A stretch of DNA of 64,000 nucleotides from Actinomycetota bacterium. GTDB lineage: Bacteria; Actinomycetota; JAHEXW01; JAGVPG01. This document shows positions 1 through 64,000 of the stretch, piece by piece; the first letter of the stretch is position 1; every line of letters begins with the position of its first letter. Location: contig JAGVPG010000033.1 in NCBI GenBank assembly GCA_020052375.1, positions 1-64,000 on the forward strand, in the 5' to 3' direction. The position numbers were made by a program, and so were the translations under genes. The notes below the pieces were generated by a model that searched no databases, was not told where the DNA came from, and was given only the letters and a program-made list of their open reading frames with translations.

Positions 1-37
1 ACCCTAGTCGGACTTACGGTACAGGCGCTTGTTCGGG

Positions 38-95
38 GTGGTCAACTTTTCGGTTAGCGAAACCCCTCAAAGTGGTCAACATTTAGGTTAGCGAA
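38..95. repeat. Paired 24-bp direct repeats, possible transposon end
   Basis: Two 24-bp copies at 38-61 and 72-95 (34-bp period) differ at only two positions; both begin GTGGTCAAC and end GGTTAGCGAA. Repeated short motifs of this kind occur at the ends of IS21-like and related elements. No transposase is visible, so the element body, if any, lies upstream of the window. The assignment to an IS end is inference. Confidence 0.4.
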
Positions 96-103
96 CACAA
101 AAA

Positions 104-135
104 GGGGTCAGGTCTAGAATTGTCAATTCTGTAAC
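104..135 (+). repeat. Degenerate copy of the GGGGTCAGGTCTTGAATT repeat
   Basis: About 32 bp beginning GGGGTCAGGTCT and ending TTCTGTAAC. It is a diverged single arm of the perfect inverted repeat at 48101-48183. Other partial copies lie at 2174-2194 and 60290-60320. Confidence 0.6.
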
Positions 136-142
136 ACGGAAA

Positions 143-188
143 ACGACGTCCTTGTGAGGTCACCCTTAGGTGACCGAATCAATCCAGG
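143..188 (+). repeat. Dispersed palindromic repeat, GACGTC..TTGTGAGG family
   Basis: A 46-bp element with an internal hairpin (GGTCACC / GGTGACC) and the tail GAATCAATCCAGG. Close relatives lie at 39689-39735 and 46858-46902, where the hairpin arms differ but stay complementary (GGCCGCC / GGCGG[T/C]C). The arms covary, so the structure rather than the sequence is conserved. Positions 189-324 show no gene or clear signal. Confidence 0.65.
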
Positions 189-324
189 AAAAAGATAAGG
201 GAGTGAAGAATGACGTAGTTTACATGCATGGTTGCTGTTCACTTCTCGCCATCCTCACACATCTTCCGTAATCGGCACTTCCATACTCGAGTGTATTAGT
301 GCAAGAAAGTATGTTGATAATCTA

Positions 325-398
325 GTTAATATACGATAACCTATATGTAGTAAGTTAATAACAATAAACTATGCATAAATAGGTTAATGAACGTTAAG
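325..398. promoter_or_regulatory. Phased GTTAA repeats upstream of the toxin-antitoxin pair
   Basis: GTTAAT occurs at 325, 354 and 383 with an exact 29-bp spacing, and GTTAAG at 393. The stretch is strongly AT-rich and lies just before the HTH gene. Antitoxins of this kind usually repress their own promoter, so these are candidate operator sites. A weak TTGATA at 314 with TAACCT 17 bp further on could be the promoter. Confidence 0.35.
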
Positions 399-412
399 TA
401 TGGAGGAATCAA

Positions 413-664
413 ATGGACAAGAATCTTATCAGCACTAAAGAAGCAGCGGAAATACTTGGCATAAGTACAGTTGCTGTTTGGAAGCGCATTCAGAAGCGCC
501 AGATCCATGCGTTCAAAGTGGGACGGGCATATGTGGTCGATCGTCGGAGCCTGGGTAATATTTATCAGGAGATGTCGCTGGATGACAAGAAGCGGATAGA
601 CAAAGCCGTGGATAAGGTTGTTAAAGACTACGGTACCACTTTAAAAAGGCTTGGCAAAGAATGA
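413..664 (+). CDS. Excisionase-type HTH protein, probable antitoxin
   Basis: 83 aa. Residues 6-50 form an excisionase/MerR-like helix-turn-helix (STKEAAEILGIS, then KVGRAYVVDRRSL, the wing of helix_turn_helix_17 proteins). The remaining C-terminal helices are highly charged and could bind the toxin. The ATG follows a strong GGAGG. The stop overlaps the start of the Fic/Doc gene by 4 bp (ATGA), giving translational coupling typical of toxin-antitoxin operons. DNA binding is clear from the sequence; the antitoxin role is inferred from the partner gene. The phased GTTAA sites upstream suggest autoregulation. Confidence 0.75.
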   Translation: MDKNLISTKEAAEILGISTVAVWKRIQKRQIHAFKVGRAYVVDRRSLGNIYQEMSLDDKKRIDKAVDKVVKDYGTTLKRLGKE

Positions 665-1080
665 GAGAGATCAAGATCAGCGAGGTCGAGCATCTTGCTC
701 ATCGTCTTGCGCGGAAGCACTTATCATGGGACGAACCGATTCCTGACTTCTCTACCCGATATGCTGGGATACTTGAAAGCTGTCTCGCAACCGCTTTTCA
801 GACATATGGTAAGCGTTCACTATACAAGACACTGGATGATAAGGCTGCGATTATCTTCTATCTGATGATCAAGAACCACCCTCTTCTTAACGGTAACAAG
901 AGAGTTGCGGTGACGCCCCTCCTTGTTTTTCTCGTACTCAATGATAAATGGTTATCCGCATCTCCCGAAGAACTGTATCAGATAGCCGTCGAGGTCGCGG
1001 AAAGTAATCCGAGGTTCAAAGATGGAGTGGTTTCAGAGATCAAGAAATTCGTACGCAGATATTCCGTTCCGTTTGAATAA
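661..1080 (+). CDS. Fic/Doc family toxin
   Basis: 139 aa. The motif HPLLNGNKRVA near residue 78 matches the Fic/Doc signature. Lys in place of the second Gly (GNKR rather than GNGR) is characteristic of the Doc branch, whose founder phosphorylates EF-Tu, rather than of AMP-transferring Fic enzymes. Length and all-helical character fit stand-alone Doc. It is encoded directly behind, and overlapping, an HTH antitoxin candidate. Target and activity cannot be read from the sequence. The motif is intact, so the protein is probably functional. Confidence 0.8.
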   Translation: MREIKISEVEHLAHRLARKHLSWDEPIPDFSTRYAGILESCLATAFQTYGKRSLYKTLDDKAAIIFYLMIKNHPLLNGNKRVAVTPLLVFLVLNDKWLSASPEELYQIAVEVAESNPRFKDGVVSEIKKFVRRYSVPFE

Positions 1081-1129
1081 CATGGTCACCCAGGGCTTGT
1101 ATTTTAACATTTCGTGATTTATACCTAGT

Positions 1130-1447
1130 TTAGCCTAGAAGGAATTTGGTTATGAAACCCATGATTAAACCGCCAAGGACGCCGATGCCTACTATGGGAA
1201 CGTAAGCCCTGGAAATAATCGCTGAAGGTACGCTTAAGCCCGCGCCGAGAAACAATCCGGATAGAGCGGGGTGGACTCCCAGATCAACCAAAGGAACGAG
1301 GAGGCCGAGCATAAAACGTTCGATAAACGCCGCGGTCATCGCTTCCCATTTCTGCCTTGGTGTGTCGAACTTCATGGGGACCATAATTACGACGTCGATC
1401 ACACCGAACACGAGACCGAAAACGATTCCCAACCGTATTCTTGACAT
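1130..1447 (-). CDS. Small membrane protein, unknown function
   Basis: 105 aa from the ATG at 1447, which is preceded by GGAGG at good spacing; an upstream in-frame ATG would overlap the neighbouring gene. The protein is mostly hydrophobic, with about three membrane segments (starting IRLGIVFGLVFGVIDVVI, then VPLVDLGVHPALSGLFLG, then IVGIGVLGGLIMGFITKFLLG). I do not recognise a family. It lies 13 bp downstream of the 1461-1793 gene on the same strand and may be cotranscribed. Confidence 0.6.
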   Translation of the reverse strand: MSRIRLGIVFGLVFGVIDVVIMVPMKFDTPRQKWEAMTAAFIERFMLGLLVPLVDLGVHPALSGLFLGAGLSVPSAIISRAYVPIVGIGVLGGLIMGFITKFLLG

Positions 1448-1460
1448 AATGCCTCCTTCG

Positions 1461-1793
1461 TCAGTACTGGGTGCGAGCGGCGTAGTTGAAGCTGAGGAAA
1501 TAGTCCTTAAGGCTTTCATCGGTTGTGTGATAGGGATCTTCTCCTATGAAATAACCAACAAACACCTCTCTCGCCCTAGCAATTTCCTTAAGTCTTTTTC
1601 TATTCTTGGGATCAATAATAGTCAAATCGAAGAGTTCTAGCGCTCGTTCAAATGCTAGACGCGAATACTCACTATTGCCCTTGTTTTTCCAATTAATAGT
1701 GCGTATGACCTCGCTACCGACGTTTGCTAGCTGTTGGACCAGACTATAGGTATACCACCCTCCGGCTGCCAGTTCTTTGTGCTGTGCTCTCAT
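1461..1793 (-). CDS. Small helical protein paired with DUF5674 gene
   Basis: 110 aa, soluble and mainly helical. Visible landmarks are WYTYSLVQQLANVGSEVIR, RALELFDLTIIDPKNRKRL and a C-terminal DESLKDYFLSFNYAAR. The pattern resembles small uncharacterised proteins encoded beside putative nucleotidyltransferase or toxin-antitoxin genes, but I cannot name the family. Its start overlaps the end of the DUF5674 gene by 4 bp, so the two are almost certainly translated together. A HEPN-like helical toxin is one possibility; this is speculation from size and context. Confidence 0.6.
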   Translation of the reverse strand: MRAQHKELAAGGWYTYSLVQQLANVGSEVIRTINWKNKGNSEYSRLAFERALELFDLTIIDPKNRKRLKEIARAREVFVGYFIGEDPYHTTDESLKDYFLSFNYAARTQY

Positions 1794-2131
1794 CGTTCCA
1801 CAAGCTTCATAACGATATTCGTTATTCTTTCCCGAGTTTTCGGATCGTCTACATCGCGGGACATATTACCGAAAGCGGGTCGTAGATTGATCATAGAGTC
1901 AAACTCTATGAAGTCATCACCTTCGAGATCAGGATATAGGTTGATTCCCCATATGTCTTCTTGTTTAGAGCCGTCTTCTAATAGGCATGCTTCTTCGTCT
2001 GCATGAAGTTCCGCATCAACAGCCATTATTTCACGGTCCACATCGACGACGGCCTTAACAAAGTTACCAAATGTATTCTTTGCCATGACCCTTAAACCAT
2101 CGACGGAGATTTCTTTTTCAACGATTATCAT
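1790..2131 (-). CDS. DUF5674 family protein
   Basis: 113 aa. The N-terminal MIIVEKEISVDGL, the central VDREIMAVDAELHADEEA, the segment SKQEDIWGINLYPD and the C-terminal RPAFGNMSRDVDDPKTRE match DUF5674 proteins, which are small, scattered among bacteria and of unknown function. The family often sits in two-gene units with a second small gene, as here (4-bp overlap with 1461-1793). There is no Shine-Dalgarno; instead an extended -10 lies six bases before the ATG, predicting a leaderless transcript. Confidence 0.75.
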   Translation of the reverse strand: MIIVEKEISVDGLRVMAKNTFGNFVKAVVDVDREIMAVDAELHADEEACLLEDGSKQEDIWGINLYPDLEGDDFIEFDSMINLRPAFGNMSRDVDDPKTRERITNIVMKLVER

Positions 2132-2137
2132 GCAATC

Positions 2138-2146
2138 ATTCTACCA
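2138..2146 (-). promoter_or_regulatory. Extended -10 (TGGTAGAAT), leaderless promoter
   Basis: On the minus strand TGG-TAGAAT is followed by six bases and then the ATG of the DUF5674 gene. No ribosome-binding site fits in between, so transcription would start at or next to the start codon. Confidence 0.55.
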
Positions 2147-2173
2147 TTTCGGAATTGCAATAGAGTCCAGTCA

Positions 2174-2194
2174 TTGAATTATAAGTTCTGTAAC
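2174..2194 (+). repeat. Partial copy of the 35-bp repeat arm
   Basis: TTGAATTATAAGTTCTGTAAC, identical over this stretch to the left arm of the inverted repeat at 48101-48135, without the GGGGTCAGG end. Confidence 0.6.
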
Positions 2195-2207
2195 GTTAAT
2201 CACTTCA

Positions 2208-2216
2208 TGTTAGACT
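2208..2216 (+). promoter_or_regulatory. Extended -10 (TGTTAGACT), very short leader
   Basis: TGT-TAGACT lies nine bases before the ATG at 2226. No Shine-Dalgarno is present. This would give a leader of only two or three bases. Confidence 0.4.
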
Positions 2217-2225
2217 AGTCGTATC

Positions 2226-2663
2226 ATGAAACGTTTTGATTTCTGGCAGACATGGTTGTTTTGCGCATCGATAGTGATCGCGGTGTTTGGGCTGGCGATG
2301 GCTCTCTTTAGCAATACGCCCCTTTTTGCCTGGATGAACAATCAGATAGACCCTGTGTTCTGGAGTGCATCGGTTACTGATACAACAGCACTGATGTTCA
2401 GGAGCTGGATATATGGAGTACTAGGTGCGACAGTCCTTGGATGGGGCGTCACCTTGGCATTTATCGCCAGCTATCCGTTTAAGAAAAAAGAGAGGTGGTC
2501 GTGGCAGGCGATAGCTTGCGGGACTGCTTCCTGGTATGTCCTGGATACCTCGTTCTCTGTTTACTTCGGAGTCTATTTCAACGCGGCTTTGAATACGGTC
2601 CTACTTCTCAGTATCGCGCTACCGCTTATCATGACGCATAAAGAGTTCAAGACCAAAACATAG
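2226..2663 (+). CDS. Four-helix membrane protein, unknown function
   Basis: 145 aa with four predicted membrane segments (about residues 10-28, 60-82, 90-110 and 115-135) and short charged loops (PFKKKERWSW before the third). No catalytic motif is evident and I do not recognise the family. It stands alone between divergent and convergent neighbours. The stretch 2664-2895 after it holds only weak, uncharacteristic open frames. Confidence 0.6.
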   Translation: MKRFDFWQTWLFCASIVIAVFGLAMALFSNTPLFAWMNNQIDPVFWSASVTDTTALMFRSWIYGVLGATVLGWGVTLAFIASYPFKKKERWSWQAIACGTASWYVLDTSFSVYFGVYFNAALNTVLLLSIALPLIMTHKEFKTKT

Positions 2664-2895
2664 CATCGAGTGGTCGGCCGACCGGCCTATGCATTACTTT
2701 CAGCAACCGGGCTCACCGGGATGATCGCAGCAAGACTGCCGGAATTTGATTTTTCTCCACGTATTACTCATGATCAGGCGGATCTTCTTACCCAAGGGCA
2801 TAGGTTGTCTTATATTCTGCCAGAAGGTGCTGGGCTTTGGGTGTTCATGGTCATGCACAGACATGCCTTTCTCTTGTCATAAAAAATACAGCCGG

Positions 2896-3084
2896 TTATT
2901 TCTTAAATACAAGCACAAGGGCAAAAAGTGTAAAACCGACTCCAAAACCGATAAACATACCGGCTGGAACGTTATCGATTAAAAAACCGATACCAAAACC
3001 CAGAAACAGACCAGCCGGGATGAACAATGCTGCCGCTTGTTTTGAATCACCCTTCTTCTCCTCTTTAACATTTTTATCTGCCAT
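2896..3084 (-). CDS. Small two-helix membrane protein
   Basis: 62 aa. A charged N-terminus (MADKNVKEEKKGDSKQ) is followed by two glycine-rich membrane helices with a repeated pattern (IPAGLFLGFGIGFLI and VPAGMFIGFGVGFTLF), which suggests an internal duplication of a GFGxGF hairpin. GGAG six bases upstream supports the start. It lies 24 bp downstream of the lipoprotein at 3109-3507 on the same strand, so the two are probably cotranscribed. Function unknown. Confidence 0.6.
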   Translation of the reverse strand: MADKNVKEEKKGDSKQAAALFIPAGLFLGFGIGFLIDNVPAGMFIGFGVGFTLFALVLVFKK

Positions 3085-3108
3085 TGCGACTCCTATCTCT
3101 TGAACGTG

Positions 3109-3507
3109 TTATTTGTAGGTGACTTCGATCTTGTTGCTCTTGATGTCGGCGCCTCCGTTACCTTTCTTGGTCTCCGCACGGAACTCAGCTTTCTTCCCGG
3201 GTTCCAGCGATGAAGGCTTGGCTGCGACCTCTTGTTTGTCGACTTCGGCGTTATTGGCATCGAAGAAGGTCACTTTCACCTTGATTTCTGAGACTTTCCC
3301 GTCTGTGTTGTTTTGAAGCTCGCCTGTGACTTCGTAGAATCCGCCGCCATAGAAACCGGACGATTGGCTGATAACGTCAACATTACCTGCTTGCACACCC
3401 GTGTTCCCTGTAGATCCGGTTTCTGTGTCGGAAGACTTAGACGAACACCCGACAAATACAGTTAGAAGAAGTACGAAACACGAAAGAACTGTCATCCTTC
3501 TGATCAT
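3109..3507 (-). CDS. Lipoprotein with FxLyD-like domain
   Basis: 132 aa from the ATG at 3507, chosen because AGGAGG sits at good spacing before it. The signal peptide ends in a lipobox (LTVFVGC), followed by a Ser/Thr/Gly-rich linker. Residues from about 50 show the FxLyD-type immunoglobulin-like pattern (FYEVTGELQNNTDGKVSEIKVKVTF, written here in two parts: FYEVTGELQNNT and VSEIKVKVTFFDANNAEV). Such domains occur in surface lipoproteins of unknown role. Expected on the outer face of the cytoplasmic membrane. Confidence 0.7.
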   Translation of the reverse strand: MIRRMTVLSCFVLLLTVFVGCSSKSSDTETGSTGNTGVQAGNVDVISQSSGFYGGGFYEVTGELQNNTDGKVSEIKVKVTFFDANNAEVDKQEVAAKPSSLEPGKKAEFRAETKKGNGGADIKSNKIEVTYK

Positions 3508-3674
3508 TTTGCCTCCTCTTGACATGATCCCTCCTGTCGCAACCCTTGTTTATTAATCAGTAAATATCAAACGTGTAGTAAGCGCAATACGTAAGTTGCG
3601 GGAGCCGCGTTTTATTGAAATACTACAAACAGTGAAAAAATCATCACAAACATAGGCGAGACGAAAAGGAGGAC

Positions 3675-4697
3675 TTGGCAGACGTGAAAAAACAAAACAA
3701 GATCATTATTGCCGCTGTTGCAGGGGTATTGATTGCTCTGATCGCGGGTATTGCAGTGTGGTACTTTTATAACCAGAACAAAGAAGCAAAGGCCAAAAGC
3801 GCATATGAACAAAAGATCAAGAAAATCTGGATTGAAGTGATAAAAGACAGCGATGGCATAAAGAAGATCCTTGGCAATCCGGCCAAAGACAGCGATCTGC
3901 AGAAGCTCGACGACGACGCCCGGATCTTGGAAAAGTCCGTCAGACGGAAGATATCAGAGCTTAAGATGATCAAGGCTCCCAACGGTTATGATGAACCGGG
4001 GACTAAGCTCAAGAAAGGCTTAGACGCCTATGCCGTATACCTTGCTTATCTGCAGAACGATGTTCTATACAAAAGCATCGACAACATAAAGATCCCTGAG
4101 GACATCGATGAGGCTCAAAAATACGCTGATGTGGCTCGCGTAGATTTTGCCGCTTTTGACAATGCGTACGAGTTTATACAAGAAAGAGTAAGTGATGAGG
4201 TTTTCGACCTGTCTCAACTTAGGGATTACATCGATAACTGGCAGTCAAAAGCAGCCGAAGAGGCTGAGAAAAAAGCCGAGCAAGCGGCAGCGGCCGAAGC
4301 GGCTCAACGAGCCGCTTACGAAGCGTCGATAAAACAAGCCGCGGAAAAAACAGCCCAGGATTTCATAAACGGCCTGGCAGGTGTTTATCAATCGTCGCCG
4401 AACGATCTTTGGACAGGCGCGCAGCGTGTCGCCGATCAATATTGGACGACGGCGTCCATTAACAACTTCACCAATGACTACAAAAAGTATTTTGATAATG
4501 CGATGGGCCGTCCGACCTATACAGGCGGAAAAATAATTCAAAGTGAGAAGGTCAGCGATAGCAAGTTTAATGTATCGGCGGAGGAAGGAGAAAGGCTCGA
4601 CACAGCTCCGGGCAGCCCCGAAACCAAGTACCTGAACTACTTTATCGTAGAGAGAATCGGCTCCGGCTGGTTTATAACCAGCCACGGAAGAAAATAG
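3675..4697 (+). CDS. Membrane-anchored coiled-coil protein, unknown
   Basis: 340 aa from a TTG start behind AAGGAGG. One membrane anchor at residues 9-31 (IIIAAVAGVLIALIAGIAVW) is followed by an extracytoplasmic region. Residues 45-190 are helical; an Ala/Glu/Lys-rich coiled coil covers about 192-225 (EEAEKKAEQAAAAEAAQ). The C-terminal 100 residues form a compact domain ending WFITSHGRK, similar in layout to small NTF2-like or DUF4878-like folds. I do not recognise the family. It ends 9 bp before the ABC transporter genes and may be an accessory subunit. Confidence 0.6.
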   Translation: MADVKKQNKIIIAAVAGVLIALIAGIAVWYFYNQNKEAKAKSAYEQKIKKIWIEVIKDSDGIKKILGNPAKDSDLQKLDDDARILEKSVRRKISELKMIKAPNGYDEPGTKLKKGLDAYAVYLAYLQNDVLYKSIDNIKIPEDIDEAQKYADVARVDFAAFDNAYEFIQERVSDEVFDLSQLRDYIDNWQSKAAEEAEKKAEQAAAAEAAQRAAYEASIKQAAEKTAQDFINGLAGVYQSSPNDLWTGAQRVADQYWTTASINNFTNDYKKYFDNAMGRPTYTGGKIIQSEKVSDSKFNVSAEEGERLDTAPGSPETKYLNYFIVERIGSGWFITSHGRK

Positions 4698-4706
4698 GGG
4701 GCATAG

Positions 4707-5582
4707 ATGAACGTAATCGAGACGAAGAAGCTGACCAAGTATTATGGCAAATCAAGAGGTATCATCGAGGTAGACATCAACGTAGAAGACGGTGAGATCT
4801 ATGGGTTCATCGGCCCTAACGGCGCGGGCAAATCGACGACGATCCGGGTCCTCCTTTCATTGATCTACGCTACCAGCGGCACCGCCACGATATTCGGCAA
4901 AGACGTCGTCAAGTTCGGGCCGGAGATAAAGAAAGAGATCGGTTATCTGCCGGGCGAGGTCTTTTACTACGACACCATGCGGGTAAAGGACCTGCTGAAC
5001 TACTCCGCGAGTTTTTACAAAAAAGATTGCTCCAAGAGGATCAAGGAGCTTGCCGGGATCATGAGTCTGGAATTGGACAAGAGGATCGACGACCTTTCGT
5101 ATGGAAACAAGAAAAAAGTCGGAATAGTGCTGGGACTTCTGCATGAGCCAAAACTAATAATCCTGGATGAGCCCACCGGCGGTCTGGATCCCTTGATGCA
5201 ACAGACGTTCTTTAATCTGGTAAGGGAAGAGAACAAGAAAGGGGCAACGGTATTTCTCTCCTCTCATATTTTGAGCGAGGTCCAACGGCTCTGCGACAAG
5301 GTCGCTATCATCAAAGAGGGCAAGATCGTCAAGATCGAAAAGATGAGCGATCTGGCGCAAAGCAATTACAGCAAAATCAAGGTCGAATCCAAAGCCGCCA
5401 TACCCGAAGGATATTTCGATATGGCAGGTGTCAGCGGCCTGAAGACCGAAAATCATTCGACTACCTTTATGTTCAAAGGGGATATCAATTCTGTAACCAA
5501 GAAAATCGCAGCGTTGGATCTTGTAAGCTTATTTGTCGAAGAGCCGGACCTGGAAGATATCTTCTTGCACTACTACCAATAG
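4707..5582 (+). CDS. ABC transporter ATP-binding protein
   Basis: 291 aa. Walker A GPNGAGKST at about residue 37, Q-loop region after IGYLPGE, a signature-type stretch LSYGNKKKVGIVLGLL, Walker B KLIILDEPTGGLDP and switch His in FLSSHILSE. The signature deviates from LSGGQ (LSYGN), as is common in ABC-2 type drug and antibiotic exporters. It powers the two permeases encoded next. A C-terminal domain of about 80 residues follows the nucleotide-binding domain. Substrate unknown. Confidence 0.9.
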   Translation: MNVIETKKLTKYYGKSRGIIEVDINVEDGEIYGFIGPNGAGKSTTIRVLLSLIYATSGTATIFGKDVVKFGPEIKKEIGYLPGEVFYYDTMRVKDLLNYSASFYKKDCSKRIKELAGIMSLELDKRIDDLSYGNKKKVGIVLGLLHEPKLIILDEPTGGLDPLMQQTFFNLVREENKKGATVFLSSHILSEVQRLCDKVAIIKEGKIVKIEKMSDLAQSNYSKIKVESKAAIPEGYFDMAGVSGLKTENHSTTFMFKGDINSVTKKIAALDLVSLFVEEPDLEDIFLHYYQ

Positions 5583-5592
5583 GAGCTGCGCT

Positions 5593-6393
5593 ATGCTCAA
5601 TATGTACCTACACGAGTTGAAGCAATATCGCCGGATAACGATGATCTGGATCGTTTCGCTGGTAACGACAGCCGCGCTCTATATGGCCTTGTATCCGAGT
5701 TTTGCGCCGCAGTTGGACGCTATGAAGAAAATACTTGAAAACTATCCAAAAGTCCTACTGGATGCCCTCGGCGTCGGCCCGAACGTTTTTCTCTCATTCG
5801 CCGGTTTCTACTCGATCATAATGGCTTATATGATGCTGGCCATGTCCATCCAGGCGATGAACCTGGGCACAGGGATCGTTGCCAAGGAAGAGCACAGCCA
5901 TACCGCCGAGTTTCTGCTAGCCAAACCTGTTAACAGAACGCAGGTTCTGACTGCTAAACTACTGGCGGCCTTGACCATACTCCTGATAACTAACGCTTTC
6001 TTTATGGCCGCGATGTGGGCCGAAATCAATTTTTTAGCCGATATCTTGATAGCCGGAAAAATCTTCATCCTCATGACACTGACCTTGTTTATTGTCCAAC
6101 TATTCTTTTTGGGATTAGGCTTTCTGGTCTCCGTTACGGCGCCTAAAATAAGATCCGTTCTGTCGATCTCACTGTCTACGGTCTTCGTGTTCTACGTCAT
6201 CGGCGTTTTCGATTCGATAATCGGATCTAAAGCGGTCAGATATATTACTCCTTTCAAATTCTTCGACAATCAATACATAATCAACAACGGCTCGTATGAG
6301 CCTGCCTTCTTGGTTGTGGAAGCGGTTTTCCTGGCCGCGGCTTTTACGGCCGCCTATTATTTCTATCTAAAGCGTGATATCCGTACAACTTAG
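5593..6393 (+). CDS. ABC-2 type permease
   Basis: 266 aa. The start is the ATG at 5593 behind AGGAG; an earlier in-frame start would overlap the ATPase gene by 50 bp and has no binding site. Six membrane segments are visible. The cytoplasmic loop GIVAKEEHSHTAEFLLAKPV is the EExxxTxEFLxxxPV element typical of ABC-2 permeases of the NosY/bacitracin-export kind. It is paralogous to the next gene, so the transporter is probably a heterodimer. Confidence 0.85.
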   Translation: MLNMYLHELKQYRRITMIWIVSLVTTAALYMALYPSFAPQLDAMKKILENYPKVLLDALGVGPNVFLSFAGFYSIIMAYMMLAMSIQAMNLGTGIVAKEEHSHTAEFLLAKPVNRTQVLTAKLLAALTILLITNAFFMAAMWAEINFLADILIAGKIFILMTLTLFIVQLFFLGLGFLVSVTAPKIRSVLSISLSTVFVFYVIGVFDSIIGSKAVRYITPFKFFDNQYIINNGSYEPAFLVVEAVFLAAAFTAAYYFYLKRDIRTT

Positions 6394-6417
6394 GTTTTTC
6401 CTAAGGAGGCAAAAAGG

Positions 6418-7212
6418 ATGAACATATACTTGAGAGAACTTAAGGCTCGCCGCAAGTCCATAATTTTTTGGTCTATCGGATTGTTTCTCATGGACGCGGC
6501 AAGTATGAATAAATTTGCCGGCTTCGAAAAATCCGGCCAGGCCACCCAGGTGTTTGCCGCTTTCCCCAAGGGGTTGGCGAGGGCTTTTGGTTTAGGGAAT
6601 GTTGACATTAATACCGCCCTTGGCTGGTTTGCTATGGCGTTTATGTATTTGCTCGTCTTGGTCGCCATCCATGCCTCGCTCTTGGGCGCCGGAATCTTAG
6701 CCGAGGAGGAGCAAGATAAGACAGCCGAATTCCTCTACGCCAAACCGATCTCGCGGGCAAAGGTGGTTACGGAAAAACTCCTGGCGGCGCTGACTCTTAT
6801 CATCATCCTTAATATTGTCACGCTCCTGTCGTCGATTTCCATGGTCGCCGCGTTTAACAAAGGCGTTTCTCCAACTCAGGAGATCCTTCTGATGATGGCC
6901 GGGATGTTTGTGGTCCAGATAATCTTTATGGTCATCGGGAGCGCGGCGGCGGCTATCGTCAGGAAGCCGAAATATGCCGGGGCGGCCGCTTCCGCCATAA
7001 TGTTCGCTACTTTTTTTCTTTCGCTGTGGCTGGACATAACCGAGAAACTGCCCTGGCTGAAATATTTTACGCCGTTTAAGTATTTCGACGCCAAGATAAT
7101 CGCTAACCACGCGAAATTTGACTACGCCTTCATCGTGATCTCGATAGGCGTTATTATCGCGATGCTGACTATGACCTACGTCTCTTACAACGCACGGGAC
7201 CTGAAAATCTGA
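6418..7212 (+). CDS. ABC-2 type permease, second subunit
   Basis: 264 aa, preceded by AAGGAGG. The same architecture as its upstream paralogue, with the loop ILAEEEQDKTAEFLYAKPI and the shared start MNIYLRELKARRKS (compare LNMYLHELKQYRR). About six membrane segments. The C-terminal part (PWLKYFTPFKYFDAKII) matches the partner's YITPFKFFDNQYII, showing duplication of a common ancestor. Export substrate not identifiable. Confidence 0.85.
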   Translation: MNIYLRELKARRKSIIFWSIGLFLMDAASMNKFAGFEKSGQATQVFAAFPKGLARAFGLGNVDINTALGWFAMAFMYLLVLVAIHASLLGAGILAEEEQDKTAEFLYAKPISRAKVVTEKLLAALTLIIILNIVTLLSSISMVAAFNKGVSPTQEILLMMAGMFVVQIIFMVIGSAAAAIVRKPKYAGAAASAIMFATFFLSLWLDITEKLPWLKYFTPFKYFDAKIIANHAKFDYAFIVISIGVIIAMLTMTYVSYNARDLKI

Positions 7213-7218
7213 TAAACC

Positions 7219-7881
7219 ATGAGCAATCTTCTGTCGAGCATAATCCCGCTGTCGATCGGCGCCGCCTTCAGCCCGACTGTTTTGGCTTTTACACTAGTCC
7301 TTCTTGGCGGAAAGAAAGCGCCCCGGGCTCGCGCGGCTTTCATGATACTCGGTATGTTTATTATGCTGGTGTTTATCGCGCTGACCGCAGGTTCAGTGAG
7401 TCAGGCCGCTAAAAGCGAAGGGGTCAAACAGTTCCTCAAGTTGCTTGACATCGTATTTGCCCTGATGCTGTTTTATCTTGGAGTAAGAAGCCTGATAAAA
7501 AAGCCTTCGGAAGGGGCGTCGAGCTCACGTCTTATGGGACACAACAGGGGCGAGATCGGCCCTGTTCGTTTCATTCCGATAGGCTTTGCCGTCATGCTGA
7601 CGGACATATCTTCAATAGTGCTGTTCATCCCAGCGATTCGCGACATCGGCTTATCCTCGGTAGGCACACCGGCTAAGCTATTTGTAGCGGGCATCCCTTT
7701 CACAGCTGTTTTGATTCCCGCGCTGGTTCCGCTATTTGCGGATATGATCGCTCCCGTGACCGCCGGAGGGGCGATGAAGGCCATAAACACCTGGTTGGCC
7801 AGGCATAACCGTGTCGTAACTGGCGGGGTATCCTTTATATTCAGCGCGTTCCTTTTCTGGAGAGGCGTCTGGGGATCATAG
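7219..7881 (+). CDS. GAP (Sap/SfLAP) family membrane protein
   Basis: 220 aa with six membrane segments. The N-terminus (IIPLSIGAAFSPTVLAFTLV), the segment LFYLGVRSLIKKPS, the mid-part GFAVMLTDISSIVLFIPA and the C-terminal FIFSAFLFWRGV fit the GAP family, which includes the mycobacterial Sap/GAP proteins needed for export or addressing of surface glycolipids. It starts 6 bp after the second permease and abuts the next gene, so it belongs to the ABC operon. A role in lipid or glycolipid export together with the ABC transporter is inference. Confidence 0.6.
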   Translation: MSNLLSSIIPLSIGAAFSPTVLAFTLVLLGGKKAPRARAAFMILGMFIMLVFIALTAGSVSQAAKSEGVKQFLKLLDIVFALMLFYLGVRSLIKKPSEGASSSRLMGHNRGEIGPVRFIPIGFAVMLTDISSIVLFIPAIRDIGLSSVGTPAKLFVAGIPFTAVLIPALVPLFADMIAPVTAGGAMKAINTWLARHNRVVTGGVSFIFSAFLFWRGVWGS

Positions 7882-8904
7882 ATGAAAAAAGTGCTCACGG
7901 TCCTGTTTTTTCTCTTGTTCACGTTCCTGTTCACTCTGGTCTTAATACTTGGTGAGCTGAATTTTTATGTCCTGACACCCGCTTTTTTAAAAGATCCGAT
8001 GAAGGAGGCCCGGATATACAAGAAGCTGACCTCCGATCCGGAATTGATCATGGAACAGCTTCAGCAGCAAGGTCCCGGGAAACCGCTCGAACAGATGCCG
8101 GCAGTCGCGCGAGAACTGTCCGCAGTCGTCTTGAGATCAGTCGACGCGAAGTGGCTTGAAGCCGAATCCGAGAAAGCAGTCGACGCGCTTTTTGAATACA
8201 TGATGTCAGATAAGGAAACACTAGATATAGATGTCGATCTGAGAGTCTTTAAGTTGAATCTGCGAAAAAACCTGGATGCCTGGATTAAGACCAAATATGC
8301 TTCGTTACCGGAGGTCCCGGTGGAAGAGTTTGACAGACAGATCAGTGAAGGCAAGGAGAAGTTCCCGATGGTGCGGCCGCAAGGCCTTACCCTTGAACAA
8401 TCGCTGGCTAAAACAGGTTTCGATCCGGTAGGGGAGATCATGAAGAAGATCCCCGATAAATACGAGGCGGGTCTGGAAGATAAAGATAAAAAAGACGGGA
8501 TGAACGGGCTTTCGGGTGTAAAGAAACTGAGGCCGGTCTTTACCGGCGTAAGCATCGCTTTTTATGTATTGTTCATATTGACGATCGGCCTTTTGATCTT
8601 AGCGGCCAAGGTTACGTCTAAGTCGAAACGCGAGCTGTTTATAAAGCTGGGAATGTATCTTTGCGCTGCCATCGCGCCTTTCATAACATTCATCATCACC
8701 AGATATGTAATCGTGAACATAGTCGTTGTCGAGCTTATCCCAAGGGCGGGCCTTCCGTCATTTGTGAGAAACGATCTACTCGTACCGGTTTTAACGTCGG
8801 CCATTAACCGGGTGTTCTTGCACTTGTCATTATTATCGGGAATACTGTTCTTGTGCGGGCTGGCTCTCTTTATCCTGCCGCGAGTTAGTAGTAAAATGAA
8901 ATAG
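7882..8904 (+). CDS. Membrane protein with large extracytoplasmic domain
   Basis: 340 aa. An N-terminal signal-anchor (VLTVLFFLLFTFLFTLVLIL) is followed by about 190 hydrophilic residues containing several helices (including TSDPELIMEQLQQQGPG and VDALFEYMMSDKETLDIDVD), then three C-terminal membrane helices from about residue 225. The start codon directly abuts the stop of the GAP-family gene. The arrangement resembles uncharacterised proteins in which a periplasmic helical domain sits between membrane segments. No motif allows a functional call. Confidence 0.6.
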   Translation: MKKVLTVLFFLLFTFLFTLVLILGELNFYVLTPAFLKDPMKEARIYKKLTSDPELIMEQLQQQGPGKPLEQMPAVARELSAVVLRSVDAKWLEAESEKAVDALFEYMMSDKETLDIDVDLRVFKLNLRKNLDAWIKTKYASLPEVPVEEFDRQISEGKEKFPMVRPQGLTLEQSLAKTGFDPVGEIMKKIPDKYEAGLEDKDKKDGMNGLSGVKKLRPVFTGVSIAFYVLFILTIGLLILAAKVTSKSKRELFIKLGMYLCAAIAPFITFIITRYVIVNIVVVELIPRAGLPSFVRNDLLVPVLTSAINRVFLHLSLLSGILFLCGLALFILPRVSSKMK

Positions 8905-9050
8905 TAGGCATGTGATTAATTTCCTTATCTACATCGGGGAAACATGCTATCGGCTCTTTGATATATGTCATAACATTCTTTTTATATACCTCCCATACGA
9001 GGATGCTCGAATAATAGAGACATAAGCTAGTGTATTTTAAGGATGTTAAC

Positions 9051-10364
9051 ATGGTGTATGTAGTGATCGCAGCAATATCATGCTTGATCCAGCTGGTCTC
9101 GGCAGTACTGGCCGCCGGGCTTATCCGTCTTACCGAACGATGGCTGGCATGGAGTATGATATCGGCAGCGCTCCTGTTCATGACCGTCAGACGCTTTATT
9201 CCTCTTTACACTATGCTGGCCACCGGTTCGACGGCATCGATCAATCCCACTCAAGAGTATTTAGGTCTGGTCATATCCATCTTGATATTCGCGGGTATCA
9301 TAATGATCCGTCCTCTTTTTTACGCCATCAAGCGGTCTGAAGCGATCTCACGAGAGAACGAAGCCCGCCTCGAGCACATATTGAACAAAGCGCCTTTCCC
9401 GATCATCGTTCATGCCGAAGGCGGAGATATCCTGAGGGTAAACAAAACTCTCACGGATTTGACGGGTTTTTCGCCGGCAGAGATCCCGACGATCGACGAT
9501 TGGATCGAGAAGACGCATATCAAGAAAGAAGCGTTTATTGCAAGCATCGACAGGCTTTACACGCGAAGTGAGAATAAAGATGATGGAGAGTTTACGATCC
9601 GGACAAAAGATAACAGACAGCGCGTGTGGGATTTTATCTCTGCTCCACTTGGAGAATTACCGGATAACAGAAAACTGGTGATCAGCATGGCCAGTGATAT
9701 AACAGGACGCAAGCAAGCAGAGACTCATCTGATAGAAGCAAACAAGCAGATACAAGAGGCATTTGACGATCTTATAGAAGCCCTTGCCAGGACAGTTGAG
9801 ACACAGGATGAATATACAGCATCCCATCAACGTTGTGTTACTGATCTATCCGTCAGGATCGCCCGCGAATTAAACCTTTCAGAGGATCAAGTCCGCGCTC
9901 TCAGGATGGCAGCGACGGTGCATGATGTCGGAAAGATATACGTTCCTTCAGAGATATTGAATAAACCAGGTCCCATGTCAACGCTCGAATTCGAACTATC
10001 CAAAGCGCACACTCTCCATGGGAATAACATCTTAAAGAGTGTCAGGTTCCCGCTTCCTATAGCGGAGATAGTCTACCAGCACCATGAGAGGATCGATGGA
10101 TCGGGCTATCCGCGAGGACTGAAGAGCGATGAGATAATGATCGAGGCAAAGATTCTGGCGGTCGCCGATGTGGTCAACGCAATGAGTGCCGACCGTCCGT
10201 ATAGGCCCGCGCTCGGGATAAAAAAAGCCCTTAAGGAGATACAGAAGAACCGGGGAACGCTATACGATCCGCAAGTCGTTGATGTGTGCGTTAGACTGTT
10301 TGAGCAGATGGACTACAGTTTTGTGGAATCCAGGTGTGAAGAAGTCGCGTCGAGCACCTCGTAA
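9051..10364 (+). CDS. PAS domain HD-GYP phosphodiesterase
   Basis: 437 aa; the ATG at 9051 has AAGGATG upstream, and a GTG seven codons earlier is less likely. Three N-terminal membrane helices (about 1-95), a PAS domain (ILNKAPFPIIVHAEGGDILR to about residue 225), then an HD-GYP domain with VHDVGKI, a distal HH and the defining HHERIDGSGYPRG. Such enzymes hydrolyse cyclic di-GMP; the membrane and PAS parts sense a signal. The catalytic HD and GYP motifs look complete. It is monocistronic, 126 bp after the ABC operon. Confidence 0.88.
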   Translation: MVYVVIAAISCLIQLVSAVLAAGLIRLTERWLAWSMISAALLFMTVRRFIPLYTMLATGSTASINPTQEYLGLVISILIFAGIIMIRPLFYAIKRSEAISRENEARLEHILNKAPFPIIVHAEGGDILRVNKTLTDLTGFSPAEIPTIDDWIEKTHIKKEAFIASIDRLYTRSENKDDGEFTIRTKDNRQRVWDFISAPLGELPDNRKLVISMASDITGRKQAETHLIEANKQIQEAFDDLIEALARTVETQDEYTASHQRCVTDLSVRIARELNLSEDQVRALRMAATVHDVGKIYVPSEILNKPGPMSTLEFELSKAHTLHGNNILKSVRFPLPIAEIVYQHHERIDGSGYPRGLKSDEIMIEAKILAVADVVNAMSADRPYRPALGIKKALKEIQKNRGTLYDPQVVDVCVRLFEQMDYSFVESRCEEVASSTS

Positions 10365-10457
10365 ACAAACAATCAGCATCCTTTTCTAAAGACCGCCAAC
10401 CACCTGACCGATAACTATGAAAACACGGTGTTTTTTTCTTCAAAGAGAGTAGGGGTC

Positions 10458-10904
10458 ATGGCCGACGAGAAGAACAAGCTGAAAAACGGACTACTCATCT
10501 ATTATGCCGGGATCGCGTGCAGTATCCTGGGCATGGTCACGCTCATGGCCATTCTCTATCAGATGTGGTTTGAAAGGGACACGGTGCTGGGGCTAGAGAC
10601 ATCCAACTTGTTTATGATCATCAGTCCGTTCCTTCTGATAAGCATCGGCGGTCTCGGTATATTCATAACAATTGCCGGCCGGCATCTTATGGCCGGCCGC
10701 GCGATCACCTGGACGACACAGATAGGTGATTGGAGTGACGAGCAGCTGAACAAGAAGGTCGAGAAGGCCGTCAGCCACTCGAGTAACGCCGATATCGAGA
10801 CGATATCAAAGAGGTTCGGTATCACGGAAGAAGAGGTGTCCGGCACCGTGGAACAGCTAAAACAAGCCGGTCTATTATCTAAAGATATTGATTGGGATCA
10901 GTAG
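10458..10904 (+). CDS. Membrane protein with C-terminal winged-helix-like tail
   Basis: 148 aa from the ATG at 10458 (AGGGG upstream). Two membrane helices (about residues 12-35 and 50-72) are followed by a cytoplasmic part with NADIETISKRFGITEEEVSG and VEQLKQAGLLSK, a pattern expected of a small helix-turn-helix or winged-helix fold. No family recognised. Its end lies 43 bp before the phosphoesterase gene. Confidence 0.6.
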   Translation: MADEKNKLKNGLLIYYAGIACSILGMVTLMAILYQMWFERDTVLGLETSNLFMIISPFLLISIGGLGIFITIAGRHLMAGRAITWTTQIGDWSDEQLNKKVEKAVSHSSNADIETISKRFGITEEEVSGTVEQLKQAGLLSKDIDWDQ

Positions 10905-10947
10905 GGGCCGGTTGCTTAGGTCCGCGAACCGCTGTATCGTTATATTT

Positions 10948-12315
10948 ATGAATGTTGTACGCCTTCTTGCCTGGTTGCTAGTCATAGTATTGGTCTCGCT
11001 CGCCCTTCTTGTGATCGCCAGTCCCTCCCGTTATGAGATAGCAGGTATAAAGACACGAGTCAGCGTTTCCCCGCGCATAAGCGGCGGATCCGTTATCGCG
11101 TTGCCGCCTCTGGGCGAGGTAAGAGCGGAGACTCATAGCATACCCTTGGGCCTGAACATCGATGTCGAAGGCATAAACCAGGCCAGGTTGGAAGACGTTC
11201 TCAACCACTCAAAGACCAGCCGGGATTATTTCAAACTGGTCGACAAGGATGCCCGTTCAAGCGCCAGGCATTTTGCGATAAGACTGTTGCTACTGGCTGC
11301 CCTGGGCGGTCTGATCGGGTGCCTCTGGCTGACGAGGAAGTGGCAGTACTTACTGGCAGCGGCGCTTATCAGTGTGGCTATAGCCGGCTTACTGTTGTTC
11401 GGGATATACGCCCAGTTCGATCCGACGGCGTTCACCCAACCGCAGATCACGGGTCCCCTGGGCTCGATCCCGTTTCTGACGACTTCATTCGAGAAACAGA
11501 CGAATCCCCTGGATACCTTGAGGGAAGATATAACGATGGCAGCAAGAAACTTAAGGAACTTCGCCGCCAAAGTAGAGGCCTGGAAACCGATCGAGCCGGA
11601 AAAAGGCGCCATCAGGATCCTGGCGATATCCGACCTTCATAACAATCCTACGAGGATATCTCTCGTCCAACGGGTGTCCCGCGACTTCAAAGCCGACTTC
11701 ATAATCGACATGGGTGATATCACAGACTTCGGAACGCCTCTGGAAGCAAGTCTTCTGTCCCAGCTTCGTGATATCAAAAAACCATATCTTTTTGTGCCCG
11801 GGAACCACGATAAACCAGCTGTCTTAAGTGAACTGACCGGCTTTCCGAATATAGTAGTGTTAGACGGACGGCTGGTGAACGAGAAAGGTGTCACGGTATA
11901 TGGCATAGCTGACCCTGTCTCGAAGATGACGCAGGTCGAGCCGTTGTCCGATAAGGAGATGGACAAGCTGTCAATGCGTCTTAAGCGGCAGTTCGATTCG
12001 ATATCGCCGAAGCCATTTATCTTGGCGGTGCATGACCTGCGAATGGGTGAGCGGCTGATAGGCGATGTTCCTGTTATCTTAAGCGGTCACACACACAAAG
12101 CGGTTATCGAAGAGCGGGACAAGACGGTCATCATAAATCCGGGGACAACGGGAGCGTCCGGTCTTGACTTGCTTAAGAATTCGAAGATGAAGGACCAGGT
12201 GTATACTTTGGATATCATATATCTGGATCAAAAGAGCAAGAAAGTCGTCGCGGTGGATTCGATACAGGTCAAGGGCTTGACCGGTGAATTCACACTAGTG
12301 CGTAAGCTTTTATAA
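10948..12315 (+). CDS. Membrane-anchored calcineurin-like phosphoesterase
   Basis: 455 aa from the ATG at 10948; a TTG at 10912 is an alternative. An N-terminal membrane anchor and two further helices (about 125-145 and 150-172) precede a metallophosphoesterase domain from about residue 225. Metal-binding motifs are in order: ISDLHNNP, DMGDITD, PGNHDKP, AVHD and SGHTHKA. These hold a dinuclear metal centre. The DLHN form, with Asn after His, is a normal variant. The active site probably faces outward if the first anchor acts as a signal. Substrate unknown. Confidence 0.82.
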   Translation: MNVVRLLAWLLVIVLVSLALLVIASPSRYEIAGIKTRVSVSPRISGGSVIALPPLGEVRAETHSIPLGLNIDVEGINQARLEDVLNHSKTSRDYFKLVDKDARSSARHFAIRLLLLAALGGLIGCLWLTRKWQYLLAAALISVAIAGLLLFGIYAQFDPTAFTQPQITGPLGSIPFLTTSFEKQTNPLDTLREDITMAARNLRNFAAKVEAWKPIEPEKGAIRILAISDLHNNPTRISLVQRVSRDFKADFIIDMGDITDFGTPLEASLLSQLRDIKKPYLFVPGNHDKPAVLSELTGFPNIVVLDGRLVNEKGVTVYGIADPVSKMTQVEPLSDKEMDKLSMRLKRQFDSISPKPFILAVHDLRMGERLIGDVPVILSGHTHKAVIEERDKTVIINPGTTGASGLDLLKNSKMKDQVYTLDIIYLDQKSKKVVAVDSIQVKGLTGEFTLVRKLL

Positions 12316-12329
12316 GCGAAGGAGGACTC

Positions 12330-12785
12330 ATGGCAAGCGAAAAAGGGAACAAGTCTTTATGGTTGATCGGATGCGGGATCCTGGCAGCGTTCTTGCTGCT
12401 GTTCCTGTGCATCGCCGGTATTATCGCGGCAATCGCTATTTCCTCATACCTAAGCGCGCGCGATAAGGCGGAGAGCTCGCAAGCGGAGACGATGTTGCGC
12501 AATGCCAGTATGGGCGCGGAAGTCTACAGGGTAAACAACGACGGCAGTTATACCGGGATGACGGCTTCCGATCTGACCGGATTTACAAGCAACCTCAAAG
12601 TGGTCCAAGGGTCCCCGGGGACCGGACAAGTCGGCCTCTCTGAAGTCACTGACGGAAGTTACGCGCTTACCTATAAAGGAGCCAGCGGAAAGATGTATAA
12701 AGCGACGGTGACCGAAGGTTCGATCCAGTTCGACTTCAAGTCTAATCCGGTGCCCAGTGCTCCGCTGAATACGCCGTCCTCATGA
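12330..12785 (+). CDS. Type IV pilin-like protein without canonical leader
   Basis: 151 aa behind AAGGAGG. A hydrophobic helix (residues 11-38) runs into AIAISSYLSARDKAESSQAE, followed by TMLRNASMGAEVYRVNNDGS and SYTGMTASDL. This is the conserved face of type IV pilin-like proteins, including the NGSY-T motif of minor pilins. The usual prepilin-peptidase site (GFTLIE) is missing; the N-terminus is MASEKGNKSLWLIGCG. It may stay uncleaved as a membrane-bound pilin-fold protein. A Pro/Ser-rich C-terminal tail follows. Confidence 0.6.
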   Translation: MASEKGNKSLWLIGCGILAAFLLLFLCIAGIIAAIAISSYLSARDKAESSQAETMLRNASMGAEVYRVNNDGSYTGMTASDLTGFTSNLKVVQGSPGTGQVGLSEVTDGSYALTYKGASGKMYKATVTEGSIQFDFKSNPVPSAPLNTPSS

Positions 12786-12796
12786 GGATAGTCTAA

Positions 12797-12815
12797 AGGT
12801 TCAGGTTCTGAACCT
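12797..12815. terminator. Short palindrome between convergent genes
   Basis: AGGTTCAG-GTT-CTGAACCT forms an 8-bp perfect stem with a 3-base loop at the meeting point of two convergent genes, overlapping the last codons of the MFS gene. No T-run follows on either strand, so termination is only possible. Confidence 0.3.
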
Positions 12816-14051
12816 GGCATTTCCGTGTTTGGCAGGGATGAGTAACGAACCGAAGGCGCCGCAGAGCGCCACTCCTCCGGCCAGAAAGAAAGAAGAATGG
12901 AAGGAACCGGATAGATCCGCTAGCCTTCCGGCGACGGCCGGGCCGAGCGCCTGGCCGAGCCCGAAGAAAAGGGTGATGAAACCGAGCGCGGCGGGCGCCA
13001 TCCTGGTGTTCAAGATATCGCCGCACGTCGCAGCCATGATAGCCGGTATGCTCCAGGCCGTCAGGCCGAAGAGTATGGCGGAGATAGTAAAACCGAACGG
13101 TACCGCCCAGGCGGCGAACAAACTGAAGGCGATCGCCTGGATCATATAGACGATGATCAGCGCCCATTTCCTTCCGATATGATCGGAGATGCCTCCCCAG
13201 ATCAATCCGCAAGACAGACTGAACCAGCCCATGATCATGAACAGACCACCGGCTGAAGCCTGAGTGTATCCACCCTCGTTCATCAGGAACTTCACAAAAA
13301 ACGTCATGTAGATGATGTAGGAAAAACCGAAAGCGATATAGATAAATCCTAATAGCCAAACTATCGGAGACTTATATACCGAACCCCAATGCAAAGGGTC
13401 TTCCATTGCAGCAGTATCCGTTTCTTTGGACTTATCGCCTAGCGGTTTTAGCCCTTTTTCAGCGGGCCTGTTTCGTAAGAGTAGATATCCTGTGATCGCT
13501 ACGATCAACGTCATGATGCTTAAGACGAACCAGCTGACTCTCCATCCGTTGCCTTGATAAGAAGCGATGACAAAAGGGATGAGCGGGCCAAGGACGATCA
13601 ATGCGATGGATGAACCGGCAACGGCTACACCTGAAGCCATCCCCCTTCTTCTAGGTCCGAACCATGATGATAGTAGGCCCATCGCCGGTACATTACTTGC
13701 ACCGCTTCCTATGCCGGTGACTGTTCTCCAGGCCACTGCCACTATAAAACTACCAGCGAGGCCTGTCATAAACATACCGGCTCCGGCAATCACAAGGCCG
13801 ACGGTGATTACTATACGCGGTCCGAATCGAGCGGCTAACGCACCACCGATGGCTGCAAGCGTAACATAACCGATGAGGTTGAATGTAGCCAGTGTGCCCG
13901 CCTGGGTGTTGTCCAGCGAAAGTCCCTTCTGCATGGACGGCAATATAATTGAATAACCGAACCGCGCCAGTCCCAGCGAACCGAACACAGCGAGTGTGCA
14001 CATAGCCAGGATCACCCAACTGTAATGGATCTTCTTTGACATCCTCGACAT
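12801..14051 (-). CDS. MFS transporter
   Basis: 416 aa with twelve membrane segments in two halves separated by a charged loop (NRPAEKGLKPLGDKSKETD). Motif A-like elements are visible in both halves, the second as GLIWGGISDHIGRKWAL. The N-terminal HYSWVILAMCTLAVFGSLGLARFGYSIILPSM (start only: HYSWVILAMCTLAVFG) resembles the YbfB/YjiJ and oxalate-formate antiporter-like branch. Substrate not predictable. Start at 14051 or the ATG at 14042: both lie within a 9-bp tandem repeat and neither has a strong binding site. Confidence 0.8.
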   Translation of the reverse strand: MSRMSKKIHYSWVILAMCTLAVFGSLGLARFGYSIILPSMQKGLSLDNTQAGTLATFNLIGYVTLAAIGGALAARFGPRIVITVGLVIAGAGMFMTGLAGSFIVAVAWRTVTGIGSGASNVPAMGLLSSWFGPRRRGMASGVAVAGSSIALIVLGPLIPFVIASYQGNGWRVSWFVLSIMTLIVAITGYLLLRNRPAEKGLKPLGDKSKETDTAAMEDPLHWGSVYKSPIVWLLGFIYIAFGFSYIIYMTFFVKFLMNEGGYTQASAGGLFMIMGWFSLSCGLIWGGISDHIGRKWALIIVYMIQAIAFSLFAAWAVPFGFTISAILFGLTAWSIPAIMAATCGDILNTRMAPAALGFITLFFGLGQALGPAVAGRLADLSGSFHSSFFLAGGVALCGAFGSLLIPAKHGNARFRT

Positions 14052-14068
14052 CCTTGATATCTTTGACT
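14033..14068 (-). repeat. Period-9 tandem repeat over the MFS start
   Basis: Four degenerate 9-bp units (TCTTTGACA, TCCTCGACA, TCCTTGATA, TCTTTGACT on the plus strand). They cover the MFS start codon and its upstream region. Similar arrays lie at 46242-46277 (opposite orientation) and 46317-46352. Confidence 0.65.
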
Positions 14069-14143
14069 TCCCCGGACAGTTCTCTTGCTATTCTATGTTG
14101 TTTTAAGGGATAATCTCAAATACTTACTTTGGGAGGCATTACT

Positions 14144-14326
14144 ATGGCGATGGCGATCAATATCGGTCTGGCATTCGGATTCTTTGCCGCCGGGATCGTA
14201 AGTCTGATCCTGGGATTTATCGCACAGACGCAGGATAAGAAGGCAATAGCTCAAAAGATAGTCGGTGTCGTTCTTATCATTTTGGGCCTGGTATTTCTAT
14301 CTATGGCCTGCAATAGTTCTTTCTAG
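14144..14326 (+). CDS. Small two-helix membrane protein
   Basis: 60 aa from the ATG at 14144, preceded by GGGAGG at 7-base spacing. Two membrane helices (about 5-25 and 38-56) are joined by a short charged loop (QTQDKKAIAQK). Its stop overlaps the stop of the convergent MerR-type gene by 4 bp. No family recognised; size and the good binding site support a real gene. Confidence 0.55.
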   Translation: MAMAINIGLAFGFFAAGIVSLILGFIAQTQDKKAIAQKIVGVVLIILGLVFLSMACNSSF

Positions 14327-15126
14327 ATCATCATCTGGATCTCGGTCAGGTAGTTCTCCGGCTTGCCTTTGAAGATCATACCCGGTCCCTTTACGTAGAC
14401 TTCCCGGCATGGCGTTTTAGCTTCGTAACCTTTTTCATTGATATAAGCCGTGATCTTTTCATAGCTCCTGCCGATCGAGTCGTAAGGTCCCTTGTGGATA
14501 AGCGTGACCGCCCGGCCGCCAGGAAGTTCCCGTACGACTATATCATCCGTATCTTTTCCTTTTCTGACCGGCAAGCACACCTCGATATCCGCGTCTTCTT
14601 CTTTGAATTCCGGATCGTAGTAAAGGCAAAACGCCTTTCCGTTGACATGGCGGCCCATCACCTTCGCGAGCTTGCCGAACATCTCTCCGCATTCACTGTA
14701 CTTGCCCTTATATCTGATCCCCGCGATGAGCAGGGTATCCAGTTCCCGTTCTTCGACTTCGAATTCAGGATCTTGTAAAGCCATGACAGCCTCCTTTTCC
14801 TTGTTTATTATTGAATCCAGGTCGTGGACGATCTCTTTCTGCCGGCCGATCCTGGATAGGATCTCCGTCCGCTTTCTGTCCAGGAAATCGACGGCTTCGG
14901 ATTCATCCGTCACGTCCTTTAGGATCTCTCCGATGTCTGTAAGACTGAACTCCATATCCCGCAGGTATTTGATGACTCGCGCCCGCTCGACGTTCGCGTG
15001 GTCATAATATCGATAGCCGGAGCTTGAGTCGATCTCATGAGGCACGAGGATCTCCTTTTCATGGTAGAGGCGGAGCGCTTTGATGGATAAGCCCGTGATC
15101 CTGGAAAACTCACCGATACTGTACAT
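14323..15126 (-). CDS. MerR family regulator with GyrI-like domain
   Basis: 267 aa. The N-terminal MerR helix-turn-helix (MYSIGEFSRITGLSIKALRL, then SGYRYYDHANVERARVIKYL), a dimerisation helix at about 75-118, and a C-terminal GyrI-like small-molecule domain (about 125-267) ending REVYVKGPGMIFKGKPENYL. The layout is that of BmrR/BltR-type activators of multidrug efflux genes. A GGGAGG binding site and a TATAAT lie upstream. The convergent small membrane gene or the nearby MFS transporter are plausible but unproven targets. Confidence 0.85.
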   Translation of the reverse strand: MYSIGEFSRITGLSIKALRLYHEKEILVPHEIDSSSGYRYYDHANVERARVIKYLRDMEFSLTDIGEILKDVTDESEAVDFLDRKRTEILSRIGRQKEIVHDLDSIINKEKEAVMALQDPEFEVEERELDTLLIAGIRYKGKYSECGEMFGKLAKVMGRHVNGKAFCLYYDPEFKEEDADIEVCLPVRKGKDTDDIVVRELPGGRAVTLIHKGPYDSIGRSYEKITAYINEKGYEAKTPCREVYVKGPGMIFKGKPENYLTEIQMMI

Positions 15127-15217
15127 GTCCCTCCCTCCCTTTAAAAGTGATTATAATACTAACGTCCGTTCTCTAGTGTCACCGTAAGCCCCGCCCCAGG
15201 GGCCGAGTCAAGCAACT

Positions 15218-15259
15218 AGTGAACAGTGAACAGTGAACAGTGAACAGTGAACAGTGAGG
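15218..15259 (+). repeat. Period-7 tandem repeat (AGTGAAC)n
   Basis: Five perfect copies of AGTGAAC followed by a sixth, AGTGAGG. The same unit recurs at 31481-31508 and, in two units, at the 3' end of panC (58548-58560). Located between divergent genes. Confidence 0.85.
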
Positions 15260-15316
15260 AATCTTCCATCTGGATTCTAGGACGAGAAAGAGCGTGCCTT
15301 GAAATAATCCTAGCGA

Positions 15317-15322
15317 TATAAT
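15317..15322 (+). promoter_or_regulatory. TATAAT six bases before an ATG (leaderless)
   Basis: A consensus TATAAT is followed by six bases and the ATG at 15329. There is no room for a ribosome-binding site. The upstream TGN of the other cases is here CGA. Confidence 0.5.
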
Positions 15323-15328
15323 TGCGGC

Positions 15329-15742
15329 ATGGGTATGCATACGACGATTCTTGGTGTTATCGCACTGGCTACGGCTATCAGCTGTTTCATGTTAAGACAA
15401 TGGCGGCTTGGCATAGGGTTGCTTTTGATCGGTGTTTCTCTTTGCATCTCATTCCTGATAATGATCAAGAGTCTACCCGTTGATACCATCGGAGTCGCGG
15501 TCACACTCGGATTTGCCATAGGTTGCGCGATGATCGTCAATACCGCTATAAAGGCCAGAGCGCCCGCCGTCGCCGTATGTGAGAAATGCAAAAAGGGCGA
15601 TCGGCTTGTCCCCATCGTCTACGGGTACCCGAGGTTGTCAATAAGGTTGGCATCAGGTCTGGGCAGGGTAAAACTCGGCGGTTGTATGCCTTCTCAGGAT
15701 AATCCCAAATGGTTCTGCAAACGTTGCTCCATCGATATCTAA
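15329..15742 (+). CDS. Membrane protein with C-terminal zinc ribbon
   Basis: 137 aa. Three membrane helices (about 6-22, 28-48 and 54-74), then a four-cysteine domain: C84-x2-C87, C119 and C130-x2-C133. The segments IVYGYP, LGGC and KWFCKRC match a small zinc-ribbon domain usually found as a free-standing cytoplasmic protein, so this looks like a membrane-fused version. Function unknown. A second ATG two codons later is possible, but the -10 spacing favours 15329. Confidence 0.6.
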   Translation: MGMHTTILGVIALATAISCFMLRQWRLGIGLLLIGVSLCISFLIMIKSLPVDTIGVAVTLGFAIGCAMIVNTAIKARAPAVAVCEKCKKGDRLVPIVYGYPRLSIRLASGLGRVKLGGCMPSQDNPKWFCKRCSIDI

Positions 15743-15751
15743 TTATCCCCG

Positions 15752-16744
15752 TCAGGTCTTTCCTTCGATAGGACGCGGAGCCTCCGGTTTTATATATACG
15801 ATGATAGCCGGTATGATCAGCAATATTATCACAGTGATCGCGACCGACGGCCACAGGTGAAACCGCCTGCCTATATCCGCAAACCGGTAGACTCTATATA
15901 TAAGGTAGTGGGCGATATATATGTTCAAAGCGTTGCGGCCGTATATGGTGATAAACCGGCCGGCAGGCACAGGATACTTCTTGATATCCTGCCACCAGAA
16001 AAGTACGCCTACTACGAGGATGGTTATACCCGACGCGAACGCCACGTAGCTTATAGTTACAGGATAACGGTCGATGGATAAACCCAGCAGGTGCGCCGCG
16101 ATGCTTACCAGGACGAGGACCGCGCCGCCGGTAAAGCATTCTTTACATACCGATGAACCTGTCTCGTGCTGCATGATCTGTAGCATCCGTTTCCCGCTGA
16201 TGACACCCACGATGGTAAAGAAGAGAAACGGTCCCAGCGGAAAGGTCCCCATCAGCGGGTTTTCGATAACGACAGCAACTGAATGTGGTATAGATATGTT
16301 CATAAGCAGCACATACAGGGAAAGACCGGCCGCGCCGCCGGCGAGGAGCCCCCAGTCTGCCGGGATGAGGAGCAGAAAATAAGCGATTATGTTGCATAAC
16401 CCGATCATCTCCAGGACATCCCACAACCAGAAACTGCCCGGACCCCAGACGATAATATTCAAGACTATACCGATGGCGATCAGCCCGCCGTACCGCTTAA
16501 GGACATGGATCGTGATCTCTTTGACCGGTTGTCCTTTTGCGCGCCGGCTGAGATAGGAGAAACTCAAAGTGACTCCGGTCAGGATGAAGAACATGGCCGG
16601 GGCGAAGTAGGTCGCCATGACCTGGATCGTCCGGAAGAAGAGAGCCCTATCGGATGTTCTGACGAGCCACACTAAGATGTGATATGTGATCATCAGGATG
16701 ACGGCCAGTCCGCGGGCCGTATCGATGGATCTCGACCGCTCCAT
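15752..16744 (-). CDS. HGSNAT/DUF1624-type membrane acyltransferase
   Basis: 330 aa with about ten membrane segments. The N-terminal RSIDTARGLAVILMI is the RxxxDxxRGxxv signature shared by heparan-alpha-glucosaminide N-acetyltransferase-like (DUF1624) proteins, with FAPAMFFILTGVTLSFSY after the first loop. Members move acyl groups across the membrane onto sugars. Overlaps the stop of the upstream membrane gene (TGATG), so the two are translationally coupled. Acceptor unknown; cell-envelope glycan modification is a reasonable inference. Confidence 0.65.
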   Translation of the reverse strand: MERSRSIDTARGLAVILMITYHILVWLVRTSDRALFFRTIQVMATYFAPAMFFILTGVTLSFSYLSRRAKGQPVKEITIHVLKRYGGLIAIGIVLNIIVWGPGSFWLWDVLEMIGLCNIIAYFLLLIPADWGLLAGGAAGLSLYVLLMNISIPHSVAVVIENPLMGTFPLGPFLFFTIVGVISGKRMLQIMQHETGSSVCKECFTGGAVLVLVSIAAHLLGLSIDRYPVTISYVAFASGITILVVGVLFWWQDIKKYPVPAGRFITIYGRNALNIYIAHYLIYRVYRFADIGRRFHLWPSVAITVIILLIIPAIIVYIKPEAPRPIEGKT

Positions 16745-17247
16745 CAGCCGCCCGCCCGACGTTCAGCCAGCAGACCGCCCAGGTATGTGCATATAAAGAT
16801 GAGGCCGAAGCGGACGAAGTAGCTGAAGAAGTGGTTCAGGTCGAACGGCTGGTCCCAGAGGTGGAGCATAAGGATGGGGATGAGTATACCGGCGCTGATG
16901 GCGCCTATGGTCGTCACTCCCCGCTTATCCAGAAGAAGAGCGGATTCGAGGATGGGCATGGCGAACAGAAACGAGAACGGGCTATGGATCTGACCGGTGG
17001 GCATCTGGATAAGCGTTATCCAGACGATATCGAACGTGAGTTCCGAGTCGATGTGTTTGATCCTGATATCCGGCGGTACCGCAAAGCCCCAGACGATATC
17101 GGCTATCGCCGCCAGAGCCAGAATACAATACACCAGCGGCTTGATATAGACATGGCTGGTCGGGAGAAGGATCGTCGTGCCCATGAAGAGGAATGCCAGC
17201 CATCTCATCAACCTTATTATGTTCAAGTACGAGCGATCGACTTCCAT
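16744..17247 (-). CDS. Five-helix membrane protein, unknown
   Basis: 167 aa from the ATG at 17247; a TTG four codons earlier is possible but no better supported. About five membrane segments, with DIRIKHIDSELTFDIVWI and RGVTTIGAISAGILIPIL. The pattern resembles the membrane sensor part of certain histidine kinases but ends (LLAERRAGG) without a kinase domain. It is coupled to the downstream acyltransferase and divergent from the haem lipoprotein cluster across a 100-bp AT-rich gap. Confidence 0.6.
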   Translation of the reverse strand: MEVDRSYLNIIRLMRWLAFLFMGTTILLPTSHVYIKPLVYCILALAAIADIVWGFAVPPDIRIKHIDSELTFDIVWITLIQMPTGQIHSPFSFLFAMPILESALLLDKRGVTTIGAISAGILIPILMLHLWDQPFDLNHFFSYFVRFGLIFICTYLGGLLAERRAGG

Positions 17248-17275
17248 AGGCCTATTCAACCATTCTTGGCTAAAG

Positions 17276-17304
17276 TTTACTATATACTTATTGTAAAATA
17301 GTAT
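17276..17304 (+). promoter_or_regulatory. Candidate promoter of the haem lipoprotein cluster
   Basis: TTTACT (17276-17281), a 17-bp spacer and TAGTAT (17299-17304), within the AT-rich divergent intergenic region and 45 bp before the TTG of the first cluster gene. Confidence 0.45.
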
Positions 17305-17348
17305 TATAAGGTCACTCTTGGTTTCTGATTTGAAAGGAGCTTACTTTT

Positions 17349-18410
17349 TTGGCACTCGATCGGAACCGGTATCTTAGAGTCATGACTCTCATCCTGTCTT
17401 TGCCGGTCTTTTTCTCTCTTATAAGCGGCTGTGTCACAGAAAGGTCCGATATTCTTGGCTCTTTGCCCGTATTGATAAGCGCATCCGTCAATAGCAATCC
17501 GAAGATCGACGGCCTGGCGTCCGATGCCGTTTGGCAGGAAGCAACGGCTTTGAAGATCAAAACAACGGGCGGTCCTGAAGTCACGATGAAGTCGATCCAT
17601 ACGGATAACAGGATCTATGTCCTTGCGACCTGGGCTGACGCGACCAAAGACGATGTCGACGAGATATGGGACTTCGACGGAACAACGTGGAGGACGGGAA
17701 CGATAGACGATGCTTTCGCTCTGTTCTGGAACGAAGACGGAGCGATACCTGGGTTTGATGAGAAGGGATGCCAGGCGGTCTGTCATAATGAAGACGCCGA
17801 CGAGTCCAAATGGCGGATGTTCTTAACTTCCATCGATCAGAAAAAGATGGCCGACATCTGGGATATATCACTGGGGATAAGCAATATCCGGGGTTCGGTC
17901 AACGATTATGTGTTCGCCGTCGATCCTGCCTATCAGAAAAATCCGATGAACAACGAGCTTGTCTTAATAAGACAGCATGACGCTTTTACAAACCGCGCCC
18001 CGATCGTCCCTAACTACTGGATAGACCCGGCAGACGGGCAGAAGAAACCGAGATACCAGTATAAAGACGGCTTGACGGTCGATTCTACACCTTACCCGTT
18101 TGTCTATGAGGTCGAGGAGATCCGGGACTACACTTTATTCAAACCGGGAGCACGTCTGCCATACATGATCTTCTATCCGTTCGGCATGAAATGGGGCGGC
18201 AGCCGCGATGACATCACCGGCAAAGCGGTCTGGAACAAAGGCAAATGGACCGTCGAAATGGCAAGAAAACTGAAGACCGGGCATAAAGACGATATAGACT
18301 TCGCGCCGGCCGACGGCAAGAGCCACGTATACACGTTTGCCGTAGCAGTATTCGACCGGACGATAATAGGGCATAAGACGAGCAAACCGGTGAGGTTTGA
18401 GATCGAGTGA
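17349..18410 (+). CDS. EB_dh-like haem-binding lipoprotein 1
   Basis: 353 aa from a TTG behind AAGGAGC. Signal peptide with lipobox LISGC (Cys28), then a CBM9/DOMON-like ethylbenzene dehydrogenase-type haem-binding domain: PKIDGLASDAVWQEA, IYVLATWADATK, a CX3CH motif at Cys141-Cys145-His146 (GCQAVCH), LTVDSTPYPF and, near the end, EMARKLKTGHKDD. In the ethylbenzene dehydrogenase gamma subunit this fold carries haem b bound by Met and Lys; CX3CH could allow covalent attachment. First of three paralogues in this cluster. Likely a surface electron carrier. Confidence 0.78.
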   Translation: MALDRNRYLRVMTLILSLPVFFSLISGCVTERSDILGSLPVLISASVNSNPKIDGLASDAVWQEATALKIKTTGGPEVTMKSIHTDNRIYVLATWADATKDDVDEIWDFDGTTWRTGTIDDAFALFWNEDGAIPGFDEKGCQAVCHNEDADESKWRMFLTSIDQKKMADIWDISLGISNIRGSVNDYVFAVDPAYQKNPMNNELVLIRQHDAFTNRAPIVPNYWIDPADGQKKPRYQYKDGLTVDSTPYPFVYEVEEIRDYTLFKPGARLPYMIFYPFGMKWGGSRDDITGKAVWNKGKWTVEMARKLKTGHKDDIDFAPADGKSHVYTFAVAVFDRTIIGHKTSKPVRFEIE

Positions 18411-19567
18411 GGAAGCGAGGTAGCGAGGTAGTGGGGAAGAGAGGAAGCGAGATAGTACTGGTATTTGCGTTTTTAGTTGTTTTGATCGTTCTGCTTGCCG
18501 GATGCAACCAGCGTGAAAAAACCGTCAAGGTCAAGACAAAGAATGTAGTCAAAGCGGTATTTGTAGACAAAGCGCCGGAACTGGATGGGAAAAGCAACGA
18601 CGCGGTGTGGACAAAAGCGCCGGAATCCGTGATCACCTTGAAAGGCGGGACTGACGCGAGGATAAAGTCCGTCTATACGCAAAAGATGATCTACTTCCTG
18701 GTATCTTGGGACGACACGACTCCTCAAAGCGGCGTTCTCTGGTGGGAATATAACGGGACTGAGTGGCATCGCAATTACGATACGGACGACAAGGTCAGCT
18801 TCATCTGGAATATCGATCACTCGCTCCCGCTTTTTGACACTAAAGGATGCGAGGCCATTTGCCATCAGCTGCCCGATAGCGATCAGGCGTCGATGACTAT
18901 CACGGGCAATAAGACAAATGGAAAGCCATGGCCCGGCATTGACTGGAAGGGTGATGCGTGGAAGTGGGCGCCCGGTATCATGAACGAGAAAAACATCGTC
19001 GATGACGGTATTTTTGCCGCTCCAAGCGAGGCGAGGAAACGGCCGGAACTGACTACGGTTGTTGAAAGCAGACTGATCTTTGACGGCGGCGACTCCGGTA
19101 CCAAACAGTGGTTTACACGTAACCCTAACGCGGCCACCGAAGAAGAGAAAGCGCAAGATATCGAGAAGCCCGCCTACATGCCGAAGCTGGGATATGACCT
19201 TTCGAAAAACCCGTTTCCTAATCAGCGGGATATGATCCCAATCACCGACTACTCTGTCTTCAAAGCGGGTGACAAGCTGCCCATGATGTTGTATTTCGAC
19301 TTTACGAGTGAGAAGAACATAAAAGATTTTCCGGAAGGGAAACCGACCGGGAGCAGGGTAGATCTATCCGGTAAAGGCGTTTATGCTGAAACGACATACA
19401 CGCTGGAGTTTGGCCGCAAGCTCAATACTGGTCACGATGATGATGTACAGTTTCACCCGGAAGCAGACCGTACCGTTGCCGATAATATATTCGCCGTAGC
19501 GATATTTAACGACTCAAGGTTTAAGCATGCGATCAGCGGACCTGTGACACTGATCCTGGAACCATAG
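18407..19567 (+). CDS. EB_dh-like haem-binding lipoprotein 2
   Basis: 386 aa, starting with a GTG that overlaps the previous stop. The first 16 residues read RKRGSEVV/GKRGSEIV because they are encoded by an 8-bp tandem repeat; the true start may be a later codon. Lipobox LLAGC at Cys33. The haem-binding domain has APELDGKSNDAVWTKA, GCEAICH (Cys148, Cys152, His153) and EFGRKLNTGHDDD. Compared with its paralogues it has an insertion of about 40 residues after the CX3CH motif, including a KPWPGIDWKGDAWKW stretch. Confidence 0.75.
   Translation: MRKRGSEVVGKRGSEIVLVFAFLVVLIVLLAGCNQREKTVKVKTKNVVKAVFVDKAPELDGKSNDAVWTKAPESVITLKGGTDARIKSVYTQKMIYFLVSWDDTTPQSGVLWWEYNGTEWHRNYDTDDKVSFIWNIDHSLPLFDTKGCEAICHQLPDSDQASMTITGNKTNGKPWPGIDWKGDAWKWAPGIMNEKNIVDDGIFAAPSEARKRPELTTVVESRLIFDGGDSGTKQWFTRNPNAATEEEKAQDIEKPAYMPKLGYDLSKNPFPNQRDMIPITDYSVFKAGDKLPMMLYFDFTSEKNIKDFPEGKPTGSRVDLSGKGVYAETTYTLEFGRKLNTGHDDDVQFHPEADRTVADNIFAVAIFNDSRFKHAISGPVTLILEP
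18409..18456 (+). repeat. Period-8 tandem repeat inside a lipoprotein N-terminus
   Basis: Six 8-bp units (GAGGAAGC, GAGGTAGC, GAGGTAGT, GGGGAAGA, GAGGAAGC, GAGATAGT). They begin right after the first base pairs of the open frame and encode the charged region before the signal-peptide helix. Confidence 0.75.
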
Positions 19568-19569
19568 AC

Positions 19570-20850
19570 ATGAAAAAGACGATCCTGCTTTACTGTCCGC
19601 CGCCGACGACCAATAAGCCGTCGACCAGGGCGCCGCTGGCTCTTCTGGCGGTATCGTCGATGCTCGTGGGTGACGACTATGAGATCGTGATCATGCCGCG
19701 GGACCCCGGGCAACACCGGCGGATATTCAGGGATTACATGGAGAAAGCCCTTGTCTACGGCGTATCCGTGATGACCGGTCCTCAAATACGACACGCCTTG
19801 AAGTCTTCGGCGGCGGCGCGCGAGGTGTTGCCGGATATGCCGATCATATGGGGCGGCTGGCATCCTACTATCTTTCCGGAGCAGGTGGCCGCCAGCCCTT
19901 ATGTCGATATAGCCGTCACCGGCCAGGGAGAGCGCGTTTTTACGACGATAGTAGACGACCTTAGCAAAGGAAGACACGTAAAAAAAACGCTCCAGACGGC
20001 GCCGGGCGGTTTTGTCGATATAAACCGATTTCCGAGTCTACCGTATGAGATACTGAACATCGAGGACTATGTTTTCAGTGCCGAGATGGGCTCACGGACG
20101 ATAAACTACGTGTCCAGCAGAGGTTGCCCTCGCAACTGCTCGTACTGTGCTCAACAACTGGTAAGCGGCGGCAGGTGGTACGGGCTAAGTCCCGACCGGA
20201 TGATCCGGGATGTGGAGAGACTCAAGCGACGCTATGCTATCGACGGCATCCTGTTCGATGACGCGAACTTCTTCGTTGACCTAGATAGAGTCCACGATTT
20301 TGCTGAGTTGCTGGTCGAGAAGCGTATAAAGATCGGATGGGGGATGGCGAACGGGCGGCTTGAAGACTTGAAGCGCGCGGGCGATTCTTTCTGGAGACTG
20401 ATGAATCTGAGCGGGATGAAAAGCGTTTTCGTAGGTGTGGAACCGCGCTGCGGTGAATTGACGCATAGCGCTGGAAAGACATCGGGTACGCTGTTCGAAG
20501 ACAGCGTCTCCCTGGCTAAAAAGACCGCCGAAGCCGGTATAACTCTGAAACTCTCTTTGCTGGTCGGTTTTCCACCCATCGGAAAGGCTATCGTATCATT
20601 CGACGAGGAGCTTGAAGAGGCGCGGTCTTTCCTCCAGGGTTGCGCCGGTGAGAGTGACAAGTTTAAGGGCGAGGTATCGATGTTCCTGCCTTTTCCGCAT
20701 GCGCCCCTGTATAAAGCGGCCATCGACCATGGCCTTAAAGTGCCGGAAGACCTCGAGGGATGGGCGGACTGGATCCCGGACAAGACGGAGACGCCATGGC
20801 TGCCGGCGGGCGCGTTAAAGAAGATCGGGGAGATCAATGAGAAGTTTTAA
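19570..20850 (+). CDS. B12-binding radical SAM protein
   Basis: 426 aa. An N-terminal cobalamin-binding-like Rossmann domain (about 1-150) contains the IIWGGWHPTIFPE element of this family. A radical SAM barrel follows with CPRNCSYC (Cys186, Cys190, Cys193) to hold the [4Fe-4S] cluster, and VGVEPRCGELTHSAGK in the barrel. Such enzymes usually methylate or rearrange unactivated carbons. It sits between two haem lipoprotein genes, starts 2 bp after lipoprotein 2 and overlaps lipoprotein 3 by 14 bp. Substrate unknown. Confidence 0.88.
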   Translation: MKKTILLYCPPPTTNKPSTRAPLALLAVSSMLVGDDYEIVIMPRDPGQHRRIFRDYMEKALVYGVSVMTGPQIRHALKSSAAAREVLPDMPIIWGGWHPTIFPEQVAASPYVDIAVTGQGERVFTTIVDDLSKGRHVKKTLQTAPGGFVDINRFPSLPYEILNIEDYVFSAEMGSRTINYVSSRGCPRNCSYCAQQLVSGGRWYGLSPDRMIRDVERLKRRYAIDGILFDDANFFVDLDRVHDFAELLVEKRIKIGWGMANGRLEDLKRAGDSFWRLMNLSGMKSVFVGVEPRCGELTHSAGKTSGTLFEDSVSLAKKTAEAGITLKLSLLVGFPPIGKAIVSFDEELEEARSFLQGCAGESDKFKGEVSMFLPFPHAPLYKAAIDHGLKVPEDLEGWADWIPDKTETPWLPAGALKKIGEINEKF

Positions 20851-21862
20851 GATAGTGTTGTCCGTCCTTATCTGTATCACGCTGGCTGCCGGTATATTCT
20901 TAGCGGGATGTACTACGTCCGGCAAGCCGCGTACGAAGCTCGTCGTCCCGTCTTCTTTCACGGATGAGAAGATGAAGCCCGACGGCCATGCCGATGAAAA
21001 GATATGGAAGAAGATAAAACCGGCAAAACTGCCGACCAAGGGCGGCCCGGATGTATTTATGAGATCCGTCCATACGGATACTGATATATATTTTCTGATC
21101 GAATGGGCCGACGCGACAAAGGAGGACATCTCGAAGGTCTGGGAATTCGATGGCACCCGCTGGAAGAATGGTCCGGACCAGGATAAACTATCGATCCTTT
21201 GGGACAAGAGCGACTCGGTCGCCTATTTCGATATAAAAGGATGCGAAGCCGTTTGCCATACCGAGGATCCGGATGCAGACAAGTGGTATATGGCCACGAA
21301 CGGCCGGCGCGAAAAGACCGATCTGTGGTTTTGGATGGCAGGGATAGGCAACGTATACGGTTTCGTAAACGACAGGTTTCTGGATGATACCATCGACCCC
21401 ACGTTGCCGAAAGCAGCCCGAAAGCAGGACCGGGGAGAGGTCGGCTTCTTAAAGAACGGGTATAAAGCGCCGGTGGAAAAGATAGCGCCGACGAGGCCGA
21501 CAAAAAAGCTGGTCGAAGGGCTGACGGTGGAGTCTACACCATATCCGACAATCGATCAGATGGAGGATATAACCTCATACAGACAGTTCAAACCCGGTGA
21601 CAAGGAACCGTTCATCTATTTCTACGGCCCACCCACAGATAGCCAAGCGGACGTCTTCGGCAGGGCGAACTGGAAAGACGGCAAGTGGACTCTGGAAATG
21701 GGGCGGAAGCTTAACACCGGGCACAAGGACGATATGCCGTTCTTCGTCGACAGATCCGGTCCGAAGTTCTATATGTTCGGGCTGATGGTATCGGACCATA
21801 CGGAGCCGCCTCCGATAAAACATTACACAAGTCCTCCTGTTTCTTTGCGGATCGACCCCTAA
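20837..21862 (+). CDS. EB_dh-like haem-binding lipoprotein 3
   Basis: 341 aa. Signal peptide with lipobox FLAGC (Cys25). The domain shows DGHADEKIWKKI, IYFLIEWADATK, GCEAVCH (Cys136, Cys140, His141), then TDLWFWMAGIGNVYGFVND, which is the DxWxW-type stretch typical of the ethylbenzene dehydrogenase-like haem family, LTVESTPYP and EMGRKLNTGHKDD. It is closest to lipoprotein 1. The start codon lies inside the radical SAM gene, so expression is coupled to it. Confidence 0.78.
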   Translation: MRSFKIVLSVLICITLAAGIFLAGCTTSGKPRTKLVVPSSFTDEKMKPDGHADEKIWKKIKPAKLPTKGGPDVFMRSVHTDTDIYFLIEWADATKEDISKVWEFDGTRWKNGPDQDKLSILWDKSDSVAYFDIKGCEAVCHTEDPDADKWYMATNGRREKTDLWFWMAGIGNVYGFVNDRFLDDTIDPTLPKAARKQDRGEVGFLKNGYKAPVEKIAPTRPTKKLVEGLTVESTPYPTIDQMEDITSYRQFKPGDKEPFIYFYGPPTDSQADVFGRANWKDGKWTLEMGRKLNTGHKDDMPFFVDRSGPKFYMFGLMVSDHTEPPPIKHYTSPPVSLRIDP

Positions 21863-21874
21863 AAATAGTATAAT

Positions 21875-22576
21875 GTGAACGAAATCTCTAACCAAAAAAC
21901 GGGGGACTCTTTTTCTTTGCTCGAACACGTGATTAAAGACCTAAAGTCGATACAAGACCTCGTCCTGGTCCAAATCCGTTCGTCTTCCGATTCAATGGAT
22001 GATGATATCAGGATCATAAAAGACGGCCGTAGTGCCTGTGCTCTGCTTCTTCTTTTGACGGCCGGGCTCGGCTCTTATGATCTGGACAGGATAAAACCGG
22101 TCGGCGTGGCTCTGGAATTACTGAACCTCGGCATTAAAAAGCATTTTTCAAAAGATTCGATAGAGAATATGGGTCTGATCGTGTCGGACCATTATTTTGC
22201 CACAGCCCTGAACATAGTGGTCAAACTGGACGACAACTGGATCGTCGGGCGGTTGAGCGACGCTCTGCAGGAAGTGGCGGATGGCCAGGTGGTCAAGGAT
22301 TACTACTCCGGGCTTAAGAGCCGGTGTGCGTTCTACCAGGCGGCCTGCGATATCGGAGCCAGGTCTTCCGGGCTTCCGCGGACGCTTCGTGAAGCGGCGC
22401 TGGAATTCAGTCTTCGCCTAGGCATGGCTATGGAGGCACGGAACGAGATGTATGTACCCCAACTTGAACTTGCTGATCTTGTCAAGAAGGCATATAATGC
22501 ATTAACTGAGCTGCCGGCGCCGGCAGTCTCTGATCGTATCAAGGAGGTCACTGATGCCGTCGTTTTCTCGCAATAG
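21875..22576 (+). CDS. Degenerate prenyl synthase-like subunit
   Basis: 233 aa from GTG. It aligns by eye with the catalytic prenyl synthase at 24294-25265. ALQEVADGQVV corresponds to ALDLSAGEMM, LKSRCAFYQAACDIGA to LKTAVLFKASCFLGV, and FSLRLGMAMEARNEM to YGEHLGMAFQIFDDV. Both catalytic DDxxD motifs are absent (the second is EARNEM). This is the pattern expected for a non-catalytic partner, as in two-component heptaprenyl diphosphate synthases. A TATAAT overlaps the region just before the start. The role is inferred from the alignment alone. Confidence 0.6.
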   Translation: MNEISNQKTGDSFSLLEHVIKDLKSIQDLVLVQIRSSSDSMDDDIRIIKDGRSACALLLLLTAGLGSYDLDRIKPVGVALELLNLGIKKHFSKDSIENMGLIVSDHYFATALNIVVKLDDNWIVGRLSDALQEVADGQVVKDYYSGLKSRCAFYQAACDIGARSSGLPRTLREAALEFSLRLGMAMEARNEMYVPQLELADLVKKAYNALTELPAPAVSDRIKEVTDAVVFSQ

Positions 22577-24293
22577 ACCGGATCTGATCCTGCTGCACGC
22601 ACCAAGCGTTTATGATTTTAGAAAACGGTCTATAGTCTACGGACCTGTCAGTGATCTGGTCCCCTCGACACCGATCTTCGAGATGTATCCGGTCGGCTTC
22701 TCGAGTATTGCCAGTTACATGAAGAAGCACGGTTATAATGTGCGGATCATCAACCTCGCCTTGAAGATGCTTCTAAATCCCAAATTTGATGTGGAGAAGC
22801 AGATCAAGAAGCTAAAACCGAAGATGTTCGGGATAGATCTGCATTGGATGCCTCATTGCCACGGATCTGTCGAGATAGCCCGGCTGGTTAAAAAGTACCA
22901 TCCGGATATCCCGGTCATATTCGGCGGATTCTCTTCAACCTTCTTCCATAAGGAGCTTATCGAATACCCGGAGATAGATTTCGTCATGCGGGGCGATACG
23001 ACGGAAGAGCCTATACGCATGCTGTTCGATATCATGAATAACGGCCGGGATTATTCAAAAGTCCCCAACTTGACGTGGAAAGAGAACGGGACTGTTCATG
23101 AGAATGAACTCTCGCACGTCCCGGTGAATCTGGATGGTCTGGATCTGGGATACAAAGAAGTCGTCCGGTCCGTTTGGCGGGACATGGATTTTTCCGGCGT
23201 GATGCCTTTTCATGATTGGATCCGCTATCCGATCATGGCGACGTTCGCCTGCCGCGGCTGCAACTGCAACTGCGTGTTCTGCGGCGGTTCCAACTACTGT
23301 TTCAACAACAGCATGAAACGCAAGAAGACGGCCTATCGTAGTCCTGAAGCGCTGGTCGAAGAGGCTAAGAATATATCGCGCTTATGCCGTGGTCCGATCT
23401 TTATGATCGGCGATGTCCATATCATGGGACGGGAATACGCGGAAGCGGTGATAAAGGGGCTGGCTAAGGAGAAGATAAAGAATAAGATCATCTTCGAGTT
23501 TTTTGTGCCTCCGGATAAAGACTTTTTTGACCTGGTCGACGACAATCTGACCGACTACAGTTATGAGATGTCGCTCGAGTCGCATGACGAAGAGGTGCGG
23601 AAGGCGGTCGGTAAAGGATACAGCAACACCGAGATCGAAGAGGCCATCAAGAACGCGTTATCCCATGAGAATTGTGAGCGGTTCGATCTATATTTCCTGG
23701 TCGGCCTGCCTAAGCAGACTTATCAAAAAGCCATGGATGTGGTCGAGTATTGCCGTAAGCTATACGCTTCCGTCGGTAACGATAAACGGCTTCTGACATT
23801 CGTCTCACCGCTGGCTCCGTTCCTTGATCCGGGCAGTAAAGGATTCACGAACCCGGATGAGGTCGGTTACCGTCTGTTCTACAAGACTCTTGAGGAACAC
23901 CGGCAGGCGCTTCTTAAACCGAGCTGGAAGTACATCTTGAACTATGAGACCGAGTGGATGACGCGTGACGAGATCGTCGATGTCACATATGATAGCGCTC
24001 TCGGCCTGAATGCCGTAAAACGGGACATCGGAGCAATCGACAAGAAGACGGCTGACATAACTGAAGACAGGATAATAAAGGCAAAGCGCATAATGGAACA
24101 GGTGGATGAGATAATCAAGGAATATCCGCCGGAAGAGGTGGACGCTCGCCTTTTCGAGCTTAAACACGAGGTCGACAACTCGAGTATGTCGACAGTATGT
24201 GAGAAACGCGAACTCGAATGGCCGATAGGCCTGAAGATGTTCAACTTCAAGATGCTTGAGGTAGCGAAGATCCTCATAAACCGGGGTAGTTAA
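22554..24293 (+). CDS. B12-binding radical SAM protein, Ta0216-like
   Basis: 579 aa behind AAGGAGG, overlapping the preceding gene by 23 bp. The N-terminal cobalamin-binding domain includes MFGIDLHWMPHCHGSVEIA and VIFGGFSSTFFHKEL. The radical SAM cysteines are Cys236, Cys240 and Cys243 within a cysteine-rich FACRGCNCNCVFCGG. Length, the YPVGFSSIASYMKKHGY start region and the long C-terminal helical part recall the Ta0216 family of B12/radical SAM proteins, named from a Thermoplasma gene and without known function. Located directly before the prenyl synthase. Confidence 0.82.
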   Translation: MPSFSRNRPDLILLHAPSVYDFRKRSIVYGPVSDLVPSTPIFEMYPVGFSSIASYMKKHGYNVRIINLALKMLLNPKFDVEKQIKKLKPKMFGIDLHWMPHCHGSVEIARLVKKYHPDIPVIFGGFSSTFFHKELIEYPEIDFVMRGDTTEEPIRMLFDIMNNGRDYSKVPNLTWKENGTVHENELSHVPVNLDGLDLGYKEVVRSVWRDMDFSGVMPFHDWIRYPIMATFACRGCNCNCVFCGGSNYCFNNSMKRKKTAYRSPEALVEEAKNISRLCRGPIFMIGDVHIMGREYAEAVIKGLAKEKIKNKIIFEFFVPPDKDFFDLVDDNLTDYSYEMSLESHDEEVRKAVGKGYSNTEIEEAIKNALSHENCERFDLYFLVGLPKQTYQKAMDVVEYCRKLYASVGNDKRLLTFVSPLAPFLDPGSKGFTNPDEVGYRLFYKTLEEHRQALLKPSWKYILNYETEWMTRDEIVDVTYDSALGLNAVKRDIGAIDKKTADITEDRIIKAKRIMEQVDEIIKEYPPEEVDARLFELKHEVDNSSMSTVCEKRELEWPIGLKMFNFKMLEVAKILINRGS

Positions 24294-25265
24294 TTGCAGC
24301 GTAAGTCCTATCCGATATCCCAGACGATCCTAACGGACCTTGCCAAAGTAGACACCGCTCTCAAAGAAGAACTTCACCGTTATAACGGTGCTTTGCAGGA
24401 GGCGGCCTCCCTTACCGTGAAAGCCGGCGGAAAAAGGCTCAGGCCGGCGCTTGTCCTGATCTGCGGGCAAGCCGGTCGGTATGACCTTAGTAAGCTGATG
24501 CCGGCGGCTTTAGCGGTCGAACTTTTGCATACGGCTACGCTTGTCCACGATGACGTATTGGATGTGAATCCTCTGCGACGGGGGCTGGAAACCGTGAATG
24601 CCAGGTGGGGATCCAAGACAGCCATCGCGACGGGGGATATGCTTCTGGGCAAGTCATTCAGCTTGATGAGCGGATCGATGAGTCCGGAGGCTGTAAAGGT
24701 GCTGGCCGAAGCCGCTCTAGACTTGAGCGCGGGTGAGATGATGCAGCAGCGATCGGTAAGAGAGCCGGATACGGGCGTAGATGAATATCTTGAAAGAGTC
24801 AGGCTTAAGACTGCTGTCTTGTTCAAAGCGAGTTGTTTCTTAGGGGTTTCTGTATCGGGAGCCGATACTATGACTGCCGAAGCGCTGGGCCGATATGGAG
24901 AACATCTGGGGATGGCGTTCCAGATCTTTGACGATGTTCTGGATATCGTGGCCGATGAGGAGATACTGGGCAAACCGGTCGGCGGGGACTTAAGAGACGG
25001 GACACCGACGTACCCGGTGATCAGCGCGTTGGGAAAAAACGGCTCTGACGTTCTACATAAGATCATGACCTGCGAGGAACCCGATGAACTCGATGTCCAG
25101 GCATCACTCGGATTCATAAAACAATGCGGTGCTATCGAAGAATCGCGGGAGTTGGCAAAGTCATATATAGATAAGTCATATACGGTGATCGAGGAGATCT
25201 CGAACAAAGGACTGAAACAGGAACTTCGTGACGTAGGACAATTCGTGATAGACCGGTATAATTGA
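24294..25265 (+). CDS. Polyprenyl diphosphate synthase
   Basis: 323 aa from a TTG that directly follows the previous stop. The family motifs are complete: GGKRLRP at 45-51, the first aspartate-rich motif LVHDDVLD (Asp86-Asp90), GDMLLGKSF, and the second FQIFDDVLD (Asp213-Asp217). It condenses isopentenyl diphosphate onto an allylic primer. The residues before the first motif (ELLHTATLVHDD) fit long-chain (C35-C45) enzymes that make quinone side chains. A possible regulatory partner is encoded at 21875-22576. Confidence 0.88.
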   Translation: MQRKSYPISQTILTDLAKVDTALKEELHRYNGALQEAASLTVKAGGKRLRPALVLICGQAGRYDLSKLMPAALAVELLHTATLVHDDVLDVNPLRRGLETVNARWGSKTAIATGDMLLGKSFSLMSGSMSPEAVKVLAEAALDLSAGEMMQQRSVREPDTGVDEYLERVRLKTAVLFKASCFLGVSVSGADTMTAEALGRYGEHLGMAFQIFDDVLDIVADEEILGKPVGGDLRDGTPTYPVISALGKNGSDVLHKIMTCEEPDELDVQASLGFIKQCGAIEESRELAKSYIDKSYTVIEEISNKGLKQELRDVGQFVIDRYN

Positions 25266-25275
25266 CATAGATGGT

Positions 25276-25326
25276 ACCCCCACCTGGATCCTCCCCCTTA
25301 AAGGGGGAGGAATAAAAGGAGGGGGT
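25276..25326. repeat. Palindromic repeat with CCTCCCCCTT stem
   Basis: An outer ACCCCC/GGGGGT pairing encloses the perfect inner stem CCTCCCCCTT / AAGGGGGAGG. It lies in the 86-bp gap after the prenyl synthase and could stabilise or end the transcript of the upstream operon; no T-run follows. Confidence 0.6.
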
Positions 25327-25351
25327 GTCTAGACTAGGGAGGTAGCGAAAG

Positions 25352-25912
25352 TTGGTATTACTGGATAAGACGAGGGCGGCGATATGGATCAAGGTCGGAG
25401 CGGCGCTGCTCGCGATCATATTCGTTATGAGTTTTATGCCGTTATTCCGCGGCGGTGTAGCGGCTGATTTCTTCAAGTCGATGTTCCAGTCGAACAGGCA
25501 GCCCTCGGAACAGCTAGAGCTTGCGAAACTCAAGAAAGACGTTGAAAAGAATCCCAAGGATGCCAAAGCCCTTGTCGATCTGGCCAATTATTACTATGAC
25601 CATCAAGATGCGAAGAACGCTATCACTTATTATACTAAAGCGTTGGAGATCGACCCGAACAATGTCGATGTGCGCGTAGATATGGGCGCTTCTTATTTTG
25701 CGCTTCAAAACTATGACAAAGCGCTCGAGGCCTTTCGTACGGCGACAGAGATGAAGCCCACCCATCCGCAAGCATGGTATAACATGGGCTTGGTCTTTAA
25801 GCAAAAGAACGACGTACCAAACCAGAAGTTTGCCTGGGAACGCTTCTTGGTGGTCCAACCTACCGGTGAGCAGGCAGATTCGGTACGCCAGGAGCTGGCA
25901 AAACTAAAATAG
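25352..25912 (+). CDS. Membrane-anchored TPR protein
   Basis: 186 aa from a TTG behind GGGAGG. One membrane helix (about 12-30), then from residue 50 three tetratricopeptide repeats (DAKALVDLANYYYDHQDAKN, NVDVRVDMGASYFALQNYDK, HPQAWYNMGLVFKQKNDVPN). The TPR part probably faces outward and binds a partner protein. It lies between the prenyl synthase and tatA; proteins of this layout often assist assembly of exported or cytochrome complexes, but that is inference here. Confidence 0.75.
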   Translation: MVLLDKTRAAIWIKVGAALLAIIFVMSFMPLFRGGVAADFFKSMFQSNRQPSEQLELAKLKKDVEKNPKDAKALVDLANYYYDHQDAKNAITYYTKALEIDPNNVDVRVDMGASYFALQNYDKALEAFRTATEMKPTHPQAWYNMGLVFKQKNDVPNQKFAWERFLVVQPTGEQADSVRQELAKLK

Positions 25913-25919
25913 GACAAAT

Positions 25920-25949
25920 TTGACACCTAAGTAACAAGGGCGTTACAAT
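25920..25949 (+). promoter_or_regulatory. tatA: Sigma-70-type promoter of tatA
   Basis: A perfect TTGACA (25920-25925), an 18-bp spacer and TACAAT (25944-25949), 62 bp before the tatA start. Well placed to drive tatA-tatC. Confidence 0.7.
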
Positions 25950-26011
25950 TGTTTAGTTAGTATTGAAACGCGTGTTACATGCATTTGCATCATCTGGGAG
26001 GTGAAACAGCA

Positions 26012-26275
26012 TTGTTCGGTCTTGGAATGCCTGAACTTGTCATAATCCTTGTGATCATCTTGATCATTTTTGGCCCGTCGAAGCTTCCGCAGCTGGCTAA
26101 ATCAGTCGGCCAGGGTATACGGTCTTTGAAGAAAGCGACTTCTGAAGAGGAAGAAGAGGCGAAGGAAGAAGCCGAGAAGGAAACGAAGAAGGAAAAAAAG
26201 GAAAGCAAGGAAGAGAAAGACGACGAGGTCAAGAAGGAAGAAAAAGAAGACAAAGAAGAAAAAGAAGACAAATAG
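26012..26275 (+). CDS. tatA: Twin-arginine translocase subunit TatA
   Basis: 87 aa from the TTG at 26012, which has GGAGGTG upstream and gives the normal TatA N-terminus ([20 protein letters not shown]). An earlier in-frame ATG would add eleven odd residues. One membrane helix is followed by the hinge [20 protein letters not shown] and an amphipathic helix, then about 45 residues almost entirely of Lys and Glu. TatA polymerises to form the export passage for folded proteins. It lies upstream of tatC and of a hydrogenase with a Tat signal. Confidence 0.92.
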
Positions 26276-26283
26276 AACATACC

Positions 26284-26345
26284 TCAAGCTATCGAGTCGT
26301 GTTAAGATAAAATTCGCTCAGACAGGCTGGATAGCTTGATTTTTT
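26284..26345 (+). terminator. Hairpin with T-run between tatA and tatC
   Basis: TCAAGCTATC (26284-26293) pairs with GATAGCTTGA (26330-26339), directly followed by TTTTTTA. The loop is 36 nt, long for an intrinsic terminator, so it may be a partial terminator or attenuator lowering tatC relative to tatA. Confidence 0.4.
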
Positions 26346-26365
26346 ATCTAAGAGGTATCTACTAG

Positions 26366-27088
26366 ATGACAGATGTCAGAATGTCCTTTTTGCAACATAT
26401 CGCCGAGTTCAGACAGCGCCTTCTTGTCTGCGCGGTCGCCGTTACATTGACAGGCGCCGTCGGTTACTATTTTTCTCTGAAGCTTCTTAAGATCCTTACG
26501 ATACCGGCGGGCAAGACGCAGTTGGTCTATCTGTCTCCGCTCGAACCTTTCATGGTCAAGTTCAAGATCGCCGTCTTTTCGGGGATCGTGATGTCTCTCC
26601 CCTTACTTTTATACGAGATATTGATGTTCGTAGCTCCGGCGCTTAAAGATAGGGAAAAGAAACTCATAATGCCTTCCATCTTTTTCCTGGTGATCCTGTT
26701 CCTTTCGGGGGCGGTCTTCGGTTTCTACTACATCATGCCTGCCGGAACGCAGTGGCTTCTCAATCAAGCCGGGGGTGTCATCAAGGCGAACATCTCGGCC
26801 AGTATGTATGTGACGTATGCCGGCTGGTTCTTGATGGGCATGGGCGTCTCGTTCGAGACGCCGTTGTTTATCTTGCTCATGGTGCGGCTAGGCGTTATCA
26901 CACCGGAACAACTGGCCAAAAGCTGGCGCTATGCAGTTCTTATGATACTATTACTGGCTGCGATACTGACTCCCGACTGGAACCCCGTGACCATGATCGT
27001 TATGGCGATACCCATGCTTATTTTCTATGTAGGCAGCATACCTTTGTCCAGACTTATCCGTCCAAAACCAAAAACGCTCGAAGACTGA
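26366..27088 (+). CDS. tatC: Twin-arginine translocase subunit TatC
   Basis: 240 aa, six membrane segments. The N-terminal MSFLQHIAEFRQRLLVCAVA is the conserved HLxELRxRL signature region of TatC, and SLPLLLYEILMFVAPALKDRE follows the second helix. TatC recognises the twin-arginine signal. With TatA it makes a minimal Tat system; no tatB is present here. The cytoplasmic C-terminus is short. Confidence 0.93.
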   Translation: MTDVRMSFLQHIAEFRQRLLVCAVAVTLTGAVGYYFSLKLLKILTIPAGKTQLVYLSPLEPFMVKFKIAVFSGIVMSLPLLLYEILMFVAPALKDREKKLIMPSIFFLVILFLSGAVFGFYYIMPAGTQWLLNQAGGVIKANISASMYVTYAGWFLMGMGVSFETPLFILLMVRLGVITPEQLAKSWRYAVLMILLLAAILTPDWNPVTMIVMAIPMLIFYVGSIPLSRLIRPKPKTLED

Positions 27089-27114
27089 TAAAACCGCAAG
27101 AAATCCCCATTTCC

Positions 27115-27172
27115 TTGACTTTCAAGCCGATGATTACTACATTGTTGACAAGATACATCAATTAAATATAAG
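27115..27172 (+). promoter_or_regulatory. Two tandem promoters upstream of the hydrogenase
   Basis: First: TTGACT (27115-27120), 17 bp, TACATT (27138-27143). Second: TTGACA (27145-27150), 16 bp, TATAAG (27167-27172). A leader of about 75 nt with AAGGAGG precedes the TTG of the small subunit. Tandem starts suggest regulated expression of the hydrogenase operon. Confidence 0.6.
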
Positions 27173-27248
27173 AGTTTCGGCGAGGGAGGTGAAAGGCTCT
27201 TTCAAGCTAGTTCCTGATCCGTTCCGTTTTTAAGGAGGTGTAAGGGGA

Positions 27249-28376
27249 TTGAAAGAATCCTTAAATTCCAAGGTCAGTCGCCGGGAATTCTTAAAACTCT
27301 GCGGAGCTACAGCGACTGCTCTCGGTCTTTCTCAAAGTAGCATACCGGCGATCGCAGAGACGATCGAGAAGGCAGCCGCCAAGCCGCCGGTGATCTGGAT
27401 CCAGGCGCAGAACTGCACTGGATGCGTCATCTCATCGATCAACAGCAACCATCCGAACGCCGCTGAACTGGTCCTCGATATATTATCATTCCGATATCAT
27501 CCGAATATTATGGCAGCTTCCGGGGATCTTGCGATCAAAGCCTTGAATGATACGATCGAAAAGGAAAAAGGACGTTATATCCTTGTCTGGGAAGGTTCAG
27601 TCCCGGATAAGGAAGACGGGCTTTATTGCGCTTTCGGCGAGGACAACGGCAAGCCGATAACGGCTGTCAAGTGGCTGGAGAAGGCGGCAAGCAATGCTGC
27701 CGCCGTGATAGCGACAGGGACGTGTGCGTCCTACGGCGGGATCCCGAGGTCGAACGCCGCTGTGACCGGCGCTAAGGGGCTCCTTTTCGACGGTACGACC
27801 GCCGGCGGGGCTTACAAAGGCAGCACCCCTGTCATCAATGTCCCGGGTTGTCCGCCTAACGCGGATTGGCTGGTAGGCACGATCGCTTACTATCTGCTCT
27901 TTAAGAAAGTCCCTCCGCTTGACCAGTACAAGAGGCCGACCATGTTCTACGGCCAGTTGATCCATGACAACTGTGAAAGACGGGCGGCTTTCGAGGCCGG
28001 GTTATTTCTTGAGAAATGGGGAGATCCCGCTGCGATCGCAGCGTCCGACGGCGGGACGGCCGACCGCAACTACTGCTTGTTCAAGAAGGGTTGCAAAGGT
28101 CCCGTCACCTACTCCGACTGCCCGATCCGTCGCTGGAACTCCAGGGTCGATTGGCCTATCGGAGGACACGGGATCTGCATCGGTTGTACCCAACCGGAGT
28201 TTTATCAGGATATCTGGCCGCTATACGGTGAAGTAGACGGCGTCAACGTCTTCGGCATCGAGACTACGGCCGACATGATAGGCAAGGTGTTGGGCGTCGT
28301 CGCTGTCGTAGGGATAGGCGCACATCTTATAGGCAACATAGCGACCGGACGGGTCGGCGGCAAGGGGGGTGAGTAG
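27249..28376 (+). CDS. hyaA: [NiFe] hydrogenase small subunit, group 1
   Basis: 375 aa from TTG. The Tat signal SRREFLKLCGATATALG directs folded export. Iron-sulfur ligands follow the standard plan: proximal NCTGC, GTCASYGG and PGCPPN; distal His and Cys in IHDNCERR and FKKGCKGP; medial SDCPIRRWN and CIGC. The proximal site has four ordinary Cys and lacks the extra two of oxygen-tolerant group 1d enzymes, so oxygen sensitivity is expected. A C-terminal membrane anchor (VLGVVAVVGIGAHLIGN) ties it to the cytochrome b. Confidence 0.93.
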   Translation: MKESLNSKVSRREFLKLCGATATALGLSQSSIPAIAETIEKAAAKPPVIWIQAQNCTGCVISSINSNHPNAAELVLDILSFRYHPNIMAASGDLAIKALNDTIEKEKGRYILVWEGSVPDKEDGLYCAFGEDNGKPITAVKWLEKAASNAAAVIATGTCASYGGIPRSNAAVTGAKGLLFDGTTAGGAYKGSTPVINVPGCPPNADWLVGTIAYYLLFKKVPPLDQYKRPTMFYGQLIHDNCERRAAFEAGLFLEKWGDPAAIAASDGGTADRNYCLFKKGCKGPVTYSDCPIRRWNSRVDWPIGGHGICIGCTQPEFYQDIWPLYGEVDGVNVFGIETTADMIGKVLGVVAVVGIGAHLIGNIATGRVGGKGGE

Positions 28377-28378
28377 TC

Positions 28379-29941
28379 ATGGCGGACAAGATCGTTATCG
28401 ATCCTGTAACCAGGATAGAAGGACATCTTAAGATCGAGGTCGAGGTGGCGGATGGTGTCGTTAAAGACGCCTGGAGCACCGGCACGATGTATCGCGGGTT
28501 CGAACAATTGCTGGTCGGAAAAGACCCGCGCGACCCTGTGCGTATAACACAGCGGATCTGTGGTGTCTGCAATAGTATCCATGGGATCACGTCAGCCCTT
28601 TGCCTTGACGATGCGTTCAAGGCGGTGGTGCCGGACGCCGGCCGGATCATCCGTAATCTTATTTTTGCGTTTGACTGGATCGGAGACCACCCGTTACATT
28701 TCTACCACCTGTCGGCTCTCGACTATCTGGACGTCATGGCGGTCGCCAACTATAGCGGCAACGACCCGGCTCTCAAAGCGGTCAAGGCCAAGATCGTCGG
28801 TCTTGTCGAGGCAAACGATACGTATCCGTTAACACCTCGTTACGAACCGGATCAGTTCTCGATCAGCGATCCGGAGATCGTAACAACGGCCGTGTCTCAT
28901 TACCTTAAGGCGCTTGAGATGAGGAAGAAGACGCACGATCTGATGGCGCTATGGTCCGGACGCGTTCCGTTCTTCCAGAACGTTGTTCCCGGCGGGGTCG
29001 GTATAAGGCCGACCGTACAGAAGATCTATGAATCCCTGGCAAGGATGAAGGAGCTAAGGGACTTCATCGAGAACACATACTGGGCGGACGTCCTGGCTTT
29101 AGGTACTGGACCGCTGAAACCGATCCATGACCTCAAAATAGGATACGGCGTCGGCAACTACATATCTTACGGCGCGTTCGACCAGAAGAAGTCGGGCGAC
29201 TTAAAGAACCGTTTCTTTAAATCCGGCATCATCGACGGCCTCGATCTCAAAAACATAAAGGACGTCGATGCGAAGAAGATCACGGAAGATGTGAAATACT
29301 CGTGGTATAAGAGTAAGTCGAATCTCAACCCGGCTAAGGGTGAGACGGATCCGGATCCGAAGAAGCAAGGAGCTTATAGCTTCCTGAAGAGCCCGCGCTA
29401 CGACGGAAAACCGCATGAGGGCGGTCCGCTGGCGAGGATGCTTATACTTCAAGACAAGGCGTTCGTCGATGTGGCGACACAGATCGGTCTATGGCCGTCT
29501 GCCGTTGCCCGGCATGCCGCTCGCGCGTACGAGACTGTCCTTCTGGCCAAGGAAGTCGAGAAATGGCTGCTCGAGTTGGCGACGATGATCGACAAAGATC
29601 CGGAAGCCTCGGTCTGCGACGACAAAGACGTCCCGACGAGCGCAGAAGGCATGGGATTGACCGACGCGCCGAGGAGCGCAAACGGGCACTGGATCTCGAT
29701 CGAAGGCGGGAAGATCAAGATGTATCAGATCGTCGTTGCTTCGACATGGAACTTCAGTCCGAGGGACGACAAAGGCGTACGCGGTCCTGTCGAGGAGGCC
29801 CTGGTCGGAACCCCGGTTCCAGATCCGGCCAATCCGAACAACGTCGTTCGCGTCGTCAGGTCTTTCGACCCGTGTCTCGCGTGCTCGGTACATATCATCC
29901 ATCCGGACAGCAATAAGATCTTGAAGTTTGAGATACAGTAG
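28379..29941 (+). CDS. hyaB: [NiFe] hydrogenase large subunit, group 1
   Basis: 520 aa. N-terminal DPVTRIEGHLKIEVEV; the first nickel-binding motif RICGVC and the second DPCLACSVH provide the four active-site Cys. After the motif-ending His a 15-residue tail remains, to be removed by the protease encoded at 30554. It oxidises H2 outside the cytoplasmic membrane together with the small subunit, with which it is co-exported because it has no signal peptide of its own. The exact group 1 subgroup needs a phylogeny. Confidence 0.95.
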   Translation: MADKIVIDPVTRIEGHLKIEVEVADGVVKDAWSTGTMYRGFEQLLVGKDPRDPVRITQRICGVCNSIHGITSALCLDDAFKAVVPDAGRIIRNLIFAFDWIGDHPLHFYHLSALDYLDVMAVANYSGNDPALKAVKAKIVGLVEANDTYPLTPRYEPDQFSISDPEIVTTAVSHYLKALEMRKKTHDLMALWSGRVPFFQNVVPGGVGIRPTVQKIYESLARMKELRDFIENTYWADVLALGTGPLKPIHDLKIGYGVGNYISYGAFDQKKSGDLKNRFFKSGIIDGLDLKNIKDVDAKKITEDVKYSWYKSKSNLNPAKGETDPDPKKQGAYSFLKSPRYDGKPHEGGPLARMLILQDKAFVDVATQIGLWPSAVARHAARAYETVLLAKEVEKWLLELATMIDKDPEASVCDDKDVPTSAEGMGLTDAPRSANGHWISIEGGKIKMYQIVVASTWNFSPRDDKGVRGPVEEALVGTPVPDPANPNNVVRVVRSFDPCLACSVHIIHPDSNKILKFEIQ

Positions 29942-29953
29942 GGGGTGGGAGAT

Positions 29954-30553
29954 ATGGCTCACGAGACCGCGGAACACCCTGTTGAAATGCGCATTTACCA
30001 CTGGCTGCACCTGATCGGCATGATAACGCTTGGCGTCAGCGGCTTCTACATCCATTCACCGTTCTTCCCGAACGGGATGAGATGGATGCGGTTCGCCCAT
30101 TTCGTCGCCATGTATGTCGTGCTGGTCGTGCTCGTCTTGCGTGTTTCATACGCGTTCCTAAGCAGAAACAGAGATTTTCACAGCTTCGGACTCGGCCTCA
30201 AACAGTGGAAGTTGATCCCGGGAGTTTTAGGATATTACCTGTTTTTAAAGAAGAAACTCCCGGAGGGTGTGGGTGCGTATAACCCGATGCAGCGCCTGAC
30301 ATATATCTTCTTTGCGCTGCTCCTTATCCCTCAAGCGATCACAGGATTTTCGATGTACTCGTCGACTGCTCCCTATTTCACCTGGTTCGTCACGTTCATG
30401 GGCGGACTGGCTAAGGTAAGGGCTTTACATCTATTCATCATGTGGGTTTTCCTCGCGGTCGGCCTGGCACACGTATATCTGTCGCTGTTCGAGGATTTTG
30501 CTCAGTTCAAGTATATGATATTGAGCGTGGAGCCGAAGGAACTCAAGAAATAG
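29954..30553 (+). CDS. hyaC: Hydrogenase b-type cytochrome subunit
   Basis: 199 aa from the ATG at 29954 (GGGAG upstream). Four membrane helices. Histidines placed for two haems: RIYHWLHLIGM in the first helix, MRFAHFVAMYVV in the second, and LHLFIMWVFLAVGLAHVYLS toward the end. It accepts electrons from the small subunit and passes them to menaquinone or another membrane carrier, linking H2 oxidation to the respiratory chain. Gene order small-large-cytochrome is the usual one. Confidence 0.9.
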   Translation: MAHETAEHPVEMRIYHWLHLIGMITLGVSGFYIHSPFFPNGMRWMRFAHFVAMYVVLVVLVLRVSYAFLSRNRDFHSFGLGLKQWKLIPGVLGYYLFLKKKLPEGVGAYNPMQRLTYIFFALLLIPQAITGFSMYSSTAPYFTWFVTFMGGLAKVRALHLFIMWVFLAVGLAHVYLSLFEDFAQFKYMILSVEPKELKK

Positions 30554-31072
30554 ATGGAGGCACCGAAAGAACAATCGACCGGCTCCAAGCGCCATGAAGA
30601 AAAAAGAAAGGTCATGGTGCTTGGGGTCGGTAATCTTATACTGACCGATGAAGGCTTTGGAATCCACGTAGTCCAGGAACTCCAGGAACGCCGTGAAGAG
30701 CTCGGAATCGATCCCGACGTGCAGATCATGGACGGAGGCACACTCGGGTTGGATCTTCTGCACTACATCGAAGGATTGGACAAGTTGATAATCGTGGATG
30801 TGGTAAATGGTGGTACGGAACCAGGAACCATCTTCAAGTTCACTCCTAAAGATATTGAAACGGAGACTGTCAGGAAACTCTCACTTCACCAGGTAACCCT
30901 TATGGATGTTCTCGGTATGGCCAAGGATATGGATCAGGAACCCAAGGAGACAGTCATCGTTGCCGTCGAACCGAAAGACATCTCTAACTGGGGGATGGAG
31001 TTATCCGACGAACTCAAAGTAAAGATCCCTAAAGTGATCGAGATAGTATTAAAAGAGCTGAAGGATGAATAG
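30554..31072 (+). CDS. hyaD: Hydrogenase maturation protease
   Basis: 172 aa, starting at the base after the cytochrome stop. After a charged 18-residue N-terminus comes KVMVLGVGNLILTDEGFG, the signature of HyaD/HycI-type endopeptidases; Glu in DEGFG, Asp in IIVDVV and His in SLHQVTL are the usual nickel ligands. It removes the C-terminal tail of the large subunit after nickel insertion. Its 3' end runs into an AGCTGAAG tandem repeat. Confidence 0.92.
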   Translation: MEAPKEQSTGSKRHEEKRKVMVLGVGNLILTDEGFGIHVVQELQERREELGIDPDVQIMDGGTLGLDLLHYIEGLDKLIIVDVVNGGTEPGTIFKFTPKDIETETVRKLSLHQVTLMDVLGMAKDMDQEPKETVIVAVEPKDISNWGMELSDELKVKIPKVIEIVLKELKDE

Positions 31073-31120
31073 CTGAAGAGCTGAAGAAAGATCTAAATAT
31101 GGCGCGCGCTCTTAATAGGG

Positions 31121-31129
31121 TGTTAGAAT
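31121..31129 (+). promoter_or_regulatory. hypA: Extended -10 (TGTTAGAAT), leaderless hypA promoter
   Basis: TGT-TAGAAT, six bases, then the ATG of hypA at 31136. No ribosome-binding site is present, and no good -35 is seen. An 8-bp repeat (AGCTGAAG, about 31055-31090) precedes it. Confidence 0.55.
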
Positions 31130-31135
31130 AGGCGT

Positions 31136-31477
31136 ATGCATGAGATGGGCATCACCGAGAGCATCGTGTCGATCGTTCTTGATAAAGCAAAAGAATCGAA
31201 TGCCAAGAAGGTCACAGAGGTAAACCTAGAGATAGGATCATTGACACAGATCGTCCCTGACTGTATCGAATTCTATTTCGAGATCATGACGAAAGACACG
31301 ATCGCCAAAGGCGCCAAGCTGAATATACACACAATGCCGACGAAAGCAAAGTGTCTCCAGTGCGGGAACGTCTTTGAGACCCCGGAGCTGGATCTGACGT
31401 GCCCCAAATGCGGTAACCTGTTTTCGCAGATAACCAGTGGCAAGGAACTTGCCGTGACAAGTATAGAAGTGGACTGA
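31136..31477 (+). CDS. hypA: Hydrogenase nickel incorporation protein HypA
   Basis: 113 aa. Begins MHEMGI: His2 is the nickel ligand, although an extra Met-Gly separates it from the usual MHE-hydrophobic-Ser start. Residues 73-92 form the zinc site with two CxxC pairs (CLQCG and CPKCG). HypA delivers nickel to the hydrogenase large subunit together with HypB. It may be transcribed from its own leaderless promoter. Confidence 0.93.
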   Translation: MHEMGITESIVSIVLDKAKESNAKKVTEVNLEIGSLTQIVPDCIEFYFEIMTKDTIAKGAKLNIHTMPTKAKCLQCGNVFETPELDLTCPKCGNLFSQITSGKELAVTSIEVD

Positions 31478-31480
31478 TGT

Positions 31481-31508
31481 AGTGAACAGTGAACAGTGAA
31501 CAGTGAAT
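31481..31508 (+). repeat. Period-7 tandem repeat (AGTGAAC)n between hypA and hypB
   Basis: Three full AGTGAAC copies and a fourth partial one ending GTGAATAG, four bases after the hypA stop. Same unit as at 15218-15259. Confidence 0.8.
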
Positions 31509-31541
31509 AGATAACAGAGAGCGGTAAGGAGAAGGGACCAA

Positions 31542-32198
31542 ATGACAGAGGTTAAGATACTGAAGGATATTCTGGAAGTCAATGATGTCATAGCGGACCA
31601 GAACGCAAAGCTTTTCAAGGATAAGGGCATCACGGTCTTTAATGTGATGAGTTCGCCGGGCGCAGGGAAGACCAGTCTAACGATCAAGACTATCGAGGCC
31701 GCTAAGGCCGACGGCATCGACCTTGCGGTTATCGAAGGCGACATAGCATCGGCCATCGATGCCGAAAGGATCCAGGAGACCGGCGTAAAGGCCATCCAGA
31801 TAAACACGGGCGGTGCTTGCCATCTGGACGCGAATATGATCAGAAGCGCGCTGAAGCATCTGGATCTGGATAAACTAAACGCACTGATAATCGAAAACGT
31901 CGGTAATCTCGTCTGCCCGGCAGAGTTTAAACTAGGTGAGACATACAGGATAATGCTTTTCTCCGTTACCGAAGGAGATGATAAGCCGCATAAATATCCC
32001 CTCATGTTTACGGAGGCGGACGCTCTGGTGATCAACAAGATGGATCTTCTGGCAAATACCAACTTCGACATGGATCATTTCAGGAAAACGGTACTGAGCA
32101 TGAACCCCGACCTTGAGATATTCGAGGTGTCGTGTACGCAAGGGATGGGTCTCGACAAGTGGTCCACCTACTTCAAATCCCATATAAAAAACGCTTAA
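31542..32198 (+). CDS. hypB: Hydrogenase nickel incorporation GTPase HypB
   Basis: 218 aa. GTPase motifs: P-loop SSPGAGKTS, EGDIAS, the metal-binding GGACHLDA, and NKMD (NKMDLL). It lacks both the N-terminal CxxCGC nickel site of E. coli HypB and any histidine-rich stretch, so nickel storage is not expected. It powers nickel transfer via HypA. hypC, hypD, hypE and hypF are not in the window and must lie elsewhere. Confidence 0.93.
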   Translation: MTEVKILKDILEVNDVIADQNAKLFKDKGITVFNVMSSPGAGKTSLTIKTIEAAKADGIDLAVIEGDIASAIDAERIQETGVKAIQINTGGACHLDANMIRSALKHLDLDKLNALIIENVGNLVCPAEFKLGETYRIMLFSVTEGDDKPHKYPLMFTEADALVINKMDLLANTNFDMDHFRKTVLSMNPDLEIFEVSCTQGMGLDKWSTYFKSHIKNA

Positions 32199-32229
32199 GC
32201 TACGGAGACCATACAGAAACGAGGGCGCA

Positions 32230-34260
32230 TTGAGACTTATTGTCACCGAGAAAGACACGACCGCTAAAAGGATCGCCGATATCCTGTCCAAGGGTACCGC
32301 CGACATGGAGAAAAAGGGAGGTTCCGGTAAGGGCGGCATCCCGGTCTACAGCTTCTCCATTAACGGTTCATCCACACGCATCATCGGCCTGAAAGGGCAT
32401 ATACTGAAAGTCGATTTCCCTGAAGGATACGATAACTGGGAAAAGATCGATCCCGCAGAACTGGTCAATGCCGAGATCCAGAAGACGCCTATCTTAAAGT
32501 CGGTTTTAAAAGCGTTACAGACTGAGGCCAAGGGCGCGGAAGAAGTCGTTATCGCTACCGACTTTGACCGCGAAGGCGAGTTGATCGGCGTTGATGCCAT
32601 CAATATGATCAGACAAGTAAATCCGGACGCTTCGGTCAGTAGAGCCCGCTTCTCCTCGTTGACTGAGACCGAAGTCAAACAGGCGTTTTCCGATCTTAAG
32701 GAGCCTCATTACGAGATGGCTTCCGCCGGCGAAGCCAGGCAGGACATCGATCTTATCTGGGGAGCCGCGTTGACCAGGACGATATCTCTGGCTTCATCAA
32801 GACTCGGCAAGAACTTTCTTTCCGTAGGACGCGTTCAAAGCCCGACACTCGTTCTTTTATGCGAAAGGGAGAAGGAGCGGATCGCGTTTGTTCCGATACC
32901 CTACTGGCAGATAACGGCAGCCTTCGATAAGGACGGGCAGCGGTTGGATACGCTTCATAAGACCGAACGCTTCAAGGATGAGAAAGAAGCAAAAGCTGCT
33001 GTAAGCAAACTCGGCAAGGAAGGCACCGTTAAGAACGTCGAACGCAAGGAACGCCGGGTGAAACCCCCTACGCCATTCAACACCACGTCGTTTCTGGCGG
33101 CTGCGTCATCCATCGGCTTCTCGGCGGCTAACGCTATGAGGATAGCGGAAAGCCTTTATATAGGCGGATTGATCAGCTATCCGCGTACGGACAATACCCA
33201 CTATCCACCCTCGTTGGACCTTCGTGATGTCATCGACAGCATTGCGAGCGGGCCTTTCAGCGAACTGTGCGCGAAGGTCAGCGCCCAGAAAGAGATCAAA
33301 CCGACGGTCGGGAAGAAGAAAGCAACCGATCACCCACCGATATATCCGACGGGTGTGGCTGCGCAAGGCCGGTTGGATGACCGGGCATCGAAGATCTACG
33401 AGCTGGTCGTCAGGAGATTCCTGGCTACGTGTATGCCCCAGGCTCTATTTGAGAACATAAAAGCAATGCTGGATGTTAACGGCGAGGAATTCATAGCTAA
33501 AGGCGAGCGGGTTTTAAGCCAGGGTTGGTTGGAGTCATATTACTATCCGCGGCGCAAGGAAGTGCTGCTGCCCGATATCGCCGAGGGCGAGATCCTGCCT
33601 CTCATCGAACATGAACTGCTAAAGAAAGAGACTCAACCCCCGACGAGGTACGGCCAGGGTTCTTTGATCCAGGAGATGGAGAAACTCGGGTTGGGCACGA
33701 AGGCGACGCGGCACAACATAATACAGAATTTATACGACCGGTCTTATATAATGAGTGATCCTATCACACCGACCAAACTGGGCATGGCTGTGGCTGAATC
33801 ACTTAAGCAGTATGCAGTGACCATATCGACACCAGGAATGACCGCTGATCTGGAGAAAGACATGGACGATATAGCCGAAGGCAAGAAGGAGAGGCAATTG
33901 GTCGTCGAGAAGTCGCGGAGTGTCCTGACTACAACCGTAAGAGGCATACAGGAGCATGGAAGTAAGATCAAGGAAGAGATATGGAAGGGTGTCAATGAGG
34001 ACAGGGTCATCGGTAAGTGTCCGCAATGCCAGAAAGACCTCCTGGTCAGGAAGGCCAGGAAATCAGGTAAGAGATTTATCGGCTGCAGCGGATACCCCGA
34101 TTGCCGGGTCACCTATTCGCTTCCGCCATTCGGATTGATACAACCGGCGGGTGAATCCTGTCCAGATTGTGAAGCTCCAAAGCTCAAAGTCATAAACAAG
34201 GGTAAACCGCCGTGGGTCATATGTCCCAATATGAATTGCCCGGGCAAAGAAAAAAAATAG
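32230..34260 (+). CDS. topA: DNA topoisomerase I, archaeal type
   Basis: 676 aa from TTG. Toprim domain with EEVVIATDFDREGELIG; the catalytic Tyr lies in GGLISYPRTDNTHYPPS. Bacterial enzymes usually have GLITYMRTDS; SYPRTDN is the archaeal form, and the overall length also fits the archaeal subfamily. Two C-terminal zinc ribbons: CPQCQKDLLV...GCSGYPDC (about 595-625) and CPDCEAPK...CPNMNC (about 640-672). Relaxes negative supercoils. Such genes in bacteria point to transfer from Archaea, or to a lineage retaining this type. Confidence 0.88.
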   Translation: MRLIVTEKDTTAKRIADILSKGTADMEKKGGSGKGGIPVYSFSINGSSTRIIGLKGHILKVDFPEGYDNWEKIDPAELVNAEIQKTPILKSVLKALQTEAKGAEEVVIATDFDREGELIGVDAINMIRQVNPDASVSRARFSSLTETEVKQAFSDLKEPHYEMASAGEARQDIDLIWGAALTRTISLASSRLGKNFLSVGRVQSPTLVLLCEREKERIAFVPIPYWQITAAFDKDGQRLDTLHKTERFKDEKEAKAAVSKLGKEGTVKNVERKERRVKPPTPFNTTSFLAAASSIGFSAANAMRIAESLYIGGLISYPRTDNTHYPPSLDLRDVIDSIASGPFSELCAKVSAQKEIKPTVGKKKATDHPPIYPTGVAAQGRLDDRASKIYELVVRRFLATCMPQALFENIKAMLDVNGEEFIAKGERVLSQGWLESYYYPRRKEVLLPDIAEGEILPLIEHELLKKETQPPTRYGQGSLIQEMEKLGLGTKATRHNIIQNLYDRSYIMSDPITPTKLGMAVAESLKQYAVTISTPGMTADLEKDMDDIAEGKKERQLVVEKSRSVLTTTVRGIQEHGSKIKEEIWKGVNEDRVIGKCPQCQKDLLVRKARKSGKRFIGCSGYPDCRVTYSLPPFGLIQPAGESCPDCEAPKLKVINKGKPPWVICPNMNCPGKEKK

Positions 34261-34311
34261 CTAGTAGCTAGTAAATAAGAGACTTAAGCCACAAGCTACA
34301 AGCTACAAGCT
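34258..34311 (+). repeat. Period-7 repeats after topA
   Basis: TAGCTAG twice (34258-34271), the first including the topA stop codon, then ACAAGCT three times (34291-34311). Lies between topA and mdh. Confidence 0.7.
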
Positions 34312-34333
34312 AAAACTATAAGGTAGGATCAGT

Positions 34334-35257
34334 ATGAATAATAAGGTTGCGATCATAGGGACAGGACACGTTGGAGCGACAGCCGCTCATGTGATAGCCC
34401 AACGCGAGCTAGCGGATGTAGCCCTGATCGACATCGTTGAAGGAATGGCGAAGGGCAAAGCGATCGATATCATGCAAGCAGCGGCCATACAGGGTTCGGG
34501 GATCGAAATCACCGGCGGAGAAAGTTTCAGCCTTGTGGAAGGATCGGATATAGTCGTCATAACAGCCGGTTTTCCCCGTGGTCCGGGCATGTCGCGCAGC
34601 GATCTGATCAACAAGAACGCTCCTGTAATAGAGTCTGTGATCGAAAAGGTCAACGCACATGCGCCGGACTCGATAATCGTCATAGTCACGAATCCAGTGG
34701 ATGAGATGACGCTGTTCGCTTTCAATAAAAGCGGACGTCCGAGGTCGAAGGTCTTCGGTATGGGCGGTGCTCTGGATACAGGGCGGTTCATATATTTTAT
34801 CAGCCGCAGGCTGGGTGCGGATGCATCGGATGTGGAAGCCATGGTAGTCGGTGCTCACGGTGACGCTATGATCCCTCTTGTACGCCAGGCTAAGGTGAAA
34901 GGCGAACAGCTTGCCGATCTCTTGGACCCGCTCGAGATGGATGAGCTGGTAGAAAGCACAAAGAAAGGCGGGGCTCAGATCATATCGCTCCTCAAGCAAG
35001 GCAGCGCTTTCTACGGTCCGGGAACAGGTGTCGCCTCTACTGTCGAAGCAATCGTAAAGGATACGCGGGAAGTGATCCCTTGCTGCGCCGTCCTCGATGG
35101 GGAGTATGATGTCAGCGGGACAAGCATAGGCGTACCCGTTATGATAGGCAGGGAAGGAATCATCAAGATAGTCGAGACCGACCTGTCGGATGAAGAGACG
35201 GCGGTGTTCATGGAATCAGCGGTGTCGATCAGGCAAGCTCTCGAATCGATCGGATAG
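34334..35257 (+). CDS. mdh: Malate dehydrogenase
   Basis: 307 aa. NAD-binding IIGTGHVGATAAHVIA; the mobile-loop Arg in GFPRGPGMSRSDL selects malate over lactate; VTNPVDEMT and the catalytic His in GAHGDAMIPL follow. It belongs to the LDH-like malate dehydrogenase group. It interconverts malate and oxaloacetate and is followed at once by both fumarase subunits, forming a unit for the oxaloacetate-malate-fumarate segment. The binding site AGGAT precedes the ATG. Confidence 0.93.
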   Translation: MNNKVAIIGTGHVGATAAHVIAQRELADVALIDIVEGMAKGKAIDIMQAAAIQGSGIEITGGESFSLVEGSDIVVITAGFPRGPGMSRSDLINKNAPVIESVIEKVNAHAPDSIIVIVTNPVDEMTLFAFNKSGRPRSKVFGMGGALDTGRFIYFISRRLGADASDVEAMVVGAHGDAMIPLVRQAKVKGEQLADLLDPLEMDELVESTKKGGAQIISLLKQGSAFYGPGTGVASTVEAIVKDTREVIPCCAVLDGEYDVSGTSIGVPVMIGREGIIKIVETDLSDEETAVFMESAVSIRQALESIG

Positions 35258-35258
35258 C

Positions 35259-36107
35259 ATGTCAAGGATCATAAGAACGGAAGAGATCGCTAAAGCGGTA
35301 TCGCGGCTATGCCGGGATGCCAACCTCAAGCTGTCAGACGATGTCTACAGTGCCCTCCAAAACGCGTTAAGCATGGAAGAATCCTCGTTCGGTAAGGAAG
35401 TCCTGACTGAATTGATAGAAAACGCGGAAACGGCCGCCGAACTCGAGATACCTATTTGCCAGGACACCGGGTTCACGATCGTCTTCATCGATATGGGACA
35501 GGATGTTCACATCGAAGGCGGCGGTCTTAAAGATGCTGTCGACGCGGGAGTCCGCGAAGCCTACAGATCATCTCATTTCCGGACATCGGTAGCGGATGAC
35601 CATATCTTTTCACGTAAGAACACAGGTGATAATACACCATCTATCCTCCATCTGGAAATGGTCCCGGGAGACGTATTCAAAGTCACCGTCATGATCAAAG
35701 GTGGAGGAAGCGAAAGCGTCGGGCGTGCCGGTGTCTTAAAACCGGCGGAGGGGAAAGAAGGCATCAGGCGTTTTGTCTTAGAGACGGTCGAGGCGGCGGG
35801 ACCGAACCCTTGTCCGCCGATCATCGTCGGGGTAGGATATGGCGGTACGACCGACTACGCCGCTTATCTTGCTAAGAGGGCTTTGCTAAAGTCACTCGAT
35901 GAAAAGAATCCGGATCCGAATCTGGCGGAGTTGGAACAGGACCTCTTGGATTCGATAAACCGGCTCGGCATAGGACCGGCGGGTATGGGCGGCCGGGTTA
36001 CGGCGATAGCGACAAAGATAGCTACGCATCCTTCGCATATCGCGACAATGCCTGTGGCTGTTGATATCAGTTGTTACGCTTTAAGAAGAAAAAGTGTACA
36101 GATATGA
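35259..36107 (+). CDS. fumA: Fumarate hydratase class I, alpha subunit
   Basis: 282 aa from the ATG at 35259, one base after the mdh stop; a longer frame would overlap mdh without reason. The N-terminal domain of two-subunit class I fumarases/tartrate dehydratases: CQDTGFTIVFIDMG with the first cluster Cys, KGGGSESVG, and GGTTDYAAYLAKRALL; further cluster Cys in GPNPCPP. An oxygen-sensitive [4Fe-4S] hydratase interconverting malate and fumarate. Encoded with its beta subunit, overlapping by 4 bp. Confidence 0.92.
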   Translation: MSRIIRTEEIAKAVSRLCRDANLKLSDDVYSALQNALSMEESSFGKEVLTELIENAETAAELEIPICQDTGFTIVFIDMGQDVHIEGGGLKDAVDAGVREAYRSSHFRTSVADDHIFSRKNTGDNTPSILHLEMVPGDVFKVTVMIKGGGSESVGRAGVLKPAEGKEGIRRFVLETVEAAGPNPCPPIIVGVGYGGTTDYAAYLAKRALLKSLDEKNPDPNLAELEQDLLDSINRLGIGPAGMGGRVTAIATKIATHPSHIATMPVAVDISCYALRRKSVQI

Positions 36108-36685
36108 TAGATAACAGGGAACAGGGAACAGGGAATAAATATATAGAGCTGACAACGCCGCTTGTCGATAAAGATGTTGAACAATTGAGGGTTGGAGACC
36201 GGGTTTTACTGTCAGGGATTGTGTATACGGCGAGAGATGCCTCGCAGCGTCATATTGTAGAGGACCTGGAGGCCGGGAAAGAACTACCTGCTGACCTGAA
36301 AGGCCAGGTCCTATACTATACAGGTCCTTCTCCGGCAGGTCCGGGGCGGGTGATCGGATCGGCGGGTCCTACGACAAGCGCAAGGATGGATGTATATGTA
36401 CGTACGATGCTGGAACTTGGCGTGAAGGGCTTCATCGGTAAAGGCAGACGCTCGATGGATGTCCGGGATGACTTAAAAACGTACAAAGCGGTATATTTCC
36501 TGGCGACTGCCGGCGCGGGCGCGCTGCTTAGCCAGCACATAACGGCGGCCAAGGTCATCGGGTATCCTGAACTGGGACCGGAAGCGGTCTACGAACTTCA
36601 GCTGGATAGGTTCCCTTTGATAGTCGGCGATGATACCTATGGAGACGACATGTTTGAGAGGGAGTGGCCTCGATGGAAGAGATAA
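36104..36685 (+). CDS. fumB: Fumarate hydratase class I, beta subunit
   Basis: 193 aa from the ATG overlapping the alpha-subunit stop (ATGA). Normal homologues start near KYIELTTPLVDKDVEQLRVG. Here that is preceded by MIDNREQGTGN, encoded by a 7-bp tandem repeat (AACAGGG). No start codon remains nearer the conserved part, so translation now begins upstream of the repeat. The remaining domain is standard: YYTGPSPAGPGRVIGSAGPT and GFIGKGRRS. Supplies part of the active site to the alpha subunit. The gene symbol is provisional, as naming of two-subunit class I fumarases varies. Confidence 0.88.
   Translation: MIDNREQGTGNKYIELTTPLVDKDVEQLRVGDRVLLSGIVYTARDASQRHIVEDLEAGKELPADLKGQVLYYTGPSPAGPGRVIGSAGPTTSARMDVYVRTMLELGVKGFIGKGRRSMDVRDDLKTYKAVYFLATAGAGALLSQHITAAKVIGYPELGPEAVYELQLDRFPLIVGDDTYGDDMFEREWPRWKR
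36113..36140 (+). repeat. Period-7 repeat (AACAGGG)3 inside fumB
   Basis: Three perfect AACAGGG copies and a diverged fourth (AATAAAT), lying within the first dozen codons of the fumarase beta subunit. Confidence 0.8.
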
Positions 36686-37302
36686 AGATCGGTACTTTTG
36701 TCACTTTTGAAGGCATAGAAGGATCCGGCAAGGGGACACAGGTACATATGCTTTACGAGCATCTGGTCGAAGAGGGTTATAATGTCATCGCTACCAGGGA
36801 GCCGGGTTCGACCGCGATCGGTGATATCATCAGAGACGCCCTTCTCAACACGAAGTTCAATGAGATGACCCCAAGGACTGAATTGTTCCTTTTTGCCGCG
36901 GCCCGGGCTCAGCATGTGGAGGAGGTCATAAAACCGGCGTTAAGCGCCGGCAAGATCGTCCTTTGCGACAGATTCACCGACTCCACGCTGGCATATCAAA
37001 GTTACGGGCGGGGCATTGAGTTCCAGGAAGTCCTGCGCCTGGCCGACATGGCCGCTAGCAGTATAGTACCTGATCTCACTGTACTTCTGGAAATATCCGT
37101 AGAGATAGCTTTCAACAGGATAACACACGAACGCGCACTTGATAGGATCGAACTGGCAGACCACGGGATGCACAACCGGATAGCGGCCGGATATCTCAAA
37201 CTGGCCGAGAGATATTCCGAGAGATTCCAGATCGTCGATGCCTCGAAACCCCAGCTGGAAGTCCATAAAGCGATTACGAAGATAGTGAAAGACCTGCTAT
37301 AA
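36673..37302 (+). CDS. tmk: Thymidylate kinase
   Basis: 209 aa from the ATG at 36673, with AGGGAG eight bases upstream; the start lies inside the end of fumB. P-loop FEGIEGSGKGTQ, DRFTDSTLAYQ as the DR(F/Y) substrate motif, and ATREPGSTAIGD. The P-loop has GKGTQ, where GKSTQ or GKTTQ is more usual. Makes dTDP from dTMP. Directly precedes holB, a common pairing in Gram-positive lineages. Confidence 0.92.
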   Translation: MEEIKIGTFVTFEGIEGSGKGTQVHMLYEHLVEEGYNVIATREPGSTAIGDIIRDALLNTKFNEMTPRTELFLFAAARAQHVEEVIKPALSAGKIVLCDRFTDSTLAYQSYGRGIEFQEVLRLADMAASSIVPDLTVLLEISVEIAFNRITHERALDRIELADHGMHNRIAAGYLKLAERYSERFQIVDASKPQLEVHKAITKIVKDLL

Positions 37303-37303
37303 T
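37295..37303 (+). promoter_or_regulatory. holB: Extended -10 (TGCTATAAT), leaderless holB promoter
   Basis: TGC-TATAAT, six bases, then the holB ATG at 37310. The element covers the last codons and stop of tmk. No Shine-Dalgarno precedes holB. Confidence 0.5.
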
Positions 37304-37309
37304 AAAACT

Positions 37310-38275
37310 ATGAAGAATGAGTGGGACCGGATCGTAGGGCAAGATGACGCGGTCTTCTATATAAAGAAATCCATAGAGTCAGGCAGTCTCTCGCACGCGT
37401 ATCTCATATGCGGTCCTCCGGGTGTCGGAAAGACGATGATGGCATACGCGATGGCTTCGTCACTCCTGGATACGAACGGCGCGCATCCCGATCTTTCTTT
37501 GGTCGAACCGCAGGGTAACTTCTTAACAATCGACCAGGTGCGAGCAATCAGTCGCGATATACAGCTGAAGCCGTTTGCCGGTTCTCATAAGGTCTACATA
37601 ATAAAACACGCAGATGCCATGAATCAGGAATCGGCAAACGCGTTTTTAAGGACCCTGGAGGAGCCACCTCCTTATGTTCTTTTTGTCCTGACGACTTCCA
37701 ATCCCGGACGGGTCATCGGGACTATTTTAAGCAGGTGCCAAAGGGTAGATTTGAAGAGCATCTCACAGGGTCTGATCAAGGAAACGCTGAAAGACCAGTA
37801 CGGCATGGATGAGGAAAGGGTTTTGACAATAGCCCGGCTCGCGGCCGGTTCATTGAAACGGGCTCATGAGCTGGTTTCAAATGAAGAGTCCATGGATTTG
37901 AGAGACGAGGTGCTATTGTTGCTCAATACCACCGGGAAACGTGATATGTTGTCATGGGTACGGATGTCGGATACGCTAGTCACCAGGGTAAAGACGAAAG
38001 AGCAGGACCGTTACCAGGCAAATGTAAGAGAAGTCTTGAACGCTCTCGCGTCCTGGTACCGTGACGCGTGGGTGATAAGAGAAAGCCGTTCCGACGACTT
38101 GATATACAATAGAGACCGGGTAGACCAGCTACAAGATTTTGCCGCCGGTCATGAGGCAAGCTCGCTGATCGATGGGCTTAATATTCTGGAAGACGCCAGG
38201 AGGTCGCTATCGTTGAATGTCAATAAGGATCTGCTGCTCGAGAACGCTATCGTCTCTTTGAGCGGTCTGGAATAG
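37310..38275 (+). CDS. holB: DNA polymerase III delta' subunit
   Basis: 321 aa. AAA+ fold: IVGQDDAVFYIKKSIESGSL, Walker A CGPPGVGKTMM, HPDLSLVEPQGNFLTIDQVR, NAFLRTLEEPPPYVLFVLTT, and the sensor region ILSRCQRVD. The clamp-loader zinc module, normally four Cys between Walker A and HPD, is missing: only about ten residues (SSLLDTNGA) separate them. The rest of the protein is normal, so it probably acts in the clamp loader without zinc. Followed 17 bp later by ricT, an order also known from Firmicutes. Confidence 0.88.
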   Translation: MKNEWDRIVGQDDAVFYIKKSIESGSLSHAYLICGPPGVGKTMMAYAMASSLLDTNGAHPDLSLVEPQGNFLTIDQVRAISRDIQLKPFAGSHKVYIIKHADAMNQESANAFLRTLEEPPPYVLFVLTTSNPGRVIGTILSRCQRVDLKSISQGLIKETLKDQYGMDEERVLTIARLAAGSLKRAHELVSNEESMDLRDEVLLLLNTTGKRDMLSWVRMSDTLVTRVKTKEQDRYQANVREVLNALASWYRDAWVIRESRSDDLIYNRDRVDQLQDFAAGHEASSLIDGLNILEDARRSLSLNVNKDLLLENAIVSLSGLE

Positions 38276-38292
38276 ATTAAGGTGATGGTATA

Positions 38293-39099
38293 ATGCCGGT
38301 AGTCGTAAGTGTATCGCTTAAAAAATCGGGCAAAGCCCTTTACTTCGATCCCGCTAATATCAAACTGGAAGCCGACGACAAAGTGATCGTCGAAACGGTG
38401 AGAGGTCAGGAGTTCGGGGAAGTGATCCAGCCACCCAAGGAGTTGCCGGATAACGAACTGGTGGCGCCGCTTAAACGGGTGATAAGGGTGGCCACCCGGG
38501 AAGATATCGAGCAGGAAAAACGCAATACGGCCAACGAGAAGAAAGCGTTCAAAACGGGACTTGAAAAGATAAAAAAGCACGGCTTGCCGATGAAGCTTGT
38601 CGAAACCGAGTGCCTTTTCGATGGCAGCAAGATGATCTTTTATTTCACAGCGGAGGGGCGCGTCGATTTCCGCGAACTGGTCAAAGATCTTGCTTCTACG
38701 TTCAAGACGCGGATAGAATTGAGGCAGATAGGGGTCCGTGACGAGGCGAAATTCATAGGTGGACTAGGTCCTTGCGGGCGAGACTTGTGTTGTCGTTTGT
38801 TCCTGTCTGATTTCGAGCCCGTCTCGATCAAGATGGCCAAGGAACAGAACCTACCGTTAAATCCCATCAAGATATCCGGTATATGCGGGCGTCTGATGTG
38901 CTGCCTTAAATATGAGACGGAGTTCTACGAAGAGTTCAACAAGGTAGCGCCTAAGATGGGTTCGCATGTAGCGACGCCGGAAGGGGACGGAAGAGTCGTC
39001 GGTTATTGCGCGCCGAAGCAGAGCGTGATCGTCGAGGTCGAGAATCAGCGGCAGGTACAGGTACCGCTGGAGGATGTAAAAGTTCAAAAGAAGAAGTAA
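38293..39099 (+). CDS. ricT: RicT/YaaT-like PSP1 domain protein
   Basis: 268 aa. PSP1 C-terminal domain family: GEVIQPPKELPDN, then a cysteine-rich core GGLGPCGRDLCCRLFLSDF and SGICGRLMCCLKYE, with VSIKMAKEQNLPLNPIK between. In Bacillus the homologue RicT forms the Ric (YaaT/YlbF/YmcA) complex with iron-sulfur clusters that adjusts RNase Y processing. The ATG lies within a TATAAT; AAGGTG upstream serves as binding site. Located after holB as in many genomes. Confidence 0.9.
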   Translation: MPVVVSVSLKKSGKALYFDPANIKLEADDKVIVETVRGQEFGEVIQPPKELPDNELVAPLKRVIRVATREDIEQEKRNTANEKKAFKTGLEKIKKHGLPMKLVETECLFDGSKMIFYFTAEGRVDFRELVKDLASTFKTRIELRQIGVRDEAKFIGGLGPCGRDLCCRLFLSDFEPVSIKMAKEQNLPLNPIKISGICGRLMCCLKYETEFYEEFNKVAPKMGSHVATPEGDGRVVGYCAPKQSVIVEVENQRQVQVPLEDVKVQKKK

Positions 39100-39112
39100 A
39101 ATAAAGTGTCTT

Positions 39113-39187
39113 GCCGGCGTAGCTCAGTGGTAGAGCAGCTCACTCGTAATGAGCAGGCCGTCAGTTCGACTCTGACCGCCGGCTCCA
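39113..39187 (+). tRNA. tRNA-Thr (CGT)
   Basis: 75 nt with encoded CCA. Acceptor GCCGGCG pairs with CGCCGGC; the T-loop is GTTCGAC-like; the anticodon loop is CTCGTAA, giving anticodon CGT. It starts 13 bp after ricT and is followed by a repeat-rich region. Confidence 0.95.
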
Positions 39188-39216
39188 CCCAATCAGTGTG
39201 TGCTCACACACCCCAC

Positions 39217-39280
39217 GTGTCGTTGCGAGGGAGCCTGCCTGCCGGCAGGCAGGCGAAGCGACCGAAGCAATCTGCGCAAA
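39217..39280 (+). repeat. Dispersed repeat, TCGTTGCGAGGGAG..CAATCTGCGCAAA family
   Basis: Begins GTGTCGTTGCGAGGGAG and ends CGACCGAAGCAATCTGCGCAAA, with an inner palindrome CCTGCCTGCCGGCAGGCAGG. A shorter copy without the inner palindrome lies at 58984-59029, and a reversed, diverged one at 62776-62822. Confidence 0.75.
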
Positions 39281-39519
39281 CATAAAAGTGAGTGCTCGCA
39301 GCCGGATATTGCATTAAGACATCCTCCTGGAAACTGTCCTTGATTTGTACTCACATTTCCTCAGGTCGTTCAGAAGACTCTTTTTTACACTTGGCCCAAA
39401 GGTCTCCCTCACAGACCTGGTAAATACTCGCACAAATCTAAGGTCAGCTCCCGATGTCGGCTGAATTAATACAATATCCTCCCGCGAGCACATCAAAATT
39501 AAACGTGTTAAGCAAATGC

Positions 39520-39563
39520 TGTCATACTGAGAAGGTCTGCGAAGCAGACCGACGAAGGAACTA
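39520..39563 (+). repeat. Dispersed repeat, TGTCAT.CTGAGAAGGTC family
   Basis: TGTCATACTGAGAAGGTC, a hairpin GGTCTGCGAAGCAGACC, then GACGAAGGAACTA. A second copy at 46788-46832 has changed but still complementary arms (GGTCG..CGACC). Confidence 0.7.
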
Positions 39564-39688
39564 CGTAAACGGAAACCGCTCCCGAATCAACCTAATGAGA
39601 AGCAAAGCACGAATAGCTCAGCAAAACATGAACTGTCGTCCGCCCGAAACTCGTTCCCTTGGCGTTTGATCACTTCATGTATACGAAA

Positions 39689-39735
39689 AACGACGTCATT
39701 GTGAGGCCGCCGATAGGCGGTCGAATCAACCCAGG
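39689..39735 (+). repeat. Dispersed palindromic repeat, GACGTCATTGTGAGG family
   Basis: Copy with stem GGCCGCC-GATA-GGCGGTC and the tail GAATCAACCCAGG. Relatives at 143-188 and 46858-46902. Confidence 0.7.
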
Positions 39736-39999
39736 TCAGTGAGTATGTAAAGTTTAACAACTTGCCTATCGCTTTTACTTCAGCTCTTCATCCTTCATCC
39801 TTAAGCTCTTACATGTCATATAATGGAGAAACCATACGAGATGTCTTTCCTGTCACAGTAGGGGAAAGTATACTCTTATAAGGAACGGCATCAAGATAAC
39901 ACATCGTGAACAGATGCACAGATTGTCATAAGAAGAAAAAGAAGAATTTGACATGTAACAATTGTCACAAAAGGTGATCTTGTCATTTAATGCAACATC

Positions 40000-40028
40000 T
40001 TGACACTTTAAGACCATATTGGTACAAT
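40000..40028 (+). promoter_or_regulatory. Consensus sigma-70-type promoter
   Basis: TTGACA (40000-40005), 17-bp spacer, TACAAT (40023-40028). It lies 84 bp upstream of the lipoprotein gene at 40112 and is the best-formed promoter of the window. Confidence 0.75.
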
Positions 40029-40111
40029 GAAAAAGGAGTAACGTGAAAGTTATCACAAACCTGCAAAAACTAATACACAATTAAAACTTATCTATAAGGA
40101 GGCGGTCAAAG

Positions 40112-40642
40112 GTGTCGAAAAAGATGGTGTTTCGGATCCTCTTTGCAGTTGCGGTAATAGCGCTTATGGGGTTGGTGCTGACAGGATGCAGCTCACCCGG
40201 TGGAGGAGCGGAGGAAAAAGAAGCGAGCAAAGGCGAAACCATAAAAATAGGAGATGTCAAATACACGGTGACGGGCGTCGATAAAATGAAAGAAGTCGGC
40301 AAGGAAGGCAATATCATGAAGGCCAAGGGTAATTATATCGTCGTCGACTTGACGATCGAGAATATCGGCAAGGAACGGGCAGAATTCGACGGTGATATGG
40401 CTAAGCTGTGGGATGAAGGTGAGCAGGCGTATGACCTTGACCTTGAAGCCTCCGCGGCTGCCTGCTCGGCTTCGGGCATAGCCGACACAGTAAACATCTG
40501 GTTCGGCGCAATAGAGCCGGGCGAGACGATCAAGTCACGAGCCGTTTTCGATCTATCACCCGAAATAAAGGACCTGAAGATCGAGCTTCGCAACCCGGAG
40601 ATCGGCAGCGAAGAAAGAGGTTTTGTAAAACTGGGGATCTAG
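40112..40642 (+). CDS. DUF4352-type lipoprotein
   Basis: 176 aa from GTG, with AAGGAGG upstream. Lipobox VLTGC (Cys26), a Gly/Glu-rich linker, then an immunoglobulin-like domain: GETIKIGDVKYTVTGVDKM, NYIVVDLTIENIGKERAEF and an end reading FVKLGI. This is the telokin-like DUF4352 pattern seen in many Gram-positive surface lipoproteins. A pair of Cys-containing loops (AAACSASG) is unusual. Function unknown; attached to the outer face of the membrane. Confidence 0.75.
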   Translation: MSKKMVFRILFAVAVIALMGLVLTGCSSPGGGAEEKEASKGETIKIGDVKYTVTGVDKMKEVGKEGNIMKAKGNYIVVDLTIENIGKERAEFDGDMAKLWDEGEQAYDLDLEASAAACSASGIADTVNIWFGAIEPGETIKSRAVFDLSPEIKDLKIELRNPEIGSEERGFVKLGI

Positions 40643-40666
40643 GCAAAGGAGACGAGACATTCCGCT

Positions 40667-40695
40667 TTGCGTCGGTTGTAGTAGTCTGTTAGAAT
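40667..40695 (+). promoter_or_regulatory. Promoter of the initiator tRNA
   Basis: TTGCGT (40667-40672), 17-bp spacer, TAGAAT (40690-40695) with the extension TGT before it. The tRNA starts 13 bases downstream. Confidence 0.55.
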
Positions 40696-40707
40696 TAGGG
40701 TTCGCGA

Positions 40708-40784
<77 letters not shown>

Positions 40785-40793
40785 AGCAAAGAG

Positions 40794-40828
40794 AAGGCCG
40801 CCTTTTTATAAGGCGGCCTTTTTATTTT
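40794..40828 (+). terminator. Intrinsic terminator after tRNA-fMet
   Basis: A perfect 9-bp stem AAGGCCGCC / GGCGGCCTT with a 9-base loop, followed by TTTATTTT. The clearest terminator in the window. Confidence 0.85.
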
Positions 40829-40877
40829 AGCATTGACTCTACCATGCCCTCATGTTATTATGAATCTAGAAAGAAAT

Positions 40878-40891
40878 TTAGATAGGTCTAA
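40878..40891. promoter_or_regulatory. Palindrome upstream of the DtxR-type gene
   Basis: TTAGA-TAGG-TCTAA, 18 bp before the start codon. The TTAG.../...CTAA arms recall DtxR/IdeR boxes. A candidate self-regulatory operator for the regulator-feoB pair. Confidence 0.45.
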
Positions 40892-40909
40892 TATTAAAGT
40901 GAGGGTAAT

Positions 40910-41623
40910 ATGATAAATAACATGACACCCACTATTGAAGAATATTTAGAGGCTTTATTTCATCTGCGCGACAAAGGTAAGGCAGTTTCTACAAAAGACC
41001 TGGCAGAGCACCTTAAAATAGCGCCTGCTTCAGTCACGGACATGATAAAAAAACTAGCGGATAAGAAACTGGTAATACACACACCCTATAAAGGCGCTAT
41101 CCTAACGAAGAACGGACTCAAGGCGGCTGCTGCCCTGGTCAGGCGCCACAGGCTTAGCGAGCGGTTCCTGGCCGATATGCTTGGAGTGCCATGGGAAGAC
41201 CTGCATGATGAGGCGTGCAAGTTCGAACACGTCATAAGCGATCAAGTCGAAGAGAAGTTGTTGGAAGCGCTGGGCAATCCGAAGACTTGCCCGCACGGAA
41301 ACCCTATACCTACTTCTGACGGTAGTATAGTCGAGGATATGTCGATACCGTTGACATCTTTCAATCCCAAAGAGACGGGGACGATCACAAAGATCAAAGA
41401 GGAGAACCCCGAGTTTCTACATTATTTAGCAAGTCTCGGATTGTTTCCGAAAGTGTGTATCGAGGTCAAAGAGATCGCACCGTTTAGCGGCCCGATCATC
41501 ATAAAAACGAGAGGCGCATCATATGCATTGGGACGGGATGTAGCCTGCAACATATTCTTACACCCTGACATAGAGGTAAAAAAACGCTTGAAGCACGGTA
41601 AAACCAGACGTAAAGGAGTGTAG
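40910..41623 (+). CDS. DtxR/MntR-type metalloregulator with FeoA-like domain
   Basis: 237 aa. N-terminal winged helix (TPTIEEYLEALFHLRDKGKA, LAEHLKIAPASVTDMIKKLA), a dimerisation and metal-binding domain (RRHRLSERFLADMLGVPWED, then FEHVIS and CPHGNPIP), and a C-terminal FeoA/SH3-like domain from about residue 150 (GTITKIKEENPEFLHYLASL). In this family Fe(II) or Mn(II) activates DNA binding. It ends 3 bp before feoB and no separate feoA exists here, so the C-terminal domain may double as FeoA. Iron-dependent control of feoB is inferred. Confidence 0.88.
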   Translation: MINNMTPTIEEYLEALFHLRDKGKAVSTKDLAEHLKIAPASVTDMIKKLADKKLVIHTPYKGAILTKNGLKAAAALVRRHRLSERFLADMLGVPWEDLHDEACKFEHVISDQVEEKLLEALGNPKTCPHGNPIPTSDGSIVEDMSIPLTSFNPKETGTITKIKEENPEFLHYLASLGLFPKVCIEVKEIAPFSGPIIIKTRGASYALGRDVACNIFLHPDIEVKKRLKHGKTRRKGV

Positions 41624-41626
41624 CTG

Positions 41627-43648
41627 ATGGCCGACACCTGCCATATCATGGCCGGCCGGTTGAAAGAACCGGTAGATCTGATAATCGCTCTTGCCGGCAA
41701 TCCGAATGTCGGCAAGTCAGTCATCTTCAATCAGCTCACCGGAGTGGATGTAATAAGCGCTAATTATCCGGGAACAACAATGGAATTGAATATGGCCTCG
41801 ACGCGCCTTGGCGGTCTTAAGATCGGAGTCATGGATCTACCCGGGACATACGCTCTCGGCGCCATATCGGACGATCAGCGAGTAGCGCGGAAATGTATCC
41901 TTGAAGGACACCCCCACATCATCGTCTTCATCGCGGACGCCACTAATCTGGAACGCAACCTTTATATGCTACTGCAGCTGATCGAGCTTAAAAGACCTAT
42001 GATCGTCGCCCTGAACCTGGTCGATGAGGCTAAAAGACTGGGTTATGAGGTCGATCATGAAAAACTGTCCCGCATGCTGGGCATCCCTGTGATCCCGACG
42101 GTCGCGGTGCAAGGCAAGGGCATAGAGGAGCTTTTGAAAACGTCTGTGGACGTCGCGATAGGCAATATCGAGCCGAAGCCGATGCGTGTCAGTTACGGAC
42201 GGGATATAGAGGATATAATCGATGAACTTGAGAAAACGGCGCTTAAACATCTTGAAAGATCGCCGCATGATCTGCCTGTCCGCGCTCTCTCGATCCTTCT
42301 TTTGGAGAATGACAAGGAGTTTGTAGAGGATGTCAAGAAAGATAAGGGTGGGCCGGAAGTCTTAAAAGAAGCAGCCCGGCTGGCCGAGGAGATCAGGAAG
42401 GAGCATGGCGAGAGCGCCGCGATCAGATTGAGCCGCGAACGTCACGGCTTGGCCGGTATGATCGCTGAATCGGTGAAAAGCGTCTCTGAAGAGAAGTTGC
42501 CCATGTCGCAGCGATTATGGGCGTATACGGTCAATCCAAGAACGGGAGTCCCGTTGATGTTGATAACAATGGCCGGCATCTTTGCGTTCCTGTTCTATAT
42601 AGGCGGAGCTTTAAGCGAGCTCCTCACTCGCTTGTGGGAGATCGGTCCGCATGTGGTCATCCAATCCGTTGTTTTCGGCCTATTGGGAAAGGGAGTCATC
42701 GGGAAGACTCTCATATGGGGTTTTGACGGCGGTATTGAAGCCGCTCTTAGCGTAGGCGTTCCGTATGTATTGACCTTTTATTTTATTCTCGCATTTCTTG
42801 AAGATAGCGGATATCTGAACTCCATTGCCTTCTTGACCGATTCAATAATGCATAAGTTCGGGCTGCACGGACGAGCCATCATACCGATGGTTGCAGGGGC
42901 CGGCTGCAATGTCCCGGCAATAATCGGGACGCGGGTACTCACCAGCCCCCGCGAGCGGTTTATAGCTTCGACGCTGATCGTCCTCGTCCCATGCAGTGCC
43001 CGGGTAGCGGTCATTATGGGCGGGGTAGCCAAGTTTGCCGGCATCAGTTATGCGCTCGGCATTTTCTTAATCAGCCTTCTTGTCATCATCGTCGTGGGTT
43101 TGGTCTTGAACTGGCTGATGCCGGGTCAATCATCAGGTCTGGTCATGGAGATGTTCGGCCTTCGGCGGCCCTCGCTCAAAGCTATTGCCAGGAAAACATG
43201 GTTTCGTTTCAGAGAGTTCGTGTTTGTCGCTTTCCCCATAGTCCTGGTCGGAAGCCTTGTTTTAGGTGCGCTTTATGAGATGGGCGCGATCGAGGTGCTA
43301 TCACAGCCGCTTAAGCCCATCATTGTGGGCTGGTTGGGGTTACCCCTCATCACCGGCGCGACTCTGATCTTTGCAGTATTGAGAAAAGAGCTTGCGTTGC
43401 AGTTTCTGATCACCTTCGCTATAACACAGTACGGTGCGCATGCCGCCAACCTATCGACGTTCATGTCTAAGTCGCAGCTCTTCGTCTATGGCCTTGTCAC
43501 TATTATTTATATTCCGTGTATCGCCGCGATATCTGTGCTCGTGAATGAACTCGGCTGGAAAAAAGCATCTGCCATAGTCATCATGACTACGGTGATAGCA
43601 GTCCTTCTCGGTGGCATCGCCCGGATCGCGTTCTCATTCTTCGCCTAG
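41627..43648 (+). CDS. feoB: Ferrous iron transporter FeoB
   Basis: 673 aa. N-terminal G domain: GNPNVGKS (G1), the threonine loop ISANYPGTTME, DLPGTY (G3), and NLVD (G4, where NxxD is usual). About ten membrane segments follow from residue 305, with two Gate-type motifs including VAGAGCNVPAIIGTRV (Cys and Asn conserved) and the later PIVLVGSLVLGALYEMGAI. Imports Fe(II), matching the iron demand of the hydrogenase, fumarase and radical SAM enzymes. The 3' end overlaps a convergent gene by 15 bp. Confidence 0.93.
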   Translation: MADTCHIMAGRLKEPVDLIIALAGNPNVGKSVIFNQLTGVDVISANYPGTTMELNMASTRLGGLKIGVMDLPGTYALGAISDDQRVARKCILEGHPHIIVFIADATNLERNLYMLLQLIELKRPMIVALNLVDEAKRLGYEVDHEKLSRMLGIPVIPTVAVQGKGIEELLKTSVDVAIGNIEPKPMRVSYGRDIEDIIDELEKTALKHLERSPHDLPVRALSILLLENDKEFVEDVKKDKGGPEVLKEAARLAEEIRKEHGESAAIRLSRERHGLAGMIAESVKSVSEEKLPMSQRLWAYTVNPRTGVPLMLITMAGIFAFLFYIGGALSELLTRLWEIGPHVVIQSVVFGLLGKGVIGKTLIWGFDGGIEAALSVGVPYVLTFYFILAFLEDSGYLNSIAFLTDSIMHKFGLHGRAIIPMVAGAGCNVPAIIGTRVLTSPRERFIASTLIVLVPCSARVAVIMGGVAKFAGISYALGIFLISLLVIIVVGLVLNWLMPGQSSGLVMEMFGLRRPSLKAIARKTWFRFREFVFVAFPIVLVGSLVLGALYEMGAIEVLSQPLKPIIVGWLGLPLITGATLIFAVLRKELALQFLITFAITQYGAHAANLSTFMSKSQLFVYGLVTIIYIPCIAAISVLVNELGWKKASAIVIMTTVIAVLLGGIARIAFSFFA

Positions 43649-44671
43649 GTCTTTAAGGATCTTCTCAATCTCAGATATTATGGGGCTCATCTGCGCGCAG
43701 GCGTTTGAGACGGCGGCGATCTGGTCTCCGTTATAGTAGTTCATATTGCCTTCGACCGACACCGGACTTTCTGAGATCATCCTGCATTGCTGTACCAGGC
43801 GGCAGCCTTCACACAGGAGAGATGCCAGTCTCTGGGAGTCGCTTTCCTGTGCCAGATCCGGCATAGCTTCCATTATCTTCTGCATCTCCGTCGCTTCCTC
43901 ATTGCCTATCGGTTGCAGTTGGAATTCAGTCTCCGTCGAACCCTGTGTCTTACCGCCCACAGACAGCTGGTTGCACCAGGTCTGGTCGATCTGACGGCAT
44001 TCTTTAAGGTCATCGATCCTTGTGGTTGCGAGCATGATGATCTCGTCTCTGGCTGTTTGCTTTGCCTCATCTGGTTTTTCATCCACGGGATACAACTTGT
44101 TGAATAAGGCGATCGTAGTCAGCTTATCTAATGTAAGAGTGCCCTCTATTTCTTGCTGCAAACTGTATTCGGCTGATCCGAGCGCCTGGTTTGCTTCCTG
44201 AGTCCTCGGATACTGCTCGTACACAGCGAAATATCCCTTGATGTATTCATCGAATGGTTCATTCTCGTCTCTTTGATCCGCCTCGGCCAGCATGTCAGAT
44301 ACGCGAGTGAGGATGATCTGCGACGTTTTTGCGGATTCGTCAGCTTTCCGGTTGGCTTGTTTATATGGCCCGAGGTCCATGTAAGAACCCTTGTCCCTGT
44401 ATTTCTTGGCCTCCGATAGCAATGCATCGGCCTTGGCCAGTTCTGTTTCTTCCTGTGTGCCGGGTTCGGTCGCGAGCTTGGCTTTTTTCAGATCGGTTTC
44501 GGCTTTACCGATAGCGGAGTCAGCTTTGGATATTCGGCTATCCGCCACCAGCTTGAATATAAGAAGACCGCAGGTCGAACCAAGACAGCATAAAAGGAGG
44601 ACCAGGACCGCCACGATGATAATAACAAGTCTACGCTTGTCACCCTTTTTACCTGATTCAGGACTTTGCAA
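43634..44671 (-). CDS. Membrane-anchored helical protein, unknown
   Basis: 345 aa from a TTG behind AGGAGG. Cytoplasmic basic N-terminus (GKKGDKRRLV), one Cys-rich membrane helix (LVLLLCCLGSTCGLLIF), then an extracytoplasmic, largely helical region with early heptad-like repeats (KADSAIGKAETDLKKAKLA). Four Cys near the C-terminus (LLCEGCRLVQQC and SNACAQ) could form disulfides. Not recognised. Same overall layout as the protein at 3675-4697 but no evident homology. The 3' end overlaps feoB. Confidence 0.65.
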   Translation of the reverse strand: MQSPESGKKGDKRRLVIIIVAVLVLLLCCLGSTCGLLIFKLVADSRISKADSAIGKAETDLKKAKLATEPGTQEETELAKADALLSEAKKYRDKGSYMDLGPYKQANRKADESAKTSQIILTRVSDMLAEADQRDENEPFDEYIKGYFAVYEQYPRTQEANQALGSAEYSLQQEIEGTLTLDKLTTIALFNKLYPVDEKPDEAKQTARDEIIMLATTRIDDLKECRQIDQTWCNQLSVGGKTQGSTETEFQLQPIGNEEATEMQKIMEAMPDLAQESDSQRLASLLCEGCRLVQQCRMISESPVSVEGNMNYYNGDQIAAVSNACAQMSPIISEIEKILKDLGEE

Positions 44672-44746
44672 AGCGACCTCCTGTGATACGAGTGAGTGGT
44701 CGTTAATATATCAATAAAGGACGGTGTAAGGCAATAGAAACGGATA

Positions 44747-44755
44747 TGTTATAAT
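44747..44755 (+). promoter_or_regulatory. gltX: Extended -10 (TGTTATAAT) of gltX
   Basis: TGT-TATAAT with a 22-base leader containing AAGGAGG before the gltX start. Unlike the leaderless cases, this gene has a normal binding site. Confidence 0.6.
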
Positions 44756-44777
44756 CGTCCAGTAAGGAGGGCTTAAA

Positions 44778-46238
44778 ATGACTACGGCTAAACATGTAAG
44801 AGTAAGGTTCGCACCAAGCCCGACCGGCCATCTTCATATCGGAGGAGCGCGGACGGCGCTGTTCAACTACCTATTTGCCCGGAACGAGGGCGGATCGTTC
44901 ATCTTGAGGATCGAAGATACCGATAGGGAACGTAACACTGTAGAGGCCGTTCATCACATAATAGACGGCATGAAGTGGCTTGGCATGGACTGGGATGAAG
45001 GTCCGGAGGTCGGCGGTGATCACGGTCCTTATACACAGCTCGAGCGGTTGGATATCTATCACCAGTATGCTCAAACGCTTCTTGATAAAGGATCGGCTTA
45101 CTACTGTTATTGCACGCCTGAAGAGCTGGACGAGAAGAGAAAGCTGGCAATGAAAAGGCATCTTCCGCCGAAATACGACCGCAGGTGCCGCTCTTTATCT
45201 GACGGAGAGTGTAAGACCTTTGAGGGGGAAGGCAAGCGAAAGGTCATCCGCTTCGCGACGCCCGACAGGGGCGAGACGAGTTTCACGGATCTGATCAAAG
45301 GCCGCGTCGGTTTCAAGAACGGGCTTCTCGACGACTTCGTCATAATGAAGTCAGACGGCATACCGACGTATAACTTTGCCGCAGTCGTAGATGACCATCT
45401 GATGAATATAACGCATGTGATAAGAGGGGACGACCATATATCGAATACACCGCGCCAGATCTTGATGTTCAAAGCGCTTGGTCTGGATGATATCCCCGAG
45501 TTCGCCCATCTGCCGATGATCCTCGGTTCGGACGGGTCGCGTCTAAGCAAGAGACACGGCGCGACTTCTGTGATCGAATACAAGAGTCTCGGCTATCTGC
45601 CGGAAGCTTTGGATAACTATCTGGCGCTTCTCGGGTGGGCACCCGGGACCGAGCGGGAGATATTCAGTCTGGAAGAGCTGGTCAAGGAGTTCTCGCTGGG
45701 TCGGGTAGGCAGTAGCGCCGCCATATTCAACCCGGAGAAGCTCGAGTGGATGAACGGCGAGTATATCAGGGCTACGGATCTGGATGTCCTGACTAAGGAA
45801 ATACTCGATGTCGATTCAGGCGAAGCCCCGTTTATAAAGACAGCGGAATTCGAGTATCTGAAAAGCGTTGTTGCTCTGGAACAGGAAAGGCTCAAGACAC
45901 TGACGGAATTTCCGGAGATGACAAAGTTCTTTTTTGAAGAGGATGTCGAGTACGACCAAGCAGCGTGGGATAAGATCATGACGCAGGAGCATGTACCGGG
46001 TCTGTTGAACGGGCTCAAGGACAAGCTGGGCAAGCTCACAGCTTTGAAAGCGGAAGACGTAGAAAAGATGATGCGGGACCTGGCGGCGGAGATGGGCATA
46101 AAGACCAGCCTCGTATTTCATCCTTTAAGAGTCGCGGTCAGCGGCCGGATGGTCGGTCCGAGCCTGTTCCACATGGTCGAGGTGCTCGGCAAAGACCGTG
46201 TTTTAAAACGCATCACCGATACGCTACAATTATTTTAA
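44778..46238 (+). CDS. gltX: Glutamyl-tRNA synthetase
   Basis: 486 aa. Class I synthetase: RFAPSPTGHLHIGGARTALF (HIGH-type motif as HIGG), a KMSKS loop read as SRLSKRHGAT, and a helical anticodon-binding domain of about 160 residues. Charges tRNA-Glu. A tRNA-Gln gene lies 120 bp downstream and tRNA-Glu about 1.8 kb downstream; in bacteria lacking a glutaminyl-tRNA synthetase this enzyme also charges tRNA-Gln for later amidation, which is possible here. Confidence 0.95.
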   Translation: MTTAKHVRVRFAPSPTGHLHIGGARTALFNYLFARNEGGSFILRIEDTDRERNTVEAVHHIIDGMKWLGMDWDEGPEVGGDHGPYTQLERLDIYHQYAQTLLDKGSAYYCYCTPEELDEKRKLAMKRHLPPKYDRRCRSLSDGECKTFEGEGKRKVIRFATPDRGETSFTDLIKGRVGFKNGLLDDFVIMKSDGIPTYNFAAVVDDHLMNITHVIRGDDHISNTPRQILMFKALGLDDIPEFAHLPMILGSDGSRLSKRHGATSVIEYKSLGYLPEALDNYLALLGWAPGTEREIFSLEELVKEFSLGRVGSSAAIFNPEKLEWMNGEYIRATDLDVLTKEILDVDSGEAPFIKTAEFEYLKSVVALEQERLKTLTEFPEMTKFFFEEDVEYDQAAWDKIMTQEHVPGLLNGLKDKLGKLTALKAEDVEKMMRDLAAEMGIKTSLVFHPLRVAVSGRMVGPSLFHMVEVLGKDRVLKRITDTLQLF

Positions 46239-46241
46239 GGA

Positions 46242-46277
46242 CGTCAAGGAAATCAAGGATGTCAATGAAGTCAATGA
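46242..46277 (+). repeat. Period-9 tandem repeat after gltX
   Basis: Four 9-bp units (CGTCAAGGA, AATCAAGGA, TGTCAATGA, AGTCAATGA), starting three bases after the gltX stop. Paired with the reversed array at 46317-46352. Confidence 0.7.
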
Positions 46278-46316
46278 GACGCTAAAAGGCATTTTCTCTT
46301 TGGATAATTCTTTTCT

Positions 46317-46352
46317 TTGATATCATCGACTTCCTCGACTTCTTTGACTTCC
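46317..46352 (-). repeat. Period-9 tandem repeat before tRNA-Gln, inverted
   Basis: Units TTGATATCA, TCGACTTCC, TCGACTTCT, TTGACTTCC: the reverse complement of the array at 46242-46277, so the gltX-tRNA gap could fold into a long imperfect hairpin. Confidence 0.7.
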
Positions 46353-46358
46353 TATTAG

Positions 46359-46434
46359 TGGGGCGTGGCCAAACTGGTAAGGCGCCGGATTCTGGTTCCG
46401 GAGATTGGAGGTTCGAGTCCTCCCGCCCCAGCCA
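46359..46434 (+). tRNA. tRNA-Gln (CTG)
   Basis: 76 nt with CCA. Acceptor TGGGGCG / CGCCCCA; anticodon loop TTCTGGT, anticodon CTG. The U1-A72 start pair is typical of bacterial tRNA-Gln and is an identity element for the amidotransferase route. Located 120 bp downstream of gltX. Confidence 0.93.
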
Positions 46435-46445
46435 CTAATAAGTGA

Positions 46446-46521
46446 GTGCCTGGTAAAGGTTGAAGATACTTCTTCTCGCTAAAGATTCTCGCTCGAAGAA
46501 GACTTCACCCTCCCCAGGCAC
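46446..46521 (+). repeat. 76-bp hairpin repeat (GTGCCTGG..CCAGGCAC)
   Basis: Outer arms GTGCCTGG and CCAGGCAC enclose further imperfect pairings (GGTTGAAG with CTTCACC; TTCTTC with GAAGAA) around CTCGCTAAAGAT. A related element lies at 59035-59109. Lies 11 bp after tRNA-Gln. Confidence 0.7.
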
Positions 46522-46531
46522 AGATGTTTAT

Positions 46532-46561
46532 GTAGCAGCCGACCTTTAGGTCGGCTGCTAC
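46532..46561. repeat. Perfect 13-bp palindrome
   Basis: GTAGCAGCCGACC-TTTA-GGTCGGCTGCTAC. A shorter relative, GCCGACC-TTCA-GGTCGGC, occurs at 59239-59256. No T-run follows, so it is more likely a mobile or structural repeat than a terminator. Confidence 0.65.
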
Positions 46562-46787
46562 CGTCCATAGTACCAATGGGTGTTGGGTGGCGAGCGAGGC
46601 GCATGGACTATTATGCGTAACTCAGGTAGCAGAGACATCGAAATTCGAAAATCGAGAAATGAAGAGCAAATTTCGATTCCGTTCCATTTTCGATTATCGA
46701 TTTTCATCTTCCATCGGTGTGTCGCTACGGATTCTCACCGTCCGAGTTTGTCGATGGACGTTAAGAAGAGAAGGTATAAGTAAGCGC

Positions 46788-46832
46788 TGTCATCCTGAGA
46801 AGGTCGTCTAAAGGCGACCGACGAAGGAACTA
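46788..46832 (+). repeat. Dispersed repeat, TGTCATCCTGAGAAGGTC family
   Basis: Second copy of the element at 39520-39563, with inner arms GGTCGTC / GGCGACC and the shared tail GACGAAGGAACTA. Confidence 0.7.
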
Positions 46833-46857
46833 AGCAAGAAGCAAACGTGCAGCTAAA

Positions 46858-46902
46858 AGACGTCATTGTGAGGCCGCCGATAGGCGGCCGAATCAATCCA
46901 GG
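46858..46902 (+). repeat. Dispersed palindromic repeat, GACGTCATTGTGAGG family
   Basis: Perfect stem GGCCGCC-GATA-GGCGGCC and the tail GAATCAATCCAGG. The most regular of the three copies. Confidence 0.75.
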
Positions 46903-46978
46903 TTAACGAGAACGAATCGATCTCAATTCACGTATTGCTTATTGCTTATCGCGTATTATTCCTCTTCCCTCTTCCATC

Positions 46979-46987
46979 TGCTACCAT
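46979..46987 (+). promoter_or_regulatory. Extended -10-like element (TGCTACCAT), leaderless
   Basis: TGC-TACCAT, six bases, then the ATG at 46994. The hexamer departs from consensus but keeps T1, A2 and T6. No binding site is present. Confidence 0.4.
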
Positions 46988-46993
46988 TCACTT

Positions 46994-47563
46994 ATGAACA
47001 CTGCACTCATAGCTCTTGTGGCATCGACCTTCTTTGTTCTCATTGCTGAAATGGGCGATAAGACACAGCTTGTGGCCTTATCATTTGCTACCCGGTATAA
47101 ACCGCTGAAGGTCCTCACCGGTATATTCCTGGCCACACTCCTGGTGCATCTTGTGTCCGCGCTCGTCGGCGCGCAGGTGGCGCGTTTTATCCCGATGCAG
47201 ATGCTGAAGATCGTGGTCGGGTTGTCTTTTATCGGATTCGGTATATGGACGCTTCGCGGCGATAAGATATCGGACGACGGAAAGAACAGTAGATTCGGAC
47301 CGGTGATGACTGTCGGGATCGCGTTCTTCCTGGCCGAACTCGGCGACAAGACGCAGCTGGCGACGATCGCCCTTGCCGCTCGCTATCAGTCGTTCATCGC
47401 CGTTTGGATAGGATCGACGATCGGGATGGTCATCGCGGACGGGCTGGCGATCATCATAGGAGTCATCGCGGGTAAACAGTTGCCTGAACACATTGTCCGC
47501 TACGTTTCCGCGACTGTTTTCTTCATTGCCGGCATCGCAACAATAATCGAAGCCGTAGTCTAG
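46994..47563 (+). CDS. TMEM165/GDT1 (UPF0016) family cation transporter
   Basis: 189 aa, six membrane helices in two repeats. Each half carries the family motif: AEMGDKTQLVALSFATRY near residue 18 and AELGDKTQLATIALAARY near residue 114. These acidic motifs bind divalent cations; bacterial members export Mn(II), eukaryotic ones move Mn/Ca. It is placed near iron-handling genes, so Mn or Fe homeostasis is plausible. Confidence 0.9.
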   Translation: MNTALIALVASTFFVLIAEMGDKTQLVALSFATRYKPLKVLTGIFLATLLVHLVSALVGAQVARFIPMQMLKIVVGLSFIGFGIWTLRGDKISDDGKNSRFGPVMTVGIAFFLAELGDKTQLATIALAARYQSFIAVWIGSTIGMVIADGLAIIIGVIAGKQLPEHIVRYVSATVFFIAGIATIIEAVV

Positions 47564-47578
47564 AGTTTTAAGGAGTTC

Positions 47579-47587
47579 TGATATAAT
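47579..47587 (+). promoter_or_regulatory. Extended -10 (TGATATAAT), leaderless
   Basis: TGA-TATAAT, six bases, then the cupredoxin ATG at 47594. An AAGGAG at 47570 is 18 bases before the ATG and upstream of the predicted start point, so it cannot serve translation. Confidence 0.6.
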
Positions 47588-47593
47588 CTCCTT

Positions 47594-47953
47594 ATGGTTA
47601 AGAAAGCGTTTGTTCTAGGTGTTCTGATCATCGGTGTGCTGGCGTTGGTAATAGCCGGCTGCGTGAAGAAGAACGATGACACGCAGAAGGATGCCGGCGG
47701 ACCGGCCGCGAAGGAAATTACTGTCGAGATCAAGGATTTTCAGTTCAAGCCGGCGACTGTGACTATCGCAAAGGGTGGTGTCGTAACATGGAAAAACCTG
47801 GATGCCTCGGCGCACAGTGTGAATGGAAAGAACTTCGATAGCGGCAGTATGAGTAAAGACGATACATACTCGTTTACATTCTTAGATAAAGGCAAATTTA
47901 CTTATAAGTGCGCCGTCCATCCGTATATGGAAGGGACTGTCATCGTTAAATAG
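47594..47953 (+). CDS. Plastocyanin-like cupredoxin lipoprotein
   Basis: 119 aa. Signal peptide with lipobox VIAGC (Cys23), a short linker, then a single cupredoxin domain. Type 1 copper ligands are complete: His74 (ASAHSV), Cys106, His109 and Met112 (YKCAVHPYMEG). FQFKPATVTIAKGGVVTWKN (central part) is the usual amicyanin/plastocyanin strand pattern. An exposed electron carrier on the outer membrane face; its partners are unknown, but it could serve the same chain as the haem lipoproteins. Confidence 0.88.
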   Translation: MVKKAFVLGVLIIGVLALVIAGCVKKNDDTQKDAGGPAAKEITVEIKDFQFKPATVTIAKGGVVTWKNLDASAHSVNGKNFDSGSMSKDDTYSFTFLDKGKFTYKCAVHPYMEGTVIVK

Positions 47954-47972
47954 CCCGCATACTGCTTATATA

Positions 47973-48001
47973 TTGCCTAAAGACTCGTCCTGTATTAGAA
48001 T
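47973..48001 (+). promoter_or_regulatory. Promoter of tRNA-Glu
   Basis: TTGCCT (47973-47978), 17-bp spacer, TAGAAT (47996-48001), ending 19 bases before the tRNA. Confidence 0.6.
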
Positions 48002-48020
48002 TACTATCAGAATCGCATAT

Positions 48021-48097
48021 GGCGCATTCGTCTAGTGGACTAGGATACCTGGTTCTCATCCAGGAGATCGCGGGTTCGAATCCCGCATGCGCTACCA
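48021..48097 (+). tRNA. tRNA-Glu (CTC)
   Basis: 77 nt with CCA. Acceptor GGCGCAT / ATGCGCT with a terminal G-T pair; anticodon loop TTCTCAT, anticodon CTC; T arm GCGGGTTCGAATCCCGC. Immediately followed by a long inverted repeat. Confidence 0.93.
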
Positions 48098-48100
48098 ATT

Positions 48101-48183
48101 AGGGGTCAGGTCTTGAATTATAAGTTCTGTAACATAACTAAAGGTACGATGTTACAGAACTTATAATTCAAGACCTGACCCCT
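48101..48183. repeat. Perfect 35-bp inverted repeat
   Basis: Arms 48101-48135 and 48149-48183 are perfect reverse complements around a 13-base spacer; the outer end reads AGGGGTCAGGTCTTGAATT. Single arms occur at 104-135, 2174-2194 and 60290-60320. GGGGTCAGGTCTTGAAT-type palindromes are known to accompany REP-associated (Y1) transposases in other bacteria; none is encoded here. Three bases after tRNA-Glu, it may also act as its terminator. Confidence 0.85.
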
Positions 48184-48192
48184 CTTTTATTG

Positions 48193-48201
48193 TGTTAGAA
48201 T
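48193..48201 (+). promoter_or_regulatory. msrA: Extended -10 (TGTTAGAAT), leaderless msrA promoter
   Basis: TGT-TAGAAT, six bases, ATG of msrA at 48208. Identical over nine bases to the hypA and tRNA-fMet elements. Confidence 0.6.
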
Positions 48202-48207
48202 ACGGTT

Positions 48208-48690
48208 ATGGAGCCTGAACACGAGAAAGCGTTGTTTGCTGCCGGATGTTTTTGGGGAGTGGAAGAGGCCTTTTATGGTACTCCCGGCGTGGTCGAGACT
48301 CAAGTCGGCTATAGTGGCGGCCACACAGAAGATCCTACCTACAAGCAAGTTTTGACACACACAACAGGGCATGCCGAGACGGTGGAAGTGACTTTCGACC
48401 CGAAAAAAGTATCATACGAAAAGTTGCTGGAAGTATTCTTTAGGATCCATAATCCGACCACGCGTGATCGCCAAGGTCCCGACATAGGCAGTAACTATCG
48501 CTCGGCGATATTTTACCGAAACGACAAACAAAGAGATCTTGCGCTGGCCGCAAAAGAGAACCTGGAGAGCTCAGGCCGATTTAAGGTCCCGATTGTTACG
48601 GATATCTCTAAAGCCGGGCGGTTTTGGCCTGCGGAAGAATATCACCAAAAATACTTTATGAAAAACCCGCAACACGGATGTCCGATCTAG
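48208..48690 (+). CDS. msrA: Peptide methionine sulfoxide reductase MsrA
   Basis: 160 aa. The catalytic motif AAGCFWGVEEAF has the active Cys at residue 14; GYSGGHTEDPTYKQV and HAETVEVTFDP follow, all standard. The end HGCPI carries one resolving-type Cys. Reduces the S-epimer of methionine sulfoxide. The MsrB gene follows, so both epimers can be repaired. Cytoplasmic: no signal peptide. Confidence 0.95.
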   Translation: MEPEHEKALFAAGCFWGVEEAFYGTPGVVETQVGYSGGHTEDPTYKQVLTHTTGHAETVEVTFDPKKVSYEKLLEVFFRIHNPTTRDRQGPDIGSNYRSAIFYRNDKQRDLALAAKENLESSGRFKVPIVTDISKAGRFWPAEEYHQKYFMKNPQHGCPI

Positions 48691-48692
48691 CA

Positions 48693-49124
48693 ATGAAGAT
48701 CTTCAATGCAAGAACCGGCAAAATCGAAGAGGTGGAAAAGATCGTCAAGTCCCAAGAGGAGTGGCGCAGGATCCTATCACCGGAACAGTTTGAGATAACA
48801 CGCGAAAAAGGAACAGAAGCGGCGTTTTCCAAGACCTGTCCGCTTCCGCCGGAAAAGTCGGGCATTTATCAATGCGTTTGCTGCGGCACGGACCTGTTCC
48901 AATACGAGACTAAATTTGAATCAGGTACGGGTTGGCCGAGTTTCTATGATCCGATATCCGACCTGAATGTGGCTTTGCATACGGACACAAGCTACGGTAT
49001 GGTGCGGACAGAGGTAGATTGTGCTCGATGCGATGCTCATCTCGGACATGTTTTCAATGACGGGCCGCCGCCGACAGGCAAGCGCTATTGTATAAATACT
49101 GTTGCTCTAAAGCTGGCGACATAG
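48693..49124 (+). CDS. msrB: Peptide methionine sulfoxide reductase MsrB
   Basis: 143 aa from the ATG at 48693; another ATG at 48678 overlaps the msrA end, and neither has a clear binding site. Two CxxC pairs bind zinc (CVCCGTDLF and CARCDAHLG); SGTGWPSFYDPI and GKRYCINTVAL supply the catalytic Cys. Reduces the R-epimer of methionine sulfoxide. Confidence 0.93.
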   Translation: MKIFNARTGKIEEVEKIVKSQEEWRRILSPEQFEITREKGTEAAFSKTCPLPPEKSGIYQCVCCGTDLFQYETKFESGTGWPSFYDPISDLNVALHTDTSYGMVRTEVDCARCDAHLGHVFNDGPPPTGKRYCINTVALKLAT

Positions 49125-49140
49125 AAACCACGGTCATTTG

Positions 49141-49578
49141 ATGAAGAAGCCATTAATCGATTATAAATCAATCATCCGGCCCAGTATCATAATCATCCTC
49201 TTTACTCTATGTATATCGCTGGCACTTCCCCTGGCGGCCGGCGTTTACATATACCGTCAGGATCTAAAGCCGAATCCGGATGATGAGATCAGTGTTTATC
49301 TTAGACGCTATGATAAGGTCAAGAAGACACTCAAGCCTGGCGACGTCGTCGGTTATATAGCCGAACCAGGTCTTACGATCGGCGAGCGGGACAAGCGTTT
49401 GTTCCTAACACAGTATGAGATGTCGCCAGTGCTGGTCGTGTTATCGACGGATATAAAGACGGTTATCGGTAATTTTGAGAGTCCCGCTTCCGGAAGAAAA
49501 ACGATCGCCGGAAAACCCCTAGTCGTAGTCAAGGACTTCGGGAACGGCGTGATGATCTTAAGGAACAAGAAATTATGA
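49141..49578 (+). CDS. Membrane-anchored protein, unknown
   Basis: 145 aa. An N-terminal membrane helix (about 13-36) is followed by an extracytoplasmic domain of about 105 residues rich in beta-strands (LKPGDVVGYIAEPG, SPVLVVLSTDIKTVIGNF, GNGVMILRNKKL). The stop overlaps the start of the next gene (ATGA). Small proteins of this kind often accompany GT-C glycosyltransferases, as here. Not otherwise recognised. Confidence 0.6.
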   Translation: MKKPLIDYKSIIRPSIIIILFTLCISLALPLAAGVYIYRQDLKPNPDDEISVYLRRYDKVKKTLKPGDVVGYIAEPGLTIGERDKRLFLTQYEMSPVLVVLSTDIKTVIGNFESPASGRKTIAGKPLVVVKDFGNGVMILRNKKL

Positions 49579-50972
49579 TGCTGTCGTTCTTGATGTTTTT
49601 CTTGGCATTGATCATCCCGGTCCACGTCGCGTTCATCGCGATGATCGTGATCTGGCCGATCCGACCACTTTCACTCGGCTCGCTGGTCCTAACGACTTGC
49701 CTAGCGGCCGGACTGGCCATAGGCGCGACCTCTTGCGCCTTCTTTATCTGGCTGCTCGTCTTCGGCTCTCCTGACCGGGGTTTTATATTTCTGGAGCCTG
49801 TATTCTTGATCATGATCAGCTCCGGCATATGGATCTTATCGAGAACCGGGAAGAGAACTCGGTCTTTAGAAAAGACAAAGGAAGTGAAAGAAAAAGGACG
49901 CATGGAAGCTGCCTTGCTTGTGATCTTCTGCATCGCCGTTTTTTCAGCCTTCGTGGTCAGCGTCTTGATGTTTATCTACAAACCGCACGGGACGTGGGAC
50001 GCGTGGGCCATATGGAACATGAAAGCCCGCATCCTCTACAGAGCGGGGGATGGATGGCAAAAGATCCTACTGTCGATCACATCCGGCAGGCCGCACCCCG
50101 ACTATCCTTTGCTTCTACCCGGGACGATCGCCAGATTGTGGAGTTATATGAAGATAGACTCTCTAGTAGTGCCGGCAGCAATATCGCTGATATTCAGCTT
50201 CGGCACGCTCGGTCTCCTAACATCTTCCATATCGATGTTGCGGACAAAAAAACAGGGAATGCTTGCAGGTCTTGCATTACTGGGCACGGTCTATTTTATC
50301 CTCTACGGCGCGTCGCAGACCGCGGATGTACCTTTGGGATTTTACATCCTCTCTACGGTCGTATTACTCGGTCTATATGATGCGGTCGATGATGACAATA
50401 AGGCTCTGCTGGTCCTTGCCGGCCTGATGGCGGGGTTTGCTGCCTGGACGAAGAACGAAGGTATGTTATTTGTAATATCGGTCATCGCCGCCCGTGCCTT
50501 GGCCGTTTTATATTTCAAAGGATGGAAGAAAGCGCTGAATGAACTGGCTGCTGTCTGCATCGGACTACTCCCGGTGCTTATCATGGTCTTATACTTCAAG
50601 ATCAGGATGGCGCCGCCGACCGACTACATAAGAGCGCAGACAACGGCTATGATGCTTAAAAAACTGGTGGATCCGTCCAGGTATTTATTGGTAGTCAAGG
50701 AATATATAAAGCAGATAGCGATCCTTGGAAACGGTCTTATGTTCATCCTGGCGGCATATCTGATATTCGCCGGAAGGAAGATCGACCGGAACAACCTGCC
50801 GACAGTTGTGACAATCTGCGGCGCGCTTACAGCGGTCTTGATAGGGTACTTTTTTATCTTCGTTGTCACACACAACCCGCTCGCCTGGCACCTCGAGTCT
50901 CTCGGTCGCTTGTTGATACCTTTATGGCCGGCCGCGTTGTTCGGTTTCTTCCTGATCGCAGGGGGTGACTAA
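49575..50972 (+). CDS. GT-C-type membrane glycosyltransferase
   Basis: 465 aa with about eleven membrane segments. After the third, a loop FIYKPHGTWDAWAIWNMKAR and RPHPDYPLLLPGTIARLW carry the acidic and histidine residues typical of dolichyl-phosphate-mannose mannosyltransferase/ArnT-like proteins (WDxW..N.KA, HxDYPL). Later, GFAAWTKNEGMLF matches the usual AxxtKxeG segment. It probably transfers a lipid-linked sugar to an acceptor outside the membrane; the neighbouring family 2 enzyme may supply the lipid-linked donor. Confidence 0.7.
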   Translation: MMLSFLMFFLALIIPVHVAFIAMIVIWPIRPLSLGSLVLTTCLAAGLAIGATSCAFFIWLLVFGSPDRGFIFLEPVFLIMISSGIWILSRTGKRTRSLEKTKEVKEKGRMEAALLVIFCIAVFSAFVVSVLMFIYKPHGTWDAWAIWNMKARILYRAGDGWQKILLSITSGRPHPDYPLLLPGTIARLWSYMKIDSLVVPAAISLIFSFGTLGLLTSSISMLRTKKQGMLAGLALLGTVYFILYGASQTADVPLGFYILSTVVLLGLYDAVDDDNKALLVLAGLMAGFAAWTKNEGMLFVISVIAARALAVLYFKGWKKALNELAAVCIGLLPVLIMVLYFKIRMAPPTDYIRAQTTAMMLKKLVDPSRYLLVVKEYIKQIAILGNGLMFILAAYLIFAGRKIDRNNLPTVVTICGALTAVLIGYFFIFVVTHNPLAWHLESLGRLLIPLWPAALFGFFLIAGGD

Positions 50973-50974
50973 AA

Positions 50975-51661
50975 TTGTTGCTTTCCGTGATCATCCCCGT
51001 ATATAACGAGAAAGAAAGCATCCTCGAGGTCCTCGAGCAAGTGCGTAATGTCGACATAGACAAAGAGGTCATCGTGGTCGACGATTGTTCGACTGACGGT
51101 ACGAGGGATCTGTTGAAAGACGCAGGTTCAAACACTTTTGAGGACATGAAGATACTGTTTCACGATAGGAACAAGGGAAAAGGCGCGGCCTTTAGAACAG
51201 GGCTTAAAGAGGCTATGGGTGACTTCGTGATAATCCAGGACGCGGATTCCGAATACGACCCGGGAGACTATCATAGGTTGTTGGAACCGCTGATGGACGG
51301 CCGGGCCGATGTCGTATACGGCTCTAGGTTCAAAGGGGCTCAAAAAAGCATGACCTTGACGCAATATCTCGGAAACCGCACAGTCACGTTAGCTACCAGG
51401 GTGCTTTACGCGACGGACCTTTCGGACGAAGCCACCTGCTATAAAGTGTTCAAACGGGATATCATACAGGGGATCCCGTTTGAAGCTGACAGGTTCGACT
51501 TCGAGCCGGAGATCACGGCCAAACTGCTGAAGAAAGGCATCAAGATCTATGAGGTACCTATCTCATATAACGCCCGGCAGTACAAACAAGGCAAAAAGAT
51601 CACGTGGCGGGACGGCGTTTCCGCCCTCTGGACGCTGGCCAAGTATAGGTTTAAGAGATGA
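50975..51661 (+). CDS. Family 2 glycosyltransferase, DPM1-like
   Basis: 228 aa from TTG. GT-A fold: LSVIIPVYNEKESILEVLEQ, IVVDDCSTDGTRDLL, KGKGAAFRTGL, IIQDADSEYDP (DxD-type) and VVYGSRF. No membrane segments. It resembles polyprenyl-phosphate sugar synthases. Overlaps tilS by 4 bp and follows the GT-C gene by 2 bp, so these are one transcription unit. Confidence 0.85.
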   Translation: MLLSVIIPVYNEKESILEVLEQVRNVDIDKEVIVVDDCSTDGTRDLLKDAGSNTFEDMKILFHDRNKGKGAAFRTGLKEAMGDFVIIQDADSEYDPGDYHRLLEPLMDGRADVVYGSRFKGAQKSMTLTQYLGNRTVTLATRVLYATDLSDEATCYKVFKRDIIQGIPFEADRFDFEPEITAKLLKKGIKIYEVPISYNARQYKQGKKITWRDGVSALWTLAKYRFKR

Positions 51662-53070
51662 AATTCGATCCGGATCCAGTCGTTAAAAAAGCGCGGGATA
51701 CGATCTCGCGTTATAAAATGTCGGAAAGCGGAGACAAAGTCCTGGTGGGCGTCTCGGGTGGCGCCGATTCACTGGCGCTGCTTTTTATCCTCCACAAACT
51801 GGCTCCTTCTCTGGGTATAGAGCTGAGTATATTCCATCTGGACCATATGATGCGCGGCGACAAGTCCGGGGAAGACGCGGCCTTTGTCCGCCGCCTGGCC
51901 GGCGCGATGAAAGTACCGGCGATCATCGAGCGCTACGATGTGGCGAAATTCGTCAAGAAGCATAAGCTGTCTCCCGAAGACGGAGCCAGGCAAGTCAGAT
52001 ATAAGATGATGCGGGAGGCGGCTTCAAGAATAGATGCGCAAAGGATAGCCGTCGGCCATACCGCGGACGACCAGGTGGAGACGTATCTTATGAGGATGAT
52101 CAGGGGCAGCGGACTTAATGGCCTGCGTGGGATTCCGCCCGTAAACGGCCCGGTGATCCGGCCGCTTATCGCCGTATGGAGGGAAGAGACCATTGCCTAC
52201 TGCAGTAGTCTTGGGATGGAACCGCGCGTCGATGAGACGAATGAAGACGCGTCTTACCTTAGAAACCGCATCCGCAATAAGCTGATCCCATTGATCGAAC
52301 AGGACTACAACCGCGGATTCAAAGAAGAAGCCCTTCGCGAGATAGACGTCATAGATACGGACCTTGATCTGATTGAGGCGATAGTTGAAGAATCCGTTCA
52401 GGAAACCGTCAGGATCGAAGGCCGAAAGGTCGAGCTAGACAGGGACTTGTTCCTCGATCTTCATCCGGCTCTTAAGCGGCGTATCCTGCGGACGGCGATC
52501 GAGGCGCTCAAAGGCGATCTAAAAGACATCACATCCACGAATGTGGAAGACGTGATCCGGAAGGTAGTGTGCGGTAACAGCGGAGGTAGGCTCGAATTGC
52601 CCGGCGGTTTAACCGTTCACCGTCTATATGATATTATATGTATTGAGTTCAGTAGCGATTTTCATAATGTCGTGAGAGTCGTCGATAAACCGATGAAGTT
52701 GAAAGTCCCGGGTACCACCAGAGGCAAAGGACCGGGGTTTTTTATTCGGGCGGAGATACTAGAGCATGATAACATCGTTGTAACGCCTGATGAGGATACG
52801 GCATATATCGATGCCGGAAAGATCGCCGGCGGCTTGACAGTAAGGCCGGTCGCTGAAGGAGATAGGTTCAGACCGCTCGGGATGAAAGGTACGAAGAAAG
52901 TCCAGGATTTCTTTACAGACTTGAAGGTAGGCCGGAAAGAACGGGAAAAAGCGCTGGTCGTCGAGGCAAACGGTAAGCTGGTGTGGTTGGTGGGATACAG
53001 GCTTGACGACGGTTTTAAAGTAACGGAGTCGACTGACAAAGTGCTCGTTCTTATAGTAGGGAAGGAATAG
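51658..53070 (+). CDS. tilS: tRNA(Ile)-lysidine synthase
   Basis: 470 aa. PP-loop VLVGVSGGADSLALLF, HLDHMMRGDKSGEDA, GHTADDQVETYLMRMIRGSG and LRNRIRNKLIPLIE, then the TilS C-terminal domain (RFRPLGMKGTKKVQDFF). Converts cytidine 34 of tRNA-Ile2 to lysidine so that it reads AUA. First gene of the tilS-hpt-ftsH string shared with Actinobacteria and Firmicutes. Confidence 0.95.
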   Translation: MKFDPDPVVKKARDTISRYKMSESGDKVLVGVSGGADSLALLFILHKLAPSLGIELSIFHLDHMMRGDKSGEDAAFVRRLAGAMKVPAIIERYDVAKFVKKHKLSPEDGARQVRYKMMREAASRIDAQRIAVGHTADDQVETYLMRMIRGSGLNGLRGIPPVNGPVIRPLIAVWREETIAYCSSLGMEPRVDETNEDASYLRNRIRNKLIPLIEQDYNRGFKEEALREIDVIDTDLDLIEAIVEESVQETVRIEGRKVELDRDLFLDLHPALKRRILRTAIEALKGDLKDITSTNVEDVIRKVVCGNSGGRLELPGGLTVHRLYDIICIEFSSDFHNVVRVVDKPMKLKVPGTTRGKGPGFFIRAEILEHDNIVVTPDEDTAYIDAGKIAGGLTVRPVAEGDRFRPLGMKGTKKVQDFFTDLKVGRKEREKALVVEANGKLVWLVGYRLDDGFKVTESTDKVLVLIVGKE

Positions 53071-53071
53071 G

Positions 53072-53596
53072 TTGGAAGACGAGATCGGTAAGATACTGAT
53101 CGCTGAATCCGATATACAAGATAAGGTAAGCGAGCTGGCGTCAGCCATCTCACGCGATTACACGGAAAAACAACTCCTGCTCGTGGGCATCCTTAAAGGC
53201 GCGTTCATGTTCATGGCCGATCTGTGCCGGGCGATAACCGTACCGGTAAAATTCGATTTCATAGCGGTTTCCAGTTACGGGTCGGGTACTAAATCATGCG
53301 GAGTCGTCCGCATCTTGAAAGATCTGGATACGGATATCCAGAATATGGATGTCCTGCTGGTCGAGGATATTGTCGATTCGGGCCTCACTCTGAACTATCT
53401 TTACAGGAACCTCAAGGTCCGGCATCCGGCAAGCCTGGAGATATGTGCTTTGATGCGAAAACCGGAAGGGATGAGAGGAGCGCCCGAAGTCAAGTATCTC
53501 GGTTTCGATATCCCGTCCGAATTCGTTGTCGGATACGGGCTTGATTTTGCCGAAAAGTATAGGAATCTAAAGGACATTGCTGTCCTTAGGAGGTAG
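53072..53596 (+). CDS. hpt: Hypoxanthine phosphoribosyltransferase
   Basis: 174 aa from TTG behind GGAAGGA. The PRPP motif VLLVEDIVDSGLTLNYLYRN, the N-terminal LVGILKGAFMFMADLCRAI and the aromatic-binding FVVGYGLDFAEKYRNL are standard for purine salvage enzymes of this type. Starts one base after the tilS stop. Confidence 0.93.
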   Translation: MEDEIGKILIAESDIQDKVSELASAISRDYTEKQLLLVGILKGAFMFMADLCRAITVPVKFDFIAVSSYGSGTKSCGVVRILKDLDTDIQNMDVLLVEDIVDSGLTLNYLYRNLKVRHPASLEICALMRKPEGMRGAPEVKYLGFDIPSEFVVGYGLDFAEKYRNLKDIAVLRR

Positions 53597-53599
53597 GAC

Positions 53600-55423
53600 T
53601 TGAAGCGTTATATAAACCTGCTCGTATGGTTCTTGGTGATCGTCGCCATCGTCGTGCTTTTCCAGTTCCTGATCCCGAAACAAGAAACGATAAAGAAGCT
53701 CACCTTGAACCAGTTTGTGACAGCCGTCGAACAGAAAAAGGTAAAAGAGGTCAAGGTATTCGATGCGGACTCGACTCTCGAGGCGACGCTTAAGAACGGT
53801 ACGAAGGTCGAAGCCAACTATCCGCAGACGTATTTGATCGCGGATCTGTTGCTGAAGAACAAGGTCAAAACAACTATCGAGCGAACACCCGCGTGGGTGA
53901 GCAATCTTGTGTCCGCGATCCTCTATATCATAGGGCCTCTGATTCTTGTAGGCATCGTGCTCTTCTTTATGATGCGGCAGATGCAGGGCGGGAACAAAGT
54001 ACTCTCATTCGGCAAGAGTAAAGCCAAGATGATCGGCAAGGACCAACCGAAGACGACTTTCGCGGATGTCGCCGGGATGGATGAAGTCATCGAAGAGATG
54101 GAGGAGATCAGGGAGTTCCTGGCTAACCCTAAGAAGTTCCAGGCCCTGGGCGCCAAGATACCGAAAGGTATCCTGTTATACGGCCCTCCGGGTACGGGTA
54201 AAACGCTGCTTGCCAGAGCTATCGCGGGCGAAGCGAACGTCCCGTTCTTCCATATCAGCGGCTCGGACTTCGTCGAGATGTTCGTCGGCGTCGGGGCGTC
54301 CAGAGTAAGGGATCTCTTCGAGCAGGCGAAAGCCAACGCGCCGGCGATAATCTTCGTCGATGAGATCGACGCGGTAGGGCGCCACAGAGGCGCAGGTCTG
54401 GGCGGCGGGCACGATGAACGGGAGCAGACTTTAAACCAGCTTCTGGTGGAGATGGACGGTTTCGATCCGAGGATCGGTGTTATTCTTATAGCAGCGACGA
54501 ACAGGCCGGATATACTCGATCCGGCGTTGCTCAGGCCAGGCAGGTTCGACCGTCAGGTAGTCACCGACAGGCCGGATCTAAGGGGCCGCGAGGCGATCCT
54601 TAAGGTCCACATCCGCGGAAAACCGGTATCGAAGAAGATCGATCTCGCCGTACTGGCGCGGTCCACACCCGGATTCACAGGCGCCGATCTGGCGAATATG
54701 GTCAACGAGGGAGCTTTGCTGGCGGCCCGTCATAATAAAAAAGAGATAGACACGGCGGAGATGCAGGAGGCCATCGAGCGCGTTATTGCCGGTCCGGAGC
54801 GCAGAACGCGACTCATCAGCGACCGTGAGAAATTGATCATCGCATATCATGAGACAGGTCACGCCCTTGTAGCACACAACCTACCCTATACCGACCCGGT
54901 CCATAAGATATCGATCATCCCGCGCGGCCAAGCGCTCGGCTATACTATGACACTGCCGACCGAGGACAGATATCTGGTCACGAAATCGGAACTCCATAAT
55001 AAACTGGCCCAACTGCTTGCCGGAAGAGCGGCCGAGCAGATGATATTCAACGAGGTCACGACGGGTGCGCATAACGATCTTGAGCGAGCGACAAAGATCG
55101 CCCGCCAGATGGTCACCGAATACGGTATGAGCGATGCTCTTGGGCCGATGACTCTAGGCCAGAAGCAGGACCAGGTCTTCCTTGGCCGCGACTTTGCCGC
55201 CAATCCGGATTATAGCGATCGCGTCGCTTTTGAGATCGACCAGGAGATCAGAAGGATCATCGACGACTCCTATAAAGAGGCCGAGAAGACTCTCAGGGAA
55301 CACCGGGATAAGCTGGAGATGATCGCTAAAAAGCTGATAGATGTTGAAACACTTGATGGTAAGGCGCTGGTAAAAGCGCTGGGAAAAGCTGATAGTGAGG
55401 CGGCTAGCAAGGAGAAAGACTAG
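53600..55423 (+). CDS. ftsH: ATP-dependent zinc metalloprotease FtsH
   Basis: 607 aa from TTG behind GGAGG. Two membrane helices (about 5-24 and 100-120) flank a small outer domain. AAA module: Walker A GPPGTGKT, Walker B IIFVDEID, pore motif FVEMFVG and the second region of homology [17 protein letters not shown]. Protease motif HETGH (HEAGH is more common). Degrades membrane and short-lived proteins. Confidence 0.96.
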
Positions 55424-55426
55424 AAC

Positions 55427-56002
55427 GTGGATAAGGATAAGATCCAGCAGGCGGTCAAGATGATACTCGAAGCGATCGGGGACGACCCCCGGCGCGAAGG
55501 CACGAAAGATACGCCGAGGCGCGTCGCCGATATGTACGAGGAGATATTCAGCGGCATCGGCAAGGATCCGGGCGAGGTCATCCAGGTCACTTTCAGTGAA
55601 AACCACGACGAGGTCGTTCTGGTCAAAGATATCCCTTTCTACTCCATATGCGAACACCACATGATGCCGTTCATCGGCAAAGCCCACGTCGCTTATATAC
55701 CAGCCAAAGACGGCAAGATAACCGGCATCAGCAAGCTGGCCAGGGTGGTCGATGTCATCTCAAGGAGACTACAGGTACAGGAGCGCCTAACGACTCAGAT
55801 CGCTGACACTCTGATGCACGCGCTTAATCCTCGCGGCGTGATGGTCGTCATCGAGGCCGAACACCTGTGCATGAGTATGCGCGGGATCAACAAACCAGGT
55901 TCGGTCACGGTCACGTCCGCGGTCCGCGGCATTTTCAAAATACGGGCGGTGTCTCGTGACGAGGTGCTGTCTTTGATCAAGAAACCTTCTCACACACTCT
56001 GA
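55427..56002 (+). CDS. folE: GTP cyclohydrolase I
   Basis: 191 aa from [23 protein letters not shown], the zinc/catalytic segment [20 protein letters not shown], and [17 protein letters not shown]. Forms dihydroneopterin triphosphate, the first step to folate. Overlaps folP by one base. Confidence 0.95.
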
Positions 56003-57219
56003 TGTCTCACAATCCTCGTATCCTGTCTTTAACCGGCGAAGAAGAGATCAAACTCGCTTTCAAGAAGATAGGCGTAGATACCGGTGGTATAGAGATCATG
56101 GCCAAGAAAGCGATCTACCGGCTTATGAAGATAGAGAATGTCGAGGTCCGCGCGGCGAATATCCTGAAACAGGAGATGCTTGCCAGAGGGGGAGAAGCGG
56201 CTGTTGCCCGGGGCGTATATGACCTGAAAGGAAGGGTGACGGATGTCATCCTGATCGGTACGATCGCGCAATGCAGGTCTTTGGTCGACAAGATCAAACA
56301 GCAACCTTTCGGCCTGAAAGAGATCGCTCTTGAGGCAAGGACCGTCCTCGATTCCTATAATACGATCCCTTCAAAATTAGCCTGGGGCGGATACTCGCTC
56401 GACTTAAGTTCCAGAACACATGTAATGGGTGTCCTGAACGTCACGCCCGACTCCTTCTCGGACGGCGGGCGGTTTCTGGATAAAGACAAAGCTATTTCAC
56501 GTGTGATGGAAATGGTCGAAGAGGGAGCCGACATCATAGATATCGGAGGAGAATCGACCAGGCCCGGCGCCAAGTCATTGGGTGAGAAAGAAGAACTGGA
56601 CCGTGTCATACCGGTCATCAAAGCCGTTTCTGATAAGGTCAGGGTCCCGATATCCATCGACACATACAAGTACGAGATCGCCCGGCAGGCGCTGGATGCC
56701 GGCGCCGCTATGATCAACGACATCAGCGGATTGAGATCGGATAAGCGGATGGCCTCGCTGGCCGCCGAAAACAAGGTGCCGGTCATAATCATGCATATGC
56801 AGGGGGCGCCGAAGGACATGCAGAAGAACCCCAAATATAAGTCCGTGGTCGGGGAGATCCTGGGTTTCTTAAGGGAACAGTCCGATAAGGCGGTCGCAGC
56901 CGGTATACAACGTGATCTGATCGTCGTCGATCCCGGAATCGGGTTCGGCAAGACGAAGGACCATAATCTGACTATTCTTAAGAGGCTATCAGAGTTCAGA
57001 TCGATAGGTCTACCGATCGCGATCGGTACGTCCCGTAAATCTTTCATCGGGATGACATTAGGGCTCGAAGTCGACGACCGTCTGGAAGGAACCGCTGCGA
57101 GCGTATCCTTCGCGATCAGCCAGGGAGCGAATATCATCCGGGTCCATGACGTCAAAGAGATGGTAAGGGTCGTCCGCATGACCGACGCCATTATGCGCGC
57201 AGCCGGGGAAGATGGTTGA
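56002..57219 (+). CDS. folP: Dihydropteroate synthase with N-terminal extension
   Basis: 405 aa. The synthase proper begins at about residue 135: HVMGVLNVTPDSFSDGG, DIIDIGGESTRPGA, PISIDTYKYEIARQAL, MINDISGLRSD, VIIMHMQGAP and IAIGTSRKSFIG. The first 130 residues form an extra domain seen in some Gram-positive and Chloroflexi-like folP proteins, of unknown role. Condenses the pterin with p-aminobenzoate. Confidence 0.94.
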   Translation: MSHNPRILSLTGEEEIKLAFKKIGVDTGGIEIMAKKAIYRLMKIENVEVRAANILKQEMLARGGEAAVARGVYDLKGRVTDVILIGTIAQCRSLVDKIKQQPFGLKEIALEARTVLDSYNTIPSKLAWGGYSLDLSSRTHVMGVLNVTPDSFSDGGRFLDKDKAISRVMEMVEEGADIIDIGGESTRPGAKSLGEKEELDRVIPVIKAVSDKVRVPISIDTYKYEIARQALDAGAAMINDISGLRSDKRMASLAAENKVPVIIMHMQGAPKDMQKNPKYKSVVGEILGFLREQSDKAVAAGIQRDLIVVDPGIGFGKTKDHNLTILKRLSEFRSIGLPIAIGTSRKSFIGMTLGLEVDDRLEGTAASVSFAISQGANIIRVHDVKEMVRVVRMTDAIMRAAGEDG

Positions 57220-57715
57220 GCATACAGTTTTTCTCGGTCTTGGTTCGAATATCGGAGACAGAGCCGGCAATCTGAAAAAGGCGGTAAAGGCCATCAAGGA
57301 ACACGGGCTCAAGGTAGAGCGGGTTTCCTCAGTTTATGAATCAAAGCCGGTCGACTACCTTGATCAGCCGGACTTTTATAATGCCGTGATGGAGATAAAG
57401 ACATCGATGGGCCCCCATGATCTCTTGGAGATAATCCAGACGATAGAATTGGACATGGGTCGGAAAAGACCCCTCCTTAAAGGACCGAGGATAATCGATA
57501 TAGATATCCTCATGTTCGACGACCTTACTGTGAATGAGGGCGACTTAACGATCCCACACCCTTATATGAAGGACAGGATGTTCGTCATGCTACCGATTGT
57601 CGAGATACGGAAGAATGCTCGCTTTCCGGACGGCGAGTCGATAAGAAGGGTATTGAGCAGGCTTAAGTTTGAAACGGACAATGTGAGGAAGATCAAGGAC
57701 TTGGACTTGAGATGA
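57212..57715 (+). CDS. folK: 2-amino-4-hydroxy-6-hydroxymethyldihydropteridine pyrophosphokinase
   Basis: 167 aa, overlapping folP by 8 bp. VFLGLGSNIGDRAGNL, QPDFYNAVMEI, and the ATP/metal-binding region ELDMGRKRPLLKGPRIIDID with DILMFDD. Dihydroneopterin aldolase (folB), which normally sits between folP and folK, is absent. Confidence 0.94.
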   Translation: MVEHTVFLGLGSNIGDRAGNLKKAVKAIKEHGLKVERVSSVYESKPVDYLDQPDFYNAVMEIKTSMGPHDLLEIIQTIELDMGRKRPLLKGPRIIDIDILMFDDLTVNEGDLTIPHPYMKDRMFVMLPIVEIRKNARFPDGESIRRVLSRLKFETDNVRKIKDLDLR

Positions 57716-58572
57716 TCACAACCGGCTCAATAACTGAGATCAGAGGATATCTAAAAAAGGAAAGAGAAAACGGGCGCACGGTCGGTTTAGTGCCGACGAT
57801 GGGATATCTCCACGAAGGGCACTTGAGCCTGATGCGGAGAGCCCGCGAGGAATGCGACTACGTCGTCATTAGTATTTTCGTCAATCCGAAACAGTTCGGA
57901 CCGGCCGAAGACTTTGACAGGTATCCGCGTGATCCGGAGCGGGACAAAGCGATGGCCGAAGAAGCGGGCGCCGACGTCATGTTCGCGCCCGGAGTCGAAG
58001 ACATGTATCCGGCAGGTTTTTCGACTTATGTCTATGTCAAAGGACCGGTGGCTCGCGGCTTGTGCGCGGCTTCAAGACCCAATCATTTCAGAGGTGTAAC
58101 GACTGTTTGCGCGAAACTGTTCGATATCGTCCAGCCAGATAAGGCGTATTTCGGGCAAAAGGATTTCCAACAGACAATTGTTGTTAAGAAGGTGGTTAAA
58201 GACCTTGATATACCGCTCGAGATCGTTATGTGTCCGATCGTCCGCGAGCCAGACGGGCTGGCTATGAGTTCCAGGAATGTCTATCTGAATGCGGAGGAAC
58301 GCAAAGCGGCGACGGTACTCTACAGGTCTCTAAAAGAAGCGGAACAAAGCATCGCGAACGGCTTGATGGATACGAAAGAGATACTTGATGATATAGAGGC
58401 AGCTATAGCAGACGAACCGCTGGTCGAGCTTGAATACGCGAGCATATGTGATACGACGAATCTGAACGAGCTGGACAGCATAGACAGGGAAGCAGTGATA
58501 GCGCTGGCAGTGAAGATCGGAAAGACGAGACTGATAGACAACGTGATAGTGAACAGTGAAATAGAGAAGTAG
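57712..58572 (+). CDS. panC: Pantothenate synthetase
   Basis: 286 aa, overlapping folK by 4 bp. VGLVPTMGYLHEGHLSLMRR (the HIGH-like HEGH), SIFVNPKQFGP, YFGQKDFQQ and VREPDGLAMSSRNVYL (KMSKS-like). Joins pantoate and beta-alanine. Its last codons (VNSEIEK) run through two copies of the AGTGAAC repeat. Confidence 0.95.
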   Translation: MITTGSITEIRGYLKKERENGRTVGLVPTMGYLHEGHLSLMRRAREECDYVVISIFVNPKQFGPAEDFDRYPRDPERDKAMAEEAGADVMFAPGVEDMYPAGFSTYVYVKGPVARGLCAASRPNHFRGVTTVCAKLFDIVQPDKAYFGQKDFQQTIVVKKVVKDLDIPLEIVMCPIVREPDGLAMSSRNVYLNAEERKAATVLYRSLKEAEQSIANGLMDTKEILDDIEAAIADEPLVELEYASICDTTNLNELDSIDREAVIALAVKIGKTRLIDNVIVNSEIEK

Positions 58573-58590
58573 GGAAGTAGGAAGAAGAGC

Positions 58591-58974
58591 GTGTTGCGGA
58601 CTATATTGAAGAGTAAGATACATAGGGCGACCGTTACTGAAGCGGATATGCATTACCAGGGGAGCATCACGATCGATGACGCCCTGATGGAAGCGGCCGA
58701 CATCTTGCCATACGAGAAAGTCGCGGTCCTTGATGTGACCAACGGCGCGCGGCTTGAGACGTATGCTATCAAAGGCGAGCGGGGCTCGGGCATCATATGC
58801 TTGAATGGCGCCGCCGCCCATCTCATCCATAAAGACGACATCGTCATCATATTGACCTACGCGTCGATGTCGGACGACGAAGCCCGCGGCTTCAAACCCA
58901 AAGCCGTCTTCGTCGACTCCGCGAACAAGATCACCCACGTCGAGAACAACATCCAACCAGAGGACGACTGTTAG
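58591..58974 (+). CDS. panD: Aspartate 1-decarboxylase
   Basis: 127 aa from GTG. The self-cleavage site is clear: [12 protein letters not shown], where the bond between Gly24 and Ser25 is cut to make the pyruvoyl cofactor. Also [18 protein letters not shown] and [10 protein letters not shown]. Supplies beta-alanine to PanC encoded just upstream. Confidence 0.95.
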
Positions 58975-58983
58975 ATCTCTCCT

Positions 58984-59029
58984 GTGTCGTTGCGAGGGAG
59001 CGTTAGCGACCGAAGCAATCTGCGCAAAA
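58984..59029 (+). repeat. Dispersed repeat, TCGTTGCGAGGGAG family
   Basis: Short copy of the element at 39217-39280: GTGTCGTTGCGAGGGAGCG, TTAG, CGACCGAAGCAATCTGCGC. The long inner palindrome of the first copy is absent. Confidence 0.75.
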
Positions 59030-59034
59030 AGTGT

Positions 59035-59109
59035 GTGCCCAGGCTAGGTTGAAGTAAATCTTCTCGCTAAAGATATCCGCTCGAAGAATTCTTCAACCTC
59101 CCCAGCCAC
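59035..59109 (+). repeat. 75-bp hairpin repeat, second copy
   Basis: Related to 46446-46521: AGGTTGAAG (59046-59054) pairs with CTTCAACCT (59091-59099); the inner TCTTCTCGCTAAAGAT is shared. Confidence 0.7.
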
Positions 59110-59345
59110 AGGATGTATAGAAGAACCCTTATGTGCGCATTGGATTCAGTGAACGCATGTTTCACGCCTACTGCTCCTACAATGCACATTTTTTTAGAGA
59201 GGTATAAGAACAGCAATACGCAATACGATTCTGTAGCCGCCGACCTTCAGGTCGGCTATTCTATGATCATGTGCAATCACACCCAGGCAAAGTCTATTGC
59301 TATAATAAACTTATTTTGAAATCTAGAGTTTAGAGGTTCTTAACA

Positions 59346-60041
59346 GTGAAGAAGACGACGTTTACGACGAAAAAGAATCGGAAGATCACAGTATTTCTAG
59401 CCATTCTGTTGATTATTGCTGTACCAGTACTATGGAAGTCCGGAGTGTTAGGGTCGGCTTTTTGGCGGACTTTTCTAGCTGTTAAACCATTACAGACAAT
59501 AAGCAGGCCTTTTATAAGCTTCAGACCGGAAGGATTGCCAAAGCAATTGATGAATAAAGATAAAAGACTCTCTGAGATAATTGAGAAGCCCGTCGATAAA
59601 AACAAAATAAGGATAAATATTTCAAAATCAGAGTATAAACTCTCTATCATAAATAAGGGCAAGACAATCAAAGACTATATGATCGTGTTGGGGCGCGATC
59701 CTGTTAATGATAAGCTGCGTGAGGGCGACAGACGGACTCCTGAGGGCGATTTTCGAGTTCAAGATCTGTATCCGCATCCTTCCTGGTCAAAATTTATATG
59801 GATCAACTATCCAACCAAACAATCTTGGACAAAACACGAGCGCGCAAAAGCCAAAGGAGAGATCGATACTGGTTGTGGAATCGGTGGAGAAATCGGTATA
59901 CATGGAGTCCCGTCTGGTGATGATGGACTGGTAGAACAAGGTGTGAACTGGACTCAAGGATGCATCTCTCTGAAGACAGAAGACATAAACGAGATATTTG
60001 AAGTTGTACAGGTCGGTACGATAGTCACGATAGGCCACTAG
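59346..60041 (+). CDS. L,D-transpeptidase, YkuD family
   Basis: 231 aa from GTG. N-terminal membrane anchor (about 14-33), a linker, then a YkuD domain from about residue 87: INISKSEYKLSIINKGKTIK, DRRTPEGDF, and the catalytic pair His186 (GIHGVPS) and Cys206 (TQGCISL). It cross-links or anchors peptidoglycan by a beta-lactam-insensitive route. The gene is more AT-rich than the pan/fol operon before it and lies between two repeat-bearing gaps, which may reflect later acquisition. Confidence 0.9.
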   Translation: MKKTTFTTKKNRKITVFLAILLIIAVPVLWKSGVLGSAFWRTFLAVKPLQTISRPFISFRPEGLPKQLMNKDKRLSEIIEKPVDKNKIRINISKSEYKLSIINKGKTIKDYMIVLGRDPVNDKLREGDRRTPEGDFRVQDLYPHPSWSKFIWINYPTKQSWTKHERAKAKGEIDTGCGIGGEIGIHGVPSGDDGLVEQGVNWTQGCISLKTEDINEIFEVVQVGTIVTIGH

Positions 60042-60289
60042 GTTGATTAGTAAGTATGAGGGTTAAGCGATCTATAGTTCGGTAAGGCTCTAGCAACGAC
60101 ACCTTTTATTTACTACTTGCTCTCGCTTCTCGCCTCAATTCACGTATTGCGTATCGCTTATAGCTTTTCATTCACCTCGTTCACTTTATTAACCCTATTC
60201 ACTACTTGCAGCTTGCTTTCTCTAATGACAAACATATAGTCATTACGCTACTTCAATCAAGCGTGATTATTAGAAGAAACATAAGGAGC

Positions 60290-60320
60290 ATGTTACAGAA
60301 CTTATGATGCAAGACCCGAC
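60290..60320 (-). repeat. Degenerate copy of the 35-bp repeat arm
   Basis: ATGTTACAGAACTTATGATG then CAAGACCCGAC: a diverged right arm of the inverted repeat at 48149-48183. A period-7 run (ATTGCGT, ATCGCTT, ATAGCTT) lies at 60146-60166 in the same gap. Confidence 0.6.
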
Positions 60321-60326
60321 TTCATT

Positions 60327-61628
60327 TTACTTAATAGGGAACCAGCCGATGAATTCGGTATTATGGTGGGCACCTCCGAGGAGCGTTGTCTGCCCTGTAT
60401 GCGTATCGATCTTGTATAGAATTGCTTGATTTGGCGCAGATTCCTCACCCACTATGTTCAAGTAGATTAGTGTTTGTTTCGACGGAGCCCAGGCAAGTAG
60501 GCGATACAGTCTTTTCTCCTGTGTTTTCTCTTCGATCTGACCGATTCTGGTCAATGTTTTTGAGTCCAGTGAGTAATCATAAAGGATCTGGATGTCTTTT
60601 GTGTTTCTGGCTGCTTCCCAGTTTTTCGCATAAACGACCGCCAAATGCCGGCTGTCTGGTGACCAAAGGAAAAAGCGAGGGACTCCGCCGACTTCGACCA
60701 TATCGAAACTTGGGAATTCAATAATCTCTTCACGTCCTGTTTCCATGTCCTTAATGCTGATATGAGATGCGCGAAGGCGTGCAATATAATGTTTATTTGG
60801 CGATGGTGTATCGGCAGCTAACCCCATCTCTGAATACATACCATATCTGGTGGGCGGATAGGTACCTGATTCAGGATCAAGAAAAACCGTTGTCACGCGC
60901 CCTGTCGTGGGCTCGACCAGGAACCATCCTCGCGGCCATTTCTTGCCCTGTTTCCGCGCACCTTCCATCAAGATACCTCTGTTCTCCCAGGCAAGAATCC
61001 GTAACGGAACGAAGTCTGTAATTCCTAGGGACAGATTGACCTCGGTGACGATTCCTGTCTTGGGGTTGACTAACGGAATGCGCATATCGGGAGGTTCTGA
61101 TGAGTTGGACCTGAAGTTAAAGACCCATGGCAACTGTGAACCGGATCTACGGGCGAGTAGGCAGGCGACCAGCTTGCCATCAGGCGACCACGCCGTTGAG
61201 GTGAACTTGCAGTCCTCCTCAGCTTTGGCCACTTCGTAAAGTTTACCCGAATCCAGATCGGTTACGTATAGGACATCTCCTCCTGTGTTGGAAGCAAGCA
61301 GGCGTTTATGGTCAGGAGACAGGTGCATTGTAGCATCGGGATCGATACTAAACTCGCGAAAGTCCATGCCGAGACTTCTTGCGGGCGTCCGGGGTTTCAC
61401 TTCTTTACCGTCCAGGTTCAGCCAGACCAAGTAACCGTTGCTATAGAGCAACATAACATCGGAAGGGCTATTATATGTGGGTGGTATCATGCTTGGGGGA
61501 ACTTTCTTAACCTCGTCTATGAAGGTACTGCTCACAAATGGATGATCCATGAGAATCCCGGCGACCAGGACGATTATAGCGAAAAGTGCGATGCTGATGA
61601 TGAGTAGCGCCTTCTTGGCTCGAGTCAT
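60327..61628 (-). CDS. Membrane-anchored beta-propeller protein
   Basis: 433 aa. N-terminal membrane helix (about 7-26). The rest shows repeated TolB/WD40-like blades: MHLSPDHKRLLASN, TAWSPDGKLVACLL, FLWSPDSRHLAVVY and LLAWAPSKQTLIYL, each with the xSPDxxxxx turn. The propeller is probably extracytoplasmic. It resembles the periplasmic parts of PD40-type proteins; ligand unknown. Its start overlaps the stop of the DUF2157 gene, so the two form one unit. Confidence 0.75.
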   Translation of the reverse strand: MTRAKKALLIISIALFAIIVLVAGILMDHPFVSSTFIDEVKKVPPSMIPPTYNSPSDVMLLYSNGYLVWLNLDGKEVKPRTPARSLGMDFREFSIDPDATMHLSPDHKRLLASNTGGDVLYVTDLDSGKLYEVAKAEEDCKFTSTAWSPDGKLVACLLARRSGSQLPWVFNFRSNSSEPPDMRIPLVNPKTGIVTEVNLSLGITDFVPLRILAWENRGILMEGARKQGKKWPRGWFLVEPTTGRVTTVFLDPESGTYPPTRYGMYSEMGLAADTPSPNKHYIARLRASHISIKDMETGREEIIEFPSFDMVEVGGVPRFFLWSPDSRHLAVVYAKNWEAARNTKDIQILYDYSLDSKTLTRIGQIEEKTQEKRLYRLLAWAPSKQTLIYLNIVGEESAPNQAILYKIDTHTGQTTLLGGAHHNTEFIGWFPIK

Positions 61629-61629
61629 A

Positions 61630-62649
61630 TCAGCTCCAACCCGCTAGAAGTTGCTTTATATGCTGCTTGTTGCGTTCCAACATGACAGCTCCCGCGATTA
61701 GTGCGACTCCGATGACTGTCAATCCGATAGGCCAAAGAATTACGTCTATAAAGTAGCGGAAATAAAGTTGGATCACATATACGGTCGTCCAGACAATCCC
61801 TGATACTAGTAATGCTTTTGATCTTGCAGGGATGCTAAATCCGATAGATGCTAGGCACCCAAGAAGCGTGATGGCTTGCCATGTGTGCTCTCTGCTAGGT
61901 ATGCCAGAGGCGATGAGTGCTGCGACTATGACAATTGCCACCCCGGCGATATATAAATAGGATGCAATTCCTATTTGATGCAGGCGTTGATGGATGTATG
62001 CAACTAGAATATATGATGAACCCAGTAAAATAAACAATATAGACCACAGTTCTTCATTGAAACTGGAGTATCCAAGCACAATTCTCAACACGAAGTAGTA
62101 CAAAACGGTAACAGAGATGATATAGAGAAGTGATAGAGGTGCGCGACCGACCAGGTAGGTCGTACAAATATAAGTTACTGAGAGCAGAGAAAATATGAAT
62201 ATCCCGGTTTCATTCCCTCCAAGACTTGTCACTAGGTTATACTCGCTCGCTATCACAAAAAGAAGCAGAGCGAGCATTATAGATGCCAGTGCAAGAACCG
62301 CGTCACCTGTTTTGAGTATCCGGTATCGAGTACGTAGGACTATTCCACCTGTATATGCTGAGAGTGTTACAAGGAAGACGATCCCGACCCTGACACTACT
62401 AACCATGTATTGCCAGCTCATACCTATCAGAAATGCTACCGCTAAAACGATTGCTAATACACCCATGGCTAGAAGGGTGGTTGTGGCTCTGCTTAAGAGA
62501 CTAAGACGGTCACGGATTTCAGGAGTAGGTGCTTCTTTCGCGGCGTAGTATTCAAGGATGGCTTCGCGTTGCGATTGAGAGATTAATTCTTCTTTCCGGA
62601 GGTTTTCCAGTTCTCTAAGAATTACCTCATGGTTTTGATACAACGGCAT
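61630..62649 (-). CDS. DUF2157 family membrane protein
   Basis: 339 aa. A soluble N-terminus (LRELENLRKEELISQSQREA, then ILEYYAAK) matches the DUF2157 start, followed by about ten membrane helices. Family members are uncharacterised. Start: the ATG at 62649 has GGAG ten bases upstream, while the AAGGAG directly before it would better suit a TTG two codons later. Confidence 0.7.
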   Translation of the reverse strand: MPLYQNHEVILRELENLRKEELISQSQREAILEYYAAKEAPTPEIRDRLSLLSRATTTLLAMGVLAIVLAVAFLIGMSWQYMVSSVRVGIVFLVTLSAYTGGIVLRTRYRILKTGDAVLALASIMLALLLFVIASEYNLVTSLGGNETGIFIFSLLSVTYICTTYLVGRAPLSLLYIISVTVLYYFVLRIVLGYSSFNEELWSILFILLGSSYILVAYIHQRLHQIGIASYLYIAGVAIVIVAALIASGIPSREHTWQAITLLGCLASIGFSIPARSKALLVSGIVWTTVYVIQLYFRYFIDVILWPIGLTVIGVALIAGAVMLERNKQHIKQLLAGWS

Positions 62650-62775
62650 CTCCTTGCTCCAGCGATTATTATACCAATAACTGCTACTAACATATCAAAG
62701 TCTCATGTAGGTTGCGGTGTACTGCAATTTATCTCTTTTATTACAACATTCTCCGGCGAGCGTTACTGTTTCGCA

Positions 62776-62822
62776 GTTTGCTTCGTCGGCCGCCCTATGG
62801 GCGGCCTCCTCGCAACGACACA
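62776..62822 (-). repeat. Dispersed repeat, TCGTTGCGAGG family, reversed
   Basis: On the minus strand: GTGTCGTTGCGAGGAGG, hairpin GGCCGCC-CATA-GGGCGGCC, CGACGAAGCAAAC. The hairpin resembles that of the GACGTCATTGTGAGG family, as if two repeat families had recombined. Confidence 0.6.
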
Positions 62823-62862
62823 ATGGGAATTATCACCTGCCACCTGCGTTTCTCCAGCTCTA

Positions 62863-62871
62863 TGTTATACT
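62863..62871 (+). promoter_or_regulatory. nadB: Extended -10 (TGTTATACT) before nadB
   Basis: TGT-TATACT followed by nine bases and the ATG at 62881. No Shine-Dalgarno. The spacing is the same as before the gene at 2226. Confidence 0.45.
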
Positions 62872-62880
62872 TTTAGCAGT

Positions 62881-64000
62881 ATGAGGCAGACACCTAGATA
62901 CCTGGTTAATTTCGATACTTCTGAGCTTCCGCAGGAAGAGTTCGATGTCATCATCGTCGGGAGCGGTGTAGCAGGTTTGTCTTGCGCTTATCATCTTAAT
63001 AAATCTCTAAAGGTTGCCGTCCTGACAAAGACCGAGCTGTCATATACGGCGACGCGTTACGCGCAAGGCGGGATAGCGGCGGCGATCGGTGAGAAAGATA
63101 GCATCCGCAACCACTATAACGACACGATCGAGGTGGGACGCGGTCTATGCGATCCGGCGGCTGTAGAAGCGCTGGTGGCTGAAGGCCCGGACTGTATCGA
63201 CGAGCTTAAACGCCTCGGCGTTCCTTTCGATCACCTGAAAGGGCAGCTCAATCTCGGGTTGGAGGCCGGCCATTCATTTCCGCGAGTCGTGCATACAAAA
63301 GACTTCACCGGCAGCGAGGTAGAGACGCATCTCGTCGATGCGGTTAAGGGACTTAGCAATGTGTCCATGCATGAGGCTATCTTCGTCGTCGATATCCTGA
63401 CGGACAAAGACCGGTCAGTCGGTCTGCTACTGCTTAGAGACCATCAACTATCCATCTTCAAGGCGCCGGTCGTCGTTCTGGCCGCCGGAGGCATGGGGCA
63501 ACTCTTTTCGGTGACGACGAATCCACCGATATCCACAGGCGACGGGCTGGCGGTCGCATACCGGGCCGGCGCGGTCCTTGCCGATACGGAGTTCATCCAG
63601 TTCCATCCGACAGCGCTGCATGTATCAGGTTCACCCAGGTTCCTCATCAGCGAGGCAGTCAGAGGCGAAGGCGCTCACATCATCGATAAAAACGGCAACC
63701 GTTTCTTAGTCGACGTATATCCGGAGGCGGAACTTGCTCCAAGAGACGAAGTCGTCCGCCAGATGTTTCTTACTATGCGGGAGACCGACCAGGATCATGT
63801 CTATCTTGACTGCCGTCATATGGGCGAGGACAAGTTCAAAACACGTTTCCCTGTGATATACGAGAAACTCGTAGAGCACGGGATAAACGTGGCCAAAGAC
63901 CAGATCCCAATATCGCCGGCGGCTCACTATATGAGCGGCGGCGTAAAAACAGATCTTGATGGGCGGACGAATATAAAAGGGCTGATGGCTTGCGGCGAGG
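62881..64000 (+). CDS. nadB: L-aspartate oxidase (partial, runs off the window)
   Basis: The first 373 codons are present and open to the window end. FAD-binding DVIIVGSGVAGLSCAYHL, RYAQGGIAAAIG, HTKDFTGSEVETHL, EAVRGEGAHIIDKNGNRFL (central part) and SPAAHYMSGGVKTDLDGRT are characteristic of NadB within the succinate dehydrogenase/fumarate reductase flavoprotein family. Oxidises aspartate to iminoaspartate, the first step of NAD synthesis; in anaerobes fumarate can serve as acceptor. nadA and nadC are expected just downstream. Confidence 0.93.
   Translation, partial: MRQTPRYLVNFDTSELPQEEFDVIIVGSGVAGLSCAYHLNKSLKVAVLTKTELSYTATRYAQGGIAAAIGEKDSIRNHYNDTIEVGRGLCDPAAVEALVAEGPDCIDELKRLGVPFDHLKGQLNLGLEAGHSFPRVVHTKDFTGSEVETHLVDAVKGLSNVSMHEAIFVVDILTDKDRSVGLLLLRDHQLSIFKAPVVVLAAGGMGQLFSVTTNPPISTGDGLAVAYRAGAVLADTEFIQFHPTALHVSGSPRFLISEAVRGEGAHIIDKNGNRFLVDVYPEAELAPRDEVVRQMFLTMRETDQDHVYLDCRHMGEDKFKTRFPVIYEKLVEHGINVAKDQIPISPAAHYMSGGVKTDLDGRTNIKGLMACGE

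Follow-up and report, generated by a model that had tools for sequence, protein, structure and literature searches.

A heptanucleotide repeat at the fumA-fumB junction encodes the N-terminal tail of a class I fumarase beta subunit

Among the long simple-sequence classes of bacterial DNA, the heptanucleotide is the most abundant in the majority of genomes that contain many of these repeats, according to the account of Mrazek et al. 2007 given in PMC4679880. The closest described systems comprise (i) these heptanucleotide LSSRs; (ii) the TAACTGA direct repeats of marine Beggiatoaceae (MacGregor, PMC4679880); (iii) the GGGAATC and GGGGA(C/T)T repeats of Xanthomonas and Nostoc, respectively, which vary in length and sequence but, in related species, are mostly found between the same pairs of genes (Rehm et al., PMC4692102); and (iv) the heptanucleotide tracts of Haemophilus influenzae, which mediate phase variation, repeats there being scored from three copies upwards and 13-38 copies being present in the tracts associated with switching (PMC2651432, PMC8262952). 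The array described here, at the junction of the fumarase genes fumA and fumB, is a heptanucleotide simple-sequence repeat of this known kind, translated at the edge of a protein. It represents one of many short heptanucleotide repeats in this genome, probably derived from an ancestral array at the junction and translated as a tail that is most likely tolerated, with the reading frame likely held by purifying selection.

The window, meaning the whole stretch of 64,000 nucleotides analysed, includes the following features at and upstream of the junction:

34334-35257, + strand: mdh, malate dehydrogenase, upstream of fumA in the same conserved gene order.
35259-36107, + strand: fumA, class I fumarate hydratase alpha subunit (PF05681; NF004885), with its TGA stop at 36105-36107.
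36104-36685, + strand: fumB, class I fumarate hydratase beta subunit, 193 residues including the repeat-encoded tail (PF05683; TIGR00723).
36104-36106, + strand: ATG start of fumB, read from the sequence, overlapping the fumA TGA as ATGA; the related genome G001 has the same overlap.
36113-36135, + strand: (AACAGGG)3.3 heptanucleotide array, translated as NREQGTGN; 36110-36137 when the degenerate edge units are included.

Both genes encode secure class I fumarase subunits and adjoin the malate dehydrogenase gene, FumB displaying the Fumerase_C domain of the two-subunit beta class next to its alpha-subunit partner. From the fumB ATG, the sequence runs through ATA GAT, three AACAGGG units plus AA, and then TAAATATATAGAG, giving the N-terminal translation M-I-D-N-R-E-Q-G-T-G-N-K-Y-I-E-L-T-T-P-L. 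TRF reports a period of 7, 3.3 copies and a 100% match, and in the GRNAAYA register the tract reads as four units, GATAACA GGGAACA GGGAACA GGGAATA, the outer two degenerate. The sequence-only reading had placed the start of translation at the ATG overlapping the alpha-subunit stop, with passage through (AACAGGG)3 adding MIDNREQGTGN to a conserved protein that begins at KYIELTTPL without a start codon of its own, and both points are borne out: no ATG, GTG or TTG lies in frame between the repeat and KYIELTTPL, and from the last upstream stop (36062) to the FumB domain the only in-frame candidates are the ATG at 36104 and a TTG at 36071, inside fumA. With no such codon between the fumB ATG and the conserved fold, NREQGTG is translated. 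The ribosome would re-initiate at ATGA after fumA, from a start codon upstream of the array and within the fumA stop, and, because AACAGGG lacks a stop triplet in all frames and three units amount to 21 bases, it would read through the array and add the tail MID-NREQGTG-N ahead of the conserved fold.

The AlphaFold model of FumB, computed with an alignment of 19 homologues, displays a mean pLDDT of 91, with residues 1-9 below 50 and the block 11-20 averaging 92; the tail is thus probably disordered. The N-terminus comprises 18 residues before the conserved Pro, the longest among the homologues compared, against 6-11 in most other FumB homologues, and the in silico loss of exactly three units (21 bp) leaves MIDNKYIELTTPL, an N-terminus of ordinary length. 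The length in relatives had been proposed as the test of a repeat-derived extension, and the outcome is divided: G002, L046 and L047 contain no translated heptamer array and have 15 residues, so part of the length does not come from the repeat. G001 also has 15, or 16 counted from its first Met. Searching GTDB contigs with the FumB protein yielded only four further homologues. Most likely, FumB simply tolerates the tail as a passenger, presumably neutral, a reading that requires no regulatory use.

The fumB array has many counterparts in this genome. Arrays were counted as period-p runs with at least 10 matches, against order-3 Markov resamples as the null; none of the resamples held a period-7 run of this length, so the fumB array is not a product of chance. 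Three further arrays in the window are:

15218-15257: (AGTGAAC)5.7 array, intergenic, of the same repeat kind.
31481-31507: (AGTGAAC)3.9 array between two same-strand genes; the spacer is not period-7 in G001 or G002.
34291-34312: (ACAAGCT)3.1 array in the spacer upstream of mdh; the spacer is not period-7 in G001 or G002.

The window holds six period-7 arrays, while none of the other periods between 4 and 30 has more than one. A 420 kb sample, about a quarter of the 35-contig draft genome, holds 27 (Markov expectation 0), with at most seven at every other period from 4 to 21, and this enrichment makes the fumB array one member of a genome-wide heptanucleotide repeat set. The two order-mates are poor in such arrays (2 in 300 kb of G001, 1 in 276 kb of G002; rate difference P = 6e-8). 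By placement, 15 of the 27 arrays are intergenic, about seven touch a gene end and five lie mainly inside supported genes, the latter two classes being assigned by our own reading; against a coding fraction of 83%, five inside genes gives P = 3e-13 against an even spread, with genes called by a simple codon-usage method and overlapping genes mostly checked with Pfam. The set therefore shows the attributes of heptanucleotide LSSRs, with head-to-tail 7-base units beyond chance, 7 as the over-represented length and a mostly non-coding location. The units vary within the genome, including AGTGAAC, AACAGGG, AGGGAAA, AGCAAGA, TGAAGGA, CGACTCA and others, and those translated through whole arrays contain no stop triplets. 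The pattern (GNGAACA)3G occurs in 2 of 297 genomes of the phylum, this one included, so the unit is not a phylum trait.

A search with the CGACTCA unit disclosed about 13 arrays, several translated as RLTTHDS or variants. Translated arrays of this type occur in the genes for MnmA, GpmI, a phosphomannomutase-like protein and its partial duplicate, HypF and glycerate kinase, and are found at:

L066, 15772-15794: translated CGACTCA-type array.
L068, 2540-2568: translated CGACTCA-type array.
L134, L136, L143 and L150, near the locus centre: translated CGACTCA-type arrays.

Alignments with relatives place the MnmA, GpmI, phosphomannomutase and glycerate kinase arrays in variable loops; the glycerate kinase loop is of similar length in G001 and G002, so that this array is not a plain insertion. 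The stretch at C5:52981-53427 of this genome (L136) encodes 149 residues that match the phosphomannomutase-like gene at C5:31158-32609 over its N-terminal part, including the array, with 94% identity, and is, judged by this identity, a partial duplicate of that gene. Elsewhere in the genome, the N-terminus of ScpA (L077:15012-15060) is encoded by an ACTCACA heptamer array adjoining the start codon, a close parallel to FumB; this array is related to those of the CGACTCA type, and alignment with relatives confirms its N-terminal position. A GT2 glycosyltransferase gene (- strand, 4299-4967) has its GTG start apparently inside a (TGAGTCG)n array (L065:4953-4981), the end of which encodes the first residues, MSRESKSDHKIAV. 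Ribosomal protein S3 (L074:3853-4956) carries a long Lys/Glu-rich C-terminal extension including a (GGAAAAG) array. Following a RibD gene, a GTGAGTT array and an ACTCACT array lie in facing orientation, separated by about 55 bases (L062:8916-9007); they could pair as a hairpin that perhaps serves as a terminator.

A broader proposition, doubtful in our judgement, is that stop-free heptamer arrays have been a recurrent source of new protein sequence in this lineage, such that many housekeeping enzymes gain one fixed segment (NREQGTG, RLTTHDS) from three units, and new N-termini arise time and again from junction arrays. Since 7 is not a multiple of 3, all three frames of an array yield one and the same cyclic heptapeptide, and three units inserted anywhere would thus add the same seven residues.

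The age of the junction array was assessed in G001, which belongs to another family of the same order, and in G002, a member of the same genus as G001. Both keep the same gene order across the region that begins at the topA neighbours and takes in mdh, fumA, fumB and tmk. Where the fumB ATG overlaps the fumA stop in the same ATGA, G001 carries an (ACAACAG)2.4 array, ATGATGACAACAGACAACAGACCACAGACC, translated as MMTTDNRPQTAKSITTPL, whereas in G002 the fumA-fumB spacer spans about 60 bases and comprises a degenerate, untranslated period-7 tract past the fumA stop (12/14 matches, shuffle P = 0.002), followed by MKTQDQAQDINYITTPL. Two control spacers, array-bearing in this genome's window, display no period-7 signal in G001 or G002. 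Since both relatives carry arrays at the junction and none at the control spacers, the heptamer array at this site is probably older than the family split in the order, its unit having since changed, and we infer common ancestry. The proposal that FumB acquired its N-terminus by repeat expansion is accordingly retained in one part and weakened in the other: the N-terminus is repeat-encoded and unusually long, but the arrays of both relatives argue against a recent gain.

The alternative that survives best, though still an unlikely one, is that three units were recently inserted or expanded in this lineage within an ancestral MIDNKYIELTTPL start, independently of the arrays in G001 and G002. 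The removal of exactly 21 bp restores a normal-length N-terminus, the centre of the array is perfect, and the genome is rich in arrays where its two order-mates are poor and use different units. Against it, both order-mates carry heptamer arrays at this junction and none at the two control spacers; a G001 array would land within these 60 bp with a chance of about 4e-4, which by our own estimate rises to slightly less than 1% if gene junctions are the only places where arrays occur. Multiple origins may still have contributed, because G001 and G002, of one genus, differ at this site, and recurrence without common descent does occur, as a fumA-fumB spacer from Nitrospirota (L057:2867-3001) holds an unrelated (CGTGAGG)n heptamer array. 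An ancestral junction array remains the preferred reading.

A regulatory RNA or DNA element, acting as a protein-binding site or by altering ribosome loading and translated incidentally, appears improbable. The arrays of this genome do cluster at gene junctions, and MacGregor proposed translational regulation for the TAACTGA arrays of Beggiatoaceae (PMC4679880), but the units differ between arrays (AGTGAAC, AACAGGG, AGCAAGA, CGACTCA, TGAAGGA and others), against a single binding protein. The idea that the fumB tract on its own folds into a G-quadruplex was considered and rejected, because its three GGG runs cannot by themselves form a three-tier structure.

It is very unlikely that the array is an untranslated leader, with fumB starting past it at a non-canonical ATA (36141-36143). 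The sequence AGGG lies about 8 bases ahead of this ATA, and a homologue in L040 (G020), near 1501, has no ATG, GTG or TTG from the last in-frame stop to the FumB domain, its own candidate ATA start being preceded by GAGGTG; however, a product beginning MELTTPL would have a shorter N-terminus than almost every homologue, and a proper ATG exists in the ATGA overlap, conserved in G001.

In an in silico frame test, fumB is open only at 0, 3 or 6 copies of the unit; with 1, 2, 4 or 5 copies, the ATG yields a peptide of 6-18 residues and no other ATG, GTG or TTG start is available in the domain frame. A change of one unit (7 bp) thus shifts the frame and abolishes fumB, as had been predicted, and on in silico frame alone copy number would switch expression as at a contingency locus. 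A phase-variable fumB turned reversibly off and on by one-unit slippage is nonetheless the least credible reading, and the proneness to phase variation drawn from the frame shift finds no support, since, for all that heptanucleotide tracts act this way in H. influenzae (PMC2651432, PMC8262952), the fumB tract has 3.3 copies, three being the counting minimum in PMC2651432 and known switching tracts being longer (13-38 at the hmw loci, 14 in the one intragenic tract cited there), the enzyme belongs to core metabolism and is not a surface structure, and comparable arrays occur in unrelated genes and spacers. With a metabolic gene and the shortest tract counted as a repeat, purifying selection on the fumB frame, which would hold the copy number to a multiple of three, is likelier than switching.

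The locus represents a core metabolic enzyme with an N-terminus set by a simple-sequence repeat whose unit mismatches codon length, and indicates how such tracts survive: stop-free units, in multiples of three, placed at disordered edges or in variable loops. It also cautions that a short non-triplet repeat in a gene is not always a phase switch. The translated heptamer arrays across one small genome constitute a more useful outcome than fumB alone.

Compared with the bacterial heptanucleotide LSSRs, as Mrazek et al. 2007 is represented in PMC4679880 and PMC4692102, the arrays of this genome share the over-representation of 7-base units, the location mostly outside genes and the few copies, but differ in that the fumB copy lies inside coding sequence and the units vary within one genome. 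The TAACTGA direct repeats (MacGregor, PMC4679880) are likewise genome-wide 7-mers near start codons, with a minority inside ORFs, mainly at extreme protein ends; there, however, one unit dominates and forward repeats contain stops in all frames, whereas many units occur here and the translated ones are stop-free, and the fumB array, with its AACAGGG unit, falls outside that family. The Xanthomonas and Nostoc repeats (PMC4692102) are similarly intergenic heptamers near neighbouring genes, and form G-quadruplexes in vitro, for which the fumB tract has too few G runs. Finally, the hmw1A/hmw2A tracts of H. influenzae (PMC8262952, PMC2651432) resemble the fumB array in a 7-base unit adjoining a gene, the number of which could matter, but lie in an adhesin gene promoter and comprise 13-38 copies, whereas fumB carries its 3.3 copies in coding sequence.
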